In this document: piece by piece, positions 1 to 64,000 of the stretch
Numbering within the stretch: position 1 is the first letter of the stretch
Layout: every line of letters starts with the position of its first letter
NCBI RefSeq assembly: GCF_018618415.1
Contig: NZ_JACSMA010000003.1
Span: forward strand, 124,001 to 188,000
Direction of reading: 5' to 3'
DNA: 64,000 nt
Source of the DNA: Exiguobacterium sp. s146
GTDB lineage: Bacteria; Bacillota; Bacilli; Exiguobacteriales; Exiguobacteriaceae
Made by a program: the position numbers and the translations under genes
The notes under the pieces: model-generated
Seen by the model: only the letters and a program-made list of their open reading frames with translations
Databases searched by the model: none
Told to the model about the DNA's origin: nothing

Positions 1-125
1 ACTTATATGTGATTACATTCACAATATACCATCCATGTTCATCTTTTCACATAGGTTAGGACAAGAGTTCACGTTTCGTTCATATGTGTGTCACAGGTCA
101 GTCACTTTTTGGAAATTGGTCAATT

Positions 126-152
126 ACAAAAGACGCCCACTTGGGGCGTCTT
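126..152 (-). terminator. Intrinsic terminator of the stress flavoprotein gene
   Basis: An 8-9 bp GC-rich stem (AAGACGCC paired with GGCGTCTT) lies just after the stop codon at 161. On the minus strand it is followed by TTTTG. The bases left of it (1-125) show no gene I can support. Confidence 0.75.
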
Positions 153-160
153 CATTTGAT

Positions 161-574
161 TTACAGGTTCACTTCTTGAGGCGGCTGCCCTTTTTTATTC
201 ATCACGCGCATCGATTGCGGCGCGATTTTTAAGATGACGAGTTTTGGATCGTCTGGACCGTCGAACCATCCTTCGAGTTTCTCGTTCCAGACTTTCTCTT
301 TCATCGATTCGTCATCGGATACCGTCGTCTCCCCCAAAATTTCGAGATACGTATCCCCGACGCCATCGCCGTCATAGCCGATCAAAATATGCGTATACGG
401 ATTGTTCTTCAGTTCATCGACTTTATCCGTGTCTTTCGATGTTGCCGTGTAGAGTGTCAGCTCATCATGGAAAAAAGTCATATAACGGCTGTGCGGCTTG
501 CCTTTATAGACCGTCGCCATCGTGCCCACGTTACTATGATCTAAAATCTGTCTTGCCGTTTGCATTGCATCCAT
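161..574 (-). CDS. General stress protein 26-like, pyridoxamine-phosphate-oxidase-fold flavoprotein
   Basis: 137 residues with the split-barrel FMN-binding fold of the PPOX/general stress protein 26 family. The N-terminus reads MDAMQTARQILDHSNVGTMA, followed by the strand pattern typical of this family (SRYMTFF, LTLYTATS, KVDELKNNP). These proteins are cytoplasmic and bind flavin or a related cofactor; the substrate is usually unknown. The ATG at 574 is chosen because AAGGAGGTTT stands directly upstream; an open frame further upstream has no ribosome-binding site. A sigma-B-like promoter lies about 40 bases upstream, which fits the family, since the Bacillus relative YdaG is a sigma-B general stress protein. 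The gene is monocistronic with its own terminator. Confidence 0.85.
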   Translation of the reverse strand: MDAMQTARQILDHSNVGTMATVYKGKPHSRYMTFFHDELTLYTATSKDTDKVDELKNNPYTHILIGYDGDGVGDTYLEILGETTVSDDESMKEKVWNEKLEGWFDGPDDPKLVILKIAPQSMRVMNKKGQPPQEVNL

Positions 575-611
575 TCTGAAAAACCTCCTTGTGATAGTCA
601 CTCGTATATTG

Positions 612-636
612 ATTCCCCTGGGACAAGTGATTAAAC
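612..636 (-). promoter_or_regulatory. Sigma-B-type promoter of the stress flavoprotein gene
   Basis: On the minus strand GTTTAA is followed by 13 bases and GGGAAT, matching the sigma-B consensus (GTTTAA, 12-15 bases, GGGTAT). Predicted transcription start is about 30 bases before the ATG. The same geometry recurs at 61644-61668 in front of a PfpI gene. Confidence 0.7.
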
Positions 637-648
637 ACGCGGACAACA

Positions 649-676
649 TAAAACCTGCTCGCCGAAGCGAGCAGGT
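649..676 (-). terminator. Intrinsic terminator of the cold-shock gene
   Basis: A 9 bp perfect stem CCTGCTCGC/GCGAGCAGG with a four-base loop, followed on the minus strand by TTTTATG. Confidence 0.8.
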
Positions 677-700
677 TATAAAATTCCTTAGAAAGGAAGA

Positions 701-901
701 TTAGATTTTTTCAACGTTAGAAGCTTGTGGTCCACGAGCTCCGTCAGTGATTTCGAAAGTTACTGCTTGGCCTTCTTCAAGTGTCTTGAAGCCGTCGCCT
801 TGGATTGCTGAGAAGTGTACGAATACGTCGTCTCCGCCTTCCATTTCGATGAAGCCGTAACCTTTTTCTGAGTTAAACCATTTTACTTTACCTGTGTTCA
901 T
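701..901 (-). CDS. Cold-shock protein, CspA family
   Basis: 66 residues, the standard length of the family: a single OB-fold cold-shock domain with both RNP motifs visible (KGYGFI at 14-19 and DVFVHF at 25-30), plus the N-terminal GKVKWFN. It binds single-stranded nucleic acid and acts as an RNA chaperone in the cytoplasm. The ATG at 901 follows TTCAGGAGGGTT; the longer frame upstream is not coding. A sigma-A promoter about 150 bases upstream gives a long leader, as is typical for cold-inducible csp mRNAs. Which paralogue it is cannot be told from sequence alone. Confidence 0.95.
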
Positions 902-1055
902 AATGAACCCTCCTGAAATAAACGCTGTGCGTTCTAGTAGTGCCTTACTAGAAAAAACTGACCAAAAAAAAGCACAAACCTCTAGGATTATCTTAAACGA
1001 AAAATAATCCAAAGCGTTTTGTGAATTATGTTTCCAGCTATTCTTAATTAAGCAC
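902..1055 (-). promoter_or_regulatory. Long 5' leader of the cold-shock mRNA
   Basis: About 154 bases separate the predicted transcription start (near 1055) from the ribosome-binding site. No open frame with a ribosome-binding site is present. Leaders of this length in csp genes carry temperature-responsive structure; that role is inferred here by analogy. Confidence 0.5.
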
Positions 1056-1061
1056 ATATAG

Positions 1062-1090
1062 AATATACCATGGATAAATGCTTCTGTCTA
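1062..1090 (-). promoter_or_regulatory. Sigma-A promoter of the cold-shock gene
   Basis: Minus strand TAGACA (1090-1085), a 17-base spacer, then TATATT (1067-1062). Confidence 0.7.
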
Positions 1091-1167
1091 CTAAATACTT
1101 CGGTTTGCTAAAAATACTTCTAAAACGGGTACATCCAATTGTAGTGAACGCTAGGAGGATGAACCAT

Positions 1168-2766
1168 ATGACCACATTTATTGATCGTTCGAATATCGCT
1201 GCCACCATCGCCCACCACTCGAATTGGGCGCTCGGTGATCTGGTGACGGAAACACTTGATTGGCATGAGGCGACACGACTGGCCCGCTATCCTGATCAAG
1301 CGAAAACCTATCTCTCCCACTTGCCGATGACCGAACGTATCGTCCCGGTGACCAGCTCTTTACCATTAGAACAGGTCGATGGAATCGTGCGCCCGGTATG
1401 GATGCGCCGGCTCGACGCCGAGCACTTGAATTTGAGACAAGCGACACGCCAACATGTCGACGTCACCGATTACGGGGCCGTCGGGGATGGTTCGACCGAT
1501 TGCACGCTCGCGTTCCGGCTCGCCCTCCGGTCGAACCGCCACGTCCATGTCCCAGCTGGCGTGTATATCGTCCGGGGCATCCGGATGCCGTCGAACTGTG
1601 TGCTCGAAGGAGCCGGCCAACAGGAAACGATTATCAAGCTTTCGGACCGTGCCCCGAAACATCGCCGGCTGCTTCGAAACGCGACCCCGTTCGCCGGCAA
1701 TCATCATATCGAAGTCGCACATTTGACGCTCGACTGGAACGTGGAACGTCTCGGAGACGTCGATCGGACCGCGAGTGGCGATACAGCTTCGAGCGCATTG
1801 ACGTTCGCGCACGTCAAATTCGGCTGGATTCACCACGTGACCGCGAAAAATGCTGGACTGCATGCATTCGATATCACGTCTCCCCACTATCACTACTTGG
1901 GGGACGGGCTTCGCGCCAAAAAAGGGAGTCGGTACGTATGGCTCGACCATTGCGAAGCGACGAATTACGGCGACGATGGCATCACGACCCATCATAGCGA
2001 TGCCCTTTATATCACGAACTGTTACTGCCACCATCCGCACGGACGCACGCACGCCCATGGTTTCTCGAACTCGAATGGAATCGAGATCGATGACGGGTCG
2101 CGCCACGTCACGCTCGTCAATAATATGAGTGAAGGTTGTTTCGGAGGCGTCGAAGTGAAAGCGCACGGGACGTCTTCGGCCGCCCATGACGTCCATATCT
2201 TCGGACATTTTTCGTATCACGACAATCGGTCATTCAATTTCCGTCATATCAGCCATCACTTGGCCGACGATCCGCAGTCGAAGACGGCCCGTTTCCTGTC
2301 GGGCACGAACCTCGTGTCGATGGAGCCGGTCCGCTCGAAGCTATATACGAAATCTTCGGCACGCAGCCTCGTCGTGTCGGCGTATCAGGACGTGTTCATT
2401 CATGGATTCACGGCCATCGGCAATCCGGATTATGACTATCGCGCCAATCCAGCCCTTGCCATTCAATATAAATCGCGCAACGTCCGCCTGAAACGGATTG
2501 CGACGAGCGGATTCGCCTCAGGTCGGGCCGATATCGAGCTGTTCGGCGGTGACAACCGGACCGACCACGTCACGATTGAAGACGTCATCTGTCGCCACTC
2601 GGCTCCGGTCGCCTTGAAAATCGGTGGCCAGTTGACGAACGTTATACTCCAGCGCATCGAAGGCGAACAAAAAAGTGGAGATGTGCTCATCTCCACGAGT
2701 AGTCCAATCGAGGCTCACGATTTGTTCGCTTACGGATTCTCAGACCGTGTGCGCAACGACGTTTGA
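1168..2766 (+). CDS. Right-handed beta-helix protein, pectate lyase superfamily / GH28-related
   Basis: 532 residues. After about 95 residues of unrecognised N-terminus comes the signature of the pectate-lyase-superfamily domain (VDVTDYGAVGDGSTD, then HVHVPAGVYIV and NCVLEGAGQQETIIKL). Repeated helix rungs rich in His, Asp and Asn follow (YGDDGITTHHSD, SNGIEIDDGSRHVTLVNN). The family acts on polysaccharides, as lyases, polygalacturonase-like hydrolases or tailspikes; the substrate cannot be assigned. No signal peptide or membrane segment is visible, which is unusual for such an enzyme. AGGAGG at 1153-1158 selects the ATG at 1168 over the one at 1159. The last 37 bases overlap the convergent flavodoxin gene. 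Confidence 0.75.
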   Translation: MTTFIDRSNIAATIAHHSNWALGDLVTETLDWHEATRLARYPDQAKTYLSHLPMTERIVPVTSSLPLEQVDGIVRPVWMRRLDAEHLNLRQATRQHVDVTDYGAVGDGSTDCTLAFRLALRSNRHVHVPAGVYIVRGIRMPSNCVLEGAGQQETIIKLSDRAPKHRRLLRNATPFAGNHHIEVAHLTLDWNVERLGDVDRTASGDTASSALTFAHVKFGWIHHVTAKNAGLHAFDITSPHYHYLGDGLRAKKGSRYVWLDHCEATNYGDDGITTHHSDALYITNCYCHHPHGRTHAHGFSNSNGIEIDDGSRHVTLVNNMSEGCFGGVEVKAHGTSSAAHDVHIFGHFSYHDNRSFNFRHISHHLADDPQSKTARFLSGTNLVSMEPVRSKLYTKSSARSLVVSAYQDVFIHGFTAIGNPDYDYRANPALAIQYKSRNVRLKRIATSGFASGRADIELFGGDNRTDHVTIEDVICRHSAPVALKIGGQLTNVILQRIEGEQKSGDVLISTSSPIEAHDLFAYGFSDRVRNDV

Positions 2767-3236
2767 GCCACTTCGACGAGTTCGTCGAGCATCGCCTCGT
2801 CCAAATTGAGCGAACTCACCGTCTGTTTCGCCATCATGCGGACGATGGCCTTATCGAGAAAGCCCATCCGCTCGAAGTCATAGCCGTTGCCGACGACCTC
2901 GACGAAATAAGCGTGCTCGCGCAACACTTCTCGATACGCGTCCTCAAGCTCCCGTTGCCGTTCGGCCGCGGTCGGCGTCCCGGCACATAGATAGAGACCG
3001 AGCGGACGATTCAACAATTTCGCTTCATGAATATGAAGCCATGCCGTCATCTCATCTTGGATTTTCCCCATCCGGATCGAGCTGCCGACGATCACATGGT
3101 CAATCGTCGCCCAATCGACGTCCGGCTGTTCGACCACGTTTTGAATGTGGACCTTCCCTGGTAGCCGCTCGGCTAACAGATGGGCGACTTTCTCACTCGT
3201 CCCGTAACGGCTCGCGTATGCAATTAACGTATTCAT
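2730..3236 (-). CDS. Flavodoxin-domain protein, HemG-like
   Basis: 168 residues, a complete flavodoxin domain. The phosphate-binding loop is near the start (YASRYGTSEKVA, residues 7-18), the central strand is VIVGSSIRMGKI, and the third FMN region is GLYLCAGTPT. The length and GSSIRMGK motif resemble the flavodoxin-type protoporphyrinogen oxidase HemG and other menaquinone-linked flavodoxin-like proteins, but no haem genes are nearby, so the substrate is open. It starts at ATG 3236 after AAAGGGGG. Its 3' end overlaps the beta-helix gene on the other strand by 37 bases and no separate terminator is seen. Confidence 0.75.
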   Translation of the reverse strand: MNTLIAYASRYGTSEKVAHLLAERLPGKVHIQNVVEQPDVDWATIDHVIVGSSIRMGKIQDEMTAWLHIHEAKLLNRPLGLYLCAGTPTAAERQRELEDAYREVLREHAYFVEVVGNGYDFERMGFLDKAIVRMMAKQTVSSLNLDEAMLDELVEVAQTSLRTRSENP

Positions 3237-3306
3237 CGCGTTTCCCCCTTTCGGTCAGACTCTACTATCCCTATTCCCGAAACGGTTCACCTTTACTAAC
3301 GACAGA

Positions 3307-3337
3307 ACAAAAACTCGCCATGGAGGCGAGTTTTTTT
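3307..3337 (-). terminator. Terminator of the oligo-1,6-glucosidase gene
   Basis: Stem AAACTCGCC/GGCGAGTTT flanked by an A-run on the left and a T-run on the right, so it can work in both directions. It follows the stop codon at 3340 on the minus strand. Confidence 0.8.
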
Positions 3338-3339
3338 CG

Positions 3340-4989
3340 TCACACTTTATACACTTGTGCTTCGTACGGACGAAGCGTGAACGGCTCCACGGGCTCCATG
3401 TTGCCGATGACGCGTTCTGTCACGTCGAACGGAAGCTCACGTGTCACCGTCTCGTCCGAGAAGTTACAGAGTACGAGCCACGTCTCGCCTTCGAACGTAC
3501 GTGTGAAGGCGTATACCGCTTCATCGTCCGACAGTAACAGCTCATACTTCCCGTAAACGACAATCGGATGTTGTTTCCGGAGCTGAATCAATTGGCGATA
3601 GTAATGGAAGAGCGAGTCCGGGTCGCGTCTTGCCGCTTCCGCGTTCACGGTCACATAGTTCGGATTGACCCCGATCCATGGTGTGCCGGACGAGAAGCCG
3701 CCTTGCGCCTCGTCCGACCATTGGACCGGTGTCCGTGAGTTGTCGCGCCCACGTGCGTGGATGCCACGGAAAATCTCATCATGCGTCAACAAGCCGTTCG
3801 TCGTGTAATCCCGATACGCGTTGAGCGTCTCGATGTCACGATACTCATCGATCGAATCGAACGCCACGTTCGTCATCCCGAACTCTTCACCTTGATAGAT
3901 GTACGGCGTTCCTTTCAACATGTGGAGGAGCGTCGCCAACATCTTGCCAGAGACGACACGGTACTCGTCCGAGTCGTTCCCGAACCGTGAGATGGCTCGT
4001 GGTTGGTCATGGTTGCTCCAATAGAGGCTGTTCCAGCCATCTTCTTCGAGACCTTCCTGCCAGCGTGAGAAGATCGTCTTCAAATCCGTCAACTTCCAGT
4101 CCGTCGGGTTCCATTTGCCGAAACTGCCGTTGCCGACGTCGACGTGCTCGAAATGGAACACCATGTTCAACTCGTCACGGTCTGTCCCTGTATAGAGTTT
4201 CGCCTCGTCGACGCTGACGCCCGGCATCTCACCGACCGTGATCGTATCGTATTTTGACAAGACTTCGCGATTCATCTCCTGCATGAACTCATGGATGCGC
4301 GGTCCGTTGAAGAAAAACGGTGTGCCGTCCCCATAACCCGTCCCCCGCGTCGCGCCATCTGGATAGCTCGGATCTTTCGAGATCATGTTGATGACGTCCA
4401 TCCGGAAACCGTCGACCCCTTTATCGAGCCAGTACGTCATCAAATCATACACTTCGCGGCGCAACGTCTCCGACTCCCAGTTCAAATCCGGTTGCTTCTT
4501 GCTGAACAGATGCAAGTAGTATTCGTCCGTCGCCTCGTCGTATTGCCACGCACTGCCACCAAAGAACGCGCCCCAGTTCGTCGGTGGCTGACCGTTCTCG
4601 CCTTTTTTCCAAATGTAGTAGTCCCGATACGGACTGTCTTTCGAGGAACGTGATTCCATGAACCACTGGTGTTCGTCTGATGAATGGTTGACGACGAGAT
4701 CCATCATGATTTTGATGCCGTGACGATGCGCCTCTTCGAGCATCGCATCGAAATCATCCATCGTCCCGAACTCATCCATGATGGCCCGGTAATCGCGGAT
4801 ATCGTATCCGTTGTCGTCGTTCGGTGAATCGTACACCGGTGACAACCAGATGACATCGATTCCGAGTTCCGCCAAATACGACATTTTTTCAGTGATTCCC
4901 GGGATATCCCCAATCCCGTCACCGTTCGAGTCATTAAAGCTGCGCGGGTAAATTTGATAGACGACCGCTTCTTTCCACCATTGTTTCAT
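3340..4989 (-). CDS. malL: Oligo-1,6-glucosidase / alpha-glucosidase, GH13 subfamily 31
   Basis: 549 residues, the usual size. It hydrolyses terminal alpha-glucosidic bonds of isomalto-oligosaccharides or related sugars in the cytoplasm. Visible features: N-terminal WWKEAVVYQIYPRSF, the calcium loop NDSNGDGIGD (19-28), catalytic nucleophile Asp198 in GFRMDVIN, acid/base Glu254 in TVGEMPG and transition-state Asp328 in SNHDQPR. Valine directly after the nucleophile is the residue linked to alpha-1,6 preference in this subfamily; maltases carry another residue there. Start ATG 4989 follows AGGAGGATGAAAT. The divergent AraC-type gene is its likely regulator. Confidence 0.9.
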   Translation of the reverse strand: MKQWWKEAVVYQIYPRSFNDSNGDGIGDIPGITEKMSYLAELGIDVIWLSPVYDSPNDDNGYDIRDYRAIMDEFGTMDDFDAMLEEAHRHGIKIMMDLVVNHSSDEHQWFMESRSSKDSPYRDYYIWKKGENGQPPTNWGAFFGGSAWQYDEATDEYYLHLFSKKQPDLNWESETLRREVYDLMTYWLDKGVDGFRMDVINMISKDPSYPDGATRGTGYGDGTPFFFNGPRIHEFMQEMNREVLSKYDTITVGEMPGVSVDEAKLYTGTDRDELNMVFHFEHVDVGNGSFGKWNPTDWKLTDLKTIFSRWQEGLEEDGWNSLYWSNHDQPRAISRFGNDSDEYRVVSGKMLATLLHMLKGTPYIYQGEEFGMTNVAFDSIDEYRDIETLNAYRDYTTNGLLTHDEIFRGIHARGRDNSRTPVQWSDEAQGGFSSGTPWIGVNPNYVTVNAEAARRDPDSLFHYYRQLIQLRKQHPIVVYGKYELLLSDDEAVYAFTRTFEGETWLVLCNFSDETVTRELPFDVTERVIGNMEPVEPFTLRPYEAQVYKV

Positions 4990-5013
4990 ATTTCATCCTC
5001 CTCATACGTTCTG

Positions 5014-5063
5014 TCGATTTCATCGTACCGTCTTCACGAATCGATTTCTATCCATGATATAAT
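5014..5063. promoter_or_regulatory. Divergent control region of malL and the AraC-type gene
   Basis: TCGATTTC occurs twice as a direct repeat (5014-5021 and 5041-5048, 27 bases apart), a pattern AraC-family proteins use. A TATAAT at 5058-5063 faces the AraC gene. No good -35 is visible for either direction. Confidence 0.35.
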
Positions 5064-5103
5064 TAGCTTATGCACGATTTTGCTATTAAGAGAGGATGAT
5101 TGG

Positions 5104-5883
5104 ATGGAAGTCGGCTTTTGTGGCTATTCGTATCATACGACGACTTATACTTTTCCGTTCCCTAGCCGCTTAGAGACGTACTTGATTCGCTTGCAAACAG
5201 AAGGCACAGCGCGCATCGTCGTCAATGGGAAGACGTATACGGTGCGGCCCGGTGATTTATTGCTCGTCAAACCCGATGAGGCGTACGAACTGCATGTCGA
5301 CACTCCGGCGAGCGGGGACTATCATCTCTTCTGTAACGGTCCGACACTCGATGCCTGGTGGGCGGCGGCCGACCATTCCCGCATCACATCCATCTCAATC
5401 GACCCTCGCCTGTTGTCGCTTTGGCAACATATCACCGAAGAGGCGCGACGCCCGACGGCTGAACAAAGTCCGGTGCTGATCGAAACCCTGATTGAAGCTT
5501 TGCTCCTCATGCTCGACCGTTCCGTCCGAGAAGTCCAAACAAACAGGCGACCTCCAGTCGTGTCACGCATGATGCGTTATATAGAAGGAAACGTCACGAA
5601 CGACTTCAAAGTGGCAGACGTCGCCAACGCGGTCGGACTGAGTGTATCGCGGACCGTCCATCTATTCAAAGAAGTGACCGGGTTGACGGTTGTCGCCTAC
5701 GCCCAGTCGATTCGGCTCCAGCTCGCCGAAGAACAGATGCAGTATACACAACACTCGCTCGAACGGATCGCTGAGCTGTCCGGATTTCGCTCTTATCCAT
5801 ATTTTCATCGGATTTTTAAACGAAAATATGGCGTCGCACCAGGGGTTTATCGCACACTTCAACAAAAAAACGAAAAAAAATAA
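5104..5883 (+). CDS. AraC-family transcriptional regulator with N-terminal cupin domain
   Basis: 259 residues. An N-terminal sugar-sensing cupin (VNGKTYTVRPGDLLLVKPDEAYEL, roughly 40-65) is followed by two helix-turn-helix motifs (FKVADVANAVGLSVSRTVHLFKE and LERIAELSGFRSYPYFHRIFK). The C-terminal GVAPGVYR is typical of AraC proteins. It is divergent from malL with 114 bases between the starts, so regulation of that glucosidase is the simplest hypothesis. The ATG at 5104 is preceded by AGAGGAT at 8 bases. The gene ends in an A-rich stretch (5864-5889), so its exact C-terminus would be sensitive to sequencing error. Confidence 0.85.
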   Translation: MEVGFCGYSYHTTTYTFPFPSRLETYLIRLQTEGTARIVVNGKTYTVRPGDLLLVKPDEAYELHVDTPASGDYHLFCNGPTLDAWWAAADHSRITSISIDPRLLSLWQHITEEARRPTAEQSPVLIETLIEALLLMLDRSVREVQTNRRPPVVSRMMRYIEGNVTNDFKVADVANAVGLSVSRTVHLFKEVTGLTVVAYAQSIRLQLAEEQMQYTQHSLERIAELSGFRSYPYFHRIFKRKYGVAPGVYRTLQQKNEKK

Positions 5884-5964
5884 AAAAAGAGTGATCCATT
5901 TTTTGAACCGCTCCGTTAGATGGGTGTAAACAACGACAACCACTCAAAAAAGGAGCGATTACCC

Positions 5965-7305
5965 ATGAAGAAGAAAACAATGAACAAGATTGTAGCACCG
6001 GCACTCGCACTCGGCTTACTCGTACCCTTGAATGCACAGGCAGCGGATCACGCGCCAACAGCAAGCACACCAGCAGGTGACTTACGCGCCACGCTCGACC
6101 AATTGCTGTCTGAGCATTACGTCTTAGCTGTCACATCGATGATGAAAGCTTACGACGGAGCACCTGATGCCGAAGTTGCAATGAAGGCTCTCAATCAAAA
6201 CGCACTCGACATGACACCGGCGATCGCTTCGATTTATGGAGATGAAGGCGCAGCCCAGTTCGAAGAAATCTTCGCTGGTCACAACGATTACTCAGCTGAC
6301 TTCGTCGAAGCAGCTAAATCAGAAGATGAAGCACTTCGCGCAGACGCGGAAGCTGAAGTTGAGGAATTCGTCGATGAGTTCTCAACATTCCTTGATACAG
6401 CAACAGAAGGCAACTTACCAAAAGACGCTGCAGCTGACGTACTTGAGCTTCACGAAGACCAAGTCCTCTCAGTATTCGATGACTATGTCGAAGGTGACTA
6501 TGAGTCGGCATACATGACGTACCGTGAAGGATACAAGCTCATGTTCGATATCAGTAAAGCTCTCTCAGGCGCAATCGTCACACAGATGCCTGATAAGTTT
6601 GAAACTGCTGCTGACACACCAGCCGTCGAGCTTCGTTCAACATTGAACAGCCTTGCTGGTGAGCACTTCGCCCTCGCAGCGATCGGCATGCAAAAAGGTT
6701 ACGATCAAGCTGAAGATTACGACTACGTGAGCTGGGCTGAAGATCAGAACACACTCGACTTCAAAGCAGCAATCGGCTCAGTATACGGTGACGAAGGTGC
6801 GGCCCAATTCGAAAAAGTATGGAACGGGAACCACATCACAGCACAAGGTGACATCGTTGCCGCTACACTCGAAGGCGACGAAGCTAAAATTGAAGAAGCA
6901 CGCATGAAGCTCGACCAGTTCGCTGTCGATTTCAGCACATTCCTCGATGCAGCGACAGAAGGTAACTTGCCGCAAGAAGCTGGCCAAGAAGCCATCAAAC
7001 AACATGAGGCCCTCGTGCTTCAAACGTTCGATCAGTATGTAGCTGGTGACGCGGATGCAGCTTGGATGTCATTCCGTGAAGGATACGCGTTCATGTTCGG
7101 TGTTGGTGAGACACTCGGTAACGCGATCGTGACACAAATGCCTGACAAGTTCGCTGAAACAACAATGCCTGAAGAGATGCCTGAAACAGGTCTCGGCGGT
7201 GCACAAGAACAATCAATGAACACGCTCTACGCTGGCCTTGCTGTACTTGGCGGAATCTTACTCGCCTTCGTAACGCTTCGCAACCGTAAAGTGTCTGAAC
7301 AATAA
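5965..7305 (+). CDS. Cell-wall-anchored protein with duplicated helical domain (sortase substrate)
   Basis: 446 residues. A signal peptide (1-26, ending AQA) is followed by two copies of a roughly 175-residue acidic, helix-rich domain (about 38-212 and 219-396). Both copies share YGDEGAAQFE, STFLD.ATEGNLP, YREGY or FREGY, and AIVTQMPDKF. The C-terminus is a cell-wall sorting signal: MPETG (405-409), a hydrophobic segment (418-438) and a basic tail (RNRK). M replaces the usual L of LPXTG. The sortase gene begins 20 bases downstream, so the two form a matched pair. I do not recognise the repeated domain. The start at 5965 follows AAAGGAGCGATTACCC. Confidence 0.8.
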   Translation: MKKKTMNKIVAPALALGLLVPLNAQAADHAPTASTPAGDLRATLDQLLSEHYVLAVTSMMKAYDGAPDAEVAMKALNQNALDMTPAIASIYGDEGAAQFEEIFAGHNDYSADFVEAAKSEDEALRADAEAEVEEFVDEFSTFLDTATEGNLPKDAAADVLELHEDQVLSVFDDYVEGDYESAYMTYREGYKLMFDISKALSGAIVTQMPDKFETAADTPAVELRSTLNSLAGEHFALAAIGMQKGYDQAEDYDYVSWAEDQNTLDFKAAIGSVYGDEGAAQFEKVWNGNHITAQGDIVAATLEGDEAKIEEARMKLDQFAVDFSTFLDAATEGNLPQEAGQEAIKQHEALVLQTFDQYVAGDADAAWMSFREGYAFMFGVGETLGNAIVTQMPDKFAETTMPEEMPETGLGGAQEQSMNTLYAGLAVLGGILLAFVTLRNRKVSEQ

Positions 7306-7325
7306 TTCAATCAGGAGGGAGCCCC

Positions 7326-8222
7326 ATGAACAAGCGCCATTTGTTTCTGGCGCTCTCTCTCTTTTGTTTTGGCTTCTGGACGTGGACGAGCGCCCAAGAA
7401 TCGTCGTCACCACCTGTAGAAGAAAAACAAATAGAGGAGAGCCCAGATTTATCGGCTGAATTCTCACTTCTACAGGAAGAGGTGAAGAAGCTTCGATTAG
7501 CCGAGGAAGAGGAAAGTGCCAAGGCTGCGACACCCGTCCAACTTCAAATCCCAACCATTGATGTCGACACCGCGATCGAACAGGTCGGTGTCCTCGACAA
7601 TGGACAGATGGGCGTCCCAAAAGACGAGAACCAAGTCGGCTGGTTCGAGCCGGGCGTCAAGCCAGGCAGTAAAGGGAATGCCGTCATCGCCGGACACGTC
7701 GACAGCAAGACCGGCCCTGCCGTCTTCTATGAGCTCGATCAGCTGAAGACAGGCGATGACGTGACAATTATTGATGAGAATGGCAACACGTTGACGTTTC
7801 GTGTCACAAAAACAGAGAGTTACGATACGAAAAACGCACCGATCGAGGATATTTTCGGGGCCACGTCGAGTCGACATTTGAACTTGATCACGTGTTCCGG
7901 TACGTTCAGTGACGGCGGTTACGACGAGCGTTTCGTCGTCTATACCGAACTTGTCGCTACCGAGATCAATACCGAAGTCGAACTCGACGCACCGACGAGC
8001 GTCGAACTCCGCGGGAACTTATTGACGTGGCACGCCGTCCGTGACGACGCCGTCATCGGCTATCGCGTCTATGAGGTCGTCGACGGTGAAGCGACGCATA
8101 TCGAAAGTATCCCGTCGCACGCCCGGAAGAGCATCGAAGTCACGAACGAACAGGCCACTTATTACGTGACAGCCATCGATCAACTCGGGAACGAGTCGAG
8201 TCCTTCCGCACAGACGAAGTGA
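7326..8222 (+). CDS. Sortase (class F-like) with C-terminal fibronectin-III-like extension
   Basis: 298 residues. An N-terminal hydrophobic anchor (5-22) and an acidic linker with a short heptad-like stretch precede the sortase domain (about 70-210). The catalytic triad is visible: His124 (IAGHVDS), Cys190 (LITCSG) and Arg202 (DERFVVY). Residues 222-298 look like one fibronectin-III-type beta domain (ISYRVYE-like strand IGYRVYEVVDG, ATYYVTAIDQLGNES), an unusual addition to a sortase. The enzyme is a transpeptidase that links sorting-signal proteins to peptidoglycan. It starts 20 bases after the MPETG protein behind AGGAGGGAG and ends at a strong terminator, so the pair forms a two-gene operon. 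Confidence 0.85.
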   Translation: MNKRHLFLALSLFCFGFWTWTSAQESSSPPVEEKQIEESPDLSAEFSLLQEEVKKLRLAEEEESAKAATPVQLQIPTIDVDTAIEQVGVLDNGQMGVPKDENQVGWFEPGVKPGSKGNAVIAGHVDSKTGPAVFYELDQLKTGDDVTIIDENGNTLTFRVTKTESYDTKNAPIEDIFGATSSRHLNLITCSGTFSDGGYDERFVVYTELVATEINTEVELDAPTSVELRGNLLTWHAVRDDAVIGYRVYEVVDGEATHIESIPSHARKSIEVTNEQATYYVTAIDQLGNESSPSAQTK

Positions 8223-8227
8223 TGACC

Positions 8228-8262
8228 AAAGCACCCACAGACCGCCATCTGTGGGTGCTTTG
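8228..8262 (+). terminator. Terminator of the substrate-sortase operon
   Basis: 14 bp perfect stem AAAGCACCCACAGA/TCTGTGGGTGCTTT just after the sortase stop codon. Confidence 0.85.
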
Positions 8263-8278
8263 TATCTGATTTCGCCTT

Positions 8279-8312
8279 CAAAAAAAGCATCCCTCGATGA
8301 GGCATGCTTTTT
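8279..8312 (-). terminator. Terminator of the iron ABC transporter operon
   Basis: Stem AAAAGCAT/ATGCTTTT with an inner CCTC/GAGG pairing; the minus strand ends in a T-run. It is just after the stop codon at 8316. Confidence 0.75.
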
Positions 8313-8315
8313 CGT

Positions 8316-9023
8316 TTAGACGAAACATGGAATCTGCGGGTTGAACGTCTTGTTGTTCTCCGTCATGATTTGTTTCTTGATTTTGCCTTCGCCGAGATAG
8401 ACGATACGGTCGGCGAGCGCCTCCGCGTCCTCTTCATCGTGGGTAACGAAGATCGTCGTCGTACCCGTCTGTTTGAGGAGGCGGCGCAAATCGTCCCGAA
8501 TGCGATGTTGGAGCGACGTGTCCAAGTTGCTGAACGGCTCATCTAAAATGAGGAGCGATGGTTTCGGAGCAAGCGCACGCGCGAGCGCGACACGCTGTTG
8601 CTGACCACCACTGAGCTCATACGGATAGCGGTGACGGAACTCGGACAGGTTCACGAGCGTCAGCATCTCTTCGACACGCTCGTTCCGCTCTTTCCGGCTC
8701 AATTTATGCAGACCGAAGCGGATGTTCTTCTCAACGGTCATATGCGGGAAGAGCGCATAGTCTTGGAACACCATCCCGACACCACGCTGTTCAGGCGGCA
8801 TGAACTGGCAATCGTCGCAACAGACACAGTCGTTGACGACGACGACGCCTTGATTCGGCATCTCGAGTCCCGCAATGAGGCGTAAAATCGTACTCTTCCC
8901 AGAACCGCTGTCACCGAGAAGCGAGACGATTTCACCTTTCGTGATTGAGATCGAGAATCCTTTAATCGTCTCGGCTTGCGCACCTTTATAGCTGAAGTGT
9001 AAATCGTTGATTTGAACAAACAT
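8316..9023 (-). CDS. Ferric iron ABC transporter, ATP-binding subunit
   Basis: 235 residues. Walker A GDSGSGKST (37-45), Q-loop Gln87 in FQDYALFPHMTV, signature LSGGQ (137-141), Walker B LLILDEP (157-163) and switch His195 are all present, so it should be an active ATPase of the FbpC/AfuC type energising Fe(III) uptake. It is short: no C-terminal TOBE regulatory domain follows the nucleotide-binding domain. Four cysteines in seven residues (C66, C68, C69, C72: CVCCDDC) form a loop between Walker A and the Q-loop. Its ATG overlaps the permease stop by one base (TAATG), implying translational coupling. Confidence 0.88.
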   Translation of the reverse strand: MFVQINDLHFSYKGAQAETIKGFSISITKGEIVSLLGDSGSGKSTILRLIAGLEMPNQGVVVVNDCVCCDDCQFMPPEQRGVGMVFQDYALFPHMTVEKNIRFGLHKLSRKERNERVEEMLTLVNLSEFRHRYPYELSGGQQQRVALARALAPKPSLLILDEPFSNLDTSLQHRIRDDLRRLLKQTGTTTIFVTHDEEDAEALADRIVYLGEGKIKKQIMTENNKTFNPQIPCFV

Positions 9024-10660
9024 TAGTCGGCCTCCTTATCAAGCACCTTATGGAACACAAAGATCAACAGTCCGCTCATGAGCACGATGACGATCGAGGC
9101 GAGCGCGGCCTCATGTATCTTCTCGTCACTGACATATTTGAACGCCTGTGTGGCGAGCGTCGAAAAATTGAACGGCTGTAAAAACAGCGTCAGCGGCAAT
9201 TCTTTCATAATATCGATAAAGACGAGGATGAACGCGCTCATGATCGCCCCTTTAATCATCGGGATATCGACCCGGAAGAACGTCTGTACCGTCCCCCACC
9301 CGAGCATGCGCGACGCTTCCGTGAACGACTTCCCGACTTTCTCAAATCCGCTCTCGATCGAGTTATAGCCGATAGCGAGGAAGCGGATGACGTAGGCGAA
9401 GATGAGCATGATGAGCGTCGTCCTGAACACGAACGTTTGGCCTAAATCCAAGGCGAGCGCTACGTTCAGCACCCACTCGTCAAGGAGCAAGAACAATGTG
9501 ATGACGGCGATGGCGATCGCCGCTCCCGGAATCGAATAGCCGAGCGTCGTCACTTTCGAGATGACGCGTGTCATGTTCGACGGGAACAGGCGCGTGTAGT
9601 TGGCGATGATGAGCGCGAACACGAGAATGATCACGGTCGCGATGAACGCCACGCTCACCGTGTTCCAGACGAGGCGGAAAAACTCGGCCGTGAACACTTG
9701 CTCGAACGTCAACACCGTCCACGCGACGAGTTGCACGAACGGGATGAGAAACGCGACAGCGAAGATGGTCGCCACGTAGCCGAACACGGCGTAGCGGTGC
9801 CACCCGGTCAATTGTCTCGGTTTGAGCGGCTTCACTTTCGTCGTCGCATAGCTGAACTGCTTCCGACCCCGGACGAGCCGTTCCATCGTCAGGATGGCGA
9901 TGACGAGAATCATGAGCGTCCCGGCGAGTTTGAGCGCCGAGGACGTATCTTTCATCCCGAACCACGTGCTGAAGATGGCCGTGCTGAACGTCTGAATCCC
10001 GAAGTATTTGACGACCCCATAGTCGTTCAATACTTCCATCAACACGAGGCTGACCCCGCCGATGATGGCGACACGCGAAATCGGGATGACGACGGTGAAG
10101 AAGATGTCCCATGAGCCGCGGCCGAGGATCCGGGCGTTCTCAATCATCGAGGACGATTGATTGTGCAGGAAGGCCCGCGTGATTGTATAAATGTATGGAT
10201 ACAAGAACAGGGTGAAGATGAACACCGTCCCTTGAATCGTCATGATGTTGAAGTACGTCTGGTCGACGGTCACGCCGAACTCGTTGCGTAGCGTCGTCTG
10301 GATGACGCCCGTATAGTTCAAGATGCCGTGATACGTGTATCCCCCGATATAAGGCGGGATGGCGAGCGGTAAGATGAGCGCCCATTTGAAGAACTTGCGG
10401 AACGGGAAGTCGTATACCGTGACGAACCAAGCGAGGCTCGTCCCGATGATTGTCGTCAGCAAGCCGGTCGCGAGCATGATAAACAGGGTATTGCGCACGT
10501 AAGTCGGCAACAAGTACTCGCGAATGTGTTGCCAGTTCTCGTTGACCGGTGCGAATAGTTCGACCAAGACGACGACGCCTGGCAGGACGATGAACAAGAG
10601 CGCGATAAAGCTGAGGATGGCCCATCCATTCAGTTGTCGTTTCAGCGCGTACCAGTTCAT
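9023..10660 (-). CDS. Ferric iron ABC transporter, fused two-domain permease
   Basis: 545 residues with about 12 membrane segments in two halves, each with an EAA-type loop (ENARILGRGSWDIFF in the first half, EASRMLGWGTVQTFF in the second). This is the FbpB/AfuB family, in which both membrane domains are on one chain. It forms the Fe(III) channel in the cytoplasmic membrane with the neighbouring ATPase and lipoprotein. ATG at 10660 is preferred (GGGAG 10 bases upstream); a TTG at 10669 with AGAGGA is the alternative. A terminator-like hairpin separates it from the upstream binding-protein gene, so part of the transcripts probably stop before it. Confidence 0.88.
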   Translation of the reverse strand: MNWYALKRQLNGWAILSFIALLFIVLPGVVVLVELFAPVNENWQHIREYLLPTYVRNTLFIMLATGLLTTIIGTSLAWFVTVYDFPFRKFFKWALILPLAIPPYIGGYTYHGILNYTGVIQTTLRNEFGVTVDQTYFNIMTIQGTVFIFTLFLYPYIYTITRAFLHNQSSSMIENARILGRGSWDIFFTVVIPISRVAIIGGVSLVLMEVLNDYGVVKYFGIQTFSTAIFSTWFGMKDTSSALKLAGTLMILVIAILTMERLVRGRKQFSYATTKVKPLKPRQLTGWHRYAVFGYVATIFAVAFLIPFVQLVAWTVLTFEQVFTAEFFRLVWNTVSVAFIATVIILVFALIIANYTRLFPSNMTRVISKVTTLGYSIPGAAIAIAVITLFLLLDEWVLNVALALDLGQTFVFRTTLIMLIFAYVIRFLAIGYNSIESGFEKVGKSFTEASRMLGWGTVQTFFRVDIPMIKGAIMSAFILVFIDIMKELPLTLFLQPFNFSTLATQAFKYVSDEKIHEAALASIVIVLMSGLLIFVFHKVLDKEAD

Positions 10661-10760
10661 GTCGTACAACTCCCGTTCCTCTTTCGTTCAGTCACTTCCT
10701 GTCCCATCATATCAGGTTAGGCGCCCTCGTTGTACCGCTAGCGTGTCGAGAAACGCAAAA

Positions 10761-10794
10761 ATCTTCGGCCTGAACGTCTGTTCAAGCCGAAGTC
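10761..10794 (-). terminator. Hairpin between binding-protein and permease genes
   Basis: 12-base arms CTTCGGCCTGAA/TTCAAGCCGAAG, one mismatch, followed on the minus strand by ATTTTTG. It sits within the operon, so it is likely a partial terminator giving excess binding protein. Confidence 0.65.
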
Positions 10795-10797
10795 TTC

Positions 10798-11868
10798 TTA
10801 TTTCCAGCCCGCTTCGTTGAAGACGCGGATGGCTTCTTGTTGATTTTCACCGAGGACAGACAAGTTGATGTCCTGCTCTTTGAACTCACCCCATGATTGA
10901 AGGAGTTCGTTCGGTTCAACCGATTCATTTACTGGATACTCGTAGTTGACGCTCGCGAACTGTTCTTGTGCTGACGGGTCAGACATGAACTCCATGAGTT
11001 TCTTCGCGTTATCGGTGTTCTTCGATGCTTTCGTCATCGCGATTCCCGAGATGTTCACGTGTGTCCCCGTCGTATCTTGGTTCGGGAAGAAGACACCGAG
11101 TTGCTCAGCGACTTTCTTCTCTTCCGCATCTTCCGAGTTCAACATGAGACCCATATAGTACGTGTTCATGATGGCAACGTCCCCTTCACCAGCGACGACC
11201 GCTTTCGCTTGGTCACGGTCGTTCCCTTGTGGGTCGCGTGCAAAGTTGTTGACCATGCCTTTCGCCCACTCTTTTGCCTGGTCGACACCGTTCACTTCGA
11301 TGAACGAGGCGAGGAGCGAGATGTTGTACATGTTCTCAGACGGACGGACGAGTACTTTGCCGTTCCACTGCTCTTCCGTGAGTGCTTCATACGTTGACAA
11401 GTCTTCTGGTTTCACGCGGTCTTTCGCGTAGACGATGACACGCGCCCGTTTCGTGAGACCGAACCATTCGTTGTCCGTGTCACGGTATTTCTCAGGGACG
11501 TTCGATTCAAGCACGTCGCTATCGACCGCTTGCAGGTGTCCCGCTTCTTTCGCTTGATACAAGTTCCCTGCATCCGCTGTGATGAAGAGATCGGCTTCCG
11601 TGTTGTCGCCTTCTGTGTTCAAACGTTCAAGCAACTCATCGCTCTTCCCTTCGACGACGTTGACTTTCACGCCTGTCTCTTCTTCAAACTGCTTGTAAAG
11701 CTCTTTATCTACATCATAGTGACGGCTCGAGTAAACGTTGACGACTTTCGACGCTTCTGCTGTCTCGTTGTCGCTTGACGTCGTCGTTTCTTCTGTGCTG
11801 GCGCAAGCCGCAAGAAGCGATGTTGTGAGCGCAGCCGAAAGGCCGAGTGCCATGTACTTTTTGTTCAT
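10798..11868 (-). CDS. Ferric iron ABC transporter, substrate-binding lipoprotein
   Basis: 356 residues. A lipoprotein signal peptide with lipobox LLAAC (Cys22) is followed by a family-1 ferric-binding-protein fold: VVNVYSSRHYDVDKELYKQF at the start of the mature domain, IMNTYYMGLML with the paired tyrosines expected to bind iron, and GTHVNISGIAMTKASKN. It captures Fe(III) outside the membrane and delivers it to the permease. The start at 11868 follows GGGGG. The promoter is covered by two Fur-box-like sequences, fitting iron repression of the three-gene operon. Confidence 0.9.
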   Translation of the reverse strand: MNKKYMALGLSAALTTSLLAACASTEETTTSSDNETAEASKVVNVYSSRHYDVDKELYKQFEEETGVKVNVVEGKSDELLERLNTEGDNTEADLFITADAGNLYQAKEAGHLQAVDSDVLESNVPEKYRDTDNEWFGLTKRARVIVYAKDRVKPEDLSTYEALTEEQWNGKVLVRPSENMYNISLLASFIEVNGVDQAKEWAKGMVNNFARDPQGNDRDQAKAVVAGEGDVAIMNTYYMGLMLNSEDAEEKKVAEQLGVFFPNQDTTGTHVNISGIAMTKASKNTDNAKKLMEFMSDPSAQEQFASVNYEYPVNESVEPNELLQSWGEFKEQDINLSVLGENQQEAIRVFNEAGWK

Positions 11869-11906
11869 TTCATAATCCCCCACTTATTCATCTCTATTAT
11901 TGGTAA

Positions 11907-11956
11907 TGATAATTACTCTCAGTTACCATCATCACTGATAATCATTCTCACGTCAA
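11907..11956 (-). promoter_or_regulatory. Iron-repressed promoter with two Fur boxes
   Basis: Minus-strand TTGACG (11956-11951), 17 bases, GATGAT (11933-11928). The 7-1-7 Fur-box sequence TGATAATCATTCTCA (11936-11950, one mismatch to TGATAATNATTATCA) fills the spacer. A second one, TGATAATTACTCTCA (11907-11921, two mismatches), lies just downstream. Confidence 0.8.
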
Positions 11957-11964
11957 CCTTTTTT

Positions 11965-11978
11965 TGAAATCGTTTACC
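11965..11978. promoter_or_regulatory. cre-like sequence upstream of the iron operon
   Basis: TGAAATCGTTTACC matches the CcpA consensus TGNAANCGNTNNCA except at the last base. The same string with a perfect ending occurs at 37285-37298. Confidence 0.35.
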
Positions 11979-12022
11979 TTATTTATGTGCTTATAACTTA
12001 ACAGTTTTGACCTTATCATTTC

Positions 12023-12078
12023 TTGACTTCAAAACGACTAGCCCTCTATAGTGAAAGAGAACAAACCGTCTGGTCGGT
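12023..12078 (+). promoter_or_regulatory. Promoter and putative operator of the TetR-exporter operon
   Basis: TTGACT (12023-12028), 18 bases, TATAGT (12047-12052). Just downstream, ACCG and CGGT form an inverted repeat across six bases (12065-12078), well placed for autorepression by the TetR protein. Confidence 0.6.
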
Positions 12079-12096
12079 ACAGAGAGGAGGCATGAC

Positions 12097-12669
12097 ATGT
12101 CAAACCGATCCATGATTACGAAACAAAAATTGTTGGATGCCGCGACGGATATCATCATGGAACATGGCGTGCACCATCTTACATTAGACGAAGTCGCTAA
12201 GACCGCCGGCGTCTCGAAAGGCGGTCTCCTGTATCATTATCCATCCAAAGAAGCACTGTTGACCGCCATCGTCGAACGGCTCCAAACCGAGCAAAACGAG
12301 TTGTACGAGTCGCTTCAAGCGGACGGCAACGGTCCTGTCGAGGCGTTCGTCCGCCTGTTTGACGAGACGAAGCTCCACCCCGAGCGCTCGTCGATTCAAA
12401 TCGACGCCGAGAAGATGATTGCCTTCTTGACGTTGTTCGCGGTCGACCAAGAGTACGCCGAACGGTGGAAGCACGACCTCGACACGTTCTTCACAGCATT
12501 TCAACAGACGAGCGATCCCGTCGAGACGATGATTATCCGTTATGCACTCGAAGGCATGATGATGTCCGAGCACTTCAACGTCGGCGTCGCCCCGCCCGCC
12601 TTAAAACACGACATTATCGCTCGCTTGATCGAGCGAGCCCGTAACATCGATTCGGGTAAAACAGACTAA
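12097..12669 (+). CDS. TetR-family transcriptional regulator
   Basis: 190 residues. The N-terminal helix-turn-helix is clear (KLLDAATDIIMEHGVHHLTL, then EVAKTAGVSKGGLLYHYPSK, residues about 10-50); the C-terminal ligand-binding helices are divergent as usual. It starts at ATG 12097 after GAGAGGAGGCATGAC and lies 24 bases upstream of the RND exporter start, in one operon. It therefore most likely represses itself and the exporter until an exported compound binds. The inverted repeat between promoter and start codon is the candidate operator. Confidence 0.88.
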   Translation: MSNRSMITKQKLLDAATDIIMEHGVHHLTLDEVAKTAGVSKGGLLYHYPSKEALLTAIVERLQTEQNELYESLQADGNGPVEAFVRLFDETKLHPERSSIQIDAEKMIAFLTLFAVDQEYAERWKHDLDTFFTAFQQTSDPVETMIIRYALEGMMMSEHFNVGVAPPALKHDIIARLIERARNIDSGKTD

Positions 12670-12693
12670 GCCATTAGAGGAGAAATGAACCCC

Positions 12694-15600
12694 ATGCAGA
12701 AAATCACGTCCTTCTCCGTCAACAACAAGTTCGCCGTATGGTTGATGACAATCATCTTGACGGCGACCGGAATTTTCGCCGGCTTGACGATGAAACTAGA
12801 AACATTGCCTGATATCACGACACCGACCGTCTCGGTGACGACGATTTATCCAGGTGCCTCACCTGAACAAGTGCTCGATGAAGTGAGCACCGTGCTCGAA
12901 GAACGCTTGAAGAGCTTGAACGGTGTCGAACAAGTTCGTTCGTCTTCGTTCCAGAACGCTTCAAACATTCAAATCGATTACGACTTCAGCACCGACATGG
13001 AAGAGGCTGAACAACTCGTCAAAGAGGCGCTCAGCAACGTCGAGTTGCCTGAAGCCGTTCAAGACCCGCAAGTGTCGCGTCTCAGCTTTGACGCGTTCCC
13101 GGTCATCGGGGCAGCCGTCTCGGATGAGAGTCTCGATTTGGCTGAATTGACGAAATTGGTTGAAGATGAGTTACAACCAGCGCTTGAAGGTGTCGAAGGC
13201 GCTCAGACCGTGCAAATCGCCGGACAAGAGATTCGTCGCGTCGAGCTTCAGTTCGACGAGGAGGCACTCGCCGAATACAACTTGACGGAAGACACGGTCA
13301 AACAGTTGATTCAAGCGAACGATGCCCGCATCGCGCTCGGCTTGTATGAACTCGGTGATACGGAGCAAGCCGTCGTCATCGACGGGAAGTCAGAGACGCT
13401 TGAAGCGTTCCGTGACCTCCAAATCCCTTACTCACCCGCCCAAACGGAACAGCCGGTGCCAGGTGCGCCAACAGAACTTCCGACTGGTGAGACACCACAA
13501 GTCCCGACTGAAGTGCCAGGTGCCGTCCCACCAGCCAACGTCCCGACGACCGTCCCGACCGTCGCCTTGAGCGAACTAGCGACGATTGAAGACCGCGGCA
13601 TCGAGGAATCGATTTCACGGTCGAACGGGGAACGTTCCATCGGGATTCAAGTGACGAAAACACAAGATGCGAACACCGTCGACGTCGTCAACGCCGTCAA
13701 AGACGTGCTCGCCGACTTCGAAGCCGACTATGACACGGCCAAAGTATCGGTCACGCTCGACCAAGGTCAACCGATTGAAGAATCGGTCGAGACGATGGTC
13801 TCGAAAGCGTTGCTCGGTGGCTTGTTCGCCATCTTGATCATTCTCGTGTTCTTGCGTAACTTCCGCTCGACGATTATTGCGGTCATCTCGATTCCGCTTT
13901 CGCTCCTCATGGCGTTAATCGTCTTGAAACAGCTCGACATCACGCTCAACATCATGACGCTCGGCGCGATGACCGTCGCCATCGGACGCGTCGTCGACGA
14001 CTCCATCGTCGTCATCGAGAACATTTACCGCCGCCTCACCCGTCCGAACGAGACGTTGCGCGGTAAAGAACTGATTATCGCTTCGACGAAAGAAGTGTTC
14101 ATTCCGATTGCGTCGTCGACAATCGTCACGATTGCCGTCTTCTTGCCGCTCGGGTTCGTCACTGGATTTGTTGGTGAGCTGTTCTTACCGTTCGCCTTGA
14201 CCGTCGTCTTCGCCTTGCTCGCGTCGTTGCTCGTCGCGATCACGGTCGTACCGATGATGGCCGACTCGTTCTTCAAAAACCGGGATAAATTGAAGCCGGA
14301 AGAAGGTCCAGGCAAACTTGCCGAATGGTATCGTGGCGTCCTCAACTGGTCGCTCAACCATAAACTCGTCGTCTTCGGACTCGCGACAGCACTGTTAATC
14401 GGAAGTTTCGCCCTCGTCCCAGCCATCGGGGTCAACTTCTTGAACCAAGAGTCGGAGAAGACGCTTTACGTCACGTTCGACCCAGAACCGGGCCAAACGC
14501 TCGACGACTCGATCGCGGCAGCTGAAATTGCCGAGACGTATTTCATGGAAGAGCAAGCAGACGCGACCGACGTCCAATTCACGGTCGGTGGCGAGAACCC
14601 GCTCAACCCCGGGAACAACAAACAAGGGATTTTCATCGTCCAGTATGACCCGGACACGGAAGATTTCGCTGACGTCAAAATCGCTGACGTCGAACGCTTG
14701 AACGAACTCGCCACAGGCGGTGAGTGGAAAGAGCAAGACTTCGCCGGCGGTGCCGGCACGAGCGGCGTGACGTACAACGTCTATGCCAACTCGCTCGAAG
14801 ACCTAGAAGCCATCGTCCCGACGTTCATCGAGACGATTGAAGAAGAGACGGATTACGTCCGTCAAGCAACATCTGACCTTCGCGAATCGTACGTCCAGTA
14901 CACGTTCAACGTCGACCAGCAGGCTGCTGCTGAGGCAGGCGTCTCGGCCGCCCAGCTCGCCCAGACGATTGGACAGTTCCAAGCGCAAGAAAGCCCGCTT
15001 TCGACCGTGACGATTGATGACAAGCAGCTCGACGTCATCATCCCGACGGAACAAGTCACGTACGACAGCATCGAAGAGTTGCAGGAACAAGAAGTGACGA
15101 CGCCGTTCGGCCCTCGTCCAATTTCGGACTTCATCGAAGTCGAGGAAGGCACGACACCGGATACGCTCGTCCAGCGTGACGGGAAGCTTCTCGCTCGCGT
15201 CAACGTCGAGCTCAGCACGGACAAAGCGACGGAAGCTTCGGCTGCTATCGAAGAACGTGTGTCTGACATCGAGCTCCCGACTGGCGTCTCGTATGACGTC
15301 GGTGGGGTCACTGAACAGATTCAAGAATCGTTCACCCAGCTCGGTCTCGCCATGCTCGCGGCCGTCGCCATCGTCTACTTGGTGCTCGTCATCACGTTCG
15401 GCGGTGCCGTCACGCCGTTCGTCGTCCTGTTCTCGCTTCCTTACGCGATTATCGGGGGACTTGTCGCCCTTCTCATCACCGGCGAAACGATTTCGGTATC
15501 AGCCTTGATCGGTGCGCTTATGTTGATCGGGATTGTCGTCACGAACGCCATCGTCTTGATTGACCGCGTCATTCATAAAGAAGCGGCCGGTCTCTCGACA

Positions 15601-15837
15601 CGCGATGCGTTGCTCGAGGCAGCCGGTACACGTCTCCGTCCGATTCTCATGACGGCGCTCGCGACGATTGGTGCACTCGCACCGCTCGCGCTCGGCCTTG
15701 AAGGCGGCGCCTTGATCTCGAAAGGTCTCGGTGTGACCGTCATCGGCGGATTGACAAGTTCGACGCTATTGACGCTCCTCATCGTCCCAATCGTGTATGA
15801 GTTCTTCGCACGGTTCCGTAAGAAAAAACAAGCGTAA
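12694..15837 (+). CDS. swrC: RND-family efflux transporter, SwrC/AcrB-like
   Basis: 1047 residues with the RND layout: one N-terminal helix (NNKFAVWLMTIILTATGIFAGL), a large extracellular loop, helices 2-6, a second large loop and helices 8-12. The proton-relay pair Asp435-Asp436 is present in GRVVDDSIVVIENIYRR. It closely resembles Bacillus SwrC, which exports surfactin and drugs; the substrate here is unknown. An unusual Pro/Thr-rich insertion (about residues 247-290, PVPGAPTELPTGETPQVPTE) interrupts the first loop. The ATG at 12694 is chosen because GAGGAG lies 11 bases upstream; the ATG at 12685 is too close. It is co-transcribed with the TetR gene and ends at a terminator. Confidence 0.9.
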   Translation: MQKITSFSVNNKFAVWLMTIILTATGIFAGLTMKLETLPDITTPTVSVTTIYPGASPEQVLDEVSTVLEERLKSLNGVEQVRSSSFQNASNIQIDYDFSTDMEEAEQLVKEALSNVELPEAVQDPQVSRLSFDAFPVIGAAVSDESLDLAELTKLVEDELQPALEGVEGAQTVQIAGQEIRRVELQFDEEALAEYNLTEDTVKQLIQANDARIALGLYELGDTEQAVVIDGKSETLEAFRDLQIPYSPAQTEQPVPGAPTELPTGETPQVPTEVPGAVPPANVPTTVPTVALSELATIEDRGIEESISRSNGERSIGIQVTKTQDANTVDVVNAVKDVLADFEADYDTAKVSVTLDQGQPIEESVETMVSKALLGGLFAILIILVFLRNFRSTIIAVISIPLSLLMALIVLKQLDITLNIMTLGAMTVAIGRVVDDSIVVIENIYRRLTRPNETLRGKELIIASTKEVFIPIASSTIVTIAVFLPLGFVTGFVGELFLPFALTVVFALLASLLVAITVVPMMADSFFKNRDKLKPEEGPGKLAEWYRGVLNWSLNHKLVVFGLATALLIGSFALVPAIGVNFLNQESEKTLYVTFDPEPGQTLDDSIAAAEIAETYFMEEQADATDVQFTVGGENPLNPGNNKQGIFIVQYDPDTEDFADVKIADVERLNELATGGEWKEQDFAGGAGTSGVTYNVYANSLEDLEAIVPTFIETIEEETDYVRQATSDLRESYVQYTFNVDQQAAAEAGVSAAQLAQTIGQFQAQESPLSTVTIDDKQLDVIIPTEQVTYDSIEELQEQEVTTPFGPRPISDFIEVEEGTTPDTLVQRDGKLLARVNVELSTDKATEASAAIEERVSDIELPTGVSYDVGGVTEQIQESFTQLGLAMLAAVAIVYLVLVITFGGAVTPFVVLFSLPYAIIGGLVALLITGETISVSALIGALMLIGIVVTNAIVLIDRVIHKEAAGLSTRDALLEAAGTRLRPILMTALATIGALAPLALGLEGGALISKGLGVTVIGGLTSSTLLTLLIVPIVYEFFARFRKKKQA

Positions 15838-15840
15838 CGC

Positions 15841-15880
15841 AAACGAGAGTTGACCCAAATAGGGTCGACTCTCGTTTTGT
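15841..15880 (+). terminator. Terminator between the RND exporter and the YwqG-like gene
   Basis: Arms AAACGAGAGTTGACCC/GGGTCGACTCTCGTTT (one mismatch) followed by a T-run on the plus strand. Confidence 0.85.
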
Positions 15881-15882
15881 GT

Positions 15883-16620
15883 TTAATAGCATTGCATGAT
15901 GATTTCTGCCTCTTCAAAGCGCTTGTCTTTGAGGGCGTCGGTCGGGATGAGGAAATACAGGATGCCGGCGTCACCGAACATGATGTCAAGTTCTTCACTC
16001 GAATCCATTTGGAATAAGAGAAACGGTTCACGGAAACGTTCCCCATACGTCTCTTCAATTTCTTCAAACACATCGTTTTGCACCTCGTCCGGATGCCCGC
16101 CCACCGCATGCAACTCGCCCTCATCGAACAGCTCCTCAAAAGCGGTATATTCTTCTTCGCTCATCAGATCAAACAGTGCATCATCGTTTTGCGCATAACC
16201 TTCATCGAATGTGGCAGCCCGCTCCTTGAGGGCCTCGCCGACCCGGATCCGTTCAAGCGTCGTCGTTTCTGTATAGAGGACGCGCCAAAGGTGACGTTCG
16301 TCCGCGTCACCCCACGGCTGTTCGTCCAAATCATAGAAGAACGATAACATGCCTTCTTTCGGAAGCGCTTCGACTGATTCAAATCCTGCGAAGTCACTCA
16401 GTCTGAACTGTGCCAAAAAAGTCAAATTCTCTCCGGGATGGTCCGATGCACTCGGTAAATCTGGATAGCCGCCAAATTTCGAATGACCAATCGCAACTTC
16501 TTCTCGTGTCGTTCGGGGTTCAAGCTTCACGTTAACGCGCTTCGTGAACGCCGCCAAGATGTCATCACACTGTTCGAGCCCGTGCTGGTCAATAAACTGT
16601 TTGATTGATTGAAGTTCCAT
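15883..16620 (-). CDS. YwqG-like DUF1963 protein
   Basis: 245 residues, acidic and cytoplasmic. The DUF1963/YwqG pattern is visible: SKFGGYPDLP (about 47-56), LTFLAQFRLSDF, GMLSFFYDLDEQPWG and a C-terminal GDAGILYFLIPTDALKDKRFE. No biochemical role is established for the family. ATG 16620 follows GAGGTG. The gene is divergent from the LrgAB-like pair, with an inverted repeat in the shared upstream region. No operon partners are visible. Confidence 0.8.
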   Translation of the reverse strand: MELQSIKQFIDQHGLEQCDDILAAFTKRVNVKLEPRTTREEVAIGHSKFGGYPDLPSASDHPGENLTFLAQFRLSDFAGFESVEALPKEGMLSFFYDLDEQPWGDADERHLWRVLYTETTTLERIRVGEALKERAATFDEGYAQNDDALFDLMSEEEYTAFEELFDEGELHAVGGHPDEVQNDVFEEIEETYGERFREPFLLFQMDSSEELDIMFGDAGILYFLIPTDALKDKRFEEAEIIMQCY

Positions 16621-16632
16621 TCGAACACCTCA

Positions 16633-16666
16633 TTCGGATATGATACAAGTAGTCTATCATACCGAA
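16633..16666. repeat. Inverted repeat in the divergent upstream region
   Basis: Arms TTCGGATATGATA (16633-16645) and TATCATACCGAA (16655-16666) pair over 12 bp with a single bulged base and a 9-base spacer. It could be an operator or an mRNA hairpin for the DUF1963 gene. Confidence 0.4.
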
Positions 16667-16771
16667 CGTGTGTACCCTTTATCATTTTTTATATAGCCTT
16701 TCTCTTGACCGAATGAATGAAACTTGAGAAGATGCATACGTTTTGAACTTATTCGCGAAAGGATGTCATAT

Positions 16772-17128
16772 ATGCAACGTCTCATCAAATGGGTGATCGG
16801 CCTTTCGCTCTTGTTTGGCTTGAGCGCACTCGGCAATTGGATTGTCGCGACGCTTGATTTAAAAGTTCCCGGAAGCGTCATCGGCATGGTGCTCTTGTTG
16901 CTCCTATTGATGACCAAACTGATCCGGGTCGAGTGGATTGAAGACAGCGCCGGCTTTTTGACGAAACATCTGGCCTTCTTCTTCATCCCGATCGCGGTCG
17001 GACTCATGTCGTACAGTGATTTATTAAAAGCGGAAGGTGTGCCGCTCTTTGCTGCCTTGATCGTCAGTCTAATTGTCGGCCTCATCGTCACCGCTCTCAT
17101 CTCAGGAAGACGAGGTGAGGCCTCATGA
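16772..17128 (+). CDS. LrgA/CidA-family holin-like membrane protein
   Basis: 118 residues with four membrane segments. The family motif GSVIGMVLLLLLL is followed by FLTKHLAFFFIPIAVGLM. LrgA/CidA proteins influence murein hydrolase release and, in some bacteria, pyruvate or other metabolite transport across the membrane. ATG 16772 has GAAAGGA 8 bases upstream; the ATG at 16763 lacks a site. The stop overlaps the next gene by four bases (ATGA), so the pair is translated together. Confidence 0.87.
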   Translation: MQRLIKWVIGLSLLFGLSALGNWIVATLDLKVPGSVIGMVLLLLLLMTKLIRVEWIEDSAGFLTKHLAFFFIPIAVGLMSYSDLLKAEGVPLFAALIVSLIVGLIVTALISGRRGEAS

Positions 17129-17799
17129 CGTTATTTTGGGTGCTCGTCACTATCGGCGTCTACATGTTGAGCCGAAAGTTGTCCTTCAAATGGGCGTCCC
17201 CGTTCACGAACGTCGTCTTCTTGAGCACGGCGACATTGATTGTCGTGTTGCTGTTGTCCGGACAGACGTATGATGCGTACGCTCCGGCTCGAGACGCCAT
17301 CACGACGCTACTCGGACCAGCCACGGTCGCACTCGGATTGCCACTCTATCGCAACTTGCCGATTTTACTCGCACGCGCGAAACGGGCGCTCGGGGCCATC
17401 ATGCTCGGGACGCTGTCGACGATTTTCGTCGCTGTCGGCTTAGGGACCGCGCTCAAATTGACGGATCACGTCTTGCTCGCCTTGTCCGTCAAATCGGTGA
17501 CGTCACCAATCGCCTTGGAATTGGCACGGCAATTACAAGGTGACGCCGCGCTCGCCGCGTCGGTCGCCGTCGCTTGCGGGATTCTCGGGGCCATGCTCGG
17601 TCCGACGATTCTCACGCGCTCCAACGTGACCGACCCGTTCACGCGCGGATTGGCGCTCGGGACGCTCAGTCACGGCATCGGGACAGCCCAAGCTGCGACG
17701 GAACATCCATTGTCTGGGGCAACAGGTGGGGCCGCGATGGGTCTGTCTGCCATCTTCACGTCATTCGTGTTGCCGTTTCTTCTTCCACTTCTGTTTTGA
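17125..17799 (+). CDS. LrgB/CidB-family membrane protein
   Basis: 224 residues, about six to seven membrane segments. The LrgB motifs are visible: ALSVKSVTSPIALELARQL and GTLSHGIGTAQA near the C-terminus. It works with the upstream LrgA-like protein; as a pair the family modulates autolysis or metabolite flux at the membrane. The start ATG overlaps the upstream stop (17125-17128) behind GGTGAGG. A weak terminator follows. Whether this is the Lrg or Cid type cannot be decided from sequence; no LytSR or CidR regulator gene is adjacent. Confidence 0.87.
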   Translation: MTLFWVLVTIGVYMLSRKLSFKWASPFTNVVFLSTATLIVVLLLSGQTYDAYAPARDAITTLLGPATVALGLPLYRNLPILLARAKRALGAIMLGTLSTIFVAVGLGTALKLTDHVLLALSVKSVTSPIALELARQLQGDAALAASVAVACGILGAMLGPTILTRSNVTDPFTRGLALGTLSHGIGTAQAATEHPLSGATGGAAMGLSAIFTSFVLPFLLPLLF

Positions 17800-17808
17800 T
17801 TCACGGAT

Positions 17809-17834
17809 AGAGACCTTTGCGCCTCTCTTTTTAT
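17809..17834 (+). terminator. Weak terminator after the LrgB-like gene
   Basis: AGAGA/TCTCT 5 bp stem with a 10-base loop followed by a T-rich tail. Confidence 0.35.
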
Positions 17835-17913
17835 TTTCAAACAATTTCGATACTTCTTAAAACGGCTCTCATGCTACACTAAATATGAACAGATTCATCA
17901 GAGGAGGCAGACC

Positions 17914-19152
17914 ATGCAATCGAAATTGATTGAACGTTTAATCACATATGCAAAAATTGACACACAGTCCGACTTCACGAGTGAGACGACTCCGTCGACG
18001 GCGAAACAATGGGATTTGATTCGCCATCTCGAGACCGAGTTGAAAGCGATTGGACTCGAAGACGTCGAGACGGATGAATACGGCTACTTGTTCGCCACGC
18101 TTCCGAGCAACGTCGACCATGACGTACCAACGATCGGGCTCCTCGCCCACGTTGATACGGCGACCGACTTCACCGGGACGAACGTCAATCCGCAACTCGT
18201 CGAGCATTACGAGGGCGGCGATATCGTCTTGAACGAGGCGCTTCAAGTCATTTTGTCGCCTCGTGACTTCCCGGAGCTCGACGGCTACGTCGGCCATACG
18301 CTCATCACGACAGACGGGACGACGCTGCTCGGGGCCGATGACAAAGCTGGCATGGCTGAAATCGTCACCGCGGTCGAATACTTATTGGCCCATCCGGAGA
18401 TTCCGCACGGACCGGTCCGCATCGCCTTCACACCGGACGAAGAGATCGGCCGCGGCCCGCACAAGTTCGATGTCGCCCGCTTCAACGCCGACTTCGCCTA
18501 CACGATGGATGGCGGCCCGCTCGGCGAACTCCAATACGAGAGCTTCAATGCCGCCGGTGCCACGGTCACGTTCCACGGGACGAACGTCCATCCGGGCAGT
18601 GCCAAAAACAAGATGGTCAACTCGATGAAATTGGCGATGGCGTTCCATAACCGCCTTCCGGCCGATGAGGCGCCAGAACATACGAGCGACTATGAAGGCT
18701 TCTTCCATTTAAACGGCTTCTCTGGCGACGTGGAGACGACGACGCTCCAATACATCATCCGCGACCACGACCGCACGAAGTTCGAGGCGCGCAAAGCGTT
18801 GCTTGAAAAACTCGTCGTCGAATGGAAACAAAAATACGGCGAAGCGCGCATCGACTTGAAGATGGACGACCAATACTACAACATGGCCGAGAAAATCGAG
18901 CCGGTGAAACACATCGTCGACACCGTCGCCGACGTCATGCGCGAACTTGGCATCGAACCGAAAATCGAACCGATTCGCGGTGGGACAGACGGCTCGCAAC
19001 TATCGTATATGGGACTCCCGACCCCGAACATCTTCACGGGCGGCGAGAACTATCACGGCAAGTTCGAGTACGTCTCCGTCAACAACATGGAAAAAGCGAC
19101 CCACGTCATCATCCAGACGCTCCGCACGTTCGCTGAACGTGCGCGAGCATAA
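17914..19152 (+). CDS. pepT: Peptidase T (tripeptide aminopeptidase)
   Basis: 412 residues, the normal length. It releases the N-terminal residue of tripeptides in the cytoplasm. The two-zinc site of the M20 family is intact: His79 and Asp81 (LLAHVDT), Asp142 (GADDKAG), Glu176-Glu177 (TPDEEIG), Asp199 (TMDGG) and His381 (NYHGKFE). [18 protein letters not shown] is diagnostic of PepT. ATG 17914 follows AGAGGAGG. A hairpin after the stop doubles as the region controlling the next gene. Confidence 0.95.
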
Positions 19153-19158
19153 CACATG

Positions 19159-19206
19159 CGCCTCCAATCGTTCTCTTCTAGAATAGAGACATTGGAGGCG
19201 ATTTTT
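19159..19206 (+). promoter_or_regulatory. Hairpin that terminates pepT and masks the next ribosome-binding site
   Basis: CGCCTCCAAT (19159-19168) pairs perfectly with ATTGGAGGCG (19191-19200), then ATTTTT and the OsmC start codon. The right arm contains the GGAGG ribosome-binding site (19194-19198). The loop contains TAGAAT (19179-19184), a possible -10 from which a transcript would lack the masking arm, though I see no good -35. Confidence 0.55.
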
Positions 19207-19653
19207 ATGAAGCATACGTTTCAAATGAACCTCGACTGGACCGGCGGACGCAATGACGTCGGTACGCTCGAGGCCGAACGGTTGAAGACACAAATCTCGA
19301 TTCCCCCGGAAATGGATGGGCCCGGCATCGGGACGAACCCTGATGAGATGCTGCTCGGTGCCGCGGCGACGTGCTATATCATCACGCTCGCGGCCATGCT
19401 CGGGCGCAGTGACCTGCCGCACCGTGGCATCACCATCGACGCCGAAGGCATCGTCGACGTAACGAACGGCGTCTTCACGTATGAGACGATTCGCTACACG
19501 ACCCGCATCAACGTGCCGGCAACAGCCACAGACCGTGACCTCACGCTCGTCGAACGGATCGCCAAAAAAGCGAAAGACGGTTGCATGATTTCACGCGCCT
19601 TGGCCGGCAACGTCACGTTCGAGCTCGACACGACGGTCATCCGCGTCGACTGA
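19207..19653 (+). CDS. OsmC/Ohr-family protein
   Basis: 148 residues. The OsmC fold is recognisable from GIGTNPDEMLLGAAATCYIITLAAM and DGCMISRALAGNVTFEL. The two cysteines (in ATCY and DGCM) stand where the peroxidatic and resolving cysteines of the family lie. Relatives reduce organic hydroperoxides with thiol reductants or have unassigned functions. The ATG at 19207 lies 8 bases after GGAGG, which is held in the preceding hairpin. SfsA begins 2 bases after the stop, so the two genes are co-transcribed. Confidence 0.85.
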   Translation: MKHTFQMNLDWTGGRNDVGTLEAERLKTQISIPPEMDGPGIGTNPDEMLLGAAATCYIITLAAMLGRSDLPHRGITIDAEGIVDVTNGVFTYETIRYTTRINVPATATDRDLTLVERIAKKAKDGCMISRALAGNVTFELDTTVIRVD

Positions 19654-19655
19654 CG

Positions 19656-20378
19656 ATGTATCGCTTCGCAAAACCCCTGCAAGCAGGAATCATCTTGAAA
19701 CGGCGCAATCGATTCGTGATGGACGTGTTGCTCGGTGATACCGTCGTCGCCTGTCACTGTCCGGTCACTGGCCGCATCGGCGACCTCGTCTTTGACGGAG
19801 TGCCCTGTCTCGTCTCGACGACGAACGACCCGCGACGGCACACCGCCTACACGGTAGAAGCCATCTCAATCGATGCGGATGGACAATGGATCGGGATTCA
19901 TCAAGGTCGCGCCAACGATTTCGTCGCCCATTGTTTGGACACGGATGCATTACCGGTCTTCCCTTCCCCAAAACAGGTGGGGCGTGAGCACGTCGTCGGG
20001 TCATCACGACTCGATTTCAACGTCGATGGTGTCTATATGGAAGTGAAGGCACCACTCGCCGAGCTGTTCGTGACGCCTCTCGCGCGCTTTGAACGACGTG
20101 CGGTGACGAGACCGGTCGAGACCGAACGGTTGATGCGGCATCTCGAGACGTTGATTGCGACGTTGCCGGAAACCAAACGGGCCGTCCTGCTTTATGTCTT
20201 CCTATACGATGCGCCCGTCTTCACCGGTCATCCGAACCGGAACCATGATGCACGGATTCGCCAGATGCTTCGCGATGCGATCGCGGACGGACTCGAAATT
20301 TGGCAAGTGAACGGCGAGCTGACCACAGAAGGGATTCGTATGATCCGTTGCGTTGAGACAACGCCTCACTTCAAGTAA
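19656..20378 (+). CDS. sfsA: SfsA-family protein
   Basis: 240 residues with the SfsA pattern: ILKRRNRFVMDVLLGD.VVACHCPVTGRIGDL, STTNDPRRHTAYTVEAI, WIGIHQGRANDFVAHCL and SSRLDFNVDGVYMEVKA. The family, first named for sugar fermentation stimulation in E. coli, has an N-terminal OB-like domain and a nuclease-like C-terminal domain; its role is still unsettled. Its HCPVTG differs from the commoner HCPNTG. It starts 2 bases after the OsmC stop with the upstream gene's end serving as its ribosome-binding region. The stop codon is part of a bidirectional terminator. Confidence 0.78.
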   Translation: MYRFAKPLQAGIILKRRNRFVMDVLLGDTVVACHCPVTGRIGDLVFDGVPCLVSTTNDPRRHTAYTVEAISIDADGQWIGIHQGRANDFVAHCLDTDALPVFPSPKQVGREHVVGSSRLDFNVDGVYMEVKAPLAELFVTPLARFERRAVTRPVETERLMRHLETLIATLPETKRAVLLYVFLYDAPVFTGHPNRNHDARIRQMLRDAIADGLEIWQVNGELTTEGIRMIRCVETTPHFK

Positions 20379-20404
20379 AAAAGCCATCGTGGATGGCTTT
20401 TTTA
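20376..20404. terminator. Bidirectional terminator shared by sfsA and the SpoIIM-like gene
   Basis: AAAAAAGCCATC/GATGGCTTTTTT with a 3-base loop. Both stop codons (TAA at 20376, TTA at 20402) lie inside the symmetric element. Confidence 0.9.
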
Positions 20405-21013
20405 CTGTAGTAATAGTGGGGTCACGTAAGCCTCGATGACGGCCGAGATGGCGAGGAGCGGCACCGCGATGAACAGAAACATCTTCACACCTGCCACGAA
20501 CAGCGCCTTGAACGTGACGTCCGTCTCTTTCCCGCGCAGTTTCTTCCAGATGTAACGGTTCAGCGACAACCCCATCGCCGCTCCGAGCAAGATGGCCGAG
20601 ATCTCGGTGATGCCGTGCGGCAAGATGCCGAGCACGATGACCCGGACGACCGATTCGCCGGCGAACCCGACGAGCATGGCGACCAGGCCGATGACGGCCG
20701 CGTTGATGACGACGAACACATACGGGATGAAGAGCGGAATCATCCCGAGCAAGAACGCGAACAGCGTGACGCGTGTATTGTTCACGAACAAAGCGATCAT
20801 CGTCTCGCGCGCGCTCGTATCGAACGTCAAGCCCCTCGATTCAAACGTATCTCCGAGCTGGGCTAAAATCTCGTCTACTTGATCGGGTGCGATAAACGAT
20901 CGAAACAAGAAGTACGACCCGATGCCGGTGATGATGAAAAGGATCCACAGTCGCAGAAAGTCGTTCCGATAATAGTTCGACCACGCCTCGCGAATGGATA
21001 ATGATGTTTTCAT
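20402..21013 (-). CDS. SpoIIM-like (DUF95) membrane protein
   Basis: 203 residues with five to six membrane segments. The diagnostic SpoIIM-family motif GILPHGITEISAILLGAAMG is present at about residue 130. In spore formers SpoIIM helps engulfment through peptidoglycan hydrolysis; this single gene, away from other sporulation genes, more likely belongs to the broader family of unknown membrane function. ATG 21013 follows AAAGGGGGAATTCAA. Confidence 0.8.
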   Translation of the reverse strand: MKTSLSIREAWSNYYRNDFLRLWILFIITGIGSYFLFRSFIAPDQVDEILAQLGDTFESRGLTFDTSARETMIALFVNNTRVTLFAFLLGMIPLFIPYVFVVINAAVIGLVAMLVGFAGESVVRVIVLGILPHGITEISAILLGAAMGLSLNRYIWKKLRGKETDVTFKALFVAGVKMFLFIAVPLLAISAVIEAYVTPLLLQ

Positions 21014-21096
21014 TTGAATTCCCCCTTTATCAAGCTATACGAATCTCGTCAACGTTCGTTTCATTTTTCCCCACGACTGCGCGTTTTCCAAAAACG

Positions 21097-21105
21097 TGAT
21101 ACAAT
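21097..21105 (+). promoter_or_regulatory. Extended -10 promoter of ykpA
   Basis: TGATACAAT fits the TGN-TATAAT extended -10 pattern; no clear -35 is seen. About 30 bases of leader precede the ribosome-binding site. Confidence 0.5.
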
Positions 21106-21145
21106 ACACGTCGTAAACAAATCAGAAAAACGAGGGATCCTATAC

Positions 21146-22771
21146 ATGATTACAGTAAATAACGTAAGTCTCCAATTCGGTGGACGCAAGTTGTTCGAAG
21201 ACGTGAACATCAAGTTCACACCAGGCAACTGCTACGGCTTGATCGGCGCAAACGGCGCCGGGAAGTCGACATTCTTAAAGATTCTTGCCGGTGAGCAAGA
21301 CACGACAACAGGTGACGTCAGCTTCTCGCCTGGCGAACGCCTCGCCGTCCTCAAACAGGACCATTACGCGTACGAAGACCAAGCGGTACTCGAGACGGTC
21401 ATCATGGGCCACGAGCGCTTGTATCAAGTCATGAAAGAGAAAGACGCCATCTATATGAAAGAAGATTTCTCTGACGAAGATGGTATGCGCGCTGCTGAAC
21501 TCGAAGGCGAATTCGCCGAGATGAACGGTTGGGAAGCCGAATCAGAAGCTGCCATGGTCCTTCAAGGACTCGGCATCACGGACGCATCACACCACAAGCT
21601 CATGAGTGAGCTCACAGGTGGCGAGAAAGTCAAAGTCCTCCTTGCGCAAGCATTGTTTGGCAAACCTGACATTCTTCTCCTCGATGAGCCGACGAACGGT
21701 CTTGACCTCAAAGCGATTCAATGGCTCGAAGAGTTCTTGATCAACTTCGAGAACACCGTCATCGTCGTATCCCATGACCGTCACTTCTTGAATAAAGTAT
21801 GTACGCACATGGCTGACCTCGACTTCGGTAAGATTCAATTATACGTCGGGAACTACGACTTCTGGTACGAGTCGAGCCAACTTGCTTCACGCATGGCCAA
21901 CGACCAGAACAAGAAAAAAGAAGAGAAGATTAAAGAGCTTCAAAACTTCATCGCCCGTTTCAGCTCGAACGCCTCGAAGGCGCGTCAAGCGACGTCACGT
22001 AAGAAGTTGCTCGATAAAATCACGCTCGACGATATCCGTCCATCGTCACGCCGCTACCCGTTCGTCGGTTTCTCGATGGAACGCGAAATCGGGAACGACG
22101 TGCTCTACGTCGACAACGTCTCGAAGACAATCGATGGCGTCAAAGTGCTCGACAACGTCACATTCTCACTCAACAAGACAGACAAAGTCGCATTCGTCGG
22201 GCGTTCGGACGTTGCCATCACGACGCTCTTCAAAATCATCATGGGCGAGATGGAGCCTGACACGGGTACAGTTAAATGGGGCGTGACGACGACACAGTCG
22301 TACTTCCCGAAAGACAATTCGGAATACTTCGAAGGCTCGGATAAGAGCATCTTAGATTGGTTACGCCAGTTCTCACCAGCGGACGAATCAGATACGTTCC
22401 TTCGCGGCTTCCTCGGACGCATGCTCTTCTCAGGCGAAGAAGTCATGAAGAAGGCTTCTGTCCTCTCAGGGGGAGAGAAAGTCCGTTGCATGCTCTCGAA
22501 AATGATGCTCTCGAACTCGAACGTCCTCGTCCTCGACGATCCGACGAACCACTTGGACCTCGAGTCGATCACGGCGCTCAACAACGGGCTCGAGACGTTC
22601 AAAGGCGTGCTTCTCTTCAGTTCGCATGACCATCAGCTCATCTCGACGATCGCGACGCGCATCATCGAAGTGACGCCGAACGGCATCGTCGACAAAGAAG
22701 CGACGTACGACGAGTTCCTCGAGAACGAATCGCTCCAACAACAAGTTGAATCACTTTATCAGAACGCATAA
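21146..22771 (+). CDS. ykpA: ABC-F family ATPase, YkpA-like
   Basis: 541 residues, two ATP-binding domains joined by a charged linker (KKKEEKIKELQNF) and no membrane segments. ABC-F proteins act on the ribosome. Domain 1: Walker A GANGAGKST, signature LTGGEK, Walker B LLLLDEPTNGLDL. Domain 2: a degenerate Walker A (GRSDVAITT, as in Bacillus YkpA), signature LSGGEK and Walker B VLVLDDPTNHLDL, where Asp stands in place of the catalytic Glu. The opening MITVNNVSLQFGGRKLFEDV is nearly that of B. subtilis YkpA. Start ATG 21146 follows GAGGGA. It is monocistronic. Confidence 0.92.
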   Translation: MITVNNVSLQFGGRKLFEDVNIKFTPGNCYGLIGANGAGKSTFLKILAGEQDTTTGDVSFSPGERLAVLKQDHYAYEDQAVLETVIMGHERLYQVMKEKDAIYMKEDFSDEDGMRAAELEGEFAEMNGWEAESEAAMVLQGLGITDASHHKLMSELTGGEKVKVLLAQALFGKPDILLLDEPTNGLDLKAIQWLEEFLINFENTVIVVSHDRHFLNKVCTHMADLDFGKIQLYVGNYDFWYESSQLASRMANDQNKKKEEKIKELQNFIARFSSNASKARQATSRKKLLDKITLDDIRPSSRRYPFVGFSMEREIGNDVLYVDNVSKTIDGVKVLDNVTFSLNKTDKVAFVGRSDVAITTLFKIIMGEMEPDTGTVKWGVTTTQSYFPKDNSEYFEGSDKSILDWLRQFSPADESDTFLRGFLGRMLFSGEEVMKKASVLSGGEKVRCMLSKMMLSNSNVLVLDDPTNHLDLESITALNNGLETFKGVLLFSSHDHQLISTIATRIIEVTPNGIVDKEATYDEFLENESLQQQVESLYQNA

Positions 22772-22806
22772 GAAAAACGATCGGCCGCGGCCGATCGTTT
22801 TTCTTA
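22769..22806. terminator. Bidirectional palindromic terminator, ykpA / YtkA-like gene
   Basis: A perfect 38-base palindrome centred on CCGCGG with A-run and T-run ends. The stop codons of both convergent genes are its outermost bases. Confidence 0.93.
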
Positions 22807-23553
22807 TTTGACCTCGACGATCTCCATGATGTGCTCATGGATGTCGTGGCCTTTTGTCACATGGACTTGAACGTTATACGTACCGGCTTCAGGGAACGTA
22901 TGCTCACCCGCATAGTTTCCGCCTTCCGTCTCTTCGAGTTTCACCCACTCGTGTTTGTCTGCACCATCTTTGAACACTTCGAGTTGAACGTCCGCACCTG
23001 TCAACGTCTCATGCTCAATCTCGACGTTGACGGTGAACGGTTGGGCTTCCTTGGCGACCGCTTGTGTTGGGTCGAGGACGATGTCTGCTCCGGCGTGATG
23101 GTGATGATCTTCCTCAGCCTCGGCTTCAGCCGCGGTCTCCGGATGACCGACCGTCACGTTCGTCGTCGGCATCGTGTGCATCGACCGAGCCGTCACGTGC
23201 ACTTGAACCGTGTAGATCGCTTCGTCAGCAAACATCGTCTCCGCCTCATACACGCCGTCTTCTGTGAGCGTAGCTTTTGTCATCTTGCTCTCTTCTTTGG
23301 CACCGTTCTTCCAGACTTCGAACTTAATCTCGTCGGCGTCATCGACCGCTTTTCCGTCTTGCGTGACGCGAACCGCCAATGTGACCGCCTCGTCTGTATC
23401 GGCTGTCGCCGGCACATTCAATTCTGCCTCTACCGGTTCCATCGATGGCGTGGTCTCGGCGCTTTTTGTCGCCTCATCTGTCCCACATGCCCCAAGAACG
23501 AATAGACCGACAAGTCCAAACGTTACGCCAACCCGTTTCATCATATTGTTCAT
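22804..23553 (-). CDS. Lipoprotein with two YtkA/FixH-like domains
   Basis: 249 residues. The signal peptide ends in lipobox VLGAC (Cys23). Two beta-sandwich domains of the YtkA/FixH type follow (about 40-135 and 155-249), each ending in a YTVQVHVT or YNVQVHVT strand. They are joined by an acidic linker with a histidine run (EEDHHHHAGAD). His- and Met-rich segments (TARSMHTMPTT, KGHDIHEHIMEI) suggest metal contact, as in copper-related YtkA/FixH proteins, but no metal gene is adjacent. ATG 23553 follows AGGGGGATTCAAC. Confidence 0.78.
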   Translation of the reverse strand: MNNMMKRVGVTFGLVGLFVLGACGTDEATKSAETTPSMEPVEAELNVPATADTDEAVTLAVRVTQDGKAVDDADEIKFEVWKNGAKEESKMTKATLTEDGVYEAETMFADEAIYTVQVHVTARSMHTMPTTNVTVGHPETAAEAEAEEDHHHHAGADIVLDPTQAVAKEAQPFTVNVEIEHETLTGADVQLEVFKDGADKHEWVKLEETEGGNYAGEHTFPEAGTYNVQVHVTKGHDIHEHIMEIVEVK

Positions 23554-23831
23554 GTTGAATCCCCCTATTCAATCGCTTACATTCTTCACACATTGTTCAT
23601 GATAGCACCCTTTTTCAGGAAATGTGTGAGTATTGTGTGAGATTTGCCGCGTTTACCACTCATAAATTGAACACAAATTTTGAAAAATATTATCCAAAAA
23701 ATCCTTTACCCGTTTTTAGGAATGGACGATGTTTGTTATCAAAAGGGGGTATATAAAATATATACACAGCTCAATATTTGGAAAGCCTTAACATCAAGAT
23801 ACATACACCTAAGAATGGAGGCGAAACCAAA

Positions 23832-24854
23832 ATGAAGAGCAAGTTCGTACGTGTGTTAATGGCCTTGTTGATCATGTTGGCACCGTTAGTCGCTTATCCA
23901 AAATCGGCCGATGCCGCCGCGTCTAAATTCATCACGAGTGTGAACACGACGAGTAAAGTCGTCGCATTGACGTTCGATGACGGAGCGGATGGGGCGAATA
24001 CGAATAAGATTTTGGACATACTTGCCAAGAACAACGTCAAAGCCACTTTCTTTTTGACTGGATCGGGCGCCGCTAACCATCCCCAATACATCAAAAACAT
24101 CGCCGCTAAAGGTCACCAGCTCGGTAACCACTCCTACACCCATCCAGACTTCACGAAGTTGACCGCCACACAAATGAAATCGGAACTCGATCGGACGGAA
24201 GCAAAAGTCAAATCAATCACCGGTAAGACAACAAAACCAATTTTCCGACCTCCATTCGGCGCCGTCAATAGCGCCGTGTTGAGCGGGGTCGGTGCAGCCG
24301 GCTACGGCTACACGATTCAATGGAACATCGATACCGTCGACTGGAAAGGTGTCACGGCCAGTCAAATCAATACGAAAGTACAAGCGAATATCAAACCTGG
24401 CTCCATCGTCCTCATGCACACCGGTGCCGGCGCTCCGGGCACACCGCTCGCCTTGCCAACGATGATTTCGCAATTGAAAGCGAAAGGCTACAAATTCGTC
24501 ACCGTCTCGCAATTGCTCGCGTACCAAAAAACATCGACGAGCAAAACGTATACCGTCAAATCAGGTGATACGCTCTATAGCATCGCCCGTGCTTACAACG
24601 TCACCGTCGCTGCGCTCGCTGCCGCCAACAAAATCACGAACTACAACTTGATTTCTGTCGGACAAGTGCTCGTCATTCCGGGCACGACCGTTACACCACC
24701 AACGACGACTGTGAAATACACGGTCAAATCCGGTGACACGCTCTATAAGATTGCGAAGACGTATAACACAACAGTCGCGAAAATCGCAGCCGCCAACAAC
24801 ATCACGAACGTCAGCTTAATCAGCGTCGGGCAAGTGCTCACGATTCCGCGTTGA
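23832..24854 (+). CDS. Polysaccharide deacetylase (CE4) with two LysM repeats
   Basis: 340 residues. Signal peptide (1-28), then a carbohydrate-esterase-4 domain: TFDDG (Asp49-Asp50), zinc ligands His100 and His104 in HSYTHPD, RPPFG (139-143), DTVDWKG and LMHT (His196). Two LysM modules follow (about 239-283 and 295-339; YTVKSGDTLYSIA, YTVKSGDTLYKIA). It is secreted, binds peptidoglycan through LysM and removes N-acetyl groups from wall glycan, in the manner of PgdA/PdaA-type enzymes. ATG 23832 follows GGAGGCGAAACCAAA. The AT-rich 180 bases upstream hold no gene I can support. Confidence 0.92.
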   Translation: MKSKFVRVLMALLIMLAPLVAYPKSADAAASKFITSVNTTSKVVALTFDDGADGANTNKILDILAKNNVKATFFLTGSGAANHPQYIKNIAAKGHQLGNHSYTHPDFTKLTATQMKSELDRTEAKVKSITGKTTKPIFRPPFGAVNSAVLSGVGAAGYGYTIQWNIDTVDWKGVTASQINTKVQANIKPGSIVLMHTGAGAPGTPLALPTMISQLKAKGYKFVTVSQLLAYQKTSTSKTYTVKSGDTLYSIARAYNVTVAALAAANKITNYNLISVGQVLVIPGTTVTPPTTTVKYTVKSGDTLYKIAKTYNTTVAKIAAANNITNVSLISVGQVLTIPR

Positions 24855-24859
24855 ACGTA

Positions 24860-24893
24860 AAAGAGATGATGCCGCGGCATCATCTCTTTGTTT
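24860..24893. terminator. Palindromic terminator, deacetylase / isocitrate lyase
   Basis: A perfect 30-base palindrome (24860-24889) centred on CCGCGG, with AAA and TTT ends, between convergent genes. Confidence 0.88.
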
Positions 24894-24897
24894 GTGT

Positions 24898-26172
24898 TCA
24901 CTTCACTTCAAACTGCTCTGCCTCGGTAGATCCGGCCAATGCCGTCGTCGACGACTGGCCGCCGGAAATGACGAGTGACACTTCATCAAAATACCCCGTC
25001 CCGACTTCGCGCTGGTGACGTGTCGCCGTGTAACCATGCTGTTCGGCACTGAACTCGGCTTGTTGCAACTCGGAGTAGGCCGCCATCCCGCGGTCTTTGT
25101 AGCCACGGGCGAGTTCGAACATCCCGAAGTTGAGCGAGTGGAACCCGGCGAGCGTGACGAACTGGAACTTGTACCCCATCGCCCCAATCTCTTGTTGGAA
25201 CGTCGCAATCTCCTCGTCCGACAGCTTCTTCTTCCAGTTGAATGAAGGCGAGCAGTTGTAAGCGAGCAGTTTACCCGGGTATTTCGCATGAATTGCATCC
25301 GCAAATTGACGCGCTTCATCCAAGTCTGGTTCGGACGTCTCGCACCAGACGAGGTCGGCGTACGGTGCATAGGCAAGACCACGCGCGATGGCCTGCTCGA
25401 TGCCTGCCTCGGTGCGGTAAAACCCTTCCGGTGTCCGGTCACCGATAATGAATGGATGATCGGTCGGGTCGATGTCGCTCGTAATCAAATTCGCGGCGTG
25501 GGCATCTGTCCGGGCGACGATCACCGTCGACACTCCAATGACGTCTGCCGCGAGCCGTGCGGCAATCAAGTTTTTCACGGCCGTCTGTGTCGGAAGCAAC
25601 ACTTTCCCGCCGAGGTGTCCGCACTTCTTCTCCGACGACAACTGATCTTCAAGGTGGACACCGGCCGCCCCCGCCTCAATCATCGCTTTCGTTAGTTCGA
25701 ACACGTTGAGCACACCGCCGAAACCAGCCTCCATGTCGGCGACAATCGGAGCGAACCAATGCGTGTCGCCTTTCCCTTCCGCCGTTTGGATTTGATCGGC
25801 CCGCTGCAGCGCTTGATTGATTCGTTTGACGACGCTCGGCACCGAGTTGGCCGGATATAGGCTTTGGTCCGGATACATGTGGCCCGACAAGTTCGCATCG
25901 GCGGCGACTTGCCATCCGCTCAAATAGATGGCCTCGAGGCCCGCCTTCACTTGCTGGATGGCCTGATTGCCGGTCAATGCTCCGAGCGCGTGGACGTAGT
26001 CCCGCTCGTGAAGTAACGCCCATAACCGTTCCGCTCCTTTTGTCGCGAGCGTATGTTCAATCAACACTGACCCCCGAAGTCGCATCACGTCTTCGACTCC
26101 GTATGGACGTTCGACCCCTTCAAATCGTTCCGACTGTAACATTTCCTCAAGTTGTGCGTGTTGTTCGTTCAT
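24898..26172 (-). CDS. aceA: Isocitrate lyase
   Basis: 424 residues, normal for the bacterial enzyme. It cleaves isocitrate to succinate and glyoxylate, the first step of the glyoxylate shunt. The catalytic motif KKCGHLGGK (Cys184) is intact, with ADMEAGFGG and HLEDQ before it and the C-terminal [16 protein letters not shown] 26172 is chosen over 26178 because AGGAGG is 7 bases upstream. It is the last gene of the malate synthase - small protein - isocitrate lyase operon, but has its own upstream palindrome identical in type to the ones at the operon promoter. Confidence 0.95.
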
Positions 26173-26214
26173 ATCCATTCCTCCTGTATTATATTAATTT
26201 TATTTTTAATCATT

Positions 26215-26226
26215 TGTTATATAACA
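26215..26226. promoter_or_regulatory. Palindromic operator candidate upstream of aceA
   Basis: A perfect 12-bp palindrome TGTTATATAACA in the 67-base AT-rich gap before aceA. One-mismatch copies are at 28740-28751 and 28770-28781. Confidence 0.55.
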
Positions 26227-26239
26227 GATGGTGCAAAAA

Positions 26240-26539
26240 TTAATCTAAATAGGCACAGCATTCGAGCGCCGCTTTGAATGACGAGTGCTCCATGCCGCAG
26301 CAACGACAGACGTTTTCTTCATCCGGTTCTTCCGGTTTGCGGAACACGACGACTTCTTCGACCGGCTCTTTCATGATTTGGAGCGATCCATCGGCCCGAT
26401 CGAGGACGAGGCGCATCAAGTCGTTCCCGTAAACGAACGCCGTATTGGCGAGCGTCGCTGTCGATTCTCCTGAGATGATGCGGCGGACGACCCAACGTTC
26501 AATCAAGTGTTCGCTTTCGATTTTTTTCGTTGTCATCAT
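26240..26539 (-). CDS. Small cysteine-rich protein in the glyoxylate operon
   Basis: 99 residues, not recognised. The N-terminal two thirds are a mixed-charge domain (IERWVVRRIISG, LMRLVLDRADGS). The C-terminus has Cys78, Cys80, Cys81, His85, Cys94 and Cys95 (CRCC...H...CC), resembling a compact zinc-binding knuckle. The start overlaps the malate synthase stop (ATGA), with AAAAGGAGGAG inside that gene's end, so translation is coupled. Its place between the two shunt enzymes points to a role linked to them, for example as a regulator; no function is known to me. Confidence 0.75.
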   Translation of the reverse strand: MMTTKKIESEHLIERWVVRRIISGESTATLANTAFVYGNDLMRLVLDRADGSLQIMKEPVEEVVVFRKPEEPDEENVCRCCGMEHSSFKAALECCAYLD

Positions 26540-28716
26540 GATGCTCCTCCTTTTAAGTTCGGTTCTCGTGTCACTTGTTGTAAAAACTGTCGCCGGCGCC
26601 GGTGCAAAATCGGTTCCGTATATCCGTTCGGCGATTCGTCGCCTTCGAACACTAAATCTCGTGCCGCTTGATAGGCGAGCGAACGCTCCACGTCAGGCGC
26701 CATCGGACGATAGTTCGGGTCCGACGCGTTCTGCGCGTCGACGACACCGGCCATCCGGACGAGCGTCGCTTCCACTTGCTCTCGGCTACAGACACCATGG
26801 TATAGCCAGTTGGCCACGTGCTGACTCGAGATGCGGAGCGTCGCTCGGTCTTCCATCAAACCGATATGATGAATATCAGGCACTTTCGAGCAACCGACAC
26901 CTTGCTCGACCCAACGGACGACATACCCGAGCAAGCCTTGCAAGTTGTTCTCGAGCTCCTCGTTCACGTCTTCGTCCGTGTAGACCCGCGTGGCGAGCGG
27001 GATTTCAAGCAACCGGCTTCGTTCCGTCTCGTGGTCGAACGAGCGGGCGGCCACTTCACGTTGGACGCCAAAGGCGCCGACTTGATGATAATGGAGCGCA
27101 TGCAGCGTCGCCGCCGTCGGTGACGGGACCCAGGCTGTCGTCGCCCCGGACCGGACATGGTTGATTTTTTCACGCATCATGTCGCCCATTTGGTCCGGCA
27201 TGGCCCACATCCCTTTCCCGATTTGTCCATGGCGGTGGAATCCGGCGTCGAGTCCGACCCGGACGTTCGACCGCTCATACGCGTCGAGCCAAGCCGAGAC
27301 TTTCATCTCCCCTTTTCGGCGCATCGGTCCGAGTGTGAGTGAGGAATGAATCTCATCCCCGGTTCGGTCGAGGAAGCCTGTATTGATGAAGACGATGCGC
27401 TCTTTCACTCGTTCGATACAGTTTTTTAGGTTGAGCGACGTCCGCCGCTCCTCATCCATCACGCCAACTTTAATCGTGTGACGCGGCAACTCGAGCACAT
27501 CTTCAATCGCGTCGAACAGATCGTTCGTGAAGGCGACTTCTTTCGAGCCATGCATCTTCGGCTTGACGATATAGATAGAGCGTTCGCGAGAGTTTCGTCT
27601 AGCATCGAGATGGCGGCTCGAGATGAGCGCTGTGAAAATCCCGTCTAAGATTCCTTCCGGTACTTCACGTCTTGCCTCATCAAGCATCAAGTCCGTCGTC
27701 ATCAAGTGTCCGACGTTGCGAATGAATAAGAGCGACCGGCCCGGTAGCGTGACGTCACGTCCGTCCGGTCCGATATAGTGTCGGTCCGGGTTCAACTTCC
27801 GCGTGAGCTGTCGCTCGCCTTTCATGAACGTCGCCTCGAGTGTCCCGTCCATGAGACCGAGCCAGTTCGAGTAGAGCTGGACCTTCTCTTCGGCACACAC
27901 GGCCGCGACCGAGTCCTCGCAGTCGATGATGGCCGATAGTGCGGATTCGAGCTCGATGTCGACGAGTCCCGCTCGGTCGGTACGCCCGACCGGATGGTTG
28001 CGGTCAAACGTCAACTCGACATGAATCCCGTGATGGACGAACAGGAGCTTGTCCGGCTTGTCTGCGGAACCAGTGTGGCCGACGAGACAATCGTCTTGAA
28101 ACGGGACGTGATTTCCTTCGATGACGGCGTGCGGCCTGCCCGCTGACACGACATAACCGTCCGATTCCTCGTGCGATCCCTCTCGGAGCGGGAACGTGTC
28201 GTCGAGAAAACGTTTGGCATAGGCGATGACCGCCGCCCCTCGTTCCGGATTATATCCAGTCGTCGGTTCCTCGTCCGTGTCGATGACGTCCGTTCCGTAC
28301 AAGGCATCGTATAGGCTGCCCCAGCGAGCATTTGCCGCGTTCAACGCATAGCGTGCATTATCGAGCGGGACGACGAGCTGTGGACCGGCCTGGATGATTT
28401 CTGCGTCGACGTTCGTGACGTCGATCGTAAAGTCGGGAACGACCGGCTCGATGTAATGGATGTCTTGCAAAAACTGTTCGTATCGATGTTGCTCGAAGTT
28501 TGGCCCATGTTCCTTGTACCAGTCCTGTAACAGTCGTTCGTATGCTGCTCGTTCTTCCAGCAATGCCTCGTTCCGCTCCGTGAAGTCGTCTAAAATTTGA
28601 CCGACCCCGGCCCAAAACTGTTGGCGTGAATCCTCTTTGGGCAGCACCTGCTCCGCAATCAAGTCGACGAGCGCCCGATGGACACGATATGTGCCGATGC
28701 TTACGTATTGTTCCAA
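26536..28716 (-). CDS. glcB: Malate synthase G
   Basis: 726 residues, the size of the G isoform. It condenses glyoxylate with acetyl-CoA to malate, completing the shunt. Family landmarks: NARYALNAANARWGSLYDAL, SIYIVKPKMHG, NTGFLDRTGDEIHSSL and the C-terminal RVSSQH-like segment TLRISSQHVANWL. The start is a TTG at 28716 with AGGAGG 10 bases upstream; no in-frame ATG or GTG is near. It is the first gene of a three-gene operon whose promoter overlaps two copies of a 12-bp palindrome. Confidence 0.93.
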   Translation of the reverse strand: MEQYVSIGTYRVHRALVDLIAEQVLPKEDSRQQFWAGVGQILDDFTERNEALLEERAAYERLLQDWYKEHGPNFEQHRYEQFLQDIHYIEPVVPDFTIDVTNVDAEIIQAGPQLVVPLDNARYALNAANARWGSLYDALYGTDVIDTDEEPTTGYNPERGAAVIAYAKRFLDDTFPLREGSHEESDGYVVSAGRPHAVIEGNHVPFQDDCLVGHTGSADKPDKLLFVHHGIHVELTFDRNHPVGRTDRAGLVDIELESALSAIIDCEDSVAAVCAEEKVQLYSNWLGLMDGTLEATFMKGERQLTRKLNPDRHYIGPDGRDVTLPGRSLLFIRNVGHLMTTDLMLDEARREVPEGILDGIFTALISSRHLDARRNSRERSIYIVKPKMHGSKEVAFTNDLFDAIEDVLELPRHTIKVGVMDEERRTSLNLKNCIERVKERIVFINTGFLDRTGDEIHSSLTLGPMRRKGEMKVSAWLDAYERSNVRVGLDAGFHRHGQIGKGMWAMPDQMGDMMREKINHVRSGATTAWVPSPTAATLHALHYHQVGAFGVQREVAARSFDHETERSRLLEIPLATRVYTDEDVNEELENNLQGLLGYVVRWVEQGVGCSKVPDIHHIGLMEDRATLRISSQHVANWLYHGVCSREQVEATLVRMAGVVDAQNASDPNYRPMAPDVERSLAYQAARDLVFEGDESPNGYTEPILHRRRRQFLQQVTREPNLKGGAS

Positions 28717-28739
28717 GCCGTCACATCCTCCTGTTTAAT

Positions 28740-28790
28740 TGTTATATATCAGTTGAATATAATATAGACTATTATATAACAGTTTGACAA
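28740..28790 (-). promoter_or_regulatory. Promoter of the glyoxylate operon with two palindromic operators
   Basis: Minus-strand TTGTCA (28790-28785), 18 bases, TATATT (28766-28761). TATTATATAACA (28770-28781) fills the spacer and TGTTATATATCA (28740-28751) lies just past the predicted start. The two are exactly 30 bp apart centre to centre, about three helical turns. Confidence 0.65.
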
Positions 28791-28814
28791 CAGTTTTTTT
28801 TCGAATCTTTTTAG

Positions 28815-28877
28815 TTGCCTTCTGTCCCAAGACCGATTAGGATACATATGTGACCTATCAATGATTGATTCATCAAT
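28815..28877 (+). promoter_or_regulatory. Promoter and operator candidate of the MarR-nitroreductase pair
   Basis: TTGCCT (28815-28820), 17 bases, TAGGAT (28838-28843). ATTGA-TTCA-TCAAT (28864-28877) is an inverted repeat downstream of the start, suited to autorepression. Confidence 0.55.
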
Positions 28878-28897
28878 TAGTTTAAGGAGGATGTCTC

Positions 28898-29344
28898 ATG
28901 CGCGACGCCTGTTCGCTCAGCGACGAAATCCTTTACCACGTCATTACCGTACAAAAAGAACTCGCTCAACTGTTCGATACGGAAATGGACGGACTCAGTT
29001 CGACCCGCTTCGATATTTTGAGCAACTTGCATCACGTCGGCCCGTTACGTCAACGTGAACTGCAACAACGGGTCGGGGTCGACCATGCCGCCATCACGCG
29101 TCACTTGAAACAGCTCGAGACGCAAGGGTTAATCACGCGCGAACGATGTCTCCAAGACAATCGCGTCATCTTTGTCGATTTGACGGATGACGGCCGCGAG
29201 CGGATTGCACATTGGACCGAGCAAAAGAAGTGCTTATCGAACCGACTTTTTGTAAACATGAAGGTAGAGGATCAACAACAGCTACTTGAATTACTAAATA
29301 CATTACAAACCAACATTCAACACGAAAGGAAGACCCTTATATGA
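28898..29344 (+). CDS. MarR-family transcriptional regulator
   Basis: 148 residues. The winged helix-turn-helix is clear: PLRQRELQQRVGVDHAAITRHLKQLETQGLITRE, then the wing with DNRVIFVDLTDDGRE. Three cysteines (Cys5, one in RERCLQD, one in KKCLS) could allow redox or electrophile sensing. It lies upstream of, and overlaps by four bases (ATGA), a nitroreductase gene that it most likely controls. Starts after AAGGAGGATGTCTC. Confidence 0.87.
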   Translation: MRDACSLSDEILYHVITVQKELAQLFDTEMDGLSSTRFDILSNLHHVGPLRQRELQQRVGVDHAAITRHLKQLETQGLITRERCLQDNRVIFVDLTDDGRERIAHWTEQKKCLSNRLFVNMKVEDQQQLLELLNTLQTNIQHERKTLI

Positions 29345-29976
29345 ACACGACTACACAAAAAGACTTTATGGAGATCGTCAAAGGACGCCGCTCGATTCGA
29401 GTCTATGATGAGAACGTCAAAATCTCGAAAGAAGAGATGACACAAATCTTGGAGGAAGCGACGACCGCTCCGTCTTCACTTAACCTCCAACCGTGGCGCT
29501 TCGTCGTCATCGATAGCGCGGAAGGAAAAGACACGCTCCTCCCACTCGCAAGCTTCAACAAACGTCAAGTCGAGACGTCATCTGCTGTCATCGCCATCTT
29601 CGCCGATTATCAAATGGCCGATTACACAGAAGAGATTTTCGATACGGCCGTCGAGCGTGGCCTCATGCCGCCTGACGTCCGCGACCGTCAAGTCGATATG
29701 ATTACAGGCATCTTCAAAGACGCGCCGAAAGAGTCGATTAAAGACAGCATCTTGCTCGACTCAGGTCTCGTCGCGATGCAGCTCATGCTCGTCGCCCGCG
29801 CCCACGGCTATGACACGAACCCGATCGGTGGCTATGACAAAGCGAACATCGCGGAAGCGTTCGGCCTCGAGAAAGAGCGTTACCTTCCGGTCATGCTCCT
29901 TTCCATTGGAAAAGCCGCGGAAGACGGTTACCAATCAGTCCGCTTCCCAATCGACCGCATCACGGAATGGAAATAA
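29341..29976 (+). CDS. Nitroreductase-family flavoprotein
   Basis: 211 residues. The FMN-dependent nitroreductase fold shows in GRRSIRVYDENVKISKEE, TTAPSSLNLQPWRFVV and the C-terminal PIGGYDKANIAEAFG. These homodimeric enzymes use NAD(P)H to reduce quinones, nitro compounds or related electrophiles. Pairing with a MarR regulator suggests induction by such compounds. Its ATG overlaps the MarR stop, with AAAGGAAG upstream. Confidence 0.87.
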   Translation: MNTTTQKDFMEIVKGRRSIRVYDENVKISKEEMTQILEEATTAPSSLNLQPWRFVVIDSAEGKDTLLPLASFNKRQVETSSAVIAIFADYQMADYTEEIFDTAVERGLMPPDVRDRQVDMITGIFKDAPKESIKDSILLDSGLVAMQLMLVARAHGYDTNPIGGYDKANIAEAFGLEKERYLPVMLLSIGKAAEDGYQSVRFPIDRITEWK

Positions 29977-29978
29977 GC

Positions 29979-30014
29979 AAAAGCTCAATCGCATCGCTGC
30001 GATTGAGCTTTTTT
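29979..30014. terminator. Terminator between two nitroreductase genes
   Basis: 15 bp stem AAAAGCTCAATCGCA/TGCGATTGAGCTTTT with a T-run on the plus strand and an A-run on the left. Confidence 0.88.
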
Positions 30015-30677
30015 TCATCCGATGTATTTGACGACCTCGTTGAAGTCGCGGCGAGTCTTCGGCGCAAAGTCACGAGCCCGATGTCCGAACGCGACCATGA
30101 CCGAGAGCGACCAGGCGCCTCGTTCCATGACGCCTTCTGAAATCAACAATTCGTCGATGTCCGCCTGATTGAACCCTTCAATCGGGCATGAGTCGACACC
30201 GATTTGGGCAGCAGCCGTCATCATGTTGCCGAGCGGGATGTACGTCTGACGTTTGATCCACTCTTGGAACACGCGCTCGTCGTCCAACAATCGATAATCT
30301 TGTTCTTGGAACTCACGGACACGCTTCACCCGGAGTGCGTATTCGTCTTCCGTCCGCCCTTGGACGTCCATGACGACGTGACGGATATAGTCCGAATCAT
30401 AACGCATCGCTTCAGGCGTCCGCGCCAAAATCAACACGAAATGACTTGCCGTCAACGCCTGTCCCTGTGCACCCCAAGCATGGTCTTTAATCTTTTGGAG
30501 CAAATCTTCGCGACGAACGACGACGAACTGCCACGGTTCAAAACCGAATGAACTCGGTGACAGACGACCCGTCTCCAAGATGAATTCAAAGTCTTCCTCA
30601 TCGATTTTCCGGTCCGCGTCGAACTCTTTCGTCGCTTGACGCCAACGATACGCGTCTAAAATTTCTTCTTTTTTCAC
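30015..30677 (-). CDS. Nitroreductase-family NAD(P)H-dependent oxidoreductase
   Basis: 220 residues. YRWRQATKEFDADRKI, LSPSSFGFEPWQFVVV and DSCPIEGFN mark the nitroreductase family, YfkO/YdgI-like branch. It is a cytoplasmic flavoprotein reducing quinones or nitro compounds. I choose the GTG at 30677, with GGGGAG 9 bases upstream; this gives VKKEEILDAYRWR as the first codons. It begins 17 bases after the methyltransferase gene and is probably the last member of the ecs operon. It is not closely similar to the nitroreductase at 29341. Confidence 0.83.
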   Translation of the reverse strand: MKKEEILDAYRWRQATKEFDADRKIDEEDFEFILETGRLSPSSFGFEPWQFVVVRREDLLQKIKDHAWGAQGQALTASHFVLILARTPEAMRYDSDYIRHVVMDVQGRTEDEYALRVKRVREFQEQDYRLLDDERVFQEWIKRQTYIPLGNMMTAAAQIGVDSCPIEGFNQADIDELLISEGVMERGAWSLSVMVAFGHRARDFAPKTRRDFNEVVKYIG

Positions 30678-30694
30678 GATTCTCCACTCCCCAT

Positions 30695-31306
30695 TTACCA
30701 AGATGACTCCATCATATCAAAACGATAAATGAGAAAGCGCTCATGAAGATTCTTCAAGGGCAATCGGACATCCTGCACGTAGCGGAACGGCGTCTCGTCG
30801 TTCAAAAAATGTAAGTACTCATCTGCCGGATAATAGAGGATGAGGTCGACCGGGCGCGGTGTGCGCTCGACCGATTCGATGATGTTTGCGACGACCTGCC
30901 GGAACACGTTCACCGAGAACGGGTTGAAGAAGTAGAATCGGTTCGCCTCTACGGGTACCTCAAACTGTTCGGCATAGCCACGGACGAGCTGGACACTGCC
31001 ACGCGTCCGGTGTTTCTTCGCGTAATTCATCCAATTCGCAAGCGCCGCCTCATGGAAACCGCCGTCCATCTCGACACCGATGGCCCGGACCCGGAACGTA
31101 TAGGCAAGATAAAACGGCAGCCGTCCTTTGCCCGAACCGAAATCGACGACCGTGTCCGTTGCGGCGAGCGGGTACGCGTCGCGCAACAAGTCGAGTGCCT
31201 CATACGGGGTCGGTTCATAGCGATGGTATTCAGCAGAGGCCGGGAACCCTTGTTGCGGTTTCGCCGTCTCGATTTGAAGCAATCGTTCATAGTCTTGTTC
31301 AGTCAT
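30695..31306 (-). CDS. SAM-dependent methyltransferase-like protein
   Basis: 203 residues. Motif I of class I methyltransferases is clear (TVVDFGSGKGRLPFYLA) and AIGVEMDGGFHEAAL fits motif II. Later FYFFNPFSVNVFRQVV takes the place of motif IV. The substrate is unknown. The ATG at 31306 overlaps the ecsB stop by four bases; the long open frame upstream is shadow. In this operon the position of Bacillus ecsC is taken by this gene. Confidence 0.75.
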   Translation of the reverse strand: MTEQDYERLLQIETAKPQQGFPASAEYHRYEPTPYEALDLLRDAYPLAATDTVVDFGSGKGRLPFYLAYTFRVRAIGVEMDGGFHEAALANWMNYAKKHRTRGSVQLVRGYAEQFEVPVEANRFYFFNPFSVNVFRQVVANIIESVERTPRPVDLILYYPADEYLHFLNDETPFRYVQDVRLPLKNLHERFLIYRFDMMESSW

Positions 31307-32310
31307 AAATCTGTCCTTTCTTGGATGGCGCGGAAAAATGGATGACGCTCCATCTCTTGTTTGAACGCCTGTCGTTCTTGCCACATCACATAGCCGACAT
31401 AGAGCGGGATGAGCACCTTGAACCAACTGGGCACGAGGAGCATCCCGGTGACAGCAAGCGGGATGAGACGCAACCATAAGTTCCGATGCCGCGGCGTCCG
31501 TATATAGAGTAGAATGGCCGACGTGCGTCGGACAGACCCGAACCGATTCGGTCGCGGTCGATAGAGCGGACGTTTGCGCCGACTTGGTTTCTCGATCGCG
31601 CCCGACGTGGATAATAAGGCCCGGTCGAAGGCGGTACGCAGCGCCTCACTTCGTTCAAGTTCTTGGCTAAGGTACGGATGACGCGTCAGCCACCCCTCTC
31701 CCACATACATCGCAACCGCCATGAGACCGCTACCGAGGATGACTGCCCATAACGGCGAGTCGATGAGGAGCGCGTACAGACAAAGCAGCGTCACACACGT
31801 GACCGTGGCTCGCAACATCCAATGGCTGCATCGAATCGTCAACTGATAGCGAGTCCACGTATGAAGCGCCGTCACAAACAGCAGAGCCATACCGAATGCA
31901 AGGATTGAGGAAACGGACCAACCATCAAGCCAAAGCACGGGCATGAACGCCCATAGGACGAAGAGGGACATTGCACCGAGTTTGAGGGCATGATAGAGCA
32001 AAGAATGGCGCTTCAATCTGTGAATTAAAGAGCGTTTGGCCAGCAGCGTCACGTCCGCTCGTTCGACCCAGACGAAAAACTGATTTCTGAGCAGGACGAT
32101 TCCTATTCCAAGCGCCCACACGAACATCGGGACTTGGCGCACCCATCCCAGTTCACCTTGCCACAACAATCGGTATTGATACCCGAGAAAGATGACGAAC
32201 GGAATGACGCCGTACAACACTACCGTCCAATCCAAGATGAGACGCCACGTCTTCCACTGTTTGGTCATATGGATGCGGACCCGTCTAGCAAACAGCTGAT
32301 GTTCATTCAT
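31303..32310 (-). CDS. ecsB: ABC transporter permease EcsB
   Basis: 335 residues, with an N-terminal half and C-terminal part rich in membrane helices (about eight) and a basic cytoplasmic segment (KPSRRKRPLYRPRPNRFG). FARRVRIHMTKQWKTWRLILDW at the start is typical of EcsB. With EcsA it forms a transporter that in Bacillus affects protein secretion, competence and regulated proteolysis; the cargo is not established. The start overlaps the ecsA stop (ATGA) and its stop overlaps the methyltransferase start in the same way. Confidence 0.85.
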   Translation of the reverse strand: MNEHQLFARRVRIHMTKQWKTWRLILDWTVVLYGVIPFVIFLGYQYRLLWQGELGWVRQVPMFVWALGIGIVLLRNQFFVWVERADVTLLAKRSLIHRLKRHSLLYHALKLGAMSLFVLWAFMPVLWLDGWSVSSILAFGMALLFVTALHTWTRYQLTIRCSHWMLRATVTCVTLLCLYALLIDSPLWAVILGSGLMAVAMYVGEGWLTRHPYLSQELERSEALRTAFDRALLSTSGAIEKPSRRKRPLYRPRPNRFGSVRRTSAILLYIRTPRHRNLWLRLIPLAVTGMLLVPSWFKVLIPLYVGYVMWQERQAFKQEMERHPFFRAIQERTDL

Positions 32311-32981
32311 CGCATGACCACATCTTCCATCATGTCAAACAACGACTCGCCCTCGGTTCGAAGACAGTCCCGTAACTCTTCTTTCGTCCCACTCGCGAGC
32401 ATGTGCCCATCATCGATCCAGACGAAGCGATCACATAACCGCTCTGCCGTGTCGAGGACATGGGTGACCAAGAGCACCCCGGTGCCTTGACGGCGTTCCG
32501 CCTCAAGTAAACGAAGCAGCTGAATCGTCGTCGTCGCGTCGAGTCCGACGAACGGCTCATCGACGAGAAGAAACTTCGCCTCTTGAATGAGCGCCAACAG
32601 AATCATCGCCTTTTGCTTCATCCCTTTCGAGAACGAGGCGATATAGTCGTGCCGGACCGTATCGAGCCGAAACAGCCGCAGTAGTTCGTCTGTCCGCTCG
32701 CGGTCGTGGACACTCGTCAATTCCAAGACGAGGGCGATATGTTCGTCGAGCGTCAAATAGTCATAGTACACCGGTTGCTCGGGGATGTAGGCGTAGCGGT
32801 CGATTTGCACCGTCCCACGCATCCATGGAATCGTTCCGGTGAGGCAAGCGAGCGTCGTGCTCTTTCCGGCGCCGTTCGATCCAATCATCCCGACGATTTC
32901 GCCAGGGCGGACCTCAAACTGGATGGCCTCGATAACTGTCTGATTTTTTTCATACCCGGCTTGTTCAATATGAACGTCCAT
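32307..32981 (-). CDS. ecsA: ABC transporter ATP-binding protein EcsA
   Basis: 224 residues. Walker A GSNGAGKST, Q-loop region PEQPVYYDYLTLDEHI, signature FSKGMKQK, Walker B FLLVDEPFVGLD and switch His in VTHVLDTAE. It is a compact single-domain ATPase of the EcsA type pairing with EcsB. ATG 32981 follows GGAGGTTCGT. Only 40 bases and a hairpin separate it from the GntR gene upstream on the same strand; no clear promoter is visible there, so read-through or a promoter inside gntR is likely. Confidence 0.88.
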   Translation of the reverse strand: MDVHIEQAGYEKNQTVIEAIQFEVRPGEIVGMIGSNGAGKSTTLACLTGTIPWMRGTVQIDRYAYIPEQPVYYDYLTLDEHIALVLELTSVHDRERTDELLRLFRLDTVRHDYIASFSKGMKQKAMILLALIQEAKFLLVDEPFVGLDATTTIQLLRLLEAERRQGTGVLLVTHVLDTAERLCDRFVWIDDGHMLASGTKEELRDCLRTEGESLFDMMEDVVMR

Positions 32982-32995
32982 ACGAACCTCCTTCG

Positions 32996-33020
32996 CAAAA
33001 AGTCGCCTTTGCAGGCGACG
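32996..33020 (-). terminator. Terminator of the GntR gene
   Basis: GTCGCC/GGCGAC stem followed by TTTTT on the minus strand, overlapping the last codons region of the GntR gene. Confidence 0.65.
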
Positions 33021-33749
33021 TCATCGAACGATATTGACCGAAGAGAACACGAACTTGTCATACCGGTGCCGGGCGAATGAGTATTCAAACGGCTTCCCGT
33101 TACTCAAGTAAACGACCTGTTCGACTTCAATGATCGGGTCAGTAAGGTCATTCTTCAAGTAGCGTTGGTCGTACTCGTCAGGTTTGTCGGCTCGAATCAT
33201 CTTATGCGAACTCGTGATCGTGTAGCCAAGTTCTTCTTGGATGTAGCTATAGACCGACTTCTCTAAAATCTTACGAGACAGTCCTGTAATCAGATTGGCG
33301 ACCATGTACGTCAATTCGATGACGTATGGCTCTTCGTCCACGTAGCGGACACGACGAATCTCATACACCGGTTCCGTCAACTCGATCATCAAGTGATCAG
33401 CGACTTCCTGGGTCGGGAACTTGACTTCAAAGTCGAGCACCTCGCTGCGCAAACTGCGGTCGCCGATGACTTGCGTCAATCCTCTCGTCTCTTTACTGAT
33501 GATGTTGATTCGTTCTTTTTGAAAACTGGCCGGCAAGATGAACGTCCCTTTGCCACGCTTCCGATAAATCAGACCTTCCATCACAAGAATCTCGAGGGCA
33601 CGTTTCATCGTCATCCGGCTGACGCCAAACTCTTCTGCCAATTGAATCTCATCTGGGAGCGGAGTTTCGAGTTCATAAGCTTGTTCATGGATGCGATGGC
33701 GAATCTCATCGGCAATCGATTCATATTTTGGTTTTTTCTTTGTAGACAT
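33021..33749 (-). CDS. GntR/HutC-family regulator, GmuR-like
   Basis: 242 residues. N-terminal winged helix (YESIADEIRHRIHEQAYELETPLPDEIQLAEEFGVSRMTMKRALEILV in several motifs) and a C-terminal UTRA effector domain (EPVYEIRRVRYVDEEPYVIELTYM). UTRA domains bind sugar phosphates. It follows the PTS and glycosidase genes, as gmuR does in Bacillus, and its own promoter contains ATGTCTATAC, which recurs at the divergent PTS promoter 3.5 kb away, so it probably represses both. ATG 33749 follows GAGGTGGAG. Confidence 0.85.
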   Translation of the reverse strand: MSTKKKPKYESIADEIRHRIHEQAYELETPLPDEIQLAEEFGVSRMTMKRALEILVMEGLIYRKRGKGTFILPASFQKERINIISKETRGLTQVIGDRSLRSEVLDFEVKFPTQEVADHLMIELTEPVYEIRRVRYVDEEPYVIELTYMVANLITGLSRKILEKSVYSYIQEELGYTITSSHKMIRADKPDEYDQRYLKNDLTDPIIEVEQVVYLSNGKPFEYSFARHRYDKFVFSSVNIVR

Positions 33750-33760
33750 ACTCCACCTCA

Positions 33761-33789
33761 TGTATAGACATATATGAATAATATATCAA
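33761..33789 (-). promoter_or_regulatory. Promoter and operator of the GntR gene
   Basis: Minus-strand TTGATA (33789-33784), 17 bases, TATACA (33766-33761). ATGTCTATAC on the minus strand covers the spacer end and -10 (33771-33762) and matches 37326-37335. Confidence 0.6.
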
Positions 33790-33826
33790 AAAAAGCTGAC
33801 AAAGAGTAGGTCCTTGTCAGCTTTTC
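33788..33826 (-). terminator. Terminator after the PTS-glycosidase operon
   Basis: AAAAGCTGACAA/TTGTCAGCTTTT with an 11-base loop and a long T-run on the minus strand. It overlaps the -35 of the GntR promoter. Confidence 0.8.
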
Positions 33827-33829
33827 CTA

Positions 33830-35254
33830 TTATTCTGTAAATCCATGATCGGCAATCACTTGTTTGAACCAGTAACCCGATTTTTTGATGGTCCGTTCTT
33901 GTGTCGCCAAATCGACACCGACGAATCCGTAACGATTCTTATAGGCGTTGCTCCATGACCAGTTGTCCATGAACGTCCATAAGTGATACCCTTTCACGTT
34001 CGCGCCTTCTTCGAGCGCCCGATGCGTCCATTTCAAATGCTCCCGGATGAAATCGATTCGGTAGTCGTCCTGGACGCTACCGTCGGCGTCACGGTAACGC
34101 TCCTCTCCTTCGACGCCCATCCCGTTCTCAGAAATAAAGCAAGGGATGTTGCCGTAGTTGTCTTTCAAATTGATCAAGATGTCGTAAACACCTTTCTCAT
34201 AAATCTCCCAACCCCGGTATGGATTCATCTTGCGACCTGGCATCTCATAGAAATCGAACAGGTTCTCCGGTAAAAACGGTGCCTCAGGGTTCGGTAGTGA
34301 CGCTTTGGCCTTGACCCGACGTGGTTGATAGTAATTGATCCCGAGAAGGTCAATCGTATTCGCCCGAATGAATTCCAAGTCGCCCGGCTGCATCTTCGGC
34401 ATCGCGTCTTGTTCACGCAACACGTCGATGAGTTCTTCGGGGAACGTCCCGAGCACGGACGGATCCAAGAACGAGCGGTTGAAGATGGCGTCAGCCAAGC
34501 GTGACGCCTGTACATCAGCCGGATGTTGGCTACGCGGATACGACGGCGTCAAATTCAAGATGATGCCGATTTGACCGGTCTGTCCTTGCGCCCGGTACGC
34601 TTGAATCGCGAGCGCGCTCGATAAGATTGAATGATACGCGACTTGAACGGCACGCTTGAAATCGACGACGTTCGGATAGTGGAAGTCGTATAGGTAGCCC
34701 CCTTCGACCGGCACGATTGGTTCATTATGAGTGAACCACGTTGTCACACGGTCACCGAAAAGCTCGAAACACGTCTTGGCGAACCGGACGTAGGCGTCGA
34801 CGACGTCACGGGACTCCCAGCCTCCGCGATTTTGAAGCGCCATCGGCATGTCGAAGTGATATAAGTTGATGAACGGCTCGATGCCGTGGTCGATGAGACA
34901 ATTGATCACGTTGTTATAGAACGTGATCGCCTCTTCATTCACCTCACCGACACCTTCCGGATACAAGCGCGACCACGAAATCGAGAAACGGAACGTGTTA
35001 TGGCCGAGCTCCTTCATGAGTGCGATGTCTTGCTCGTACAAATGATAGAAGTTAGACGCCTCGGTCGCGCTGACGCCATTGAAGAATCGGTTCGGTTGTT
35101 GCATATACCAATAATCCCAAATATTTAAGCCTTTCCCACCCTCAAACGCCGCACCTTCCATTTGCGTCGCCGAGGAGGCTGTCCCCCACCAAAAATCGGT
35201 CGGGAATTGATACGTCTCTGCTGCTGATGTTTTCGTTTCTGTTGAGTTCGTCAT
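33830..35254 (-). CDS. Family GH1 6-phospho-beta-glycosidase
   Basis: 474 residues. Acid/base Glu178 (THNEP) and nucleophile Glu376 (SENGMG) are present, with FPTDFWWGTASSATQMEG at the start. NAYKNRYGFVGVDL near the end carries the Lys and Tyr that contact the 6-phosphate in phospho-glycosidases, so it should cleave disaccharide phosphates delivered by the adjacent PTS. The neighbours (mannose-6-phosphate isomerase, ROK kinases) resemble the Bacillus gmu locus, where the orthologue GmuD acts on phosphorylated beta-glucosides or mannosides. Start ATG 35254 follows AGGGAGAGAG. Confidence 0.88.
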   Translation of the reverse strand: MTNSTETKTSAAETYQFPTDFWWGTASSATQMEGAAFEGGKGLNIWDYWYMQQPNRFFNGVSATEASNFYHLYEQDIALMKELGHNTFRFSISWSRLYPEGVGEVNEEAITFYNNVINCLIDHGIEPFINLYHFDMPMALQNRGGWESRDVVDAYVRFAKTCFELFGDRVTTWFTHNEPIVPVEGGYLYDFHYPNVVDFKRAVQVAYHSILSSALAIQAYRAQGQTGQIGIILNLTPSYPRSQHPADVQASRLADAIFNRSFLDPSVLGTFPEELIDVLREQDAMPKMQPGDLEFIRANTIDLLGINYYQPRRVKAKASLPNPEAPFLPENLFDFYEMPGRKMNPYRGWEIYEKGVYDILINLKDNYGNIPCFISENGMGVEGEERYRDADGSVQDDYRIDFIREHLKWTHRALEEGANVKGYHLWTFMDNWSWSNAYKNRYGFVGVDLATQERTIKKSGYWFKQVIADHGFTE

Positions 35255-35286
35255 AAACGCTCTCTCCCTTATTCTCTATTTCTCAT

Positions 35287-36615
35287 TCACACCGCTTCGT
35301 CTTTTGGGTTAGCGGCTTCTTCCTGTTCTTTCTTCACGTTCAAACGGTCAATAAATTTAAGGAACGGGAACCACACCGCCAAGATGATTAAGAAGTTGAC
35401 GAGTTGGAGCAATCCGCCGGCGAGCGAGTTCGTCGCCATCATTCCGCTGATGAACATCGGGACGGTCCAAGGTACTGCGACCCCTGTCGGTGGCGGAACG
35501 AGCCCTGTCGACATCGCAAAGTAAGTGACTGTCACCGTGATGAGCGGTGCGACAATCCACGGAATCATGATGAGCGGGTTCATGACGATCGGCAGACCGA
35601 AAATGACCGGTTCGTTGACGTTAAAGATCCCTGGTCCGAGTGACAGTTTCCCGATTTGTTTCAACTGCTTCGATTTCAAGAACAATAAGATCGCTACGAT
35701 GACGGCAAGCGTCGAGCCCGAGCCACCAAGACCGACCGTATAGATTTCGACGAACTGTTTACTGATGATGTTCGGTACTTCTCCGGTCGCCGTGTACGCG
35801 TTCAAGTTTTCAAGTGACAACGTATTCCAAATCGGATCCATGACCGAGTTGACGATGACTTGTCCATGCAGCCCGAAGAACCAGAACAATTGGACGAAGA
35901 AGATGGCAATCAACGTTGGCACGAGACCGTTACCCAATTTAACGAGCGGCTGTTGCACGACGTTGAAGATAACATCATGTAGGTTCGTATTGAACAAGCT
36001 CGTCACACCGATGTTGAGGAGCAAGAAGACCGTGAGTGTCAACAAGGCAGGCACAAGCGCCGAGAACGACTTCGCCACCGCTGGCGGTACGCCGTCTGGC
36101 ATTTTGATCGTCCAGTTCTTTTGAACGACGAATCGATAAATCTCACCTGAGAGGAAACCGGTGATCATGGCGAGGAACATCCCTTTGGCGCCGAGACGAT
36201 CGAGCGGGAGGACGTTACCGACCGCTTCGGTCATTCCTTCGACTTCGATGAGGAACGGTGTCAACAAGAGGAACGATACGAGAGAAATCGCCCCACCGAA
36301 GACGGCTTCGACGTTGTAACTTTTCGAAAGATAATAGCCAATACCGAAAACGACGAAGATTGACATGATTCCCATCGTGGCCGACGGGGCGTTACCGAGT
36401 GACGATTTGAACGCGTTCAACGTCCCTTCCGACATGAACTTGTCTAAGAACGGCAAGTTGGCAATGACGACGACGATTGAACCGAACATCGTGATCGGGA
36501 ACGCGAGCATGAACGCATCCCGTAAGACTTGCAAATACCGACTGTTGTTCAAGTAAGTCGCCATCGGCATGAGCAACTTGCTGATCAATAAGAACATTTT
36601 GTTGTCCTGTGACAT
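35287..36615 (-). CDS. PTS EIIC, lactose/cellobiose family
   Basis: 442 residues, about ten membrane segments. FWFFGLHGQVIVNSVMDPIW, VGLGGSGSTLAVIV and GPGIFNVNEPVIFGLPIV are the sugar-binding signatures of the CelB/LicC/GmuC permeases. It imports and, with EIIA and EIIB, phosphorylates beta-linked disaccharides. The ATG at 36615 is chosen because AAGGGTG lies 6-8 bases upstream. Five bases separate it from the EIIA stop. Confidence 0.9.
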   Translation of the reverse strand: MSQDNKMFLLISKLLMPMATYLNNSRYLQVLRDAFMLAFPITMFGSIVVVIANLPFLDKFMSEGTLNAFKSSLGNAPSATMGIMSIFVVFGIGYYLSKSYNVEAVFGGAISLVSFLLLTPFLIEVEGMTEAVGNVLPLDRLGAKGMFLAMITGFLSGEIYRFVVQKNWTIKMPDGVPPAVAKSFSALVPALLTLTVFLLLNIGVTSLFNTNLHDVIFNVVQQPLVKLGNGLVPTLIAIFFVQLFWFFGLHGQVIVNSVMDPIWNTLSLENLNAYTATGEVPNIISKQFVEIYTVGLGGSGSTLAVIVAILLFLKSKQLKQIGKLSLGPGIFNVNEPVIFGLPIVMNPLIMIPWIVAPLITVTVTYFAMSTGLVPPPTGVAVPWTVPMFISGMMATNSLAGGLLQLVNFLIILAVWFPFLKFIDRLNVKKEQEEAANPKDEAV

Positions 36616-36620
36616 AGGAT

Positions 36621-36965
36621 TCACCCTTCTTGATTAGGATTTACAATCTTTTGCTCCATCATCTCGATCAGGCCAGCCGTCAAATCTAACATCGTCTGGG
36701 TCGACATGAGATGGTCTTCGGCGTGGAGGAGCAATAGTGACATGTCCGTCTTCTCCCCGTTCGCCTCTTTTTGAATTTGACCGAAGTGCGTCTGATGCGC
36801 TTCTTTCAACTGTTCACGTGCGGTCGCCAGTTTCGCTTCGAACGCTTCATATGAACCGGTCTTATACGTTTGAATCGCTTCTTGAACCGTGCTCCGTGCG
36901 TTTCCGCTATGCAGAATCATCATGAACGCCATCTGTTCCAACGTTAACTCTTCTGTTCCTTCCAT
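36621..36965 (-). CDS. PTS EIIA, lactose/cellobiose family
   Basis: 114 residues, an all-helical trimeric domain. LLLLHAEDHLMSTQTM holds the phosphorylation site (His81) and the nearby His85. It takes phosphate from HPr and passes it to EIIB. ATG 36965 follows GGGGTGA in the end of the EIIB gene; the genes are four bases apart. Confidence 0.92.
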   Translation of the reverse strand: MEGTEELTLEQMAFMMILHSGNARSTVQEAIQTYKTGSYEAFEAKLATAREQLKEAHQTHFGQIQKEANGEKTDMSLLLLHAEDHLMSTQTMLDLTAGLIEMMEQKIVNPNQEG

Positions 36966-36969
36966 GACT

Positions 36970-37266
36970 TCACCCCATCAATTTGATTGCTTGCTCATAC
37001 GCCGCTTTTCCATTCGCCGTTCCGTAGGCCATCATATCGATGACTTCGACCGGCTTCGATGTTTGCGCTTTCAATTTATCGAGCAAAAAGCGCATTTGCG
37101 GTCCGATGAGGATGACATCCGCTTCTTCCATCTCTTTTACGACCTGGTCTTGACCGACTGCCCAAATTTTCGCTTCGTCCCCGATTGACGCCGCGTGCTG
37201 TTGCATTTTCGTAACGAGCAGACTCGTCGACATACCTGAACTACAAGCAAGTAATACCTTCTTCAT
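36970..37266 (-). CDS. PTS EIIB, lactose/cellobiose family
   Basis: 98 residues. MKKVLLACSSGMSTSLLV contains the phosphorylated Cys8; VILIGPQMRFLLDKLK and DMMAYGTANGK complete the fold. It carries phosphate from EIIA to the imported sugar. First gene of an EIIB-EIIA-EIIC-glycosidase operon, the order of Bacillus gmuBACD. ATG 37266 follows AAAGGAG at 9 bases; a TTG at 37272 is too close to that site. A perfect cre site and a GntR-type operator lie upstream. Confidence 0.92.
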   Translation of the reverse strand: MKKVLLACSSGMSTSLLVTKMQQHAASIGDEAKIWAVGQDQVVKEMEEADVILIGPQMRFLLDKLKAQTSKPVEVIDMMAYGTANGKAAYEQAIKLMG

Positions 37267-37284
37267 GTTCAAACACTCCTTTTT

Positions 37285-37298
37285 TGAAATCGTTTACA
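37285..37298 (-). promoter_or_regulatory. cre site (CcpA) at the gmu-like PTS operon
   Basis: TGAAATCGTTTACA matches TGNAANCGNTNNCA at every fixed position. It lies around the predicted transcription start. Confidence 0.8.
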
Positions 37299-37304
37299 AC
37301 TTTT

Positions 37305-37335
37305 ATTATACACATGATTAATTTCATGTCTATAC
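37305..37335 (-). promoter_or_regulatory. PTS operon promoter with GntR-type operator
   Basis: Minus-strand TAGACA (37332-37327), 16 bases, TATAAT (37310-37305). ATGTCTATAC (37326-37335, plus strand) covers the -35 and is shared with the GntR gene promoter. Confidence 0.65.
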
Positions 37336-37407
37336 TTGATTTAAAGTTTGTTTAGTTTTTAAATTTGAAAGTGTATATGATAATAAATGAGAGTGAGGGA
37401 ATTGACG

Positions 37408-39192
37408 ATGAAGATTATCCCGTTACAGCCGCATTATCAATATCGCCTGTGGGGAGGCGACCGCTTGAAGCGTTTTGGTTTTAGGTTTAATGATGTGTCG
37501 ATTGGTGAGGCATGGACCGCTTCGGCGTTGCCACAAGGCAGTTCCGTCGTGTCTGCCGGACCTTATGCAGGGACGCCATTAGGTGAACTGTACGACACGC
37601 ATCGTGAACTATTCGGTATCGATGCCTCGGTGTTTCCTTTGTTAATCAAGTGGATTGATCCAAACGATGATTTATCGATTCAAGTCCATCCTGATGACGA
37701 GTTGGCACATTCGCTCGAGCAGCAACCCTATGGAAAGAATGAATGTTGGTACATCCTCGAGGCACCGGAAGATGGGGAAATTATCTACGGGCATACATTC
37801 GAATCGAAGGAAGCGTTACAACAAACGCTTGAATCCGGTGATGTGATGACTGGCTTGATTCGAAGACCTGTCAGTCGAGGTGATTTTTTATACGTGCCGG
37901 CTGGGACGGTCCACGCTTTGACGAAAGACGTATCCGTTCTTGAAATCCAACAAAGTTCGGATACGACGTACCGGCTTTATGACTATGGCCGTACCGAACC
38001 CTCAACCGGTGAGATGCGTGACCTTCACGTCAACCAAGGGACAAGCGCCGCATTCGCACCTCATCTCGATTATTCGGAACCGGTCCTGCAACTGGACCAT
38101 TTCCGGACACGGTTGACACGTAACCCATACTTCTTCGTTGAAAAATGGAAAATCGAACGCGAAGAATCTGTCTCGACGGACACGTTCCGTCTACTCTCGG
38201 TCATCGAAGGGATACTTGAGATTGACGGGTCGTCCTTCGGTATGGGTGCCACGTTATTGCTACCGGCAAACCAGTCATTTCATTTGAGCGGAACGGCCGT
38301 TTGTCTCGTCACCGGCGTCTCCTCTCCAACAAAACAAAAAGCCCGTATTGGCATCGATTTGGGCGGCACGAACACGCGCATCGCGGTCGTATCGACAGAC
38401 GGACGGGTTGAAAAGCAATATAAATTGAAGACGCAACCTGATCTAGAGCTCGCTACCTTGTTGAACCAAATCGCCCTGGCCGTCGAACGGTTCGGACTCG
38501 AATATGACCTCACACATGTCGGCATCGTGGCCCCTGGCCCACTCGACCTAAAACGAGGCGCGTTCCTGACGCCACCGAATCTCCCGAACTGGCATCATCA
38601 AGCCATCGTGGAGCCGTTGCGCACACTCCTCCGTCTACCGGTCACGTTAGAGAATGACGCCAATGCAGCAGCACTCGCCGAAGCAAAATTCGGAGCCGGT
38701 CGCCACGTCGATTCCGTCTTTTACGTCACAGTCAGCACAGGCATCGGGGGCGGGTTTGTGCATAAGCAAAACTTGATTAGCGGGGCTCACGGCAGCGCCG
38801 GAGAAGTCGGCAATATGATTATTCGAAAGGACGGACCGACTCACCCGACACTGAATGTCGGGGCACTCGAGACACATGCGAGTGGGACGGCACTGCAGAA
38901 GCGGGCCCAGCATAAAGGAATGACCGACTCGATGACACTCTTAAGCGATGAGACAGAACGCAATACGTTCGTCGACGACTTGGCAACGGGGCTCGCCAAT
39001 ATCATTCATACGGTCGATCCGGACGTCATCGTTCTTGGGGGAGGCGTGACGGCTTCGGCTCCGTTATACTGGAATCAGTTACAAGACGCGGTCGCGATGC
39101 GCGTATACCCTCATTTGAGAGGCGCGACCCCCCTCGTCCTGCAACAACTGTATGGCGACGCTGGCGTCATCGGGGCCGCGTTCTTGGCATAA
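37408..39192 (+). CDS. Fused mannose-6-phosphate isomerase and ROK sugar kinase
   Basis: 594 residues made of two enzymes. Residues 1 to about 308 are a type I mannose-6-phosphate isomerase (start FQPHYQYRLWGG-like PLQPHYQYRLWGG), with zinc ligands His94 (QVHPDD), Glu112 (NECWYIL) and His169 (PAGTVHAL). From residue 313 a complete ROK kinase follows (IGIDLGGTNTR ATP loop, ENDANAAALAEA with the catalytic Asp, VSTGIGGG). The ROK zinc motif (CxCGxxGC) is absent; LNVGALETHASG stands in its place. In Bacillus gmuE (kinase) and gmuF (isomerase) are separate neighbours, so this is a natural fusion converting mannose or fructose to fructose-6-phosphate. One continuous frame; ATG 37408 follows GTGAGGGA. 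Confidence 0.92.
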   Translation: MKIIPLQPHYQYRLWGGDRLKRFGFRFNDVSIGEAWTASALPQGSSVVSAGPYAGTPLGELYDTHRELFGIDASVFPLLIKWIDPNDDLSIQVHPDDELAHSLEQQPYGKNECWYILEAPEDGEIIYGHTFESKEALQQTLESGDVMTGLIRRPVSRGDFLYVPAGTVHALTKDVSVLEIQQSSDTTYRLYDYGRTEPSTGEMRDLHVNQGTSAAFAPHLDYSEPVLQLDHFRTRLTRNPYFFVEKWKIEREESVSTDTFRLLSVIEGILEIDGSSFGMGATLLLPANQSFHLSGTAVCLVTGVSSPTKQKARIGIDLGGTNTRIAVVSTDGRVEKQYKLKTQPDLELATLLNQIALAVERFGLEYDLTHVGIVAPGPLDLKRGAFLTPPNLPNWHHQAIVEPLRTLLRLPVTLENDANAAALAEAKFGAGRHVDSVFYVTVSTGIGGGFVHKQNLISGAHGSAGEVGNMIIRKDGPTHPTLNVGALETHASGTALQKRAQHKGMTDSMTLLSDETERNTFVDDLATGLANIIHTVDPDVIVLGGGVTASAPLYWNQLQDAVAMRVYPHLRGATPLVLQQLYGDAGVIGAAFLA

Positions 39193-39208
39193 GGAGCGGA
39201 AAGAAAAC

Positions 39209-40081
39209 ATGCAACATTATTTAGCCATCGATATTGGTGGAACCAGTATCAAATACGGAGTCGTCCAAGCCGACGGCAACCTCTTGTCGAACAAACACGT
39301 CCCAACCCCAACGACGTGGGACGACTTGCTTGATCAAGTCGATGCAATTTTTAACGAAGCTACCGCCGAGGCCCCACTCGACGGTATCGCCTTCAGCGCA
39401 CCTGGCTCCGTCGACTCGACGACCGGTGTGATTCACGGCATCAGCGCATTGCCGTATATCCATAATCGTCCGTTTTTACAAGCGTTCGAAGACCGTTATG
39501 ACTTACCGGTCACCGTCTTGAACGATGCCAATGCGGCAGCACTCGCAGAAGGATGGAACGGTGCGGCCGCATCCGTGAAACGCTACGCGACCGTAGTCAT
39601 CGGAACCGGCATCGGCGGTGCGTTCATCGACTCGAACGTCCTCATGGTCGGGTCGCATTTCCACGGCGGTGAGTACGGGTACTGGATTTTGGACCCGAAC
39701 TTGCCACATCCCGATGGAACATGGAGCGCCATCGGTTCGACGGCCATTCTCGTCAAACGGTGCAGCGAACAGCTCGGTCGTCCGCTCACTGGAAAAGATG
39801 TGTTCGCACTTCAAACCGATCCGGTCATCCAAACAGAATTAGAACGCTTCTATCGCTGGAACGCGATCGGCATATATAATCTCCAATTCGGACTCGACCC
39901 GGAGCTGATTTTAATCGGTGGCGGTATCAGTCGCCGTCCTGAAGTCCGAGACAGTATCAAGCGACACTTGGATGCGCTCTGTGACGCGTTCGGAACGTTC
40001 CACATCGATCTCGAAACGTGTGCCCACTTCAACGAGGCCAACTTGATTGGCGCCGCACGGTTTCACATGTTAGCGCAGTAA
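39209..40081 (+). CDS. ROK-family sugar kinase
   Basis: 290 residues. LAIDIGGTSIKYGVV is the ATP loop and LNDANAAALAEGW holds the catalytic Asp; VIGTGIGGAFI follows. As in BglK-type beta-glucoside kinases, the zinc motif of glucokinases is missing (HFHGGEYGYWILD and no cysteine cluster). It probably phosphorylates glucose, mannose or a beta-glucoside. It begins 16 bases after the fused gene behind AAGGAGCGGAAAG, in the same operon, and ends at a strong bidirectional terminator. Confidence 0.85.
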   Translation: MQHYLAIDIGGTSIKYGVVQADGNLLSNKHVPTPTTWDDLLDQVDAIFNEATAEAPLDGIAFSAPGSVDSTTGVIHGISALPYIHNRPFLQAFEDRYDLPVTVLNDANAAALAEGWNGAAASVKRYATVVIGTGIGGAFIDSNVLMVGSHFHGGEYGYWILDPNLPHPDGTWSAIGSTAILVKRCSEQLGRPLTGKDVFALQTDPVIQTELERFYRWNAIGIYNLQFGLDPELILIGGGISRRPEVRDSIKRHLDALCDAFGTFHIDLETCAHFNEANLIGAARFHMLAQ

Positions 40082-40123
40082 AAAAAGGGTTTCCACCACG
40101 TGTCTGTGGTGGAAACCCTTTTA
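40079..40123. terminator. Bidirectional terminator, ROK kinase / 164-residue protein
   Basis: 17 bp perfect stem (AAAAGGGTTTCCACCAC with its complement) and a 6-base loop. Both stop codons, TAA at 40079 and TTA at 40121, belong to the element. Confidence 0.92.
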
Positions 40124-40615
40124 ATTTGCGAGGCGGTCTTCATGGAGGTGATGATACACCTCGTCCCGAATCGCTGCGAGCGTACGGTCATGGACAATCA
40201 TATGCTCCCGAATCGTCCGGTTGACGCGCACATTAATCTTGCCGGCCTCCAAATGTCGATCCAACACAGGAAGGCTGAAGTCGTCAATCGGCAAATAGGC
40301 AATCGGAATCACGATCGATCCCGATTTCACGGAGACTTGCACCCCGTTCACTTCAGGAAAGAAATAAGATTCATAATACGGTTCGACGATCAGTTCGTCT
40401 TGCACCGCATCCCGAACTTCCGGAATCGTCGTCGGCAACGCGATGAAATACACCATTTGATCGAACGAGAACGAGACATCTTTCAATGAGACACCGAGCG
40501 TCGCGGCGTGGCGTTTTGCCAGGTTGCCTGTCACGAATCGATAACACGGCTGACTCGTCAATAAAATGGACCCGATAAAGGCGACGGTCATCATCATGAC
40601 ACTGAATTCAGTCAT
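40121..40615 (-). CDS. Unrecognised membrane-anchored protein coupled to a diguanylate cyclase
   Basis: 164 residues. One N-terminal hydrophobic segment (FSVMMMTVAFIGSILLTS, about 4-21), then a soluble domain of alternating strands with FPEVNGVQVSVKSGSIVIPIAYLP and a C-terminal helix. I do not recognise a family. The start overlaps the diguanylate cyclase stop by four bases (ATGA) with AAGGGGTG upstream, so it is translated with it and may act in the same membrane signalling unit. Confidence 0.75.
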   Translation of the reverse strand: MTEFSVMMMTVAFIGSILLTSQPCYRFVTGNLAKRHAATLGVSLKDVSFSFDQMVYFIALPTTIPEVRDAVQDELIVEPYYESYFFPEVNGVQVSVKSGSIVIPIAYLPIDDFSLPVLDRHLEAGKINVRVNRTIREHMIVHDRTLAAIRDEVYHHLHEDRLAN

Positions 40616-42129
40616 AGCGACACCCCTTCCCAACGACAGACTTGGTTTTTCCCTTTCGATTTGGCTATGTAGAGCGCTTGATCGGCGCATTCAATCAACT
40701 GTTCAAGCGACTGTTCATGCAGGGTATGCTTTGAAGCGACGCCGAAGCTAAGCGTCAACTGCCCACCCGGCTGCCGATCTCCGTTCAAAAAGTTCGTCTT
40801 AAGCACGGCGGTCCGGATCGTCTCCGCCACCTGTGCCGCCTCGACCTCGTCATACTGCGGCAATAGCACGACAAACTCTTCGCCCCCGAATCGATACGCC
40901 ATCTGTTCATCGGGAACGCTTCGTCGGATGACGCTCGCGAGACGCGTCAACAGCTCGTTTCCGGCCAAGTGCCCGTTCGTGTCGTTGAAATGTTTGAAAT
41001 GGTCGATATCCATGACAATCAGTGACAGCTCGTCCGTCTCGCACTCCCGGAACAAGACATCCAAGTCTTGCTCGAACGAGCGGTGGTTTTTAAGACGGGT
41101 CAAACCGTCACGAAGCGCCAACGTCTCGATGCGTTGATACAGCATCGTTTGATGGAGCGCGAGCGAGGCTTGCTCCGCAATCGGGCGGACACTGTCAATC
41201 TTTTGAGGGGTGATCGGCTTTTTATTGACGACGTTATCGATGACAAGGAGTCCGTAAGGGATTCCTTGATGGTGAAGCGGGAAAATCGTGCACTCATCCA
41301 TTTGTAAATCAGTATGTAGCATCTGCAACACCGGGTCGTCGGTGATGCTCGCATAAACGTGGAGCGGTCGTCCCGAATCGAGCGTCTGTTTGAACAGATG
41401 GTTGCCATGAAACGGAATCGTCATCTTCCGAATCCGTTCGTTCAACTGTTCATCGTGTGTCGAGTCCGTCTCCTTCTCATCAATCAGCCCTTGCAGGTCA
41501 TAATGCTGTCGCGTGATTTCTTCCCAAATTTGAAACCCATCTTCCGGATTCATCGGTCCCGTTCCCATGACGCCGTAAATGCTATCTTTTTCCAAATCCG
41601 CAAAAAAGATAATCGACCGGTTAAAGCCGAGCCCATGCCCCGCCGTCACCGACGTCAAAATCGTTTGCAACAACCGATCCGGATCGAGCGTGTCCTGCAT
41701 CGTAAAGCTGACTTCCCGAAACACGTTCAATTGACGAGAGCTCGCTGTCAGCATCCGGAGCCGTGCCGACCGTTCACGCTTCAACTGTTTGACGTAGCCG
41801 AAGAGCAACGCCGCGCCTAGCCCGAAAAAGATATAACTGAGTAATAGCGGGAACGATAACGTCCCCGACTGACTGTATACCAAGAGCCAACCGACCAAAA
41901 TGGCCGTAATCATGCCTTTCCAATGAAAGCAGACGAGTCCCGTCATAATCAATAACAGGACGGACCAATGGAGATCATAAAAGTCGAACAACACCCCGTG
42001 CCACATCACGACGAGACTGCTCGTCCCGGCCAGTAGCCAGCGATTCAGGGCGGGGGTCGTCATCAACCGGAGGATGTTGAGGATGATGGTGATTAGGACG
42101 ATGCCGCCAATCAATAAGCCATAAACCAT
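40612..42129 (-). CDS. Membrane-bound diguanylate cyclase with GAF and GGDEF domains
   Basis: 505 residues. Five to six N-terminal membrane segments (1 to about 125), a coiled linker, a GAF-type sensor (about 165-320) and a GGDEF domain with the active-site motif GGEEF (YRFGGEEFVVLLP), plus IVMDIDHFKHFNDTNGHLAGN. It should make cyclic di-GMP. The inhibitory RxxD site is not present at the usual place five residues before GGEEF (PDEQ instead), so product inhibition there is not expected. ATG 42129 has GAGGGG at 7 bases. A TATAAT-type -10 lies at 42172-42167 on the minus strand. Confidence 0.88.
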   Translation of the reverse strand: MVYGLLIGGIVLITIILNILRLMTTPALNRWLLAGTSSLVVMWHGVLFDFYDLHWSVLLLIMTGLVCFHWKGMITAILVGWLLVYSQSGTLSFPLLLSYIFFGLGAALLFGYVKQLKRERSARLRMLTASSRQLNVFREVSFTMQDTLDPDRLLQTILTSVTAGHGLGFNRSIIFFADLEKDSIYGVMGTGPMNPEDGFQIWEEITRQHYDLQGLIDEKETDSTHDEQLNERIRKMTIPFHGNHLFKQTLDSGRPLHVYASITDDPVLQMLHTDLQMDECTIFPLHHQGIPYGLLVIDNVVNKKPITPQKIDSVRPIAEQASLALHQTMLYQRIETLALRDGLTRLKNHRSFEQDLDVLFRECETDELSLIVMDIDHFKHFNDTNGHLAGNELLTRLASVIRRSVPDEQMAYRFGGEEFVVLLPQYDEVEAAQVAETIRTAVLKTNFLNGDRQPGGQLTLSFGVASKHTLHEQSLEQLIECADQALYIAKSKGKNQVCRWEGVSL

Positions 42130-42264
42130 GGTTACCCCTCGTTTCATCAAGTCATCTATACAGTTGATTATAAATCGAATCCTCGAAGGCGAGACCGAAT
42201 TCGCCCAATCACTGACCAAACTTTTAAGTTCCTTGAAGTATTTTCCATAAGATGTCGAACGTCT

Positions 42265-42324
42265 TTACTCTACCTCGCGTATGAGTGATTTCACATAATC
42301 CTTTCGTTTACTTTAGTAGAGTAA
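42265..42324. repeat. Inverted repeat upstream of the 144-residue gene
   Basis: TTACTCTAC (42265-42273) and GTAGAGTAA (42316-42324), perfect 9 bp arms 42 bases apart. The rest of the 240-base gap shows nothing I can name. Confidence 0.35.
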
Positions 42325-42369
42325 CGTGGAATGATGGAAGTAACTAACCCATTTAAGCGAGGTGGAAGC

Positions 42370-42804
42370 GTGACCCGTACCGAACATCAAGAAGCTACAC
42401 GGATTTTACAACATTTATTTAACGCGTCTTCCTTCGTCGGCATCGATTTCGGTTCCGGCCCAAACCATCACCTACTCTACTTTAAACGAGACGGCAACGA
42501 GTCATGGCTTTCGATTGAAGGACCCTGGTACGTCCATGCATCGGGTCCGTCGTTCAACGAAGATGAACAACTCCATCACCTTGTCGGACTGCGACGTGAA
42601 CGCGTCCGCTCCATCCGTTTAACGGAAGACAACCCCAACCTTGAATTAACATTTGAATCCGGATCGGTCCTGTTCGTGAACGGCTATCATGAGCAATATG
42701 AGAGTTGGCAGGCCGGGGACGCCCGCCCGCTCGGAGGCGAGCACTTTTTACTCGTCGCCATGCCTCAAGGAGACTTGGCCGTCTTCGCGGAAGAGGACGT
42801 CTGA
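42370..42804 (+). CDS. Unrecognised 144-residue protein
   Basis: 144 residues from a GTG at 42370, chosen because GAGGTGG lies 4-5 bases upstream; the ATGs at 42331/42334 have no ribosome-binding site. The protein is soluble with a beta-rich middle (FVGIDFGSGPNHHLLYFKRDG, WLSIEGPWYV, LELTFESGSVLFVNGYHEQYESWQ). This resembles small fold proteins that read out as paired sheets, but I know no family. A 30-residue membrane protein begins inside its stop codon (TGATG), so the two are translated together. Confidence 0.7.
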   Translation: MTRTEHQEATRILQHLFNASSFVGIDFGSGPNHHLLYFKRDGNESWLSIEGPWYVHASGPSFNEDEQLHHLVGLRRERVRSIRLTEDNPNLELTFESGSVLFVNGYHEQYESWQAGDARPLGGEHFLLVAMPQGDLAVFAEEDV

Positions 42805-42896
42805 TGGCAGCCTGGGCGGAGATTCTCACGTATATGTTGATTGCCGGTGGCGTCAGCCTCGCCATTATCGCTTTGCGCAAAGTAACGAAGTCATAG
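42804..42896 (+). CDS. 30-residue single-span membrane protein
   Basis: MAAWAEILTYMLIAGGVSLA then IIALRKVTKS: one hydrophobic helix with a basic C-terminus. The ATG shares its A with the upstream TGA and has GAAGAGGA 6 bases before it, inside the upstream gene. Its TAG stop is the left edge of a palindromic terminator. The protein would be missed by usual length cut-offs; function unknown. Confidence 0.65.
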   Translation: MAAWAEILTYMLIAGGVSLAIIALRKVTKS

Positions 42897-42925
42897 AAAA
42901 AGAGCGGCCGCGGCCGCTCTTTTTC

Positions 42926-42928
<3 letters not shown>
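42894..42928. terminator. Bidirectional palindromic terminator before bglH
   Basis: A perfect 32-base palindrome (42895-42926) centred on CCGCGG with A/T-run ends, shared by convergent genes; both stop codons touch it. Confidence 0.92.
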
Positions 42929-46252
<3,324 letters not shown>

Positions 46253-46267
46253 TCATGGGTTTAGTAA

Positions 46268-46339
46268 AAAAGAAAAACCTAAATGAACGCACACAAATGT
46301 GTCGTCATTTAGGTTTGGCCTGCTTGATCAGTAACCATC
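46268..46339 (-). promoter_or_regulatory. LicT antiterminator (RAT) and terminator before bglP
   Basis: Minus strand: GGTTACTGATCAAGCAGGCC followed by AAACCT (RAT, 46339-46311), overlapping a terminator with 12 bp arms AAACCTAAATGA/TCATTTAGGTTT (46275-46316) and a T-run. This is the classic mutually exclusive RAT/terminator layout. Confidence 0.9.
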
Positions 46340-46340
46340 C

Positions 46341-47192
46341 TTAGGATCGTCGTTCCTTCATTAAGTTTTCGATATGAATCATCATATACAGCCGTTCATC
46401 GGTCGAGACCTCGTAATTGTATTTCGTCGCGATCAGACCGGCGATTTTCTCGACACAGTCATAGGCTTCCGGATAGCGCAACTTCACCATCTCGAACAGC
46501 GTCTCATCGCCACCCGGCTTGATTTTCTCGCCTGAGGCGAGGCGTTGGACGAAATACTTCAAATGGGTTAAAAACCGGGCGTAGGCGTAAGATTCTTCAT
46601 CCAAGTCGACTTGAAAATGGTACGTGATGATGGTGAGGATCGCTTGTGTGGCCCGTGTCATCTCGGTGACGAGATGTAAGTTCTCGCCCTTCGCGCCCGA
46701 CATCGTCGCATTGACGAGATGGAGCGCGATAGCGACCGCCTCATCCTCATCCAACTTGACGTCATGCCGTTCGTTGATGAGGGCGACCGCTTCTTTCCCG
46801 ATGGTAAACTCGGGTCCGTAAAACCGTTTGACTTCCCAAACGAGCGGGTTGCGGATCATGATTCCCTCGCGATACCGACTGAGCGCGAAATGGATGTGGT
46901 CGGCGAGCGTCACGTAAAGCGAGTCATGGACCGCTTTATCGAGCCGTGTCTCGGCGAGTTTGACGATTTCTTTGACCGTATCCATCTCGGCGGCCGGCAT
47001 CTCATTCAAAAAATGGACGAATCGTTCGTGGCTCTCTTTACTCTCGAGCGTAAAGACCTTTTCAATCCGCGCTTGATCAATCGCATCGCCCGGACGCTTT
47101 TGAAACGCGATTCCCCGTCCCATCACGACTTGCTCTTGACCGTTCGCTTGAATGGCCACGACGTTGTTGTTGAACACTTTTGAAATGTGCAT
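46341..47192 (-). CDS. licT: BglG-family transcriptional antiterminator LicT
   Basis: 283 residues. RNA-binding CAT domain (1-55, ISKVFNNNVVAIQ), PRD1 with His99 and His158, PRD2 with His210 and a final His in MMIHIENL. When active it binds the RAT hairpin and prevents termination; EII and HPr phosphorylate the PRD histidines to report substrate and carbon state. It is transcribed with bglP and bglH, and one RAT/terminator lies upstream of licT itself, so it controls its own synthesis as well. Confidence 0.94.
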   Translation of the reverse strand: MHISKVFNNNVVAIQANGQEQVVMGRGIAFQKRPGDAIDQARIEKVFTLESKESHERFVHFLNEMPAAEMDTVKEIVKLAETRLDKAVHDSLYVTLADHIHFALSRYREGIMIRNPLVWEVKRFYGPEFTIGKEAVALINERHDVKLDEDEAVAIALHLVNATMSGAKGENLHLVTEMTRATQAILTIITYHFQVDLDEESYAYARFLTHLKYFVQRLASGEKIKPGGDETLFEMVKLRYPEAYDCVEKIAGLIATKYNYEVSTDERLYMMIHIENLMKERRS

Positions 47193-47227
47193 GGAATCAA
47201 TTCACCTCCGCTCAAGTTCGAGTGAAA

Positions 47228-47313
47228 AGAAAAAAACCTAAATTCACACCGGTCCCCAACATTGGATGATCGGCATCAATTTAGGTTTTGCCTGCATGAC
47301 CAGTAACAATCCC
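47228..47313 (-). promoter_or_regulatory. RAT and terminator upstream of licT
   Basis: Minus strand GGGATTGTTACTGGTCATGC then AGGCAAAACC (47313-47284), overlapping terminator arms AAACCTAAATT/AATTTAGGTTT (47234-47288) and a T-run. Confidence 0.9.
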
Positions 47314-47340
47314 AAAGTGGATTTTCTTCTTCTCGCTACT

Positions 47341-47390
47341 AGCATACTCCCTTGAAATCTTGACGTCAATACAAAAATAAAACGCTTACA
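47341..47390 (-). promoter_or_regulatory. Promoter of the licT-bglP-bglH operon with cre-like site
   Basis: Minus-strand TTGACG (47369-47364), 17 bases, TATGCT (47346-47341). TGTAAGCGTTTTAT just upstream (47390-47377) matches the cre consensus except its last two bases; it could instead be the T-rich end of the preceding gene's terminator. Confidence 0.65.
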
Positions 47391-47401
47391 CCGTGACCGT
47401 T

Positions 47402-48151
47402 TTACTCGAACAGAATGCGTTGCATCCGCTCCGGCGCCGCGAGAAAGTCTCGCATGACGCGAACATGCTCGAGTTCGTCGAACGTCGTCGGTTGGAGTGC
47501 TGTCTCGACTTGCAGGATGGCAGCATCAGGATATGACATGAGGATCGGCGAATGGGTCGCGATAATAAACTGACTGCCTGATTGGACGAGTTCATGCATC
47601 CGTGCGAGCATCGTCAACTGACGCATCGGGGATAAGGCGGCCTCGGGCTCATCTAACACGTACAGCCCATCGTCACGGAAGCGATGGAGCATGAGCGACA
47701 AAAACGCCTCGCCGTGCGACTGTTCATGGAGCGACCGTCCGCCGTATGACGCATAAAATCGTTCCGGGTCGGGAGACGTCCGTGCAATCTCATCGACATA
47801 ACTGGATAGCTGATAGGCCGTTTCGGCTCGGAGAAAAAAACCGTCTTTCGGCCGATAAGGGCCTCGGATTGGACGGAGCGCCTCGAACAACGGGCTATGT
47901 GTCGACTCGGTCTCAAAACGGAACGACATGGCTCCCCCTTCCGGATTAAATCCGGCGGCGATCGCCAGTCCTTCAATCAACGTCGACTTGCCACTCCCGT
48001 TCTCACCGACGAGAAACGTGACCGGCTTCGTCAACGTCAGCTCGTCAAACCCATCGAAAATCGGCAAAGCGAATGGATAGCCCGGTGTCTCGATGCGACC
48101 TCGCTCAAGACGTACGCCTCGTAAAAACAGATTCATATCGATTCGATTCAA
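47402..48151 (-). CDS. AAA/SMC-like predicted ATPase
   Basis: 249 residues. Walker A VGENGSGKST (about 45-54), an ABC-signature-like HEQSHGEAFLSLM and Walker B LYVLDEPEAALSP, ending with ATHSPILMSYPDA. This is the soluble ABC-ATPase group related to RecF/SMC heads (COG3910 type), not a transporter. Targets are unknown. No in-frame ATG is well placed; a TTG at 48151 has AGGAGG 9 bases upstream and is my choice. The gene stands alone. Confidence 0.78.
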   Translation of the reverse strand: MNRIDMNLFLRGVRLERGRIETPGYPFALPIFDGFDELTLTKPVTFLVGENGSGKSTLIEGLAIAAGFNPEGGAMSFRFETESTHSPLFEALRPIRGPYRPKDGFFLRAETAYQLSSYVDEIARTSPDPERFYASYGGRSLHEQSHGEAFLSLMLHRFRDDGLYVLDEPEAALSPMRQLTMLARMHELVQSGSQFIIATHSPILMSYPDAAILQVETALQPTTFDELEHVRVMRDFLAAPERMQRILFE

Positions 48152-48250
48152 TCCGTCATCCCTCCTCATTTTTATCCGTCAGATGGTCTCTTGTACACCC
48201 ATCTAAGATGAGTGTATCAAACTTTTCGTCCTCTCTCCTTCTTGATTGGC

Positions 48251-48281
48251 AAACAGGCAACCGGGAACGGTTGCCTGTTTA
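48251..48281 (-). terminator. Terminator of the ZIP-like gene
   Basis: 12 bp stem AAACAGGCAACC/GGTTGCCTGTTT with a 6-base loop; the stop codon at 48279 lies in its right arm. Confidence 0.7.
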
Positions 48282-48986
48282 AATGGCCAGTAACAGTAAC
48301 GCATAACCGATGAGCCCGACCGCAAACGCCCGAAAACTGCTGTCCCGTTCTTCCGGCAATTCTTCTTTCATGACGTTCAAAATGATGCCCCCGGCCAAGA
48401 ACGCGACGATCATCGACAGCGTCACTTCATGGAGCGCTGAAAATGCGCCGACGCCCCACCCGGCAAGCACGGCCAACGATAGCCACAATCGCCCGCGCTT
48501 GTCGTACAACTCCCGGTGGTGATGTCTCAAGCCTTGGTCGACCGTGATGAAATGAATCCCTAACGCGAGAAAATAGAGCGTCATCGCCCATGCCGTATCA
48601 AACTCGCTCTCCGCGAGCACGTAGCCGATGCTGAAGTTATAGACGACAAATAGCGCCATATGAATCCAAAACACGTTGCTGTTGCCACGTTGTTTCATTT
48701 GCGTGGCCAACCGTTCCAAGCCATAAAACACGGCCAGACCGAGCATGCTGATGACGAGGATATGATTCTCAATCGAGGCGAACAGACCGCTCTCGAGATG
48801 TCCTTCGAGTTCTTGTTGGTATTCGTTCAGTTCAGGCAAGAGATGCAAAAACACATAGGCGACGGCGACACCGCCCGCGAGTGACAAAAATCGGCTCCGC
48901 GGCGTCTCGCGCACGTGAATCAACTGGCCTGAAAAGTAATGAATCAAGGCAAATCCGATGGCGAACAACAAGCTTAACCAAAACAT
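48279..48986 (-). CDS. Polytopic membrane protein, distantly ZIP-like
   Basis: 235 residues, seven to eight membrane segments. GGVAVAYVFLHLLPELNEYQ, SALHEVTLSMIVAFLAGGIIL and an HHHRE loop are reminiscent of the ZIP metal transporter core, but the usual HSxxEG motif is not exact, so the substrate and even transport are uncertain. ATG 48986 follows GGAGGTGACTGG. No metal-regulatory site is seen upstream. Confidence 0.55.
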   Translation of the reverse strand: MFWLSLLFAIGFALIHYFSGQLIHVRETPRSRFLSLAGGVAVAYVFLHLLPELNEYQQELEGHLESGLFASIENHILVISMLGLAVFYGLERLATQMKQRGNSNVFWIHMALFVVYNFSIGYVLAESEFDTAWAMTLYFLALGIHFITVDQGLRHHHRELYDKRGRLWLSLAVLAGWGVGAFSALHEVTLSMIVAFLAGGIILNVMKEELPEERDSSFRAFAVGLIGYALLLLAI

Positions 48987-49076
48987 CCAGTCACCTCCAA
49001 CATGTTACCCGAAAGTCGACCTGTACGTGACGACTCTCGGTCCCTGTTCCTTACCCGAGTGGCCTGCTACATACTC

Positions 49077-50987
49077 TCATTCGCCTCGTTCGGCTCGTTG
49101 TCGCGCCCGAATCTCTTTCTCGACGCGACGGAGCGCCTTCTTCGAACCGCGAGCAAAGTCGTGGGCTTCTTTCCGGTCCCGGTAATCGACGAACAAGGTC
49201 TCCAGGTCATAACCCGCCGGATACAAATCGAGTGCTTTCGCCTCGCGTCGGACCCGGCGGAGCGGATGGTCGCTGAACGTGCCGTCGACGTACACGGTGA
49301 CTTGACGCAACGATTCGTCCATCGCGTAGACGAGACCGACTTGATTCGTCTCGAGCAGGCGGACCCTGTCGCCTTTATATAGAACTTGATCTGGTTCGAC
49401 GACTGGTCGGACGACGTCTTGCGTCAGCCGTGATAAATCGAGGAGCGACTGGTCGTACGTCTTGTCATGCATATAACGCGATGCCTGCTTTAAGATTTTC
49501 TCGGGCAACTTCATTTTCCGGGCAATGAATAACGCGTTGCTGTCGCCGGACTGTCCAATCAATAACCGATATTTCGGTTCGAGAGTGTCCGGGTCGAACT
49601 GCATGGCCGCGTTCATGAAGTCTGGATGCGACTCCGAATACGCCTTGATTTCGCCGTAATGCGTCGAAGCGACGACAAGACAGCCGCGTTGGTACGCCTC
49701 TTCTAAAATCGCGATAGCGAGGGCTGCCCCTTCGTTCGGCTCGGTCCCGCTTCCAATCTCATCGAATAGGAGCAACGACCGTTTTCCGGCCTTCTGCATG
49801 ATGTTCGCGACGTTATGCATATGAGCCGAGAACGTGCTGAGCGCCGACCCCATATCCTGATTGTCCCCGATGTCGACGAACACGTCGTCAAACGTCGAGA
49901 TGTCCGTATCGGGGTGCGCCGGGATGTGGAGCCCGCTCATCGTCATCAAACTGAGCAGACCGATCGTCTTCAAGACGACCGTCTTCCCGCCGGCGTTCGG
50001 TCCGGTGATGATGAGTCCACGGTACGTCTCTCCGAGCGAGAAGTCGAGGGGGACCGCCCGTTCAAGGAGCGGATGGCGGACTTGTTTCAAACGAATTTTT
50101 CCGACCCCGTTCACGCGCGGGGCGATGCCGTCAATCGTTTGACTATATTTCCCTTTCGCGAACACCATGTCGTATTGGGCGATGACGTCGAGCGTCGCTT
50201 CAATCGTCGGTAACGCTTCCGCCACCATACCGGTGAGCGTGGCGAGCACTTGATAGATTTCGACCGCTTCCTCCGTCCGTTTGACGACAAGTTCCGCGTT
50301 CAGTTTCGCCACCGCCTCCGGTTCGATGAACACGGTCGTGCCGCGGCTCGACGTGTCGACGATCGCTCCGGCGACTTTGTGTTTATACGACGCTTTGATT
50401 GGAATCGTGAACCGGTCTTGTTTCTTCGTCACAAAGCCGTCTTGAATCGCTTCCCGGTTCGCGGCGCTCTTCAAGAACTTATTCAATCGCTCCTCAATCC
50501 GTCCCTCGAGAATGTCGATTTGTTTGCGTACCCGCTTCAATTCTTTGGACGCATCGTCGACGACACGTCCTCCTCGAATCGATTGGATAATCTCTTCCTC
50601 GATGCTGCGCCACTCGCTCATCTCGCCCGCATACTGAGAGAGAAGTGGTGCAAAGAACGCCTGCTCGGCCATGAAGCGCTTCAGCTTCCGGGCTCCCCGG
50701 AAAAATTCGGCGACGGCTTCGAGTTCACTTGCCTCGAGCTGGATGCCGCGGCTGATTTTACCGATGAGCGGTTCCATATCGGATACGCCGATAAAGGGGA
50801 CATGTGACGTCGCGTCGAGAATCGCGCGTGCTTCTGACGTCTCTTGGAGCCGTTTGTTCACCGTTTGCAGATGGCTCGTCGGACGCTGGCTTCGTAACAA
50901 GTTTCGCCCGAATCCGCTGATGCAGTAACGTTCAACGTGTTGAATCAAGTCGTTATATTGTAGTTTGTCTAATGTTTGTTCATTCAT
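49077..50987 (-). CDS. MutS2-family ATPase lacking the Smr nuclease domain
   Basis: 636 residues, against about 780 for full MutS2. The core is present: Walker A GPNAGGKT (329-336), Walker B LLLFDEIGSGTEP (405-417), STHYGEIK switch region and the MutS2-type clamp with coiled coil (KELKRVRKQIDILEGRIEERLNKF). After residue 550 comes a short KOW-like segment (LYKGDRVRLLETNQVGLVYAM) and a basic tail, but no Smr domain. MutS2 proteins act on DNA junctions or collided ribosomes; this paralogue would need another nuclease or none. ATG 50987 follows GGAGACTTCCATC. A 225-base structured leader precedes it. Confidence 0.87.
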   Translation of the reverse strand: MNEQTLDKLQYNDLIQHVERYCISGFGRNLLRSQRPTSHLQTVNKRLQETSEARAILDATSHVPFIGVSDMEPLIGKISRGIQLEASELEAVAEFFRGARKLKRFMAEQAFFAPLLSQYAGEMSEWRSIEEEIIQSIRGGRVVDDASKELKRVRKQIDILEGRIEERLNKFLKSAANREAIQDGFVTKKQDRFTIPIKASYKHKVAGAIVDTSSRGTTVFIEPEAVAKLNAELVVKRTEEAVEIYQVLATLTGMVAEALPTIEATLDVIAQYDMVFAKGKYSQTIDGIAPRVNGVGKIRLKQVRHPLLERAVPLDFSLGETYRGLIITGPNAGGKTVVLKTIGLLSLMTMSGLHIPAHPDTDISTFDDVFVDIGDNQDMGSALSTFSAHMHNVANIMQKAGKRSLLLFDEIGSGTEPNEGAALAIAILEEAYQRGCLVVASTHYGEIKAYSESHPDFMNAAMQFDPDTLEPKYRLLIGQSGDSNALFIARKMKLPEKILKQASRYMHDKTYDQSLLDLSRLTQDVVRPVVEPDQVLYKGDRVRLLETNQVGLVYAMDESLRQVTVYVDGTFSDHPLRRVRREAKALDLYPAGYDLETLFVDYRDRKEAHDFARGSKKALRRVEKEIRARQRAERGE

Positions 50988-51213
50988 GATGGAAGTCTCC
51001 TTAAAAATGGGATGGAGATACCGCGCAAACAAAAAGCGTCGGCCGATGACGACCAACGCAAAAAGACAGACCGGTGTCTGGCAGTTTATGAAGGGCGGTA
51101 TCTGTAACAGAACATGAAGGCATGACAAAAACGCGTGTCATCCAACATTTTTCAGTTCGTTAGGCAGATACGACCTCACTCATTAACATGCAACACCTTT
51201 CTCATTCAGTTTC
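50988..51213 (-). ncRNA. Candidate switching leader RNA of the MutS2 paralogue
   Basis: On the minus strand CAGATAC (51104-51098) can pair either with GTATCTG upstream (51171-51165) or, as part of AGATACCGC (51103-51095), with GCGGTATCT downstream (51024-51016). TCTCC (51018-51014), sharing bases with the latter, can also pair with the GGAGA ribosome-binding site (51000-50996). Inside the 9 bp stem are hairpins CAGAC/GTCTG and CGTC/GACG; TGACA/TGTCA lies before it. No known riboswitch class is recognised. Confidence 0.4.
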
Positions 51214-51219
51214 GCCCTT

Positions 51220-51248
51220 ACTATACACCAGATTTTCGAAGAAGTAAA
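51220..51248 (-). promoter_or_regulatory. Promoter of the MutS2-paralogue gene
   Basis: Minus-strand TTTACT (51248-51243), 17 bases, TATAGT (51225-51220). It predicts a leader of about 225 bases. Confidence 0.6.
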
Positions 51249-51254
51249 ATTTCT

Positions 51255-51306
51255 AGAGAACGCTTACAAATTAGGTCTTGATATCTATACATCGGCGTGC
51301 TATCTT
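51255..51306 (+). promoter_or_regulatory. Promoter and cre site of the glucose PTS operon
   Basis: TTGATA (51278-51283), 17 bases, TATCTT (51301-51306). On the minus strand TGTAAGCGTTCTCT (51268-51255) matches the cre consensus but for one base. Confidence 0.65.
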
Positions 51307-51331
51307 GAGGGTGACGAAACGAATAATGATC

Positions 51332-51412
51332 ACATGTGACTGATTCGATCAGGCATGGGGTAAGACGAAAGGCTCACGCCACCCGTCTATACTCCATGCC
51401 TGTTTTGTTTTT
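51332..51412 (+). promoter_or_regulatory. GlcT antiterminator (RAT) and terminator
   Basis: ACATGTGACTGATTCGATCA then GGCATGGGG (51332-51360) is nearly the ptsG RAT of Bacillus. It overlaps the left arm of a terminator (AGGCATGG ... CCATGCCT, 51351-51402) followed by TGTTTTGTTTTTT. Confidence 0.9.
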
Positions 51413-51448
51413 TCACAATCATTTTTCAAGCGAAAGGATGATTCGATT

Positions 51449-51937
51449 ATGTTATTGAATAAGTGGATGAAGAGACATACACTGACACTTTATGCACCCA
51501 TGGAAGGAGACATCATTCCACTTGAGGAAGTGACCGACCCTGTCTTCAGCGAGAAGATGATGGGCGATGGGATTGCCATCAGGCCGACGAACGGAACCGT
51601 CGTCGCACCGGCCGATGGGACCATCGTCCAAGTCGCCCCGACAAAGCATGCCATCGGCCTCCGTTCGGGAGACGGAGCTGAAATTTTGATTCATGTCGGA
51701 CTGGATACGGTCGAGCTTGCGGGAAGCCCGTTCGATGTCCACGTCAAAGTCGGTGACACGGTCACGACCGGACAGCCACTCTTGACGGCCGACTTGGAAC
51801 AGATTCGGCAAGCCGGAAAAGATCCGGTCACCCCGATGGTCATCACGAACGGAGGCGCGCTGGAACAGACTTATTCGTTCCATCTAGGCGGCCCCTCGCT
51901 TCCTGGGAAGACCGTCGTCGCTCAAGCGGAACAATGA
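51449..51937 (+). CDS. crr: PTS glucose-type EIIA
   Basis: 162 residues, a free-standing EIIA-glucose domain. The phosphorylated His82 is in [12 protein letters not shown] and the partner His67 in [23 protein letters not shown] opens the domain. It passes phosphate from HPr to the EIIB part of the PtsG protein encoded two genes downstream. ATG 51449 follows AAAGGATG. In Bacillus this domain is fused to PtsG; here it is separate and the first gene of the operon. Confidence 0.92.
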   Translation: MLLNKWMKRHTLTLYAPMEGDIIPLEEVTDPVFSEKMMGDGIAIRPTNGTVVAPADGTIVQVAPTKHAIGLRSGDGAEILIHVGLDTVELAGSPFDVHVKVGDTVTTGQPLLTADLEQIRQAGKDPVTPMVITNGGALEQTYSFHLGGPSLPGKTVVAQAEQ

Positions 51938-51956
51938 CTCCTCGATAGGAGGACAC

Positions 51957-52805
51957 ATGTTAAAAATCAAAAAGATTCTAAACAACAACGCCGTCATCGT
52001 CTCGGACGAGGGTGAAGAAAAAATCGCCATCGGACCGGGCGTCGCATTCAAGAAGGCACGCAACGATATCGTCAATCCGCATAAAGTTGAAAAGTTGTTT
52101 GTCATGTCCGAGAACGATAAATTTCAACAGCTATTGACGCGGATTCCGATCGAGCACTTCACGATTTCAGAAGAAATCATCTCGCATGCCGAAAAACGGC
52201 TCGAGACGACGTTCAACGAACACATCCATATCGTCCTCACCGATCATATCTCGTTCGCCATCGAACGCGAGCAAGAAGGCATCTCGCTCCGGAACAAACT
52301 GTTGAACGAGATTAAGATTTTATATCGCAACGAGTACGAGATTGGACTATGGGCGCTGCACCTCATCGAGGACAAACTCGGCGTCAAGATGCCAAAAGAT
52401 GAGGCGGCCTTCATCGCGCTCCACATCCATACACTCAAAGTGAAGGGAGGTGATTTACGCAAGACGGTCAAACAGACGACAATCGTACGTGACATGATTC
52501 AATCGATTTCGAGACGACTCGATCTATCTATAGAAGAAGATGACTTATCCTATCAACGCTTATTAACCCATTTACGATTCGTCATGGATCGGGTCAACCA
52601 TTACGATCACCATACGATCGACGAAGATATGCTTCTCATGATTCAGACGAAGTTCTCGTCGGCCTATGCATGTGCGTCTGACGTCGCCAACGAAATGGAA
52701 GACTTATACGGCATCGTCTTGCCCGAATCAGAGCTCGGCTATATCACGCTTCACATTCAACGTCTGCAAGATCAACACCATCAAAAAGGAGGACATTCAC
52801 AATGA
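51957..52805 (+). CDS. glcT: Transcriptional antiterminator GlcT
   Basis: 282 residues. RNA-binding domain (LKIKKILNNNAVIV), PRD1 (His97, His156) and PRD2 (His205 and a final His in TLHIQRLQ). It prevents termination at the glucose-operon RAT when not phosphorylated by EII-Glc. AGGAGG precedes the ATG at 51957. Its stop overlaps the ptsG start by four bases. As it lies downstream of its own RAT, low basal read-through must supply the first molecules. Confidence 0.93.
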   Translation: MLKIKKILNNNAVIVSDEGEEKIAIGPGVAFKKARNDIVNPHKVEKLFVMSENDKFQQLLTRIPIEHFTISEEIISHAEKRLETTFNEHIHIVLTDHISFAIEREQEGISLRNKLLNEIKILYRNEYEIGLWALHLIEDKLGVKMPKDEAAFIALHIHTLKVKGGDLRKTVKQTTIVRDMIQSISRRLDLSIEEDDLSYQRLLTHLRFVMDRVNHYDHHTIDEDMLLMIQTKFSSAYACASDVANEMEDLYGIVLPESELGYITLHIQRLQDQHHQKGGHSQ

Positions 52806-54289
52806 TGAACTTTTTACAACGTCTCGGACGTTCCCTCATGTTGCCGGTTGCGGTACTTCCTGCAGCTGCCATTCTCATGGGGATTGGTTACTGGATTGAT
52901 CCCGTCGGTTGGGGTTCTGAGAACATCGCCGCCGCGTTCCTCATCAAAGCCGGTTCAGCCATTATCGATAACATTCCAATTCTCTTCGCCGTCGGGGTCG
53001 CCCTCGGTATGGCGAAAAACCGTGACGGCTCAGCCGCGCTAAGCGGACTTGTCGCCTTCCTCACGGTCACGACGCTCTTGTCTTCGGCTACGGTCGCCTT
53101 GTTCCAAGGTGTCGACGTCGAAGCCGTCAACCCTGCGTTCGGTAAGATTGCCAACGCATTCGTCGGGATTCTGTCAGGGATTGTCGCCGCTCAAATGTAT
53201 AATCGCTTCAGCCATGTGAAATTGCCAGACGCGCTCGCATTCTTCAGCGGTAAGCGTCTCGTGCCGATCATGACAGCGTTCTCAATGATTCTCGTCTCGG
53301 TCGCCCTCTACTTCGTCTGGCCGGTCGTTTACACCGGACTCGTCGGATTTGGGGAAACGATCTCGAAAATGGGCGCATTCGGTGCCGGCCTTTATGGCTT
53401 CTTCAACCGCTTGTTGATCCCGACAGGTCTCCACCACGCCTTGAACTCCGTGTTCTGGTTCGATGTGGCCGGTATCAATGACATCGGTAACTTCTGGTCA
53501 GGTGAAGGTGTGAAAGGGATCACGGGACGCTATCAAGCCGGGTTCTTCCCAATCATGATGTTCGGTCTCCCAGCAGCAGCCCTCGCGATGTACCACACTG
53601 CGAAAACGAAACGGAAGAAACAAGCGGCATCGCTTCTTCTCGCCGCGGCGTTCGCTTCATTCTTCACAGGTGTCACGGAACCCCTCGAATTCTCGTTCAT
53701 GTTCCTCGCACCAGTTCTTTACCTCGTGCACGCGGTCTTGACAGGGATTTCCCTCTTCATCGCGGCGACGTTCCAATGGACAGCCGGGTTCGGCTTCAGT
53801 GCCGGTCTCGTCGACTTCGTCCTCAGTTCGCGCTTACCACTTGCGAACCAGCCTTACATGTTGCTCGTCCAAGGTCTCGTCTTCGGTGCCATCTACTACG
53901 TCATCTTCCGCTTCATGATCGTCAAACTCAACTTGGCGACACCAGGTCGTGAGTCAGACGAAGCAGTGGACGCGGTCGCAACGGAAACAGCGCCTGAAGG
54001 TGAAACACGCACGGCTCCAGTCGCAGCCGGTGGACAGTACTCTGCCATGGCAGCGATGATTTACGATGGTCTCGGTGGCGATCAAAACGTCACGGGCATC
54101 GAATCGTGCGTCACGCGCCTCCGTGTCGATGTGAAAGACATGGATACAGTCGACCAAGCTCAAATCAAGAAAGCAGGCATCCCTGGCATCAAGGTTGTCA
54201 GCCCGAACCACATTCAAGTCATCGTCGGCACGAACGTCCAATTCGTCCTCGAAGAGATTGAAAAACTCCGGAGCCACCGCGCCGGATAA
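52802..54289 (+). CDS. ptsG: PTS glucose-type EIICB
   Basis: 495 residues. EIIC domain (about 1-385) with ten helices: GRSLMLPVAVLPAAAILMGIG and FFTGVTEPLEFSFMFLAP. EIIB domain after a linker, with the phosphorylated Cys in GIESCVTRLRVDV. It transports glucose (or a related hexose such as N-acetylglucosamine) with phosphorylation. ATG 52802 follows AGGAGG at 9 bases. The EIIA domain found on the same chain in Bacillus is encoded separately upstream. Confidence 0.93.
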   Translation: MMNFLQRLGRSLMLPVAVLPAAAILMGIGYWIDPVGWGSENIAAAFLIKAGSAIIDNIPILFAVGVALGMAKNRDGSAALSGLVAFLTVTTLLSSATVALFQGVDVEAVNPAFGKIANAFVGILSGIVAAQMYNRFSHVKLPDALAFFSGKRLVPIMTAFSMILVSVALYFVWPVVYTGLVGFGETISKMGAFGAGLYGFFNRLLIPTGLHHALNSVFWFDVAGINDIGNFWSGEGVKGITGRYQAGFFPIMMFGLPAAALAMYHTAKTKRKKQAASLLLAAAFASFFTGVTEPLEFSFMFLAPVLYLVHAVLTGISLFIAATFQWTAGFGFSAGLVDFVLSSRLPLANQPYMLLVQGLVFGAIYYVIFRFMIVKLNLATPGRESDEAVDAVATETAPEGETRTAPVAAGGQYSAMAAMIYDGLGGDQNVTGIESCVTRLRVDVKDMDTVDQAQIKKAGIPGIKVVSPNHIQVIVGTNVQFVLEEIEKLRSHRAG

Positions 54290-54295
54290 CGGACG

Positions 54296-54327
54296 AAAGC
54301 CACCTCGCGCGCGAGGTGGCTTTTTCC
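54296..54327 (+). terminator. Terminator of the glucose PTS operon
   Basis: A perfect 28-base palindrome AAAGCCACCTCGCG|CGCGAGGTGGCTTT followed by more T. Confidence 0.92.
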
Positions 54328-54363
54328 TGTCTTGGCTCGTTTATCCATCGAGTTGTCGTTCAT

Positions 54364-54462
54364 TCAGCTCTTCTTTTTGACCGATACCAACATCAGCGAA
54401 ACCGTGACTGCGTAAATCAATAAAAAGATGACGATGCCTAACTCGAGTGCCGACTCAAACAT
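54364..54462 (-). CDS. 32-residue single-span membrane protein
   Basis: MFESALELGIVIFLLIYAVT then VSLMLVSVKKKS: one long hydrophobic helix and a lysine-rich C-terminus. GGAGGGG stands 4 bases before the ATG at 54462. It is read from the strand opposite to ptsG, in the gap before htpX. Function unknown. Confidence 0.65.
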   Translation of the reverse strand: MFESALELGIVIFLLIYAVTVSLMLVSVKKKS

Positions 54463-54547
54463 GAGACCCCTCCATTCTCTATTCTTCCTATTATCCCCAT
54501 TCACAATCGATTCAAACTGGATTTGGGTCAGGAGCTAGTTCTACTCA

Positions 54548-54585
54548 CACAAAAAAGCCCTCTTTTTAGAAAGAGGACCTTTGTG
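54548..54585 (-). terminator. Terminator of the lemA-htpX operon
   Basis: On the minus strand GGTCCTCTTT pairs imperfectly with AAGAGGGC, then TTTTTTG, directly after the htpX stop. Confidence 0.75.
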
Positions 54586-54588
54586 ATG

Positions 54589-55473
54589 CTACATACTGCG
54601 AAGTCTTGCAATCCGTTCAGCCGGGTTCGGGTGCGTCGAGAACAGGCCACTCAGCTTTTTCTTGAGCGGGTCTGAAAAGTAGAGTGACGCCGAAGCACGT
54701 GAGGCTTCCTTCACCGGCGTCTGGATGTTCGCGATTTTCTCGAGAGCCGACGCGAGCGCATCCGGATTACGCGTCAATTCGGCTCCGCTCGCATCCGCCA
54801 AAAACTCACGGTTCCGAGAGATGGCCAAGTTGACGAGTGTGGCGATGAGCGGTGCGAGAATCAACAATACCAGCCCGACAATCATAAAGATCGGATTTTG
54901 GTTGTTGTCGCGGCGACCGCCGACGCTCCGGAAGAACAGCATCCGCGACCCGATATCGCTCATGATGGCAATCACCGAGACGAGGGCGAGCGTCACTGTC
55001 GCCAATCGCACATCGTAATTTTTAATATGGGCGACTTCATGGGCGATGACGCCTTCGATTTCTTCTCGCGTCAACTGGTCGAGCAACCCGGTCGTCACGG
55101 CGACGGCCGCCTTTTCCGGTTTCAGGCCGGTCGCGAACGCGTTCGGCGACGCATCGTTAATGATGAAGATGCGCGGCATCGGGACGCGCGCGACCATCGC
55201 CATATTCTCAACGGTGTGCCAGAGAAACCGATGCTGGTCGACCGACGTGATCTCTTGGGCATGGTTCATCTTCATGACGATGTTCGTGCTCGACATGATG
55301 ACGATTCCGATATAAAACAGCGAGAACACAGGCGTGAAGATGAGGCCTGGGAGCGGGTCACCATAATTCAAATACGAGATGACCACTCCGACCCCCAATA
55401 CGAGAAGGACGAATCCGGCCACGATGAACACGGTTTTGATTTTATTTTTACGAATCTGTTCATACAAAATCAT
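54589..55473 (-). CDS. htpX: Membrane zinc protease HtpX
   Basis: 294 residues. Zinc motif HEVAH (145-149) with the third ligand Glu in NREFLADASGAEL; hydrophobic segments at about 12-35, 42-60, 155-175 and 190-210. It degrades misfolded membrane proteins with its active site on the cytoplasmic side. ATG 55473 follows GGAG at 8 bases; the GTG at 55482 overlaps this site. It follows lemA by 18 bases, a common pairing. Confidence 0.93.
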   Translation of the reverse strand: MILYEQIRKNKIKTVFIVAGFVLLVLGVGVVISYLNYGDPLPGLIFTPVFSLFYIGIVIMSSTNIVMKMNHAQEITSVDQHRFLWHTVENMAMVARVPMPRIFIINDASPNAFATGLKPEKAAVAVTTGLLDQLTREEIEGVIAHEVAHIKNYDVRLATVTLALVSVIAIMSDIGSRMLFFRSVGGRRDNNQNPIFMIVGLVLLILAPLIATLVNLAISRNREFLADASGAELTRNPDALASALEKIANIQTPVKEASRASASLYFSDPLKKKLSGLFSTHPNPAERIARLRSM

Positions 55474-55491
55474 CGTCGCCACTCCAATCCA

Positions 55492-56040
55492 TTAGAATGA
55501 GACACGCACGTTTTCACGTTCTGCTTCACGCGCTTCGAGCATGTCGCGTTTTTCAAAGTTGTGAACGGAGGCGATGATGTTCGTCGGGACCGATTCGACT
55601 TTCGTGTTATATTTCATGACCGTATTGTTATACAACTGTCGGGAGTAAGCGACTTTATTTTCGGTCTGCGTCAATTCTTCTTGGAGCATCTTGAAGTTCT
55701 CGTTCGCTTTCAAGTCCGGATACGCCTCACGAAGCGCGAACAAGTTTTTCAGTGCGCCGCTTAATTGATCGTTCACTTCCATCTGCTCTTGACGGCTCGT
55801 CTTCGATCCGAGCTGATTCCGGAGCTCAACGACTTTGGCGAGCGTCTCTTGCTCGTGCTTGGCATAGCCCTTCACCGTCTCGACCAAGTTCGGAATCAAA
55901 TCGTAACGCCGTTTCAACTGTACATCAATCTGCGCCCACGCCTCGTCGACCCAGTTTCGATATTTGACGAGTCCGTTATACATCGAGAAATAGATGAACG
56001 CCAAGACAACGATAATCCCAATTGCGATAATCCAACCCAT
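55492..56040 (-). CDS. lemA: LemA-family membrane protein
   Basis: 182 residues: one N-terminal membrane helix (WIIAIGIIVVLAFIYFSMYN) and the LemA helical bundle (YRNWVDEAWAQIDVQLKRRYDLIPNLVETVKGYAKHEQ split over several helices). It accompanies HtpX in many genomes; its molecular role is not settled. ATG 56040 follows GAGGTG. Confidence 0.93.
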   Translation of the reverse strand: MGWIIAIGIIVVLAFIYFSMYNGLVKYRNWVDEAWAQIDVQLKRRYDLIPNLVETVKGYAKHEQETLAKVVELRNQLGSKTSRQEQMEVNDQLSGALKNLFALREAYPDLKANENFKMLQEELTQTENKVAYSRQLYNNTVMKYNTKVESVPTNIIASVHNFEKRDMLEAREAERENVRVSF

Positions 56041-56177
56041 TTCGACACCTCATTTCATGATTTTCTCCTGTATTAATTCCCTCTCGTCGTATACCATAAG
56101 CATAACTTAGGAAAATATAGTAAATGATTCATATCTACTGTGAGTTGTCTCACGATTTCATACAAAGGAGTGTCACG

Positions 56178-56606
56178 ATGTCGATTCCATCCATCGTCGT
56201 CGCCGTGAAAGCAGTGATTGTGCAAGACGACCAGATGCTCATCATCCAACGTGCGACCGATGATGCGGTCCATCCTGGAACGTGGGAGCTGGTCGGCGGC
56301 AAGCTCGATTTTGGCGAGACGCTCGAACAGGCCCTAGAACGGGAAGTATTCGAAGAAACCGGCCTACGTGTCACGGTTCAACAATTATTGTACGCCACGA
56401 CGTTTTTAACGGACCCACATCGTCAAGTCGTCCTGATGACGTATTTGGCTCACCCCATCGCAACGACCGTCACCCTATCCGAAGAGCATAGCGATGCCAG
56501 ATGGGCGACGGCTGATGAAGCACGACAGCTGTTGCTTCAACCGATTCTCGATGATTTGGATTCACATGACGTATGGACCTTGCTTCAACCAAAACCAATC
56601 CACTGA
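56178..56606 (+). CDS. NUDIX hydrolase
   Basis: 142 residues. The Nudix box is complete: GGKLDFGETLEQALEREVFE followed by ETGL. It probably hydrolyses a nucleoside diphosphate derivative; substrate unknown. ATG 56178 has AAAGGAG 7 bases upstream. The M20 amidohydrolase gene starts 14 bases after its stop, so they are likely co-transcribed. Confidence 0.9.
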   Translation: MSIPSIVVAVKAVIVQDDQMLIIQRATDDAVHPGTWELVGGKLDFGETLEQALEREVFEETGLRVTVQQLLYATTFLTDPHRQVVLMTYLAHPIATTVTLSEEHSDARWATADEARQLLLQPILDDLDSHDVWTLLQPKPIH

Positions 56607-56620
56607 CAGGAGTGCTGGCT

Positions 56621-57805
56621 ATGCTTGTGACTGACCTCGATTCAAGATTGACGGAACTATACGAAGAAATGGTGACGCTCAGACGCCACTTCCACCAACA
56701 TCCCGAGCTCTCCTTCGAAGAGCGGGAGACCCCACGGACGATTGCGACCTATTTACGTGAGCTCGGGCTCGATGTGCGTGAACACGTCGGCGGCAACGGT
56801 GTCGTCGGACGGATTCACGGCGGTGACGGTCCGACCATCGCGTTTCGGGCCGACTTCGATGCGTTGCCGATTCAAGATTTAAAGGACGTCCCGTACCGTT
56901 CGAAAGTGAACGGTTCGATGCACGCTTGCGGTCACGATGCCCATACGGCGACGCTGCTCGTCCTAGCGAAAGCACTTACGGAAATCGAACTTCCAGGAGA
57001 CGTCGTCCTCATCCATCAATTCGCGGAAGAACTCGCGCCGGGCGGGGCCAAACCGATGATTGAAGACGGCTGCCTCGACGGGGTCGATTACATTTATGGT
57101 TCTCATATTTGGACGCCGCTTCCATTCGGCACGATCGGTGTGAAAACGGGACCGATCATGGCGGCGGCGGACCGGTTCGAACTGACTGTCAAAGGCAAAG
57201 GCGGGCATGGGGCCATTCCGCAACATACGGTCGATGCCGTCATAGTCGGAACGAACATCGTCAGCCAGTTGCAACAAGTCGTCAGTCGTCGCATCGACCC
57301 GCTCGAACCGGCCGTCTTGACCGTCGGCACGTTCGTCGCCGGTCAAGCGTTCAACGTCATCGCCGACGAGGCAAAGCTGTCTGGCACGGTGCGAACGTTC
57401 ACCCCGGAGACGCAAACACGCATCATCGCCGAGATGGAACGCACCATCGCCCACATCTGCTCGGCCAGTGAGGCACATTATGAGCTCGAGTATATTCGTG
57501 GCTATCCCGCCGTCATCAACCATGCGACCGAGACCGACCATGTGCGGCGCAGTGCCGCACGTGTCGTCGGAACGGATGGCGTCATCGAGATGGCACCGCT
57601 CATGGTCGGTGAGGACTTCGCCTACTATATGCAACACGTTCCTGGTAGCTTCTTTTTCACAGGGGCTGGCAACCCGGAAGTCGGTGCCGTCTTCCCACAC
57701 CATCACCCTCGGTTCGATGTCGATGAACGGGCGATGCTGCATACTGCCCGCATCCTCATGCAGGCGGCGTTCGAGACGTGGAACACGCACAAAAAAGAAG
57801 ACTGA
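56621..57805 (+). CDS. M20-family amidohydrolase (IAA-amino acid / hippurate hydrolase-like)
   Basis: 394 residues. Metal-site motifs: HPELSFEE, GSMHACGHDAHTATLL, FQFAEE-like HQFAEELAPGGAKPM and LMVGEDFAYYMQ. These cytoplasmic enzymes remove acyl or aminoacyl groups from N-acyl amino acids. ATG 56621 has AGGAG 9-10 bases upstream. Its TGA stop is inside a palindromic terminator that also holds the stop of the convergent CNNM gene. Confidence 0.9.
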   Translation: MLVTDLDSRLTELYEEMVTLRRHFHQHPELSFEERETPRTIATYLRELGLDVREHVGGNGVVGRIHGGDGPTIAFRADFDALPIQDLKDVPYRSKVNGSMHACGHDAHTATLLVLAKALTEIELPGDVVLIHQFAEELAPGGAKPMIEDGCLDGVDYIYGSHIWTPLPFGTIGVKTGPIMAAADRFELTVKGKGGHGAIPQHTVDAVIVGTNIVSQLQQVVSRRIDPLEPAVLTVGTFVAGQAFNVIADEAKLSGTVRTFTPETQTRIIAEMERTIAHICSASEAHYELEYIRGYPAVINHATETDHVRRSAARVVGTDGVIEMAPLMVGEDFAYYMQHVPGSFFFTGAGNPEVGAVFPHHHPRFDVDERAMLHTARILMQAAFETWNTHKKED

Positions 57806-57826
57806 CGCCGCGGCGTCAGTCTTCTT
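57795..57826. terminator. Bidirectional palindromic terminator with both stop codons inside
   Basis: A perfect 32-base palindrome centred on CCGCGG. TGA (57803-57805) and TCA (57816-57818), the stops of the two convergent genes, are symmetric parts of its arms. Confidence 0.92.
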
Positions 57827-59135
57827 CTATTTCGGTGGCTGGCAATTCAGATACGAGTACTTGGTCGACACGTTTTCCGTCCATATCGACGACTTCGAAC
57901 CGGAGGCCGTACGCCTCGACGACGTCACCTCGCTTCGGGAAGTCCCCGAGCGCGTGAATGACGAGACCGGCAAGCGTATGATACGAGCTTCGTCCTTCAT
58001 CGAAACGATTATCTCGAATCCCGAACGTCCGTTTTAAATCTTCAATTCCGAGGAGGCCGTCTGCCAAGTACGATCCGTCTTCACGGCGCACGACTTCCGG
58101 CGTCTCTTCTTCGATCATCACTTCGCCGACGATTTCTTCAAGGATATCGAACAACGTGACCATTCCGAGGAATCCACCATACTCATCGAGCACGAAGGCG
58201 ATCTCGACGCCGTTCTTTTGCATCATCTGCAACACTTGACTCGCTTCGCGCTGTTTTGGCACAACGAGCGGTTGTTTGATTCGTTTCAAGATTTGAGACG
58301 GTTCCCGTAGCGTCGGCAACGTCAAAATATCACGGACATCGATATAGCCGACAAACTCATCGAGCGTATCACGTCCGACCGGAAGTTTATTGTGCTTGCT
58401 CTCATAAATCGACTTTTTAATGTCATCCATATCGTCCTCGAGGTCGACCCATTCGAGCGTCGTCCGCGGCTGCATCAACTCATAAATCAACTGATCATGG
58501 AACGCGAAGACGCGCTCGACCTGTTGGACTTCTTCATGGGCGAACGCCCCTTGTTGGGCCCCTTCGAACAAGAGCTGTTTAATCTCGAGCTCCGTCTCGC
58601 CACTCGATTGCTCCGCTTTCAAACCGAGTAACTTAAAGAGGAACAACGTCGATTTCGATAAAATCCAAATGAACGGTCGCATCACTTTGCTGAACACGTC
58701 CAACGCTGGGATGATGGCCATCGTCACCTTTTCTGGTGACACGAGGGCAATCCGTTTCGGCACGAGCTCACCGATGATGAGCGACAAGTACGTGATGATC
58801 GTGACGACAACAACGTATCCGACGGTCGGCGCATATTGGGCGCTCATTCCGAGCTGTGCGAACACGTCAGCGAGCGGTGCCGAGAAACGCGCACCCCCGT
58901 AGGCCCCGTTGATAATCCCGATTAACGTGATACCGACTTGGACCGTCGATAATAGGTCGGTCGGATCTTTTGAATACTTGAGCGCGATTTCGGCACTGCG
59001 CTTCCCGCGACTCGCCTCGACTTCAAGTTTGGCCGGTTTGGACGAGATGAGCGCGATTTCCGTCATCGCAAAAATCCCGTTCAACACGATCAAGAATAAA
59101 ACAATTAGTAAATCAATCACTATGGAAGAATCCAC
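57816..59135 (-). CDS. CNNM/CorC-family protein with CBS domains
   Basis: 439 residues. The DUF21/CNNM membrane domain (about 1-185, with GIFAMTEIALISSKPAKLE and GELVPKRIAL), a CBS pair (about 200-330: LVGRDTLDEFVGYIDVRDIL, FVLDEYGGFLGMVTLFDILEEIVGE) and a C-terminal CorC_HlyC domain (YHTLAGLVIHALGDFP). The family is linked to magnesium efflux. I prefer the GTG at 59135, which has GAGGTG 9 bases upstream; the ATG at 59144 abuts that site. Confidence 0.87.
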   Translation of the reverse strand: MDSSIVIDLLIVLFLIVLNGIFAMTEIALISSKPAKLEVEASRGKRSAEIALKYSKDPTDLLSTVQVGITLIGIINGAYGGARFSAPLADVFAQLGMSAQYAPTVGYVVVVTIITYLSLIIGELVPKRIALVSPEKVTMAIIPALDVFSKVMRPFIWILSKSTLFLFKLLGLKAEQSSGETELEIKQLLFEGAQQGAFAHEEVQQVERVFAFHDQLIYELMQPRTTLEWVDLEDDMDDIKKSIYESKHNKLPVGRDTLDEFVGYIDVRDILTLPTLREPSQILKRIKQPLVVPKQREASQVLQMMQKNGVEIAFVLDEYGGFLGMVTLFDILEEIVGEVMIEEETPEVVRREDGSYLADGLLGIEDLKRTFGIRDNRFDEGRSSYHTLAGLVIHALGDFPKRGDVVEAYGLRFEVVDMDGKRVDQVLVSELPATEIEED

Positions 59136-59223
59136 CGTTTTCATCACCTCTACGTATATTTCGTACTGCTTCCCTCTCATCATATCAGAGATTCGTTATC
59201 CCCCTGTACCCGTTTTGCTCAAG

Positions 59224-59250
59224 AAAAAAGCCACTTCAACGTGAAGTCGC
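59224..59250 (-). terminator. Terminator of the transporter-Crp/Fnr operon
   Basis: Minus strand GCGACTTCA-CGT-TGAAGTGGC followed by TTTTTTC; the stop codon at 59236 is inside the stem. Confidence 0.8.
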
Positions 59251-59712
59251 TTCGTTTGCGGCTTCTTGTTGAAGAGCCGTGGCTTGAGATTGCTTGAAGA
59301 CGATGACACCGAGCAGCAGCACCATCAGTCCGATGACCTGACCCGGCGATAGGGATAACTGGGGCATCCCGAACGCACCTGTTAAATCGACACCGAGTGC
59401 CCAAATCAATTGCGAGACGAGAATGATCGACACCGATAGCGTCGGTCCGAGCAATTGAATGCTCCGCATCACACAGAAGACGACACCGACACCGAGTAGC
59501 CCACCGAGCGCATAAATCGGTGAGATGTCAAACAGCCCTTGCAGATTACCGCCAAATAGAACAAGCGGGACGAGCGAACCGAGCAACCCGACGATAAAGA
59601 CGAGCACCGTCGTCGCCCAGGCTCCTAAATAGACGTTCATTTTGGCATTTACCGCTGCTTGGACACTAATGAACGCACCGGCGACTGCCGAACAGATGAT
59701 TCCTACTATCAT
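59236..59712 (-). CDS. DMT-superfamily YdcZ-like (DUF606) transporter, copy B
   Basis: 158 residues, five membrane helices. VAGAFISVQAAVNAKMNVYLG, GGLLGVGVVFC and GMPQLSLSPGQVIGLMVLLLGV are DUF606 signatures. Such half-size proteins of the drug/metabolite superfamily need a partner to make a ten-helix unit; the related gene at 60407-60832 in the same operon is the obvious one. ATG 59712 follows GGAGG, 11 bases after the regulator gene. Confidence 0.87.
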   Translation of the reverse strand: MIVGIICSAVAGAFISVQAAVNAKMNVYLGAWATTVLVFIVGLLGSLVPLVLFGGNLQGLFDISPIYALGGLLGVGVVFCVMRSIQLLGPTLSVSIILVSQLIWALGVDLTGAFGMPQLSLSPGQVIGLMVLLLGVIVFKQSQATALQQEAANEATSR

Positions 59713-59723
59713 GAACTTCCTCC

Positions 59724-60395
59724 TTATTCGTACAACATGCCATTGGCACGTTCTTTTAATCGGGTCGCATCTAAAATCGTCACTTGTGTCCGCGTTTTCT
59801 CGACGAGTCCCTCGTCCGCGAACGCCTGTAACGTGCGGTTCAAATGACGATAGCTCGTCCCGAGCCATTCCGCGACTTCTTTTCGCTTCAACTGGCTCAT
59901 CTCGTCCTGAAACAACTCATTCCCGGATTCGCTGAGCGAGACGAGATAGCCGGCCAACCGTTCGTCGAGCGTCGACATGAGATGGTTCGATGAGGCGTTC
60001 GCCTCGATGAACAGCTTCTCAGAGACGCCACGGAGAAGGTGTTCCGTAAATTCGATTGTCCGGTTATGCGTACGTAACACGTCAAACGGGACACGTAGAC
60101 ACGTCACTGAACCGACCGTCTCGACCGTATGGAGCACGTTACGTCCGCTCGCATATTCGATATCCCCAATCAACGTCGGGGCCATCTTCAAGCGCAGCAA
60201 GCGCAACTTACCTTCCTCACTCAACGTATAGATTTTGACACGTCCCGACAACACGACGAAGAGTGACTCGATCGCGCTATCGTTCGTGCAGAGCATCGAC
60301 CCGGACGGATAGCTTACAATCGTCGACGCCTCTAACGTTTGTCCCGAAAACAGATGGGCCCATCCTAAACGATGTAATGCTGCTTCTACTTTCAT
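59724..60395 (-). CDS. Crp/Fnr-family transcriptional regulator
   Basis: 223 residues. Cyclic-nucleotide-binding-fold sensor domain (about 25-125, IESLFVVLSGRVKIYTLSEEGK, LIGDIEYAS), a dimer helix and a C-terminal winged helix (LKRKEVAEWLGTSYRHLNRTLQAF). Two cysteines (in MLCTND and VTCLRVP) are not in a 4Fe-4S FNR pattern; the arginine for cAMP contact is not evident, so the signal is unknown (YeiL-like group). It lies between two transporter genes and probably controls their promoter, which has a palindrome at about -41.5. ATG 60395 follows GGAGGA. Confidence 0.87.
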   Translation of the reverse strand: MKVEAALHRLGWAHLFSGQTLEASTIVSYPSGSMLCTNDSAIESLFVVLSGRVKIYTLSEEGKLRLLRLKMAPTLIGDIEYASGRNVLHTVETVGSVTCLRVPFDVLRTHNRTIEFTEHLLRGVSEKLFIEANASSNHLMSTLDERLAGYLVSLSESGNELFQDEMSQLKRKEVAEWLGTSYRHLNRTLQAFADEGLVEKTRTQVTILDATRLKERANGMLYE

Positions 60396-60406
60396 CCGTC
60401 TCCTCC

Positions 60407-60832
60407 TTACGTGAACGTGTAAATCCCAATCCCGATGACCATCAACGCGAGTCCCATGAGCTGGCCTTGATTGACCGGTTTCTGTTTCACACCGAACCAT
60501 CCGTTCACATCAATCAAAAATGCGCCAATCAATTGGGCGACGAGCAGCACGCAGATGGCCCATGTCACACCGAGCTGTTGGATGGCCGTCAATTCTCCGA
60601 AGACGACAAAGACGCCGAACAACCCGCCGAGGCTGTAATACCAAGGCACGCGCCGAAACGCCGTCAAATCCGCATCCCGCTTGAACGCGTAAATGAGAAG
60701 CGCGAGCACGAGACCGACGAGATGGACGACCGTGACCGATAACCAGGCGCCGACCGCATACCCGAGCTTGGCGTTAAAAATACCTTGCAACGCGATGAAC
60801 GTGCCCGAGAGCACCGCAAATAAGATTCCCAA
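60407..60832 (-). CDS. DMT-superfamily YdcZ-like (DUF606) transporter, copy A
   Basis: 141 residues, five membrane helices, clearly related to the protein at 59236 (LSGTFIALQGIFNAKLGYAVGAW, GGLFGVFVVFGELTAIQQLG, DVNGWFGVKQKPVNQGQLMG). No suitable ATG exists; a TTG at 60832 has AGGAGG 9 bases upstream, giving a start at MGILFAVLSG. First gene of the operon copy A - Crp/Fnr - copy B; the ribosome-binding site of the regulator overlaps its stop codon. Confidence 0.82.
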   Translation of the reverse strand: MGILFAVLSGTFIALQGIFNAKLGYAVGAWLSVTVVHLVGLVLALLIYAFKRDADLTAFRRVPWYYSLGGLFGVFVVFGELTAIQQLGVTWAICVLLVAQLIGAFLIDVNGWFGVKQKPVNQGQLMGLALMVIGIGIYTFT

Positions 60833-60860
60833 ACAAGTTCCCCTCCTATCTCCTCGTCTG

Positions 60861-60901
60861 ACTGTACGTGAGATGAAGCGCTTTGAAAAGGACATATGTC
60901 C
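60861..60901 (-). promoter_or_regulatory. Promoter with palindromic activator site at about -41.5
   Basis: Minus-strand TTTTCA (60889-60884), 17 bases, TACAGT (60866-60861). A perfect 12-bp palindrome GGACATATGTCC (60890-60901) abuts the weak -35; with a start near 60854 its centre is at -41.5, the class II activation position of Crp/Fnr proteins. Confidence 0.6.
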
Positions 60902-60902
60902 G

Positions 60903-60938
60903 AAAAAAAACAGCTTAGGAATGATTCCTAAGCTGTCT
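60903..60938 (-). terminator. Terminator of the PfpI gene
   Basis: 12 bp stem ACAGCTTAGGAA/TTCCTAAGCTGT with a 3-base loop and eight T on the minus strand. Confidence 0.9.
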
Positions 60939-60944
60939 TGACGA

Positions 60945-61604
60945 TTATCCGAGAAGTTTGACGATTTCTTCGCCCACTTTTTCAGACGACTGCGGGTTCT
61001 GACCCGTGACAAGGCGCTCGTCCACGGCTACGTTGACGGCCCAGTTGTCGGCGTTATCGAACTTCCCGCCGCGCTCGCGCATCGCCGTTTCTAGTAGGAA
61101 CGGCACCACTGAGTCGAGTTGCATCTCGCGCTCTTCTGCGTCCGTGAATCCTGTCACGCGCTTGTCTTTGACGAGCGGCTCCCCGTTGCTTAACTTGACG
61201 TTGACGAGACCAACCGGGCCATGACAGACGGCCGCGACGACGTTTCCACCTTCATACGTGTCACGAATGACACGCTGTAGTGTCTCACTGTTCGGGAAGT
61301 CGACGACTGTCCCGTGCCCACCCGGAAGGAAGACAGCGTCATACGTGTCGTCCGCCACTTGATCAAGTCGGGCCGTATCTTTCAATAGATGTTGCGTATC
61401 CAACACCTCTTGTGGCAATTCGCCCTCTAAGCTGTTCGCATCGATGGGCACGTCTCCGCCTTCGATGCTCGCCACTGTGACTTTATAGCCTTGCTTCTCG
61501 AATTGAAGGTACGGTGCCGCAAATTCCTCGAGCCAAAGCCCTGTCGCGTGACCGTTCTCTAATTGATTGGCAGACGTCGTGACAATCAGTACATGTTTAG
61601 ACAT
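60945..61604 (-). CDS. DJ-1/PfpI-family protein, Hsp31-like
   Basis: 219 residues. The class I glutamine-amidotransferase-like fold with the nucleophile elbow AAVCHGPVGL (Cys127, His128) and Glu26 for the DJ-1 type site; FLPGGHGTVVDFP precedes it. Relatives act as glyoxalase III, deglycase or protease/chaperones under stress. A sigma-B-like promoter lies 40 bases upstream; the Bacillus PfpI protein YfkM is a sigma-B stress protein too. ATG 61604 follows GGAGG. Confidence 0.88.
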   Translation of the reverse strand: MSKHVLIVTTSANQLENGHATGLWLEEFAAPYLQFEKQGYKVTVASIEGGDVPIDANSLEGELPQEVLDTQHLLKDTARLDQVADDTYDAVFLPGGHGTVVDFPNSETLQRVIRDTYEGGNVVAAVCHGPVGLVNVKLSNGEPLVKDKRVTGFTDAEEREMQLDSVVPFLLETAMRERGGKFDNADNWAVNVAVDERLVTGQNPQSSEKVGEEIVKLLG

Positions 61605-61643
61605 TGAAAATTCCTCCTTCTAAATTAAGCATACGAAAGAGTT

Positions 61644-61668
61644 GTTCCCGCTCTCGTTGCGTTCAAAC
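61644..61668 (-). promoter_or_regulatory. Sigma-B-type promoter of the PfpI gene
   Basis: Minus-strand GTTTGA, 13 bases, GGGAAC, the same geometry as at 612-636. Confidence 0.65.
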
Positions 61669-61777
61669 CTCCTGACCTGCGACGTCATCCTTTTTTGGAC
61701 CTGGTCTGATTTTGGAAACGGCGTCCGGTTGCCGACCGTCTATACTCATTACATGCCGACTGAAAGGAACGATTGTG

Positions 61778-61855
61778 ATGAGATACGTACTCGATTGGGG
61801 ATTTCTGGCCGTTGCCATCTTGATTGTATTCCTCGTGCTGAGTAATGGACTGTGA
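61778..61855 (+). CDS. 25-residue single-span membrane protein
   Basis: MRYVLDWGFLAVAILIVFLV then LSNGL: almost entirely a membrane helix. AAAGGAACG lies 6-9 bases before the ATG. It stands alone between the PfpI gene and gldA. Function unknown; too short for standard gene finders. Confidence 0.55.
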   Translation: MRYVLDWGFLAVAILIVFLVLSNGL

Positions 61856-61898
61856 AAGAAGTTCAGATTGGATTCACGGAGCTGTCACAAGGATGGCT

Positions 61899-61925
61899 GT
61901 TTGAAGCTAGGGTTGAAGCGGGAAC
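61899..61925 (+). promoter_or_regulatory. Sigma-B-like promoter of gldA
   Basis: GTTTGA, 15 bases, GGGAAC; spacing is at the upper end of the sigma-B range. About 44 bases of leader would follow. Confidence 0.45.
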
Positions 61926-61975
61926 AAATCTACTGTTGTCCTATCGTCATCGCTACTTCAGAAAGGATGTTGAAT

Positions 61976-63082
61976 ATGTCAGAACGCGTATTTATCAGTC
62001 CAGCTAAGTACGTGCAAGGCAAGAATACAATTGATCGCATCGGGGACCATGTCGGTCACTTCGGGTCACAGGCGCTGCTCATCGCTGATGACATCGTCTG
62101 GCGCTTAATCGGCGAACGCGTCGAAACCTCGCTCGCGGCGAGCGGCGTGAAAGCTGAGAAGGCCGATTTCGTCGGGGAGGCTTCCCGTCACGAGATTGAA
62201 CGAATCGCCAAAGCGGCAGCAGAGAGCCATACCGCCGTCGTCATCGGGATGGGTGGCGGGAAAACGCTCGATACGGCCAAAGCCGTCGCTGACGAACTGG
62301 ACGCCCGCATCGTGATCGTGCCGACCATCGCTTCGACGGATGCGCCGACGAGTGCCCTCTCCGTCATCTATACGGATGAAGGAAACTTTGAGACGTATCG
62401 ATTCTATAAAAAGAATCCAGATTTAGTTCTCGTCGATACGAAGCTGATTGCTGAAGCCCCCGCTCGTTTCCTCGCCTCAGGGATTGCCGACGCGCTCGCG
62501 ACATGGGTCGAAGTGCGTAGTGTCCTCGCTTTCGGCGGAAAAACGATGGCGGGTGGCGTCCCGACCATAGCCGCAGAAGCAATCGCCAAACGCTGTGAAG
62601 AAGTGCTGTTCGATTACGGCATTCCCGCGTATGAATCCGTAAAAGCCAAAGTCGTCACACCGGCACTCGAGTCAGTCGTCGAAGCGAACACTCTCTTGAG
62701 CGGTCTCGGGTTCGAGAGCGGTGGATTAGCCGCCGCGCACGCCATCCATAACGGATTCACGGCCTTGCATGGCGACATTCATCATTTGACGCACGGCGAG
62801 AAAGTCGCTTTCGGCACACTCGTCCAACTCGCCCTCGAAGGGCGGACGCAGGCAGAATTTGACCGCTACGTCGCCCTTTATATGGCGCTCGATTTGCCGG
62901 TGACGCTCGAAGACGTGAAATTGAAAGATGCCTCCCGCGAGGACATCTTAAAAGTCGGCCAAGCCGCGACCGCAGAAGGCGAGACGATTCATAGCGGGTT
63001 CGATGTGACCCCGGAACAAGTCGCTGATGCCATCATCGCAGCCGACCGCTACGCCCGCCTCTATCAACGTAAACTTCATTGA
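61976..63082 (+). CDS. gldA: Glycerol dehydrogenase
   Basis: 368 residues, normal length. It oxidises glycerol to dihydroxyacetone with [15 protein letters not shown] (91-102) binds NAD; zinc ligands are Asp172 ([10 protein letters not shown]), His255 (AAAHAIHNG) and His273 ([11 protein letters not shown]). [10 protein letters not shown] at the start is typical. ATG 61976 is 9 bases after AAAGG; the ATG at 61967 overlaps that site. The gene ends at a bidirectional terminator. Confidence 0.95.
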
Positions 63083-63086
63083 ACAC

Positions 63087-63124
63087 AAAACGAGGAACGG
63101 CTTAGTTGAGCCGTTCCTCGTTCG
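63087..63124. terminator. Bidirectional terminator of gldA and the 156-residue gene
   Basis: 14 bp stem AACGAGGAACGGCT/AGCCGTTCCTCGTT. The last six codons and the stop of the minus-strand gene form one arm and the loop. Confidence 0.9.
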
Positions 63125-63572
63125 TTTGTTTGCGGAGGACAAAGGAGAGCGCCACACCGAGCGCCATACAACTGACCGTCAAGACGAAAAACGTCAATTG
63201 GTTCGCATAAATGATGTTCGTGAACTGATTCCATCCTGACGCATAGTCCGCGTTCTCCGAAGCACGAATGCCAGCACGGAGCGAAGCAGCCTGCCCGGCG
63301 TTAATATAGAGCCCGATTCCCGCCATGACGACACCACCTGCGACGAGACCGATCCTCCCCAACCGATTTACCGACGCGACGGTGCGCTGCGCGAGCCGAA
63401 TCGTGATCCAAATGAACAACAGGATGAACGGCCAACCGACCAGCAAGACGAGCACGTATGGATTCCCTTCACTCGCCGGTTCCGTATAGGCGGCCGTCAT
63501 CGTCTCACCGAGCTTAAAGAGTACAAACGTAATGAGCGTGATGATGAACCACGCTTTAATCAATTTATCCAT
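63102..63572 (-). CDS. Unrecognised four-helix membrane protein
   Basis: 156 residues with hydrophobic segments at about 6-22, 40-58, 75-92 and 124-146. An extracytoplasmic-looking loop (GQAASLRAGIRASENADYASGWNQF in part) precedes the last helix. I know no family. GAGGTG lies before the ATG at 63572. Downstream of a two-helix protein gene on the same strand but with a terminator between them. Confidence 0.72.
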   Translation of the reverse strand: MDKLIKAWFIITLITFVLFKLGETMTAAYTEPASEGNPYVLVLLVGWPFILLFIWITIRLAQRTVASVNRLGRIGLVAGGVVMAGIGLYINAGQAASLRAGIRASENADYASGWNQFTNIIYANQLTFFVLTVSCMALGVALSFVLRKQTNEERLN

Positions 63573-63598
63573 GACAACACCTCATTCTCAGTATAGCA

Positions 63599-63632
63599 AA
63601 AAAACACCATGCGCTTTCGCACACGGTGTCCG
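63599..63632 (-). terminator. Terminator of the 72-residue membrane protein gene
   Basis: ACACC...GGTGT arms with inner partial pairing and a seven-T run on the minus strand. Confidence 0.65.
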
Positions 63633-63633
63633 G

Positions 63634-63852
63634 TCAGGCTTTCGGACGAACGGCATAATAAATCAAGATGACGAGCCACGTCCAGACGCCAGTAAAAATC
63701 CCGATAATCCCGATGATGAAGAATCCGAGCGGAATCATCGACTTCGTCCGATTATAGTCTTTCCACATGTTCGACAACCCTTTGATGTTGAAGTATAAAA
63801 AGGCGAAGAACAAGATGAGCAACAATAACGGTAAACCAAAAATGAGTTCCAT
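63634..63852 (-). CDS. Small two-helix membrane protein
   Basis: 72 residues: a first helix (FGLPLLLLILFFAFLYFNI), a charged loop (WKDYNRTKSM) and a second hydrophobic stretch (FFIIGIIGIFTGVWTWLVIL). The ATG at 63852 follows GAAAGGAGTGAGCGT. Function unknown. Only 4 bases separate it from the open frame upstream that reaches the window edge. Confidence 0.68.
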   Translation of the reverse strand: MELIFGLPLLLLILFFAFLYFNIKGLSNMWKDYNRTKSMIPLGFFIIGIIGIFTGVWTWLVILIYYAVRPKA

Positions 63853-63856
63853 ACGC

Positions 63857-64000
63857 TCACTCCTTTCTAGTCTCAACCATTCTCTTATCTCTAGTGTACC
63901 CTTTCCCGTTGTACGACACATCGGGCTCGCGCCGTACCGGAGGCAGGTCATGAGGCGGAGACGGTCTCTCTCTTATTCCCTGATCCTTCATCTTTTCATC
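63857..64000 (-). CDS. Possible partial coding region at the window edge
   Basis: A 47-codon open frame runs from the window end to a TGA at 63857, with the next gene's AAAGGAG inside it. The encoded tail is hydrophilic (RERPSPPHDLPPVRRE, YTRDKRMVETRKE). It may be the C-terminus of a gene starting beyond the window; chance openness is not excluded. Confidence 0.3.
   Translation of the reverse strand, partial: DEKMKDQGIRERPSPPHDLPPVRREPDVSYNGKGYTRDKRMVETRKE

Follow-up and report, generated by a model that had tools for sequence, protein, structure and literature searches.

A conserved phosphomannose isomerase–ROK kinase fusion in a gmu-like locus of Exiguobacterium

Introduction

The closest described counterpart of the locus analysed here is the gmuBACDREFG gene set of Bacillus subtilis, the gene order of which is taken from PMC11669640. 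It contains one phosphomannose isomerase (PMI), GmuF, and one ROK kinase, the fructokinase GmuE. A ROK kinase that is joined to a sugar-converting enzyme is known from GNE, the bifunctional UDP-GlcNAc 2-epimerase/ManNAc kinase of the animal sialic acid pathway, in which the epimerase partner is unrelated to PMI. GNE is a precedent for such a fusion, not a homologue. ROK kinases are characterized by a CxCGxxGCxE zinc motif, although zinc-less members of the family are known (PMC5458393), and the zinc-less kinases FnNanK (PDB entry 5nck) and SaNanK (PDB entry 6q26) are active (PMC10017367).

Here, we describe a gene that encodes a PMI and a ROK kinase in one polypeptide. It lies in a stretch of 64,000 nucleotides from Exiguobacterium sp. 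s146 (the window; contig NZ_JACSMA010000003.1, positions 124,001 to 188,000), and the same fusion is found intact and uninterrupted in 18 of the 399 Bacilli genomes that were sampled. A search of open-licence papers for a PMI–ROK fusion returned nothing relevant, and no characterized enzyme of the ROK lineage to which the fused kinase belongs was found in the open-licence literature. We provisionally regard the gene as a conserved, so far undescribed fusion inside a known kind of pathway. The features of the locus are collected in Table 1.

Table 1. Features of the fusion locus, with positions in the window
Feature	Position	Strand	Basis
GntR/UTRA regulator (gmuR position)	33021..33761	-	Pfam, locus comparison
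GH1 6-phospho-beta-glycosidase-like enzyme (gmuD position)	33830..35254	-	Pfam, locus comparison
PTS EIIC, lactose/cellobiose family (gmuC position)	35287..36624	-	Pfam, NCBIfam, subfamily search
PTS EIIA, lactose/cellobiose family (gmuA position)	36621..36965	-	Pfam, locus comparison
PTS EIIB, lactose/cellobiose family (gmuB position)	36970..37272	-	Pfam, locus comparison
CcpA cre-like site TGAAATCGTTTACA, palindromic, perfect consensus	37285..37298		Motif scan
TGTCTATACTT, putative GntR operator	37327..37337		Comparison of 18 loci
Type I phosphomannose isomerase half (residues 1-304)	37408..38319	+	Pfam, NCBIfam, structure match
Linker (residues 305-310, about 6 residues)	38320..38337	+	AlphaFold2 model, structure match
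ROK kinase half (residues 311-594) and stop	38338..39192	+	Pfam, residue alignment, structure match
Replaced ROK zinc/sugar motif: E466-V-G-N469 for ExGH, HPTLNVGALE for CxCGxxGCxE	38803..38871	+	Residue alignment
Second ROK kinase, BglK-like, about 20 bp after the fusion stop	39212..40081	+	Pfam, NCBIfam

Domain structure of the fusion

The fused gene is a single stop-free frame of 594 amino acids (37408–39192, forward strand), open from either of two in-frame ATG codons at 37387 and 37408. The second is the better start: GTGAGGG in front of it is more suitably spaced as a ribosome-binding site, and a start at this position is retained across the other copies. In most of these an AGGAGG-type site precedes the equivalent ATG.

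Three Pfam domains are recognized: PMI_typeI_cat (residues 4–106), MPI_cupin (residues 238–301) and ROK (residues 314–594). The isomerase half scores 141.3 bits against TIGR00218 (manA; NCBIfam), above the curated cut-off of 116.2 bits, and is thus a type I PMI. The kinase half scores 186 bits against PF00480 (gathering cut-off 22.9 bits) and belongs to the ROK family, while it passes no equivalog cut-off in NCBIfam. The AlphaFold2 model of the fusion is confident throughout (mean pLDDT 93.5, pTM 0.89). Residues 1–304 superpose on the PMI of B. subtilis (PDB entry 1qwr) with a Z-score of 40.6, 1.3 Å and 42% sequence identity, and residues 311–594 match ROK kinases with Z-scores of up to 27.9 (PDB entry 3vov); PDB entries 2yhy and 3eo3, which represent the kinase domain of GNE, are among the hits. 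The aligned ranges extend over the full length of each domain, so that neither half is truncated. The first-pass annotation, which had read the frame as an in-frame fusion of two full-length enzymes, is borne out on this point by the open frame, the Pfam and NCBIfam domains and the structure matches.

A separate internal start for the kinase was considered, but none is obvious near the junction in the window copy, where the 23 codons before DLGGT contain no ATG, GTG or TTG; other copies vary. In G213 and G222 (loci L054/L072 and L055/L073) an in-frame ATG behind AAGGGG or AAAGGG is present at the domain junction, and in G009, G221 and G263 an ATG lies within the linker. The junction ATG of G213 and G222 is possibly a relic of an earlier kinase start.

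Origin of the two halves

The kinase halves form one clade (support 99/98) that is nested among standalone zinc-less kinases and lies apart from the YdhR/GmuE-type kinases. YdhR/GmuE of B. subtilis (PDB entry 1xc3) scores 65 bits against the fused kinase, compared with 457 bits against the gmu-type kinase of genome G173. The fused kinase is therefore not a member of the YdhR clade, and the initial view that it is the fused counterpart of GmuE has to be abandoned. The separate clade and the low YdhR score together reject a GmuE-type origin.

The PMI halves resemble ordinary type I PMIs such as 1qwr in fold and in all zinc ligands, but carry a C-terminal kinase and form a clade of their own in the tree without three long-branch rows (support 97/93); with these rows kept in they do not form one clade. 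The ordinary PMIs of Exiguobacterium are not their sister group and sit elsewhere in the tree, and an origin from the ordinary PMI gene of the genus is rejected. In a tree of the neighbouring PTS and GH1 genes the fusion cassettes are joined weakly (61/47). A single fusion event would be the simplest and, in our view, the best reading of the kinase and PMI trees, and several separate events are not supported by either of the clades described above. An unfused arrangement is seen in G193, where a PMI gene is followed 185 bp downstream by a kinase of the zinc-less lineage.

The surrounding cassette and its regulation

The fusion is transcribed divergently from a row of EIIB, EIIA, EIIC, GH1 and GntR genes. 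These genes and their order are those of gmuBACDR, which agrees with the gmu-like setting proposed in the first-pass annotation. The locus differs from that of B. subtilis in the divergent transcription, in the union of PMI and kinase in one protein, in the zinc-less lineage of the kinase and in the GH26 mannanase (gmuG), for which PF02156 gives no match in the 19 genomes of the genus.

The EIIC subfamily is present in 18/18 fusion genomes, and within the family the 15 genomes that have an EIIC of at least 85% identity are precisely those with the fusion. In the wide loci compared, EIIB–EIIA–EIIC, GH1 and GntR adjoin the fusion, except that GntR is found downstream of it in G213 and G222. Cassettes in which EIIC is 68–73% identical (G173, G166, G220 and G358) are without the fusion. 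In G173, EIIB–EIIA–EIIC–GH1 is followed by a YdhR-type kinase and then a PMI, and the other three are variants of this arrangement; kinase and PMI are separate genes in the same-type PTS/GH1 cassettes of G173 and G166. The BglK-like kinase that follows the fusion in the window directly adjoins it only in the subclade of the window, among the loci read. A homologue of this kinase adjoins a PMI in G063.

Two short sequences stand out in the divergent intergenic region. The cre-like site, with 0.2 matches expected over the two strands of the window, is present in 15/15 Exiguobacteriaceae copies and absent from G074, G213 and G222. The second element, TGTCTATACTT, is present in 18/18 fusion loci (0.02 matches expected in the window) and also precedes EIIB in cassettes without the fusion, L151, L152 and L155 of G166, G173 and G245. 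We take it as a putative operator of the GntR regulator, and the fusion and the PTS/GH1 genes are predicted to be co-regulated.

Proposed function

We propose, with a probability of roughly 70%, that the fusion is a bifunctional mannokinase/mannose-6-phosphate isomerase in a gmu-type pathway for β-manno-oligosaccharides; both its catalytic activity and its substrate specificity are inferred. In this pathway EIIBAC would import and phosphorylate a short β-mannoside, for example mannobiose or a mixed glucose–mannose disaccharide. Cleavage of the phosphorylated import by the GH1 enzyme would yield a 6-phosphosugar together with a free hexose, in many cases mannose. The C-terminal ROK half would convert mannose and ATP to mannose 6-phosphate, and the N-terminal half would convert mannose 6-phosphate, both from the kinase and from the pool released by GH1, to fructose 6-phosphate. 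Another ROK lineage would have taken the kinase slot of the gmu-type pathway and afterwards become tied to the isomerase, and the step from free mannose to the glycolytic intermediate fructose 6-phosphate could run on a single molecule in Exiguobacterium as well as in a small number of Bacilli outside this genus.

Mannose is the likely kinase substrate in view of the isomerase as fusion partner and of the neighbours of standalone kinases of the same lineage. The kinase of G193 adjoins both a PMI and a GH130 mannooligosaccharide phosphorylase, that of G048 adjoins a GH130 gene, that of G129 lies in a PTS–GH1 cassette with a PMI 4.5 kb away and that of G056 adjoins an AGE-family epimerase. Against a role in mannose use, neither of the two neighbours scanned for the standalone kinase of G131 is a sugar gene, and the kinase of G334 is 5.5 kb from a PMI with no other mannan genes seen. 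It had also been suggested that the fusion could channel mannose or fructose. Mannose stands as a sensible substrate, while fructose is doubtful: once phosphorylated it is already fructose 6-phosphate, so it gains nothing from the isomerase and bypasses it. The substrate that would explain the fusion is mannose. The ROK fructokinases of Lactococcus lactis and Streptococcus mutans accept mannose as well (PMC4412284). If the assignment is correct, mannose would be a likely substrate for an uncharacterized zinc-less ROK lineage.

A kinase that prefers glucose, fructose or an amino sugar, with the fusion serving co-expression and stoichiometry and no two-step relay, is the less likely reading that deserves most attention. 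The nearest solved relatives of the kinase half are glucokinases and ManNAc kinases, and the PTS and GH1 genes resemble cellobiose systems, where cleavage would release glucose. The genome, however, has a separate conventional ROK gene of the glucokinase type with the zinc motif (L002), and the PMI and GH130 genes beside standalone kin also speak against this reading. With no GH26 mannanase found in the genus, a cell using the mannoside pathway would depend on external short oligosaccharides or on a mannanase that belongs to a different family, and the natural substrate may be another β-glycoside. The fused gene is the sole PMI detected in the genome of the window (fused-protein query, E ≤ 1e-3), so the fusion may also serve general mannose 6-phosphate metabolism there.

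Within the bifunctional mannokinase/isomerase reading, a rigid relay between the two active sites, in which mannose 6-phosphate passes from kinase to isomerase with little escape, appears improbable. The pTM value fits a fixed domain arrangement, while a path between the active sites is not shown by the model. Should the relay exist, it would be to our knowledge the first kinase–isomerase fusion for mannose. The fusion offers a natural two-step enzyme for tests of channelling.

Active-site residues and selection

In the isomerase half the zinc ligands Gln92, His94, Glu112 and His169 and the catalytic residues Lys110 and Arg189, assigned by homology, are invariant in 18/18 copies. Together with the TIGR00218 score this confirms the complete type I isomerase with all zinc ligands that had been claimed. 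In the kinase half the DxGGT motif (Asp317, Gly319, Gly320 and Thr321), Glu415, Asn416, the catalytic Asp417 (in END), Glu466, Glu488, Gly545 and Gly546 are identical in 18/18 copies, and Asn394 is the sole active-site candidate that varies among the residues tested. The description of this half as a complete ROK kinase holds for its length and catalytic core but not for its zinc motif, which is absent: all 18 copies read HPxLNxGxxE in place of CxCGxxGCx(E/D). The sugar-binding motif is likewise ExGN rather than ExGH in 18/18 fusions.

The lack of a zinc motif is shared with FnNanK and SaNanK, which have the ROK fold without CxCGxxGCxE. FnNanK retains the histidine of ExGH, in contrast to the asparagine of all fused kinases and most of their standalone kin. 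Both the zinc motif and this histidine are lost in the standalone relatives G193, G056, G334, G131 and G129; in a sixth, G048, the histidine is replaced by glutamine. Zinc loss therefore predates the fusion. The change of histidine to asparagine may have altered the choice of sugar.

These losses are also what could suggest a catalytically dead kinase half that now serves the isomerase in a structural or regulatory role, the more so as a report cited in PMC5458393 describes B. subtilis glucokinase as inactive once its zinc cysteines are mutated. We consider this very unlikely. The DxGGT motif, the catalytic aspartate, both sugar-contact glutamates and the tested glycines of the GGG loop are invariant, and the zinc-less NanKs are active enzymes (PMC10017367). 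Moreover, the pairwise dN/dS is no higher in the kinase half (0.05–0.14) than in the isomerase half (0.10–0.24; pairs with unsaturated dS), and both halves are under purifying selection.

Occurrence of the fusion

The fusion is present in 7/19 genomes of the genus of the window and, at 51–52% identity, in 8/19 of the genomes sampled from its sister genus within the family. The remaining copies, in G074 (48% identity) and in G213 and G222 (42–43%), belong to two other families. A phylum-wide search of 299 genomes gave no further copy at E ≤ 1e-75; beyond the phylum, the search covered the plasmid collection, in which two complete Exiguobacterium acetylicum plasmids carry the fusion. One of them (184,468 bp) is probably the same record as the fusion-bearing contig of G333. 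The first-pass annotation had asked whether the junction at 38300–38345 might be a sequencing error and whether the fusion exists in other genomes. The same frame in the 18 genomes and in the complete plasmids answers both points, and the fusion is real. Unfused adjacent PMI and ROK genes do occur in relatives, but an assembly or frameshift artefact that joined two such genes is excluded for practical purposes by these independent uninterrupted copies.

On the E. acetylicum plasmids, which are mobilizable and of the MOBP type (L067 and L068), the whole PTS–GH1–GntR–fusion cassette is present. A plasmid-borne cassette offers a route for spread. PGAP labels the plasmid copies as 'type I phosphomannose isomerase catalytic subunit' with no mention of the kinase, so metabolic models would overlook a kinase activity. 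In G341, which also carries an intact fusion, a 5'-truncated kinase copy without the PMI half (L075, 8440–9189, reverse strand) is apparently the remnant of a second fusion gene.

Other genes in the window

A 461-residue frame at 5920–7305 (forward strand), just upstream of a sortase gene, has no Pfam match at E 1e-6. A further PTS module lies near the fusion at 42926–47192 and consists of a GH1 gene, an EIIBCA permease and a CAT/PRD antiterminator. Another PRD antiterminator and an EIIBC permease are found at 51957–54289.

Follow-up and report, generated by a model that had tools for sequence, protein, structure and literature searches.

The 64,000-nucleotide window analyzed here carries on its minus strand a gene for a MutS2 paralogue lacking the Smr domain. 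The RNA leader of this gene is probably a ribosome-mediated attenuator of the VmlR and ermC kind, acting on a target derived from mutS2. This reading is based on comparison and computation, which established the conservation of a short leader ORF, its pairing arms, covariation of the arms in relatives, a switch in predicted folding, and the kinship of the protein. From these we infer translation of the ORF, stalling on it, a drug trigger, and the activity of the protein. The leader family and its target are new, whereas the working principle is already known.

Layout of the leader

All elements of the leader are located on the minus strand. The promoter is composed of a -35 hexamer TTTACT (51248-51243), a spacer of 17 nt, and a -10 hexamer TATAGT (51225-51220), which place the expected RNA start near 51213. 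The -10 hexamer is kept in 19 of the 19 genomes of the genus, and the -35 hexamer reads TTTACT in 11, TTTACA in seven, and TGTACT in one of them. The spacer is always 17 nt long, yet it has 14 different sequences in these genomes. Since the hexamers and their spacing are kept amid varied spacers, transcription from about 51213 is likely, as is the transcription of the whole leader, which the earlier note had predicted from the same promoter.

The leader ORF (51160..51183) has the codons ATG AGT GAG GTC GTA TCT GCC TAA and encodes the peptide MSEVVSA. It is preceded by a ribosome-binding site AAAGGTG (51194..51200), invariant in 19/19 genomes of the genus. An upstream in-frame ATG at 51189 would give the alternative peptide MLMSEVVSA. 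Arm B (GTATCTG, 51165..51171) forms codons 5-7 of MSEVVSA and pairs with arm C in the OFF state. Arm C (CAGATACCGC, 51095..51104), with the core CAGATAC at 51104-51098, is the partner of B in the OFF state or, in the ON state, of arm C' (GCGGTATCT, 51016..51024). The 3' flank of C', TCTCC (51014..51018), pairs with the GGAGA (51000-50996) of the main ribosome-binding site AAGGAGA (50996..51002) if C' is free. This site precedes the gene of the MutS2 paralogue (49077..50987, 636 aa).

A predicted hairpin, GGATGACA...TGTCATGCC (51119..51143), is located within the B:C stem. The 9-bp stem of C and C' encloses two hairpins. T1 (51060..51080) consists of 5 bp (51080-51067) followed by TCTTTTT and is a possible pause hairpin. 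T2 (51027..51059) is terminator-like, with 10 bp (51059-51036) followed by TTTTTGTTT. The earlier note had listed the promoter, the motifs of B, C, C', TCTCC, and GGAGA, and the pair of enclosed hairpins, and each is present where it had placed them. It left unmentioned the leader ORF around the upstream arm and the intrinsic-terminator candidate among the enclosed hairpins.

The whole leader folds better than its own shuffles (z -3.73; none of 200 as good). The three-way match of the arms is only mildly unusual in the single sequence, as it is equaled by two of 40 shuffles of the downstream leader, made by segment swaps meant to preserve dinucleotides. Applied to 108 loci, the same search outperformed every one of its 40 shuffles at only 17. 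Outside the leader, a conserved 13-nt inverted repeat (CAGGCATGGGGTA / TACTCCATGCCTG, 51350-51402) is positioned between two divergent genes. The repeat precedes a plus-strand PTS operon with a LicT-like antiterminator gene, and might be the terminator/antiterminator site of this operon.

Conservation in the genus and its sister genus

The leader was found in all 19 genomes of the genus, and E. alkaliphilum and E. qingdaonense are among the window's near relatives in sequence. The pairing arms are nearly invariant, with one C-to-T change in L010 and one A-to-G change in L012. Both changes retain G-U pairs, and none is compensated on both sides. Between ATG 51189 and the stop codon, only two positions vary among the 19 genomes, TTA/TTG before ATG 51183 and GTC/GTT, both of them synonymous. 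By DNA similarity, there is no further copy of the leader in the window's own genome.

The paralogue is present in one of 19 genomes of the sister genus (G019-G037), in comparison to 19 of 19 in the window's genus, which indicates loss or transfer. The single sister-genus paralogue, from G024, has 62% identity to that of the window, and its leader encodes MSGVVSA and has matching arms.

The leader peptide across genera

Relatives were collected by a scan of 398 Bacilli genomes and of GTDB genomes; the latter confirmed at least 581 relatives, the best 80 of which were kept. The collection adds Smr-less paralogues from Bacillaceae, Paenibacillus, Clostridium, Clostridioides, Enterococcus, Jeotgalicoccus, and Aerococcus. 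The peptides encoded ahead of these paralogues are MSAVGSK, MSVVGIN, MSGVGIN, MSAVVSK, MSVLVSK, and their kin. The core seven-codon peptide is encoded at 75 of 113 examined subfamily-A loci. These comprise 24/24 loci of the Exiguobacterium type, four records of which may duplicate other genomes in the set, and 51/89 other loci. Variant peptides are found at 27 of the 113 loci (14 MSV, three MSVSI, ten others). No MS-type ORF was found at the remaining 11, one of which (L171) has just 58 nt of upstream DNA. The core-peptide pattern is absent upstream of 18/18 true mutS2 genes, which in this respect differ from the paralogue, and from all 1169 control windows (reverse-strand, 700-nt). The controls cover the core pattern, and variants such as MSV are short enough to occur by chance.

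Among 35 distinct core ORFs, the start codon is ATG in 23, GTG in ten, and TTG in two, and the stop codon is TAG in 23 and TAA in 12. The serine at position 2 is encoded by AGT (20), AGC (6), TCG (6), TCT, TCC, and TCA (one each). Because this serine is written with all six of its codons, the peptide itself is under selection. Retention of serine across the divide between AGY and TCN codons would be hard to explain by RNA pairing. The leader, therefore, contains a short ORF with a ribosome-binding site that is, judged by its conservation, selected as a peptide.

Two groups of loci have other leader ORFs. In L150, L154, L156, L160, L164, and L185, which belong to Peptostreptococcaceae and some Clostridium, C. 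difficile included, longer candidate ORFs, such as that encoding MKKTNYKELGVVLLNK before its stop codon, replace the MS-type peptide. The subfamily-B loci (L096, L098-L108) encode Smr-less proteins that are 36-42% identical to that of the window, and carry a different leader ORF, ending in ..VLN or ..VLS, in 12/12 cases. Approximately 100-155 nt past this ORF, 12/12 leaders contain GTTAAGAAC, which is complementary to their GTTCTTAAC and absent upstream of 18/18 true mutS2 genes. In the subfamily-B leaders, nothing resembling a C' arm was noticed close to the main ribosome-binding site.

Folding of the leader under a ribosome footprint

The window RNA was folded from 51213, with the ribosome footprint modeled as spanning from -14 to +15 of the P-site. 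In the free leader, the predicted pairing probability is 0.99 for B:C, 0.00 for C:C', and 0.88 for C' on the ribosome-binding site. A footprint on codons 4-9, counted from ATG 51189, abolishes B:C (0), raises C:C' to 0.93-0.98, and lowers the pairing of C' with the ribosome-binding site to 0.04-0.08. The flip is robust to five start sites with the P-site on codon 1, 2 or 4 of MSEVVSA, and weaker on codon 7, where C:C' reaches 0.65-0.76. The main ribosome-binding site partly re-pairs elsewhere once C:C' has formed, and its mean unpaired probability increases from 0.02 to 0.2-0.3. T1 is predicted to form in the ribosome-masked state and not in the free state.

A 30-nt mask moved in 10-nt steps along L001 gives C:C' of 0.98 at offsets +5 to +25 from ATG 51183. 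Partial C:C' is seen at -5 (0.33), +65 (0.60), and +105 (0.32), and values are below 0.1 elsewhere; the masks at +65 and +105 reach into the opposite side of the B:C stem. One of the switching arms, B, is thus located beneath a ribosome positioned on the leader ORF.

In all 19 leaders of the genus, B:C is at least 0.98 in the free state. When the P-site is placed on the start codon or on codon 2, C:C' is at least 0.5 in 17 of them each, and on codon 4 in 15; the exceptions at codon 2 are L007 (0.30) and L010 (0.20). With codon 2 in the P-site, C' covers the ribosome-binding site with a probability of less than 0.5 in 15/19 leaders. A ribosome at ATG 51189 brings C:C' to at least 0.5 in one of the 19 leaders, and ATG 51183 is therefore the preferred start. 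The flip was not seen in L051. Of 16 hand-picked leaders from several genera, nine attained a C:C' of 0.5 under at least one mask; these RNAs began 50 nt before the ORF and in Exiguobacterium included promoter bases, due to which L001 and L014 failed in this set. Across 82 leaders, the mask increases access to the ribosome-binding site by more than 0.1 in 28 and decreases it in seven.

Covariation of the pairing arms in relatives

A leader ORF was called at 108 loci, and 29 of these were aligned. The selection required a leader of the form MS..[GVA]S, a terminator motif of the GCTG type, and a distance of less than 420 nt, and it excluded Exiguobacterium. The C:C' helix has 16 pairs, with 85.9% of cells paired and five pairs double-changed. 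A long-range helix, D:D', joins the 5' end of the RNA with the stretch immediately before C' and has 14 pairs (90.3% paired, seven double-changed). The terminator is 98.5% paired. Together, C:C', D:D', and the terminator contain 16 double-changed pairs, compared to 9.2 +/- 1.9 in shuffles (0/500), and their covariation is 0.178 vs 0.099. When the partners are slid against each other as a control, pairing decreases from 89.6% to 37-46%. The OFF structure has 16 double-changed pairs vs 9.9 +/- 1.8 in shuffles (1/500), and for further pair types 45/500 shuffles are as good. B:C alone is weaker, with 73.9% of cells paired and two of seven pairs double-changed.

In Enterococcus, the arms are wholly replaced yet complementary (AGCCAAAGAAA/TTTCTTTGGCT and TTGAATAACC/GGTTATTCAA). 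Since the kinship of the sequences makes the shuffles lenient, the slid control and the replaced Enterococcus arms weigh more. The mutually exclusive helices are kept in the 29 relatives, B:C less strongly. The mutually exclusive pairings that the earlier note had proposed to hide and expose the ribosome-binding site are accordingly supported by folding, by conservation, and by covariation in other genera. Its demand for conserved and compensated arms is borne out by the 19/19 leaders of the genus and by compensatory changes in other genera, but not by any two-sided compensation within the genus.

The D:D' helix is 10-17 bp long in many leaders (L109:4592-5003 and other rows of alignment A2). 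It crosses C:C', which implies a pseudoknot or alternative structures. The window shows no clear D:D', and we do not propose the helix there.

Specificity of the leader

The search of Rfam 15 with curated scores, which the earlier note had proposed, gave no family match, neither for the window nor for nine related loci. A pattern derived from the relatives has matches in four of 398 genomes, always upstream of the paralogue gene. The covariance model R1 yields nine strong matches (E 3e-16 or better), all upstream of the paralogue gene. Seven of these are training sequences and R1 does not find the Exiguobacterium leaders, so that the model says little about the type of the window. A tenth match is weak (G255, L216, E 0.0069), with no ORF of at least 80 aa after it in the available piece. 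The 17 records from PLSDB plasmids all have less than 60% identity. Among the open-access papers listed on MutS2 in connection with leader peptides, attenuation, Smr and collided ribosomes, paralogues, resistance, and drug induction, no report of the leader was found. As a sequence family, the leader falls outside the known classes, as the earlier note had judged, but the working principle is known from VmlR, HflXr, and ermC.

The MutS2 paralogue

The paralogue matches TIGR01069 with 589 bits (cut-off 400) over positions 1-517 of 790, which comprise the core and the ATPase. The Pfam scan identified MutS_V and a sub-threshold MutS_III and found no Smr domain; the protein ends at 636 aa. It is homologous to MutS2 of B. 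subtilis over residues 2-509 (E 2.5e-113; PDB 8qpp, 7qv3), but differs from that 785-aa protein in its length, the lack of Smr, and its placement in a separate clade. In a quick tree of 82 proteins, 18 true MutS2, nine subfamily-B, and 55 window-type proteins form separate branches (values of 100, 99, and 99, respectively). The Walker A, Walker B, and STFS motifs are invariant in 31 aligned members.

The AlphaFold model has a mean pLDDT of 83.2 and a pTM of 0.67, and its best Foldseek matches are MutS2 structures, the collided-disome complex 7qv3 among them. Five strands are predicted at residues 541-583. The tail of the paralogue is homologous to that of subfamily B (99.7%), which has a weak match to the KOW region of MutS2 (71%, E 4.7e-6); the direct match of the paralogue tail to the KOW region is not significant. 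The reading frames of L092 (535 aa), L145 (553), and L178 (525) end early, before the putative KOW region, which may reflect gene decay or an error in sequencing.

According to PMC10897456, MutS2 has lately been shown to split stalled ribosomes, and the ATPase is the critical part of the B. subtilis protein, whereas the DLR motif of Smr is dispensable for splitting. The same source reports that loss of MutS2 makes B. subtilis sensitive to chloramphenicol, tetracycline, and erythromycin, and that loss of Smr results in reduced binding and an intermediate phenotype (PMC10897456). Since the loss of Smr weakens the binding of MutS2, the Smr-less paralogue may need another route to its target. The paralogue probably serves as an inducible ribosome splitter that descends from MutS2.

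Proposed mechanism and comparison with known attenuators

Arm B is the coding sequence of a conserved ORF with a ribosome-binding site, and the sensor is therefore most likely the ribosome on this ORF. We hypothesize that, as long as no ribosome is stalled, B within the leader ORF pairs with C, so that C' remains available to block the ribosome-binding site of the paralogue (OFF). A ribosome halted on MSEVVSA, best on its first codons, would cover B, enabling C to pair with C' and removing the cover from the ribosome-binding site (ON), which is partly freed in the folding. The terminator-like hairpin probably supplies an extra transcriptional layer. The likely trigger would be ribosome arrest by ribosome-targeting antibiotics, perhaps by those that act at start codons. 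As the first codons are effective and some relatives encode only MSV, we would expect induction by agents that stop ribosomes on start codons or directly after them.

In ermC-type attenuators, a stall on the leader peptide replaces the pairings 1:2 and 3:4 with 2:3, which opens the ribosome-binding site. A stall on the leader peptide of the window would likewise shift the pairing and free the ribosome-binding site; the peptide, RNA sequence, and target are different, and the window adds the terminator-like hairpin.

PMC9226507 describes that induction of vmlR in B. subtilis needs initiation on a short ORF, that the inducers lincomycin and retapamulin arrest initiating ribosomes, and that the leader contains a pause hairpin, NusG-dependent pausing, and a modeled antiterminator. 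The vmlR leader has a very short ORF in its first stem, a pause hairpin, and an intrinsic terminator in the same order as in the window, and a hairpin over the main ribosome-binding site that is opened by alternative pairing. However, its peptide is MIN and its target an ABC-F ATPase, and the antiterminator modeled there was not found in the window. The likeness is one in the order of parts.

For hflXr (rli80) of Listeria, transcription attenuation and resistance were demonstrated, according to PMC6310831. All 19 genomes of the genus carry the paralogue together with an ordinary 784-aa MutS2. They share with hflXr a second copy of a putative ribosome splitter, besides the ordinary one, under a ribosome-dependent attenuator with a small ORF. 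By analogy, a target that keeps the ribosome-splitting core of MutS2 without Smr would follow a logic like that of the resistance gene HflXr. In contrast to MutS2-family proteins, HflX is an unrelated protein, and its 14-aa leader has an RLR motif that MSEVVSA lacks. While resistance and transcription attenuation were shown for hflXr, the system of the window is deduced from sequence and folding.

Alternative explanations

The attenuator might be mainly transcriptional, with T2 as the real gate and the cover by C' as a minor safeguard, which we consider somewhat unlikely and yet worth serious attention. A terminator-like hairpin with a T-run is present in 75/82 leaders, two of them very weak, and the ribosome mask lowers the terminator in L121 (0.79 to 0.02), L140 (0.98 to 0.44), and L142 (0.74 to 0.23). 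Many Bacillales leaders contain GGTATC, complementary to C, in the 5' half of the terminator, and C could therefore act as an antiterminator while the hairpin is still emerging. The vmlR and hflXr leaders also work chiefly by transcription (PMC9226507, PMC6310831). In the window, however, T2 is fully formed (1.0) in every state tested, and no matching complement of arm C was found within it, with 231/300 shuffles as good. An antiterminator match of arm C at or below 15/300 single-letter shuffles occurs in 16/68 leaders, the window not among them. The matching hairpin of G024 lacks a T-run, which suggests translation control as the constant part. T2 itself is a good terminator candidate.

A constitutive leader, whose hairpins set a low fixed expression without switching, would agree with the formation of T2 in all states of the window and with the modest predicted gain in access. 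It is nevertheless very unlikely, since B and C' match the same arm C, the C:C' helix and the cover are kept with compensation in relatives, and a conserved leader peptide would be purposeless. A ligand riboswitch or a protein-binding leader, the reading favored by the earlier note, would also be compatible with the mutually exclusive pairings and with the strong conservation of the RNA in the genus, the short ORF then being incidental. This reading gave way because the upstream arm lies within the coding sequence of a seven-codon ORF that is conserved and has a ribosome-binding site to itself. The peptide is kept across genera with synonymous changes and serine from both codon boxes, and Rfam is silent, so we set the riboswitch aside as highly improbable. 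Amino-acid attenuation, which responds to the slow reading of a certain codon, shares the anatomy of a leader peptide and an alternative stem. We give it almost no credence and reject it, as neither MSEVVSA nor its kin contain a run of one codon and the target is not a biosynthetic gene.

Implications

Returning to the ribosome-mediated attenuator, we tentatively suggest, with rather more reserve than for the leader itself, that the paralogues of Bacillus, Paenibacillus, Exiguobacterium, Clostridium, and Enterococcus constitute a widespread unnamed family of antibiotic-inducible MutS2-type splitters. If so, ribosomes arrested in the first codons of dedicated leader peptides would switch on each Smr-less paralogue and provide tolerance to drugs that arrest early translation. 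Such a family would correspond, on the MutS2 side, to HflXr and would comprise two subfamilies, with MSxV.. and ..VLN as their leader types. The leaders represent a set of very short candidate arrest-sensing peptides, three to seven codons long, and the paralogues are candidate intrinsic resistance genes. With the Smr-less copy, one could ask directly by genetics whether rescue can do without the Smr domain. An accessory Smr-less MutS2 under a stall-sensing leader would mean that Bacillota have made a rescue ATPase inducible, in parallel to HflXr.
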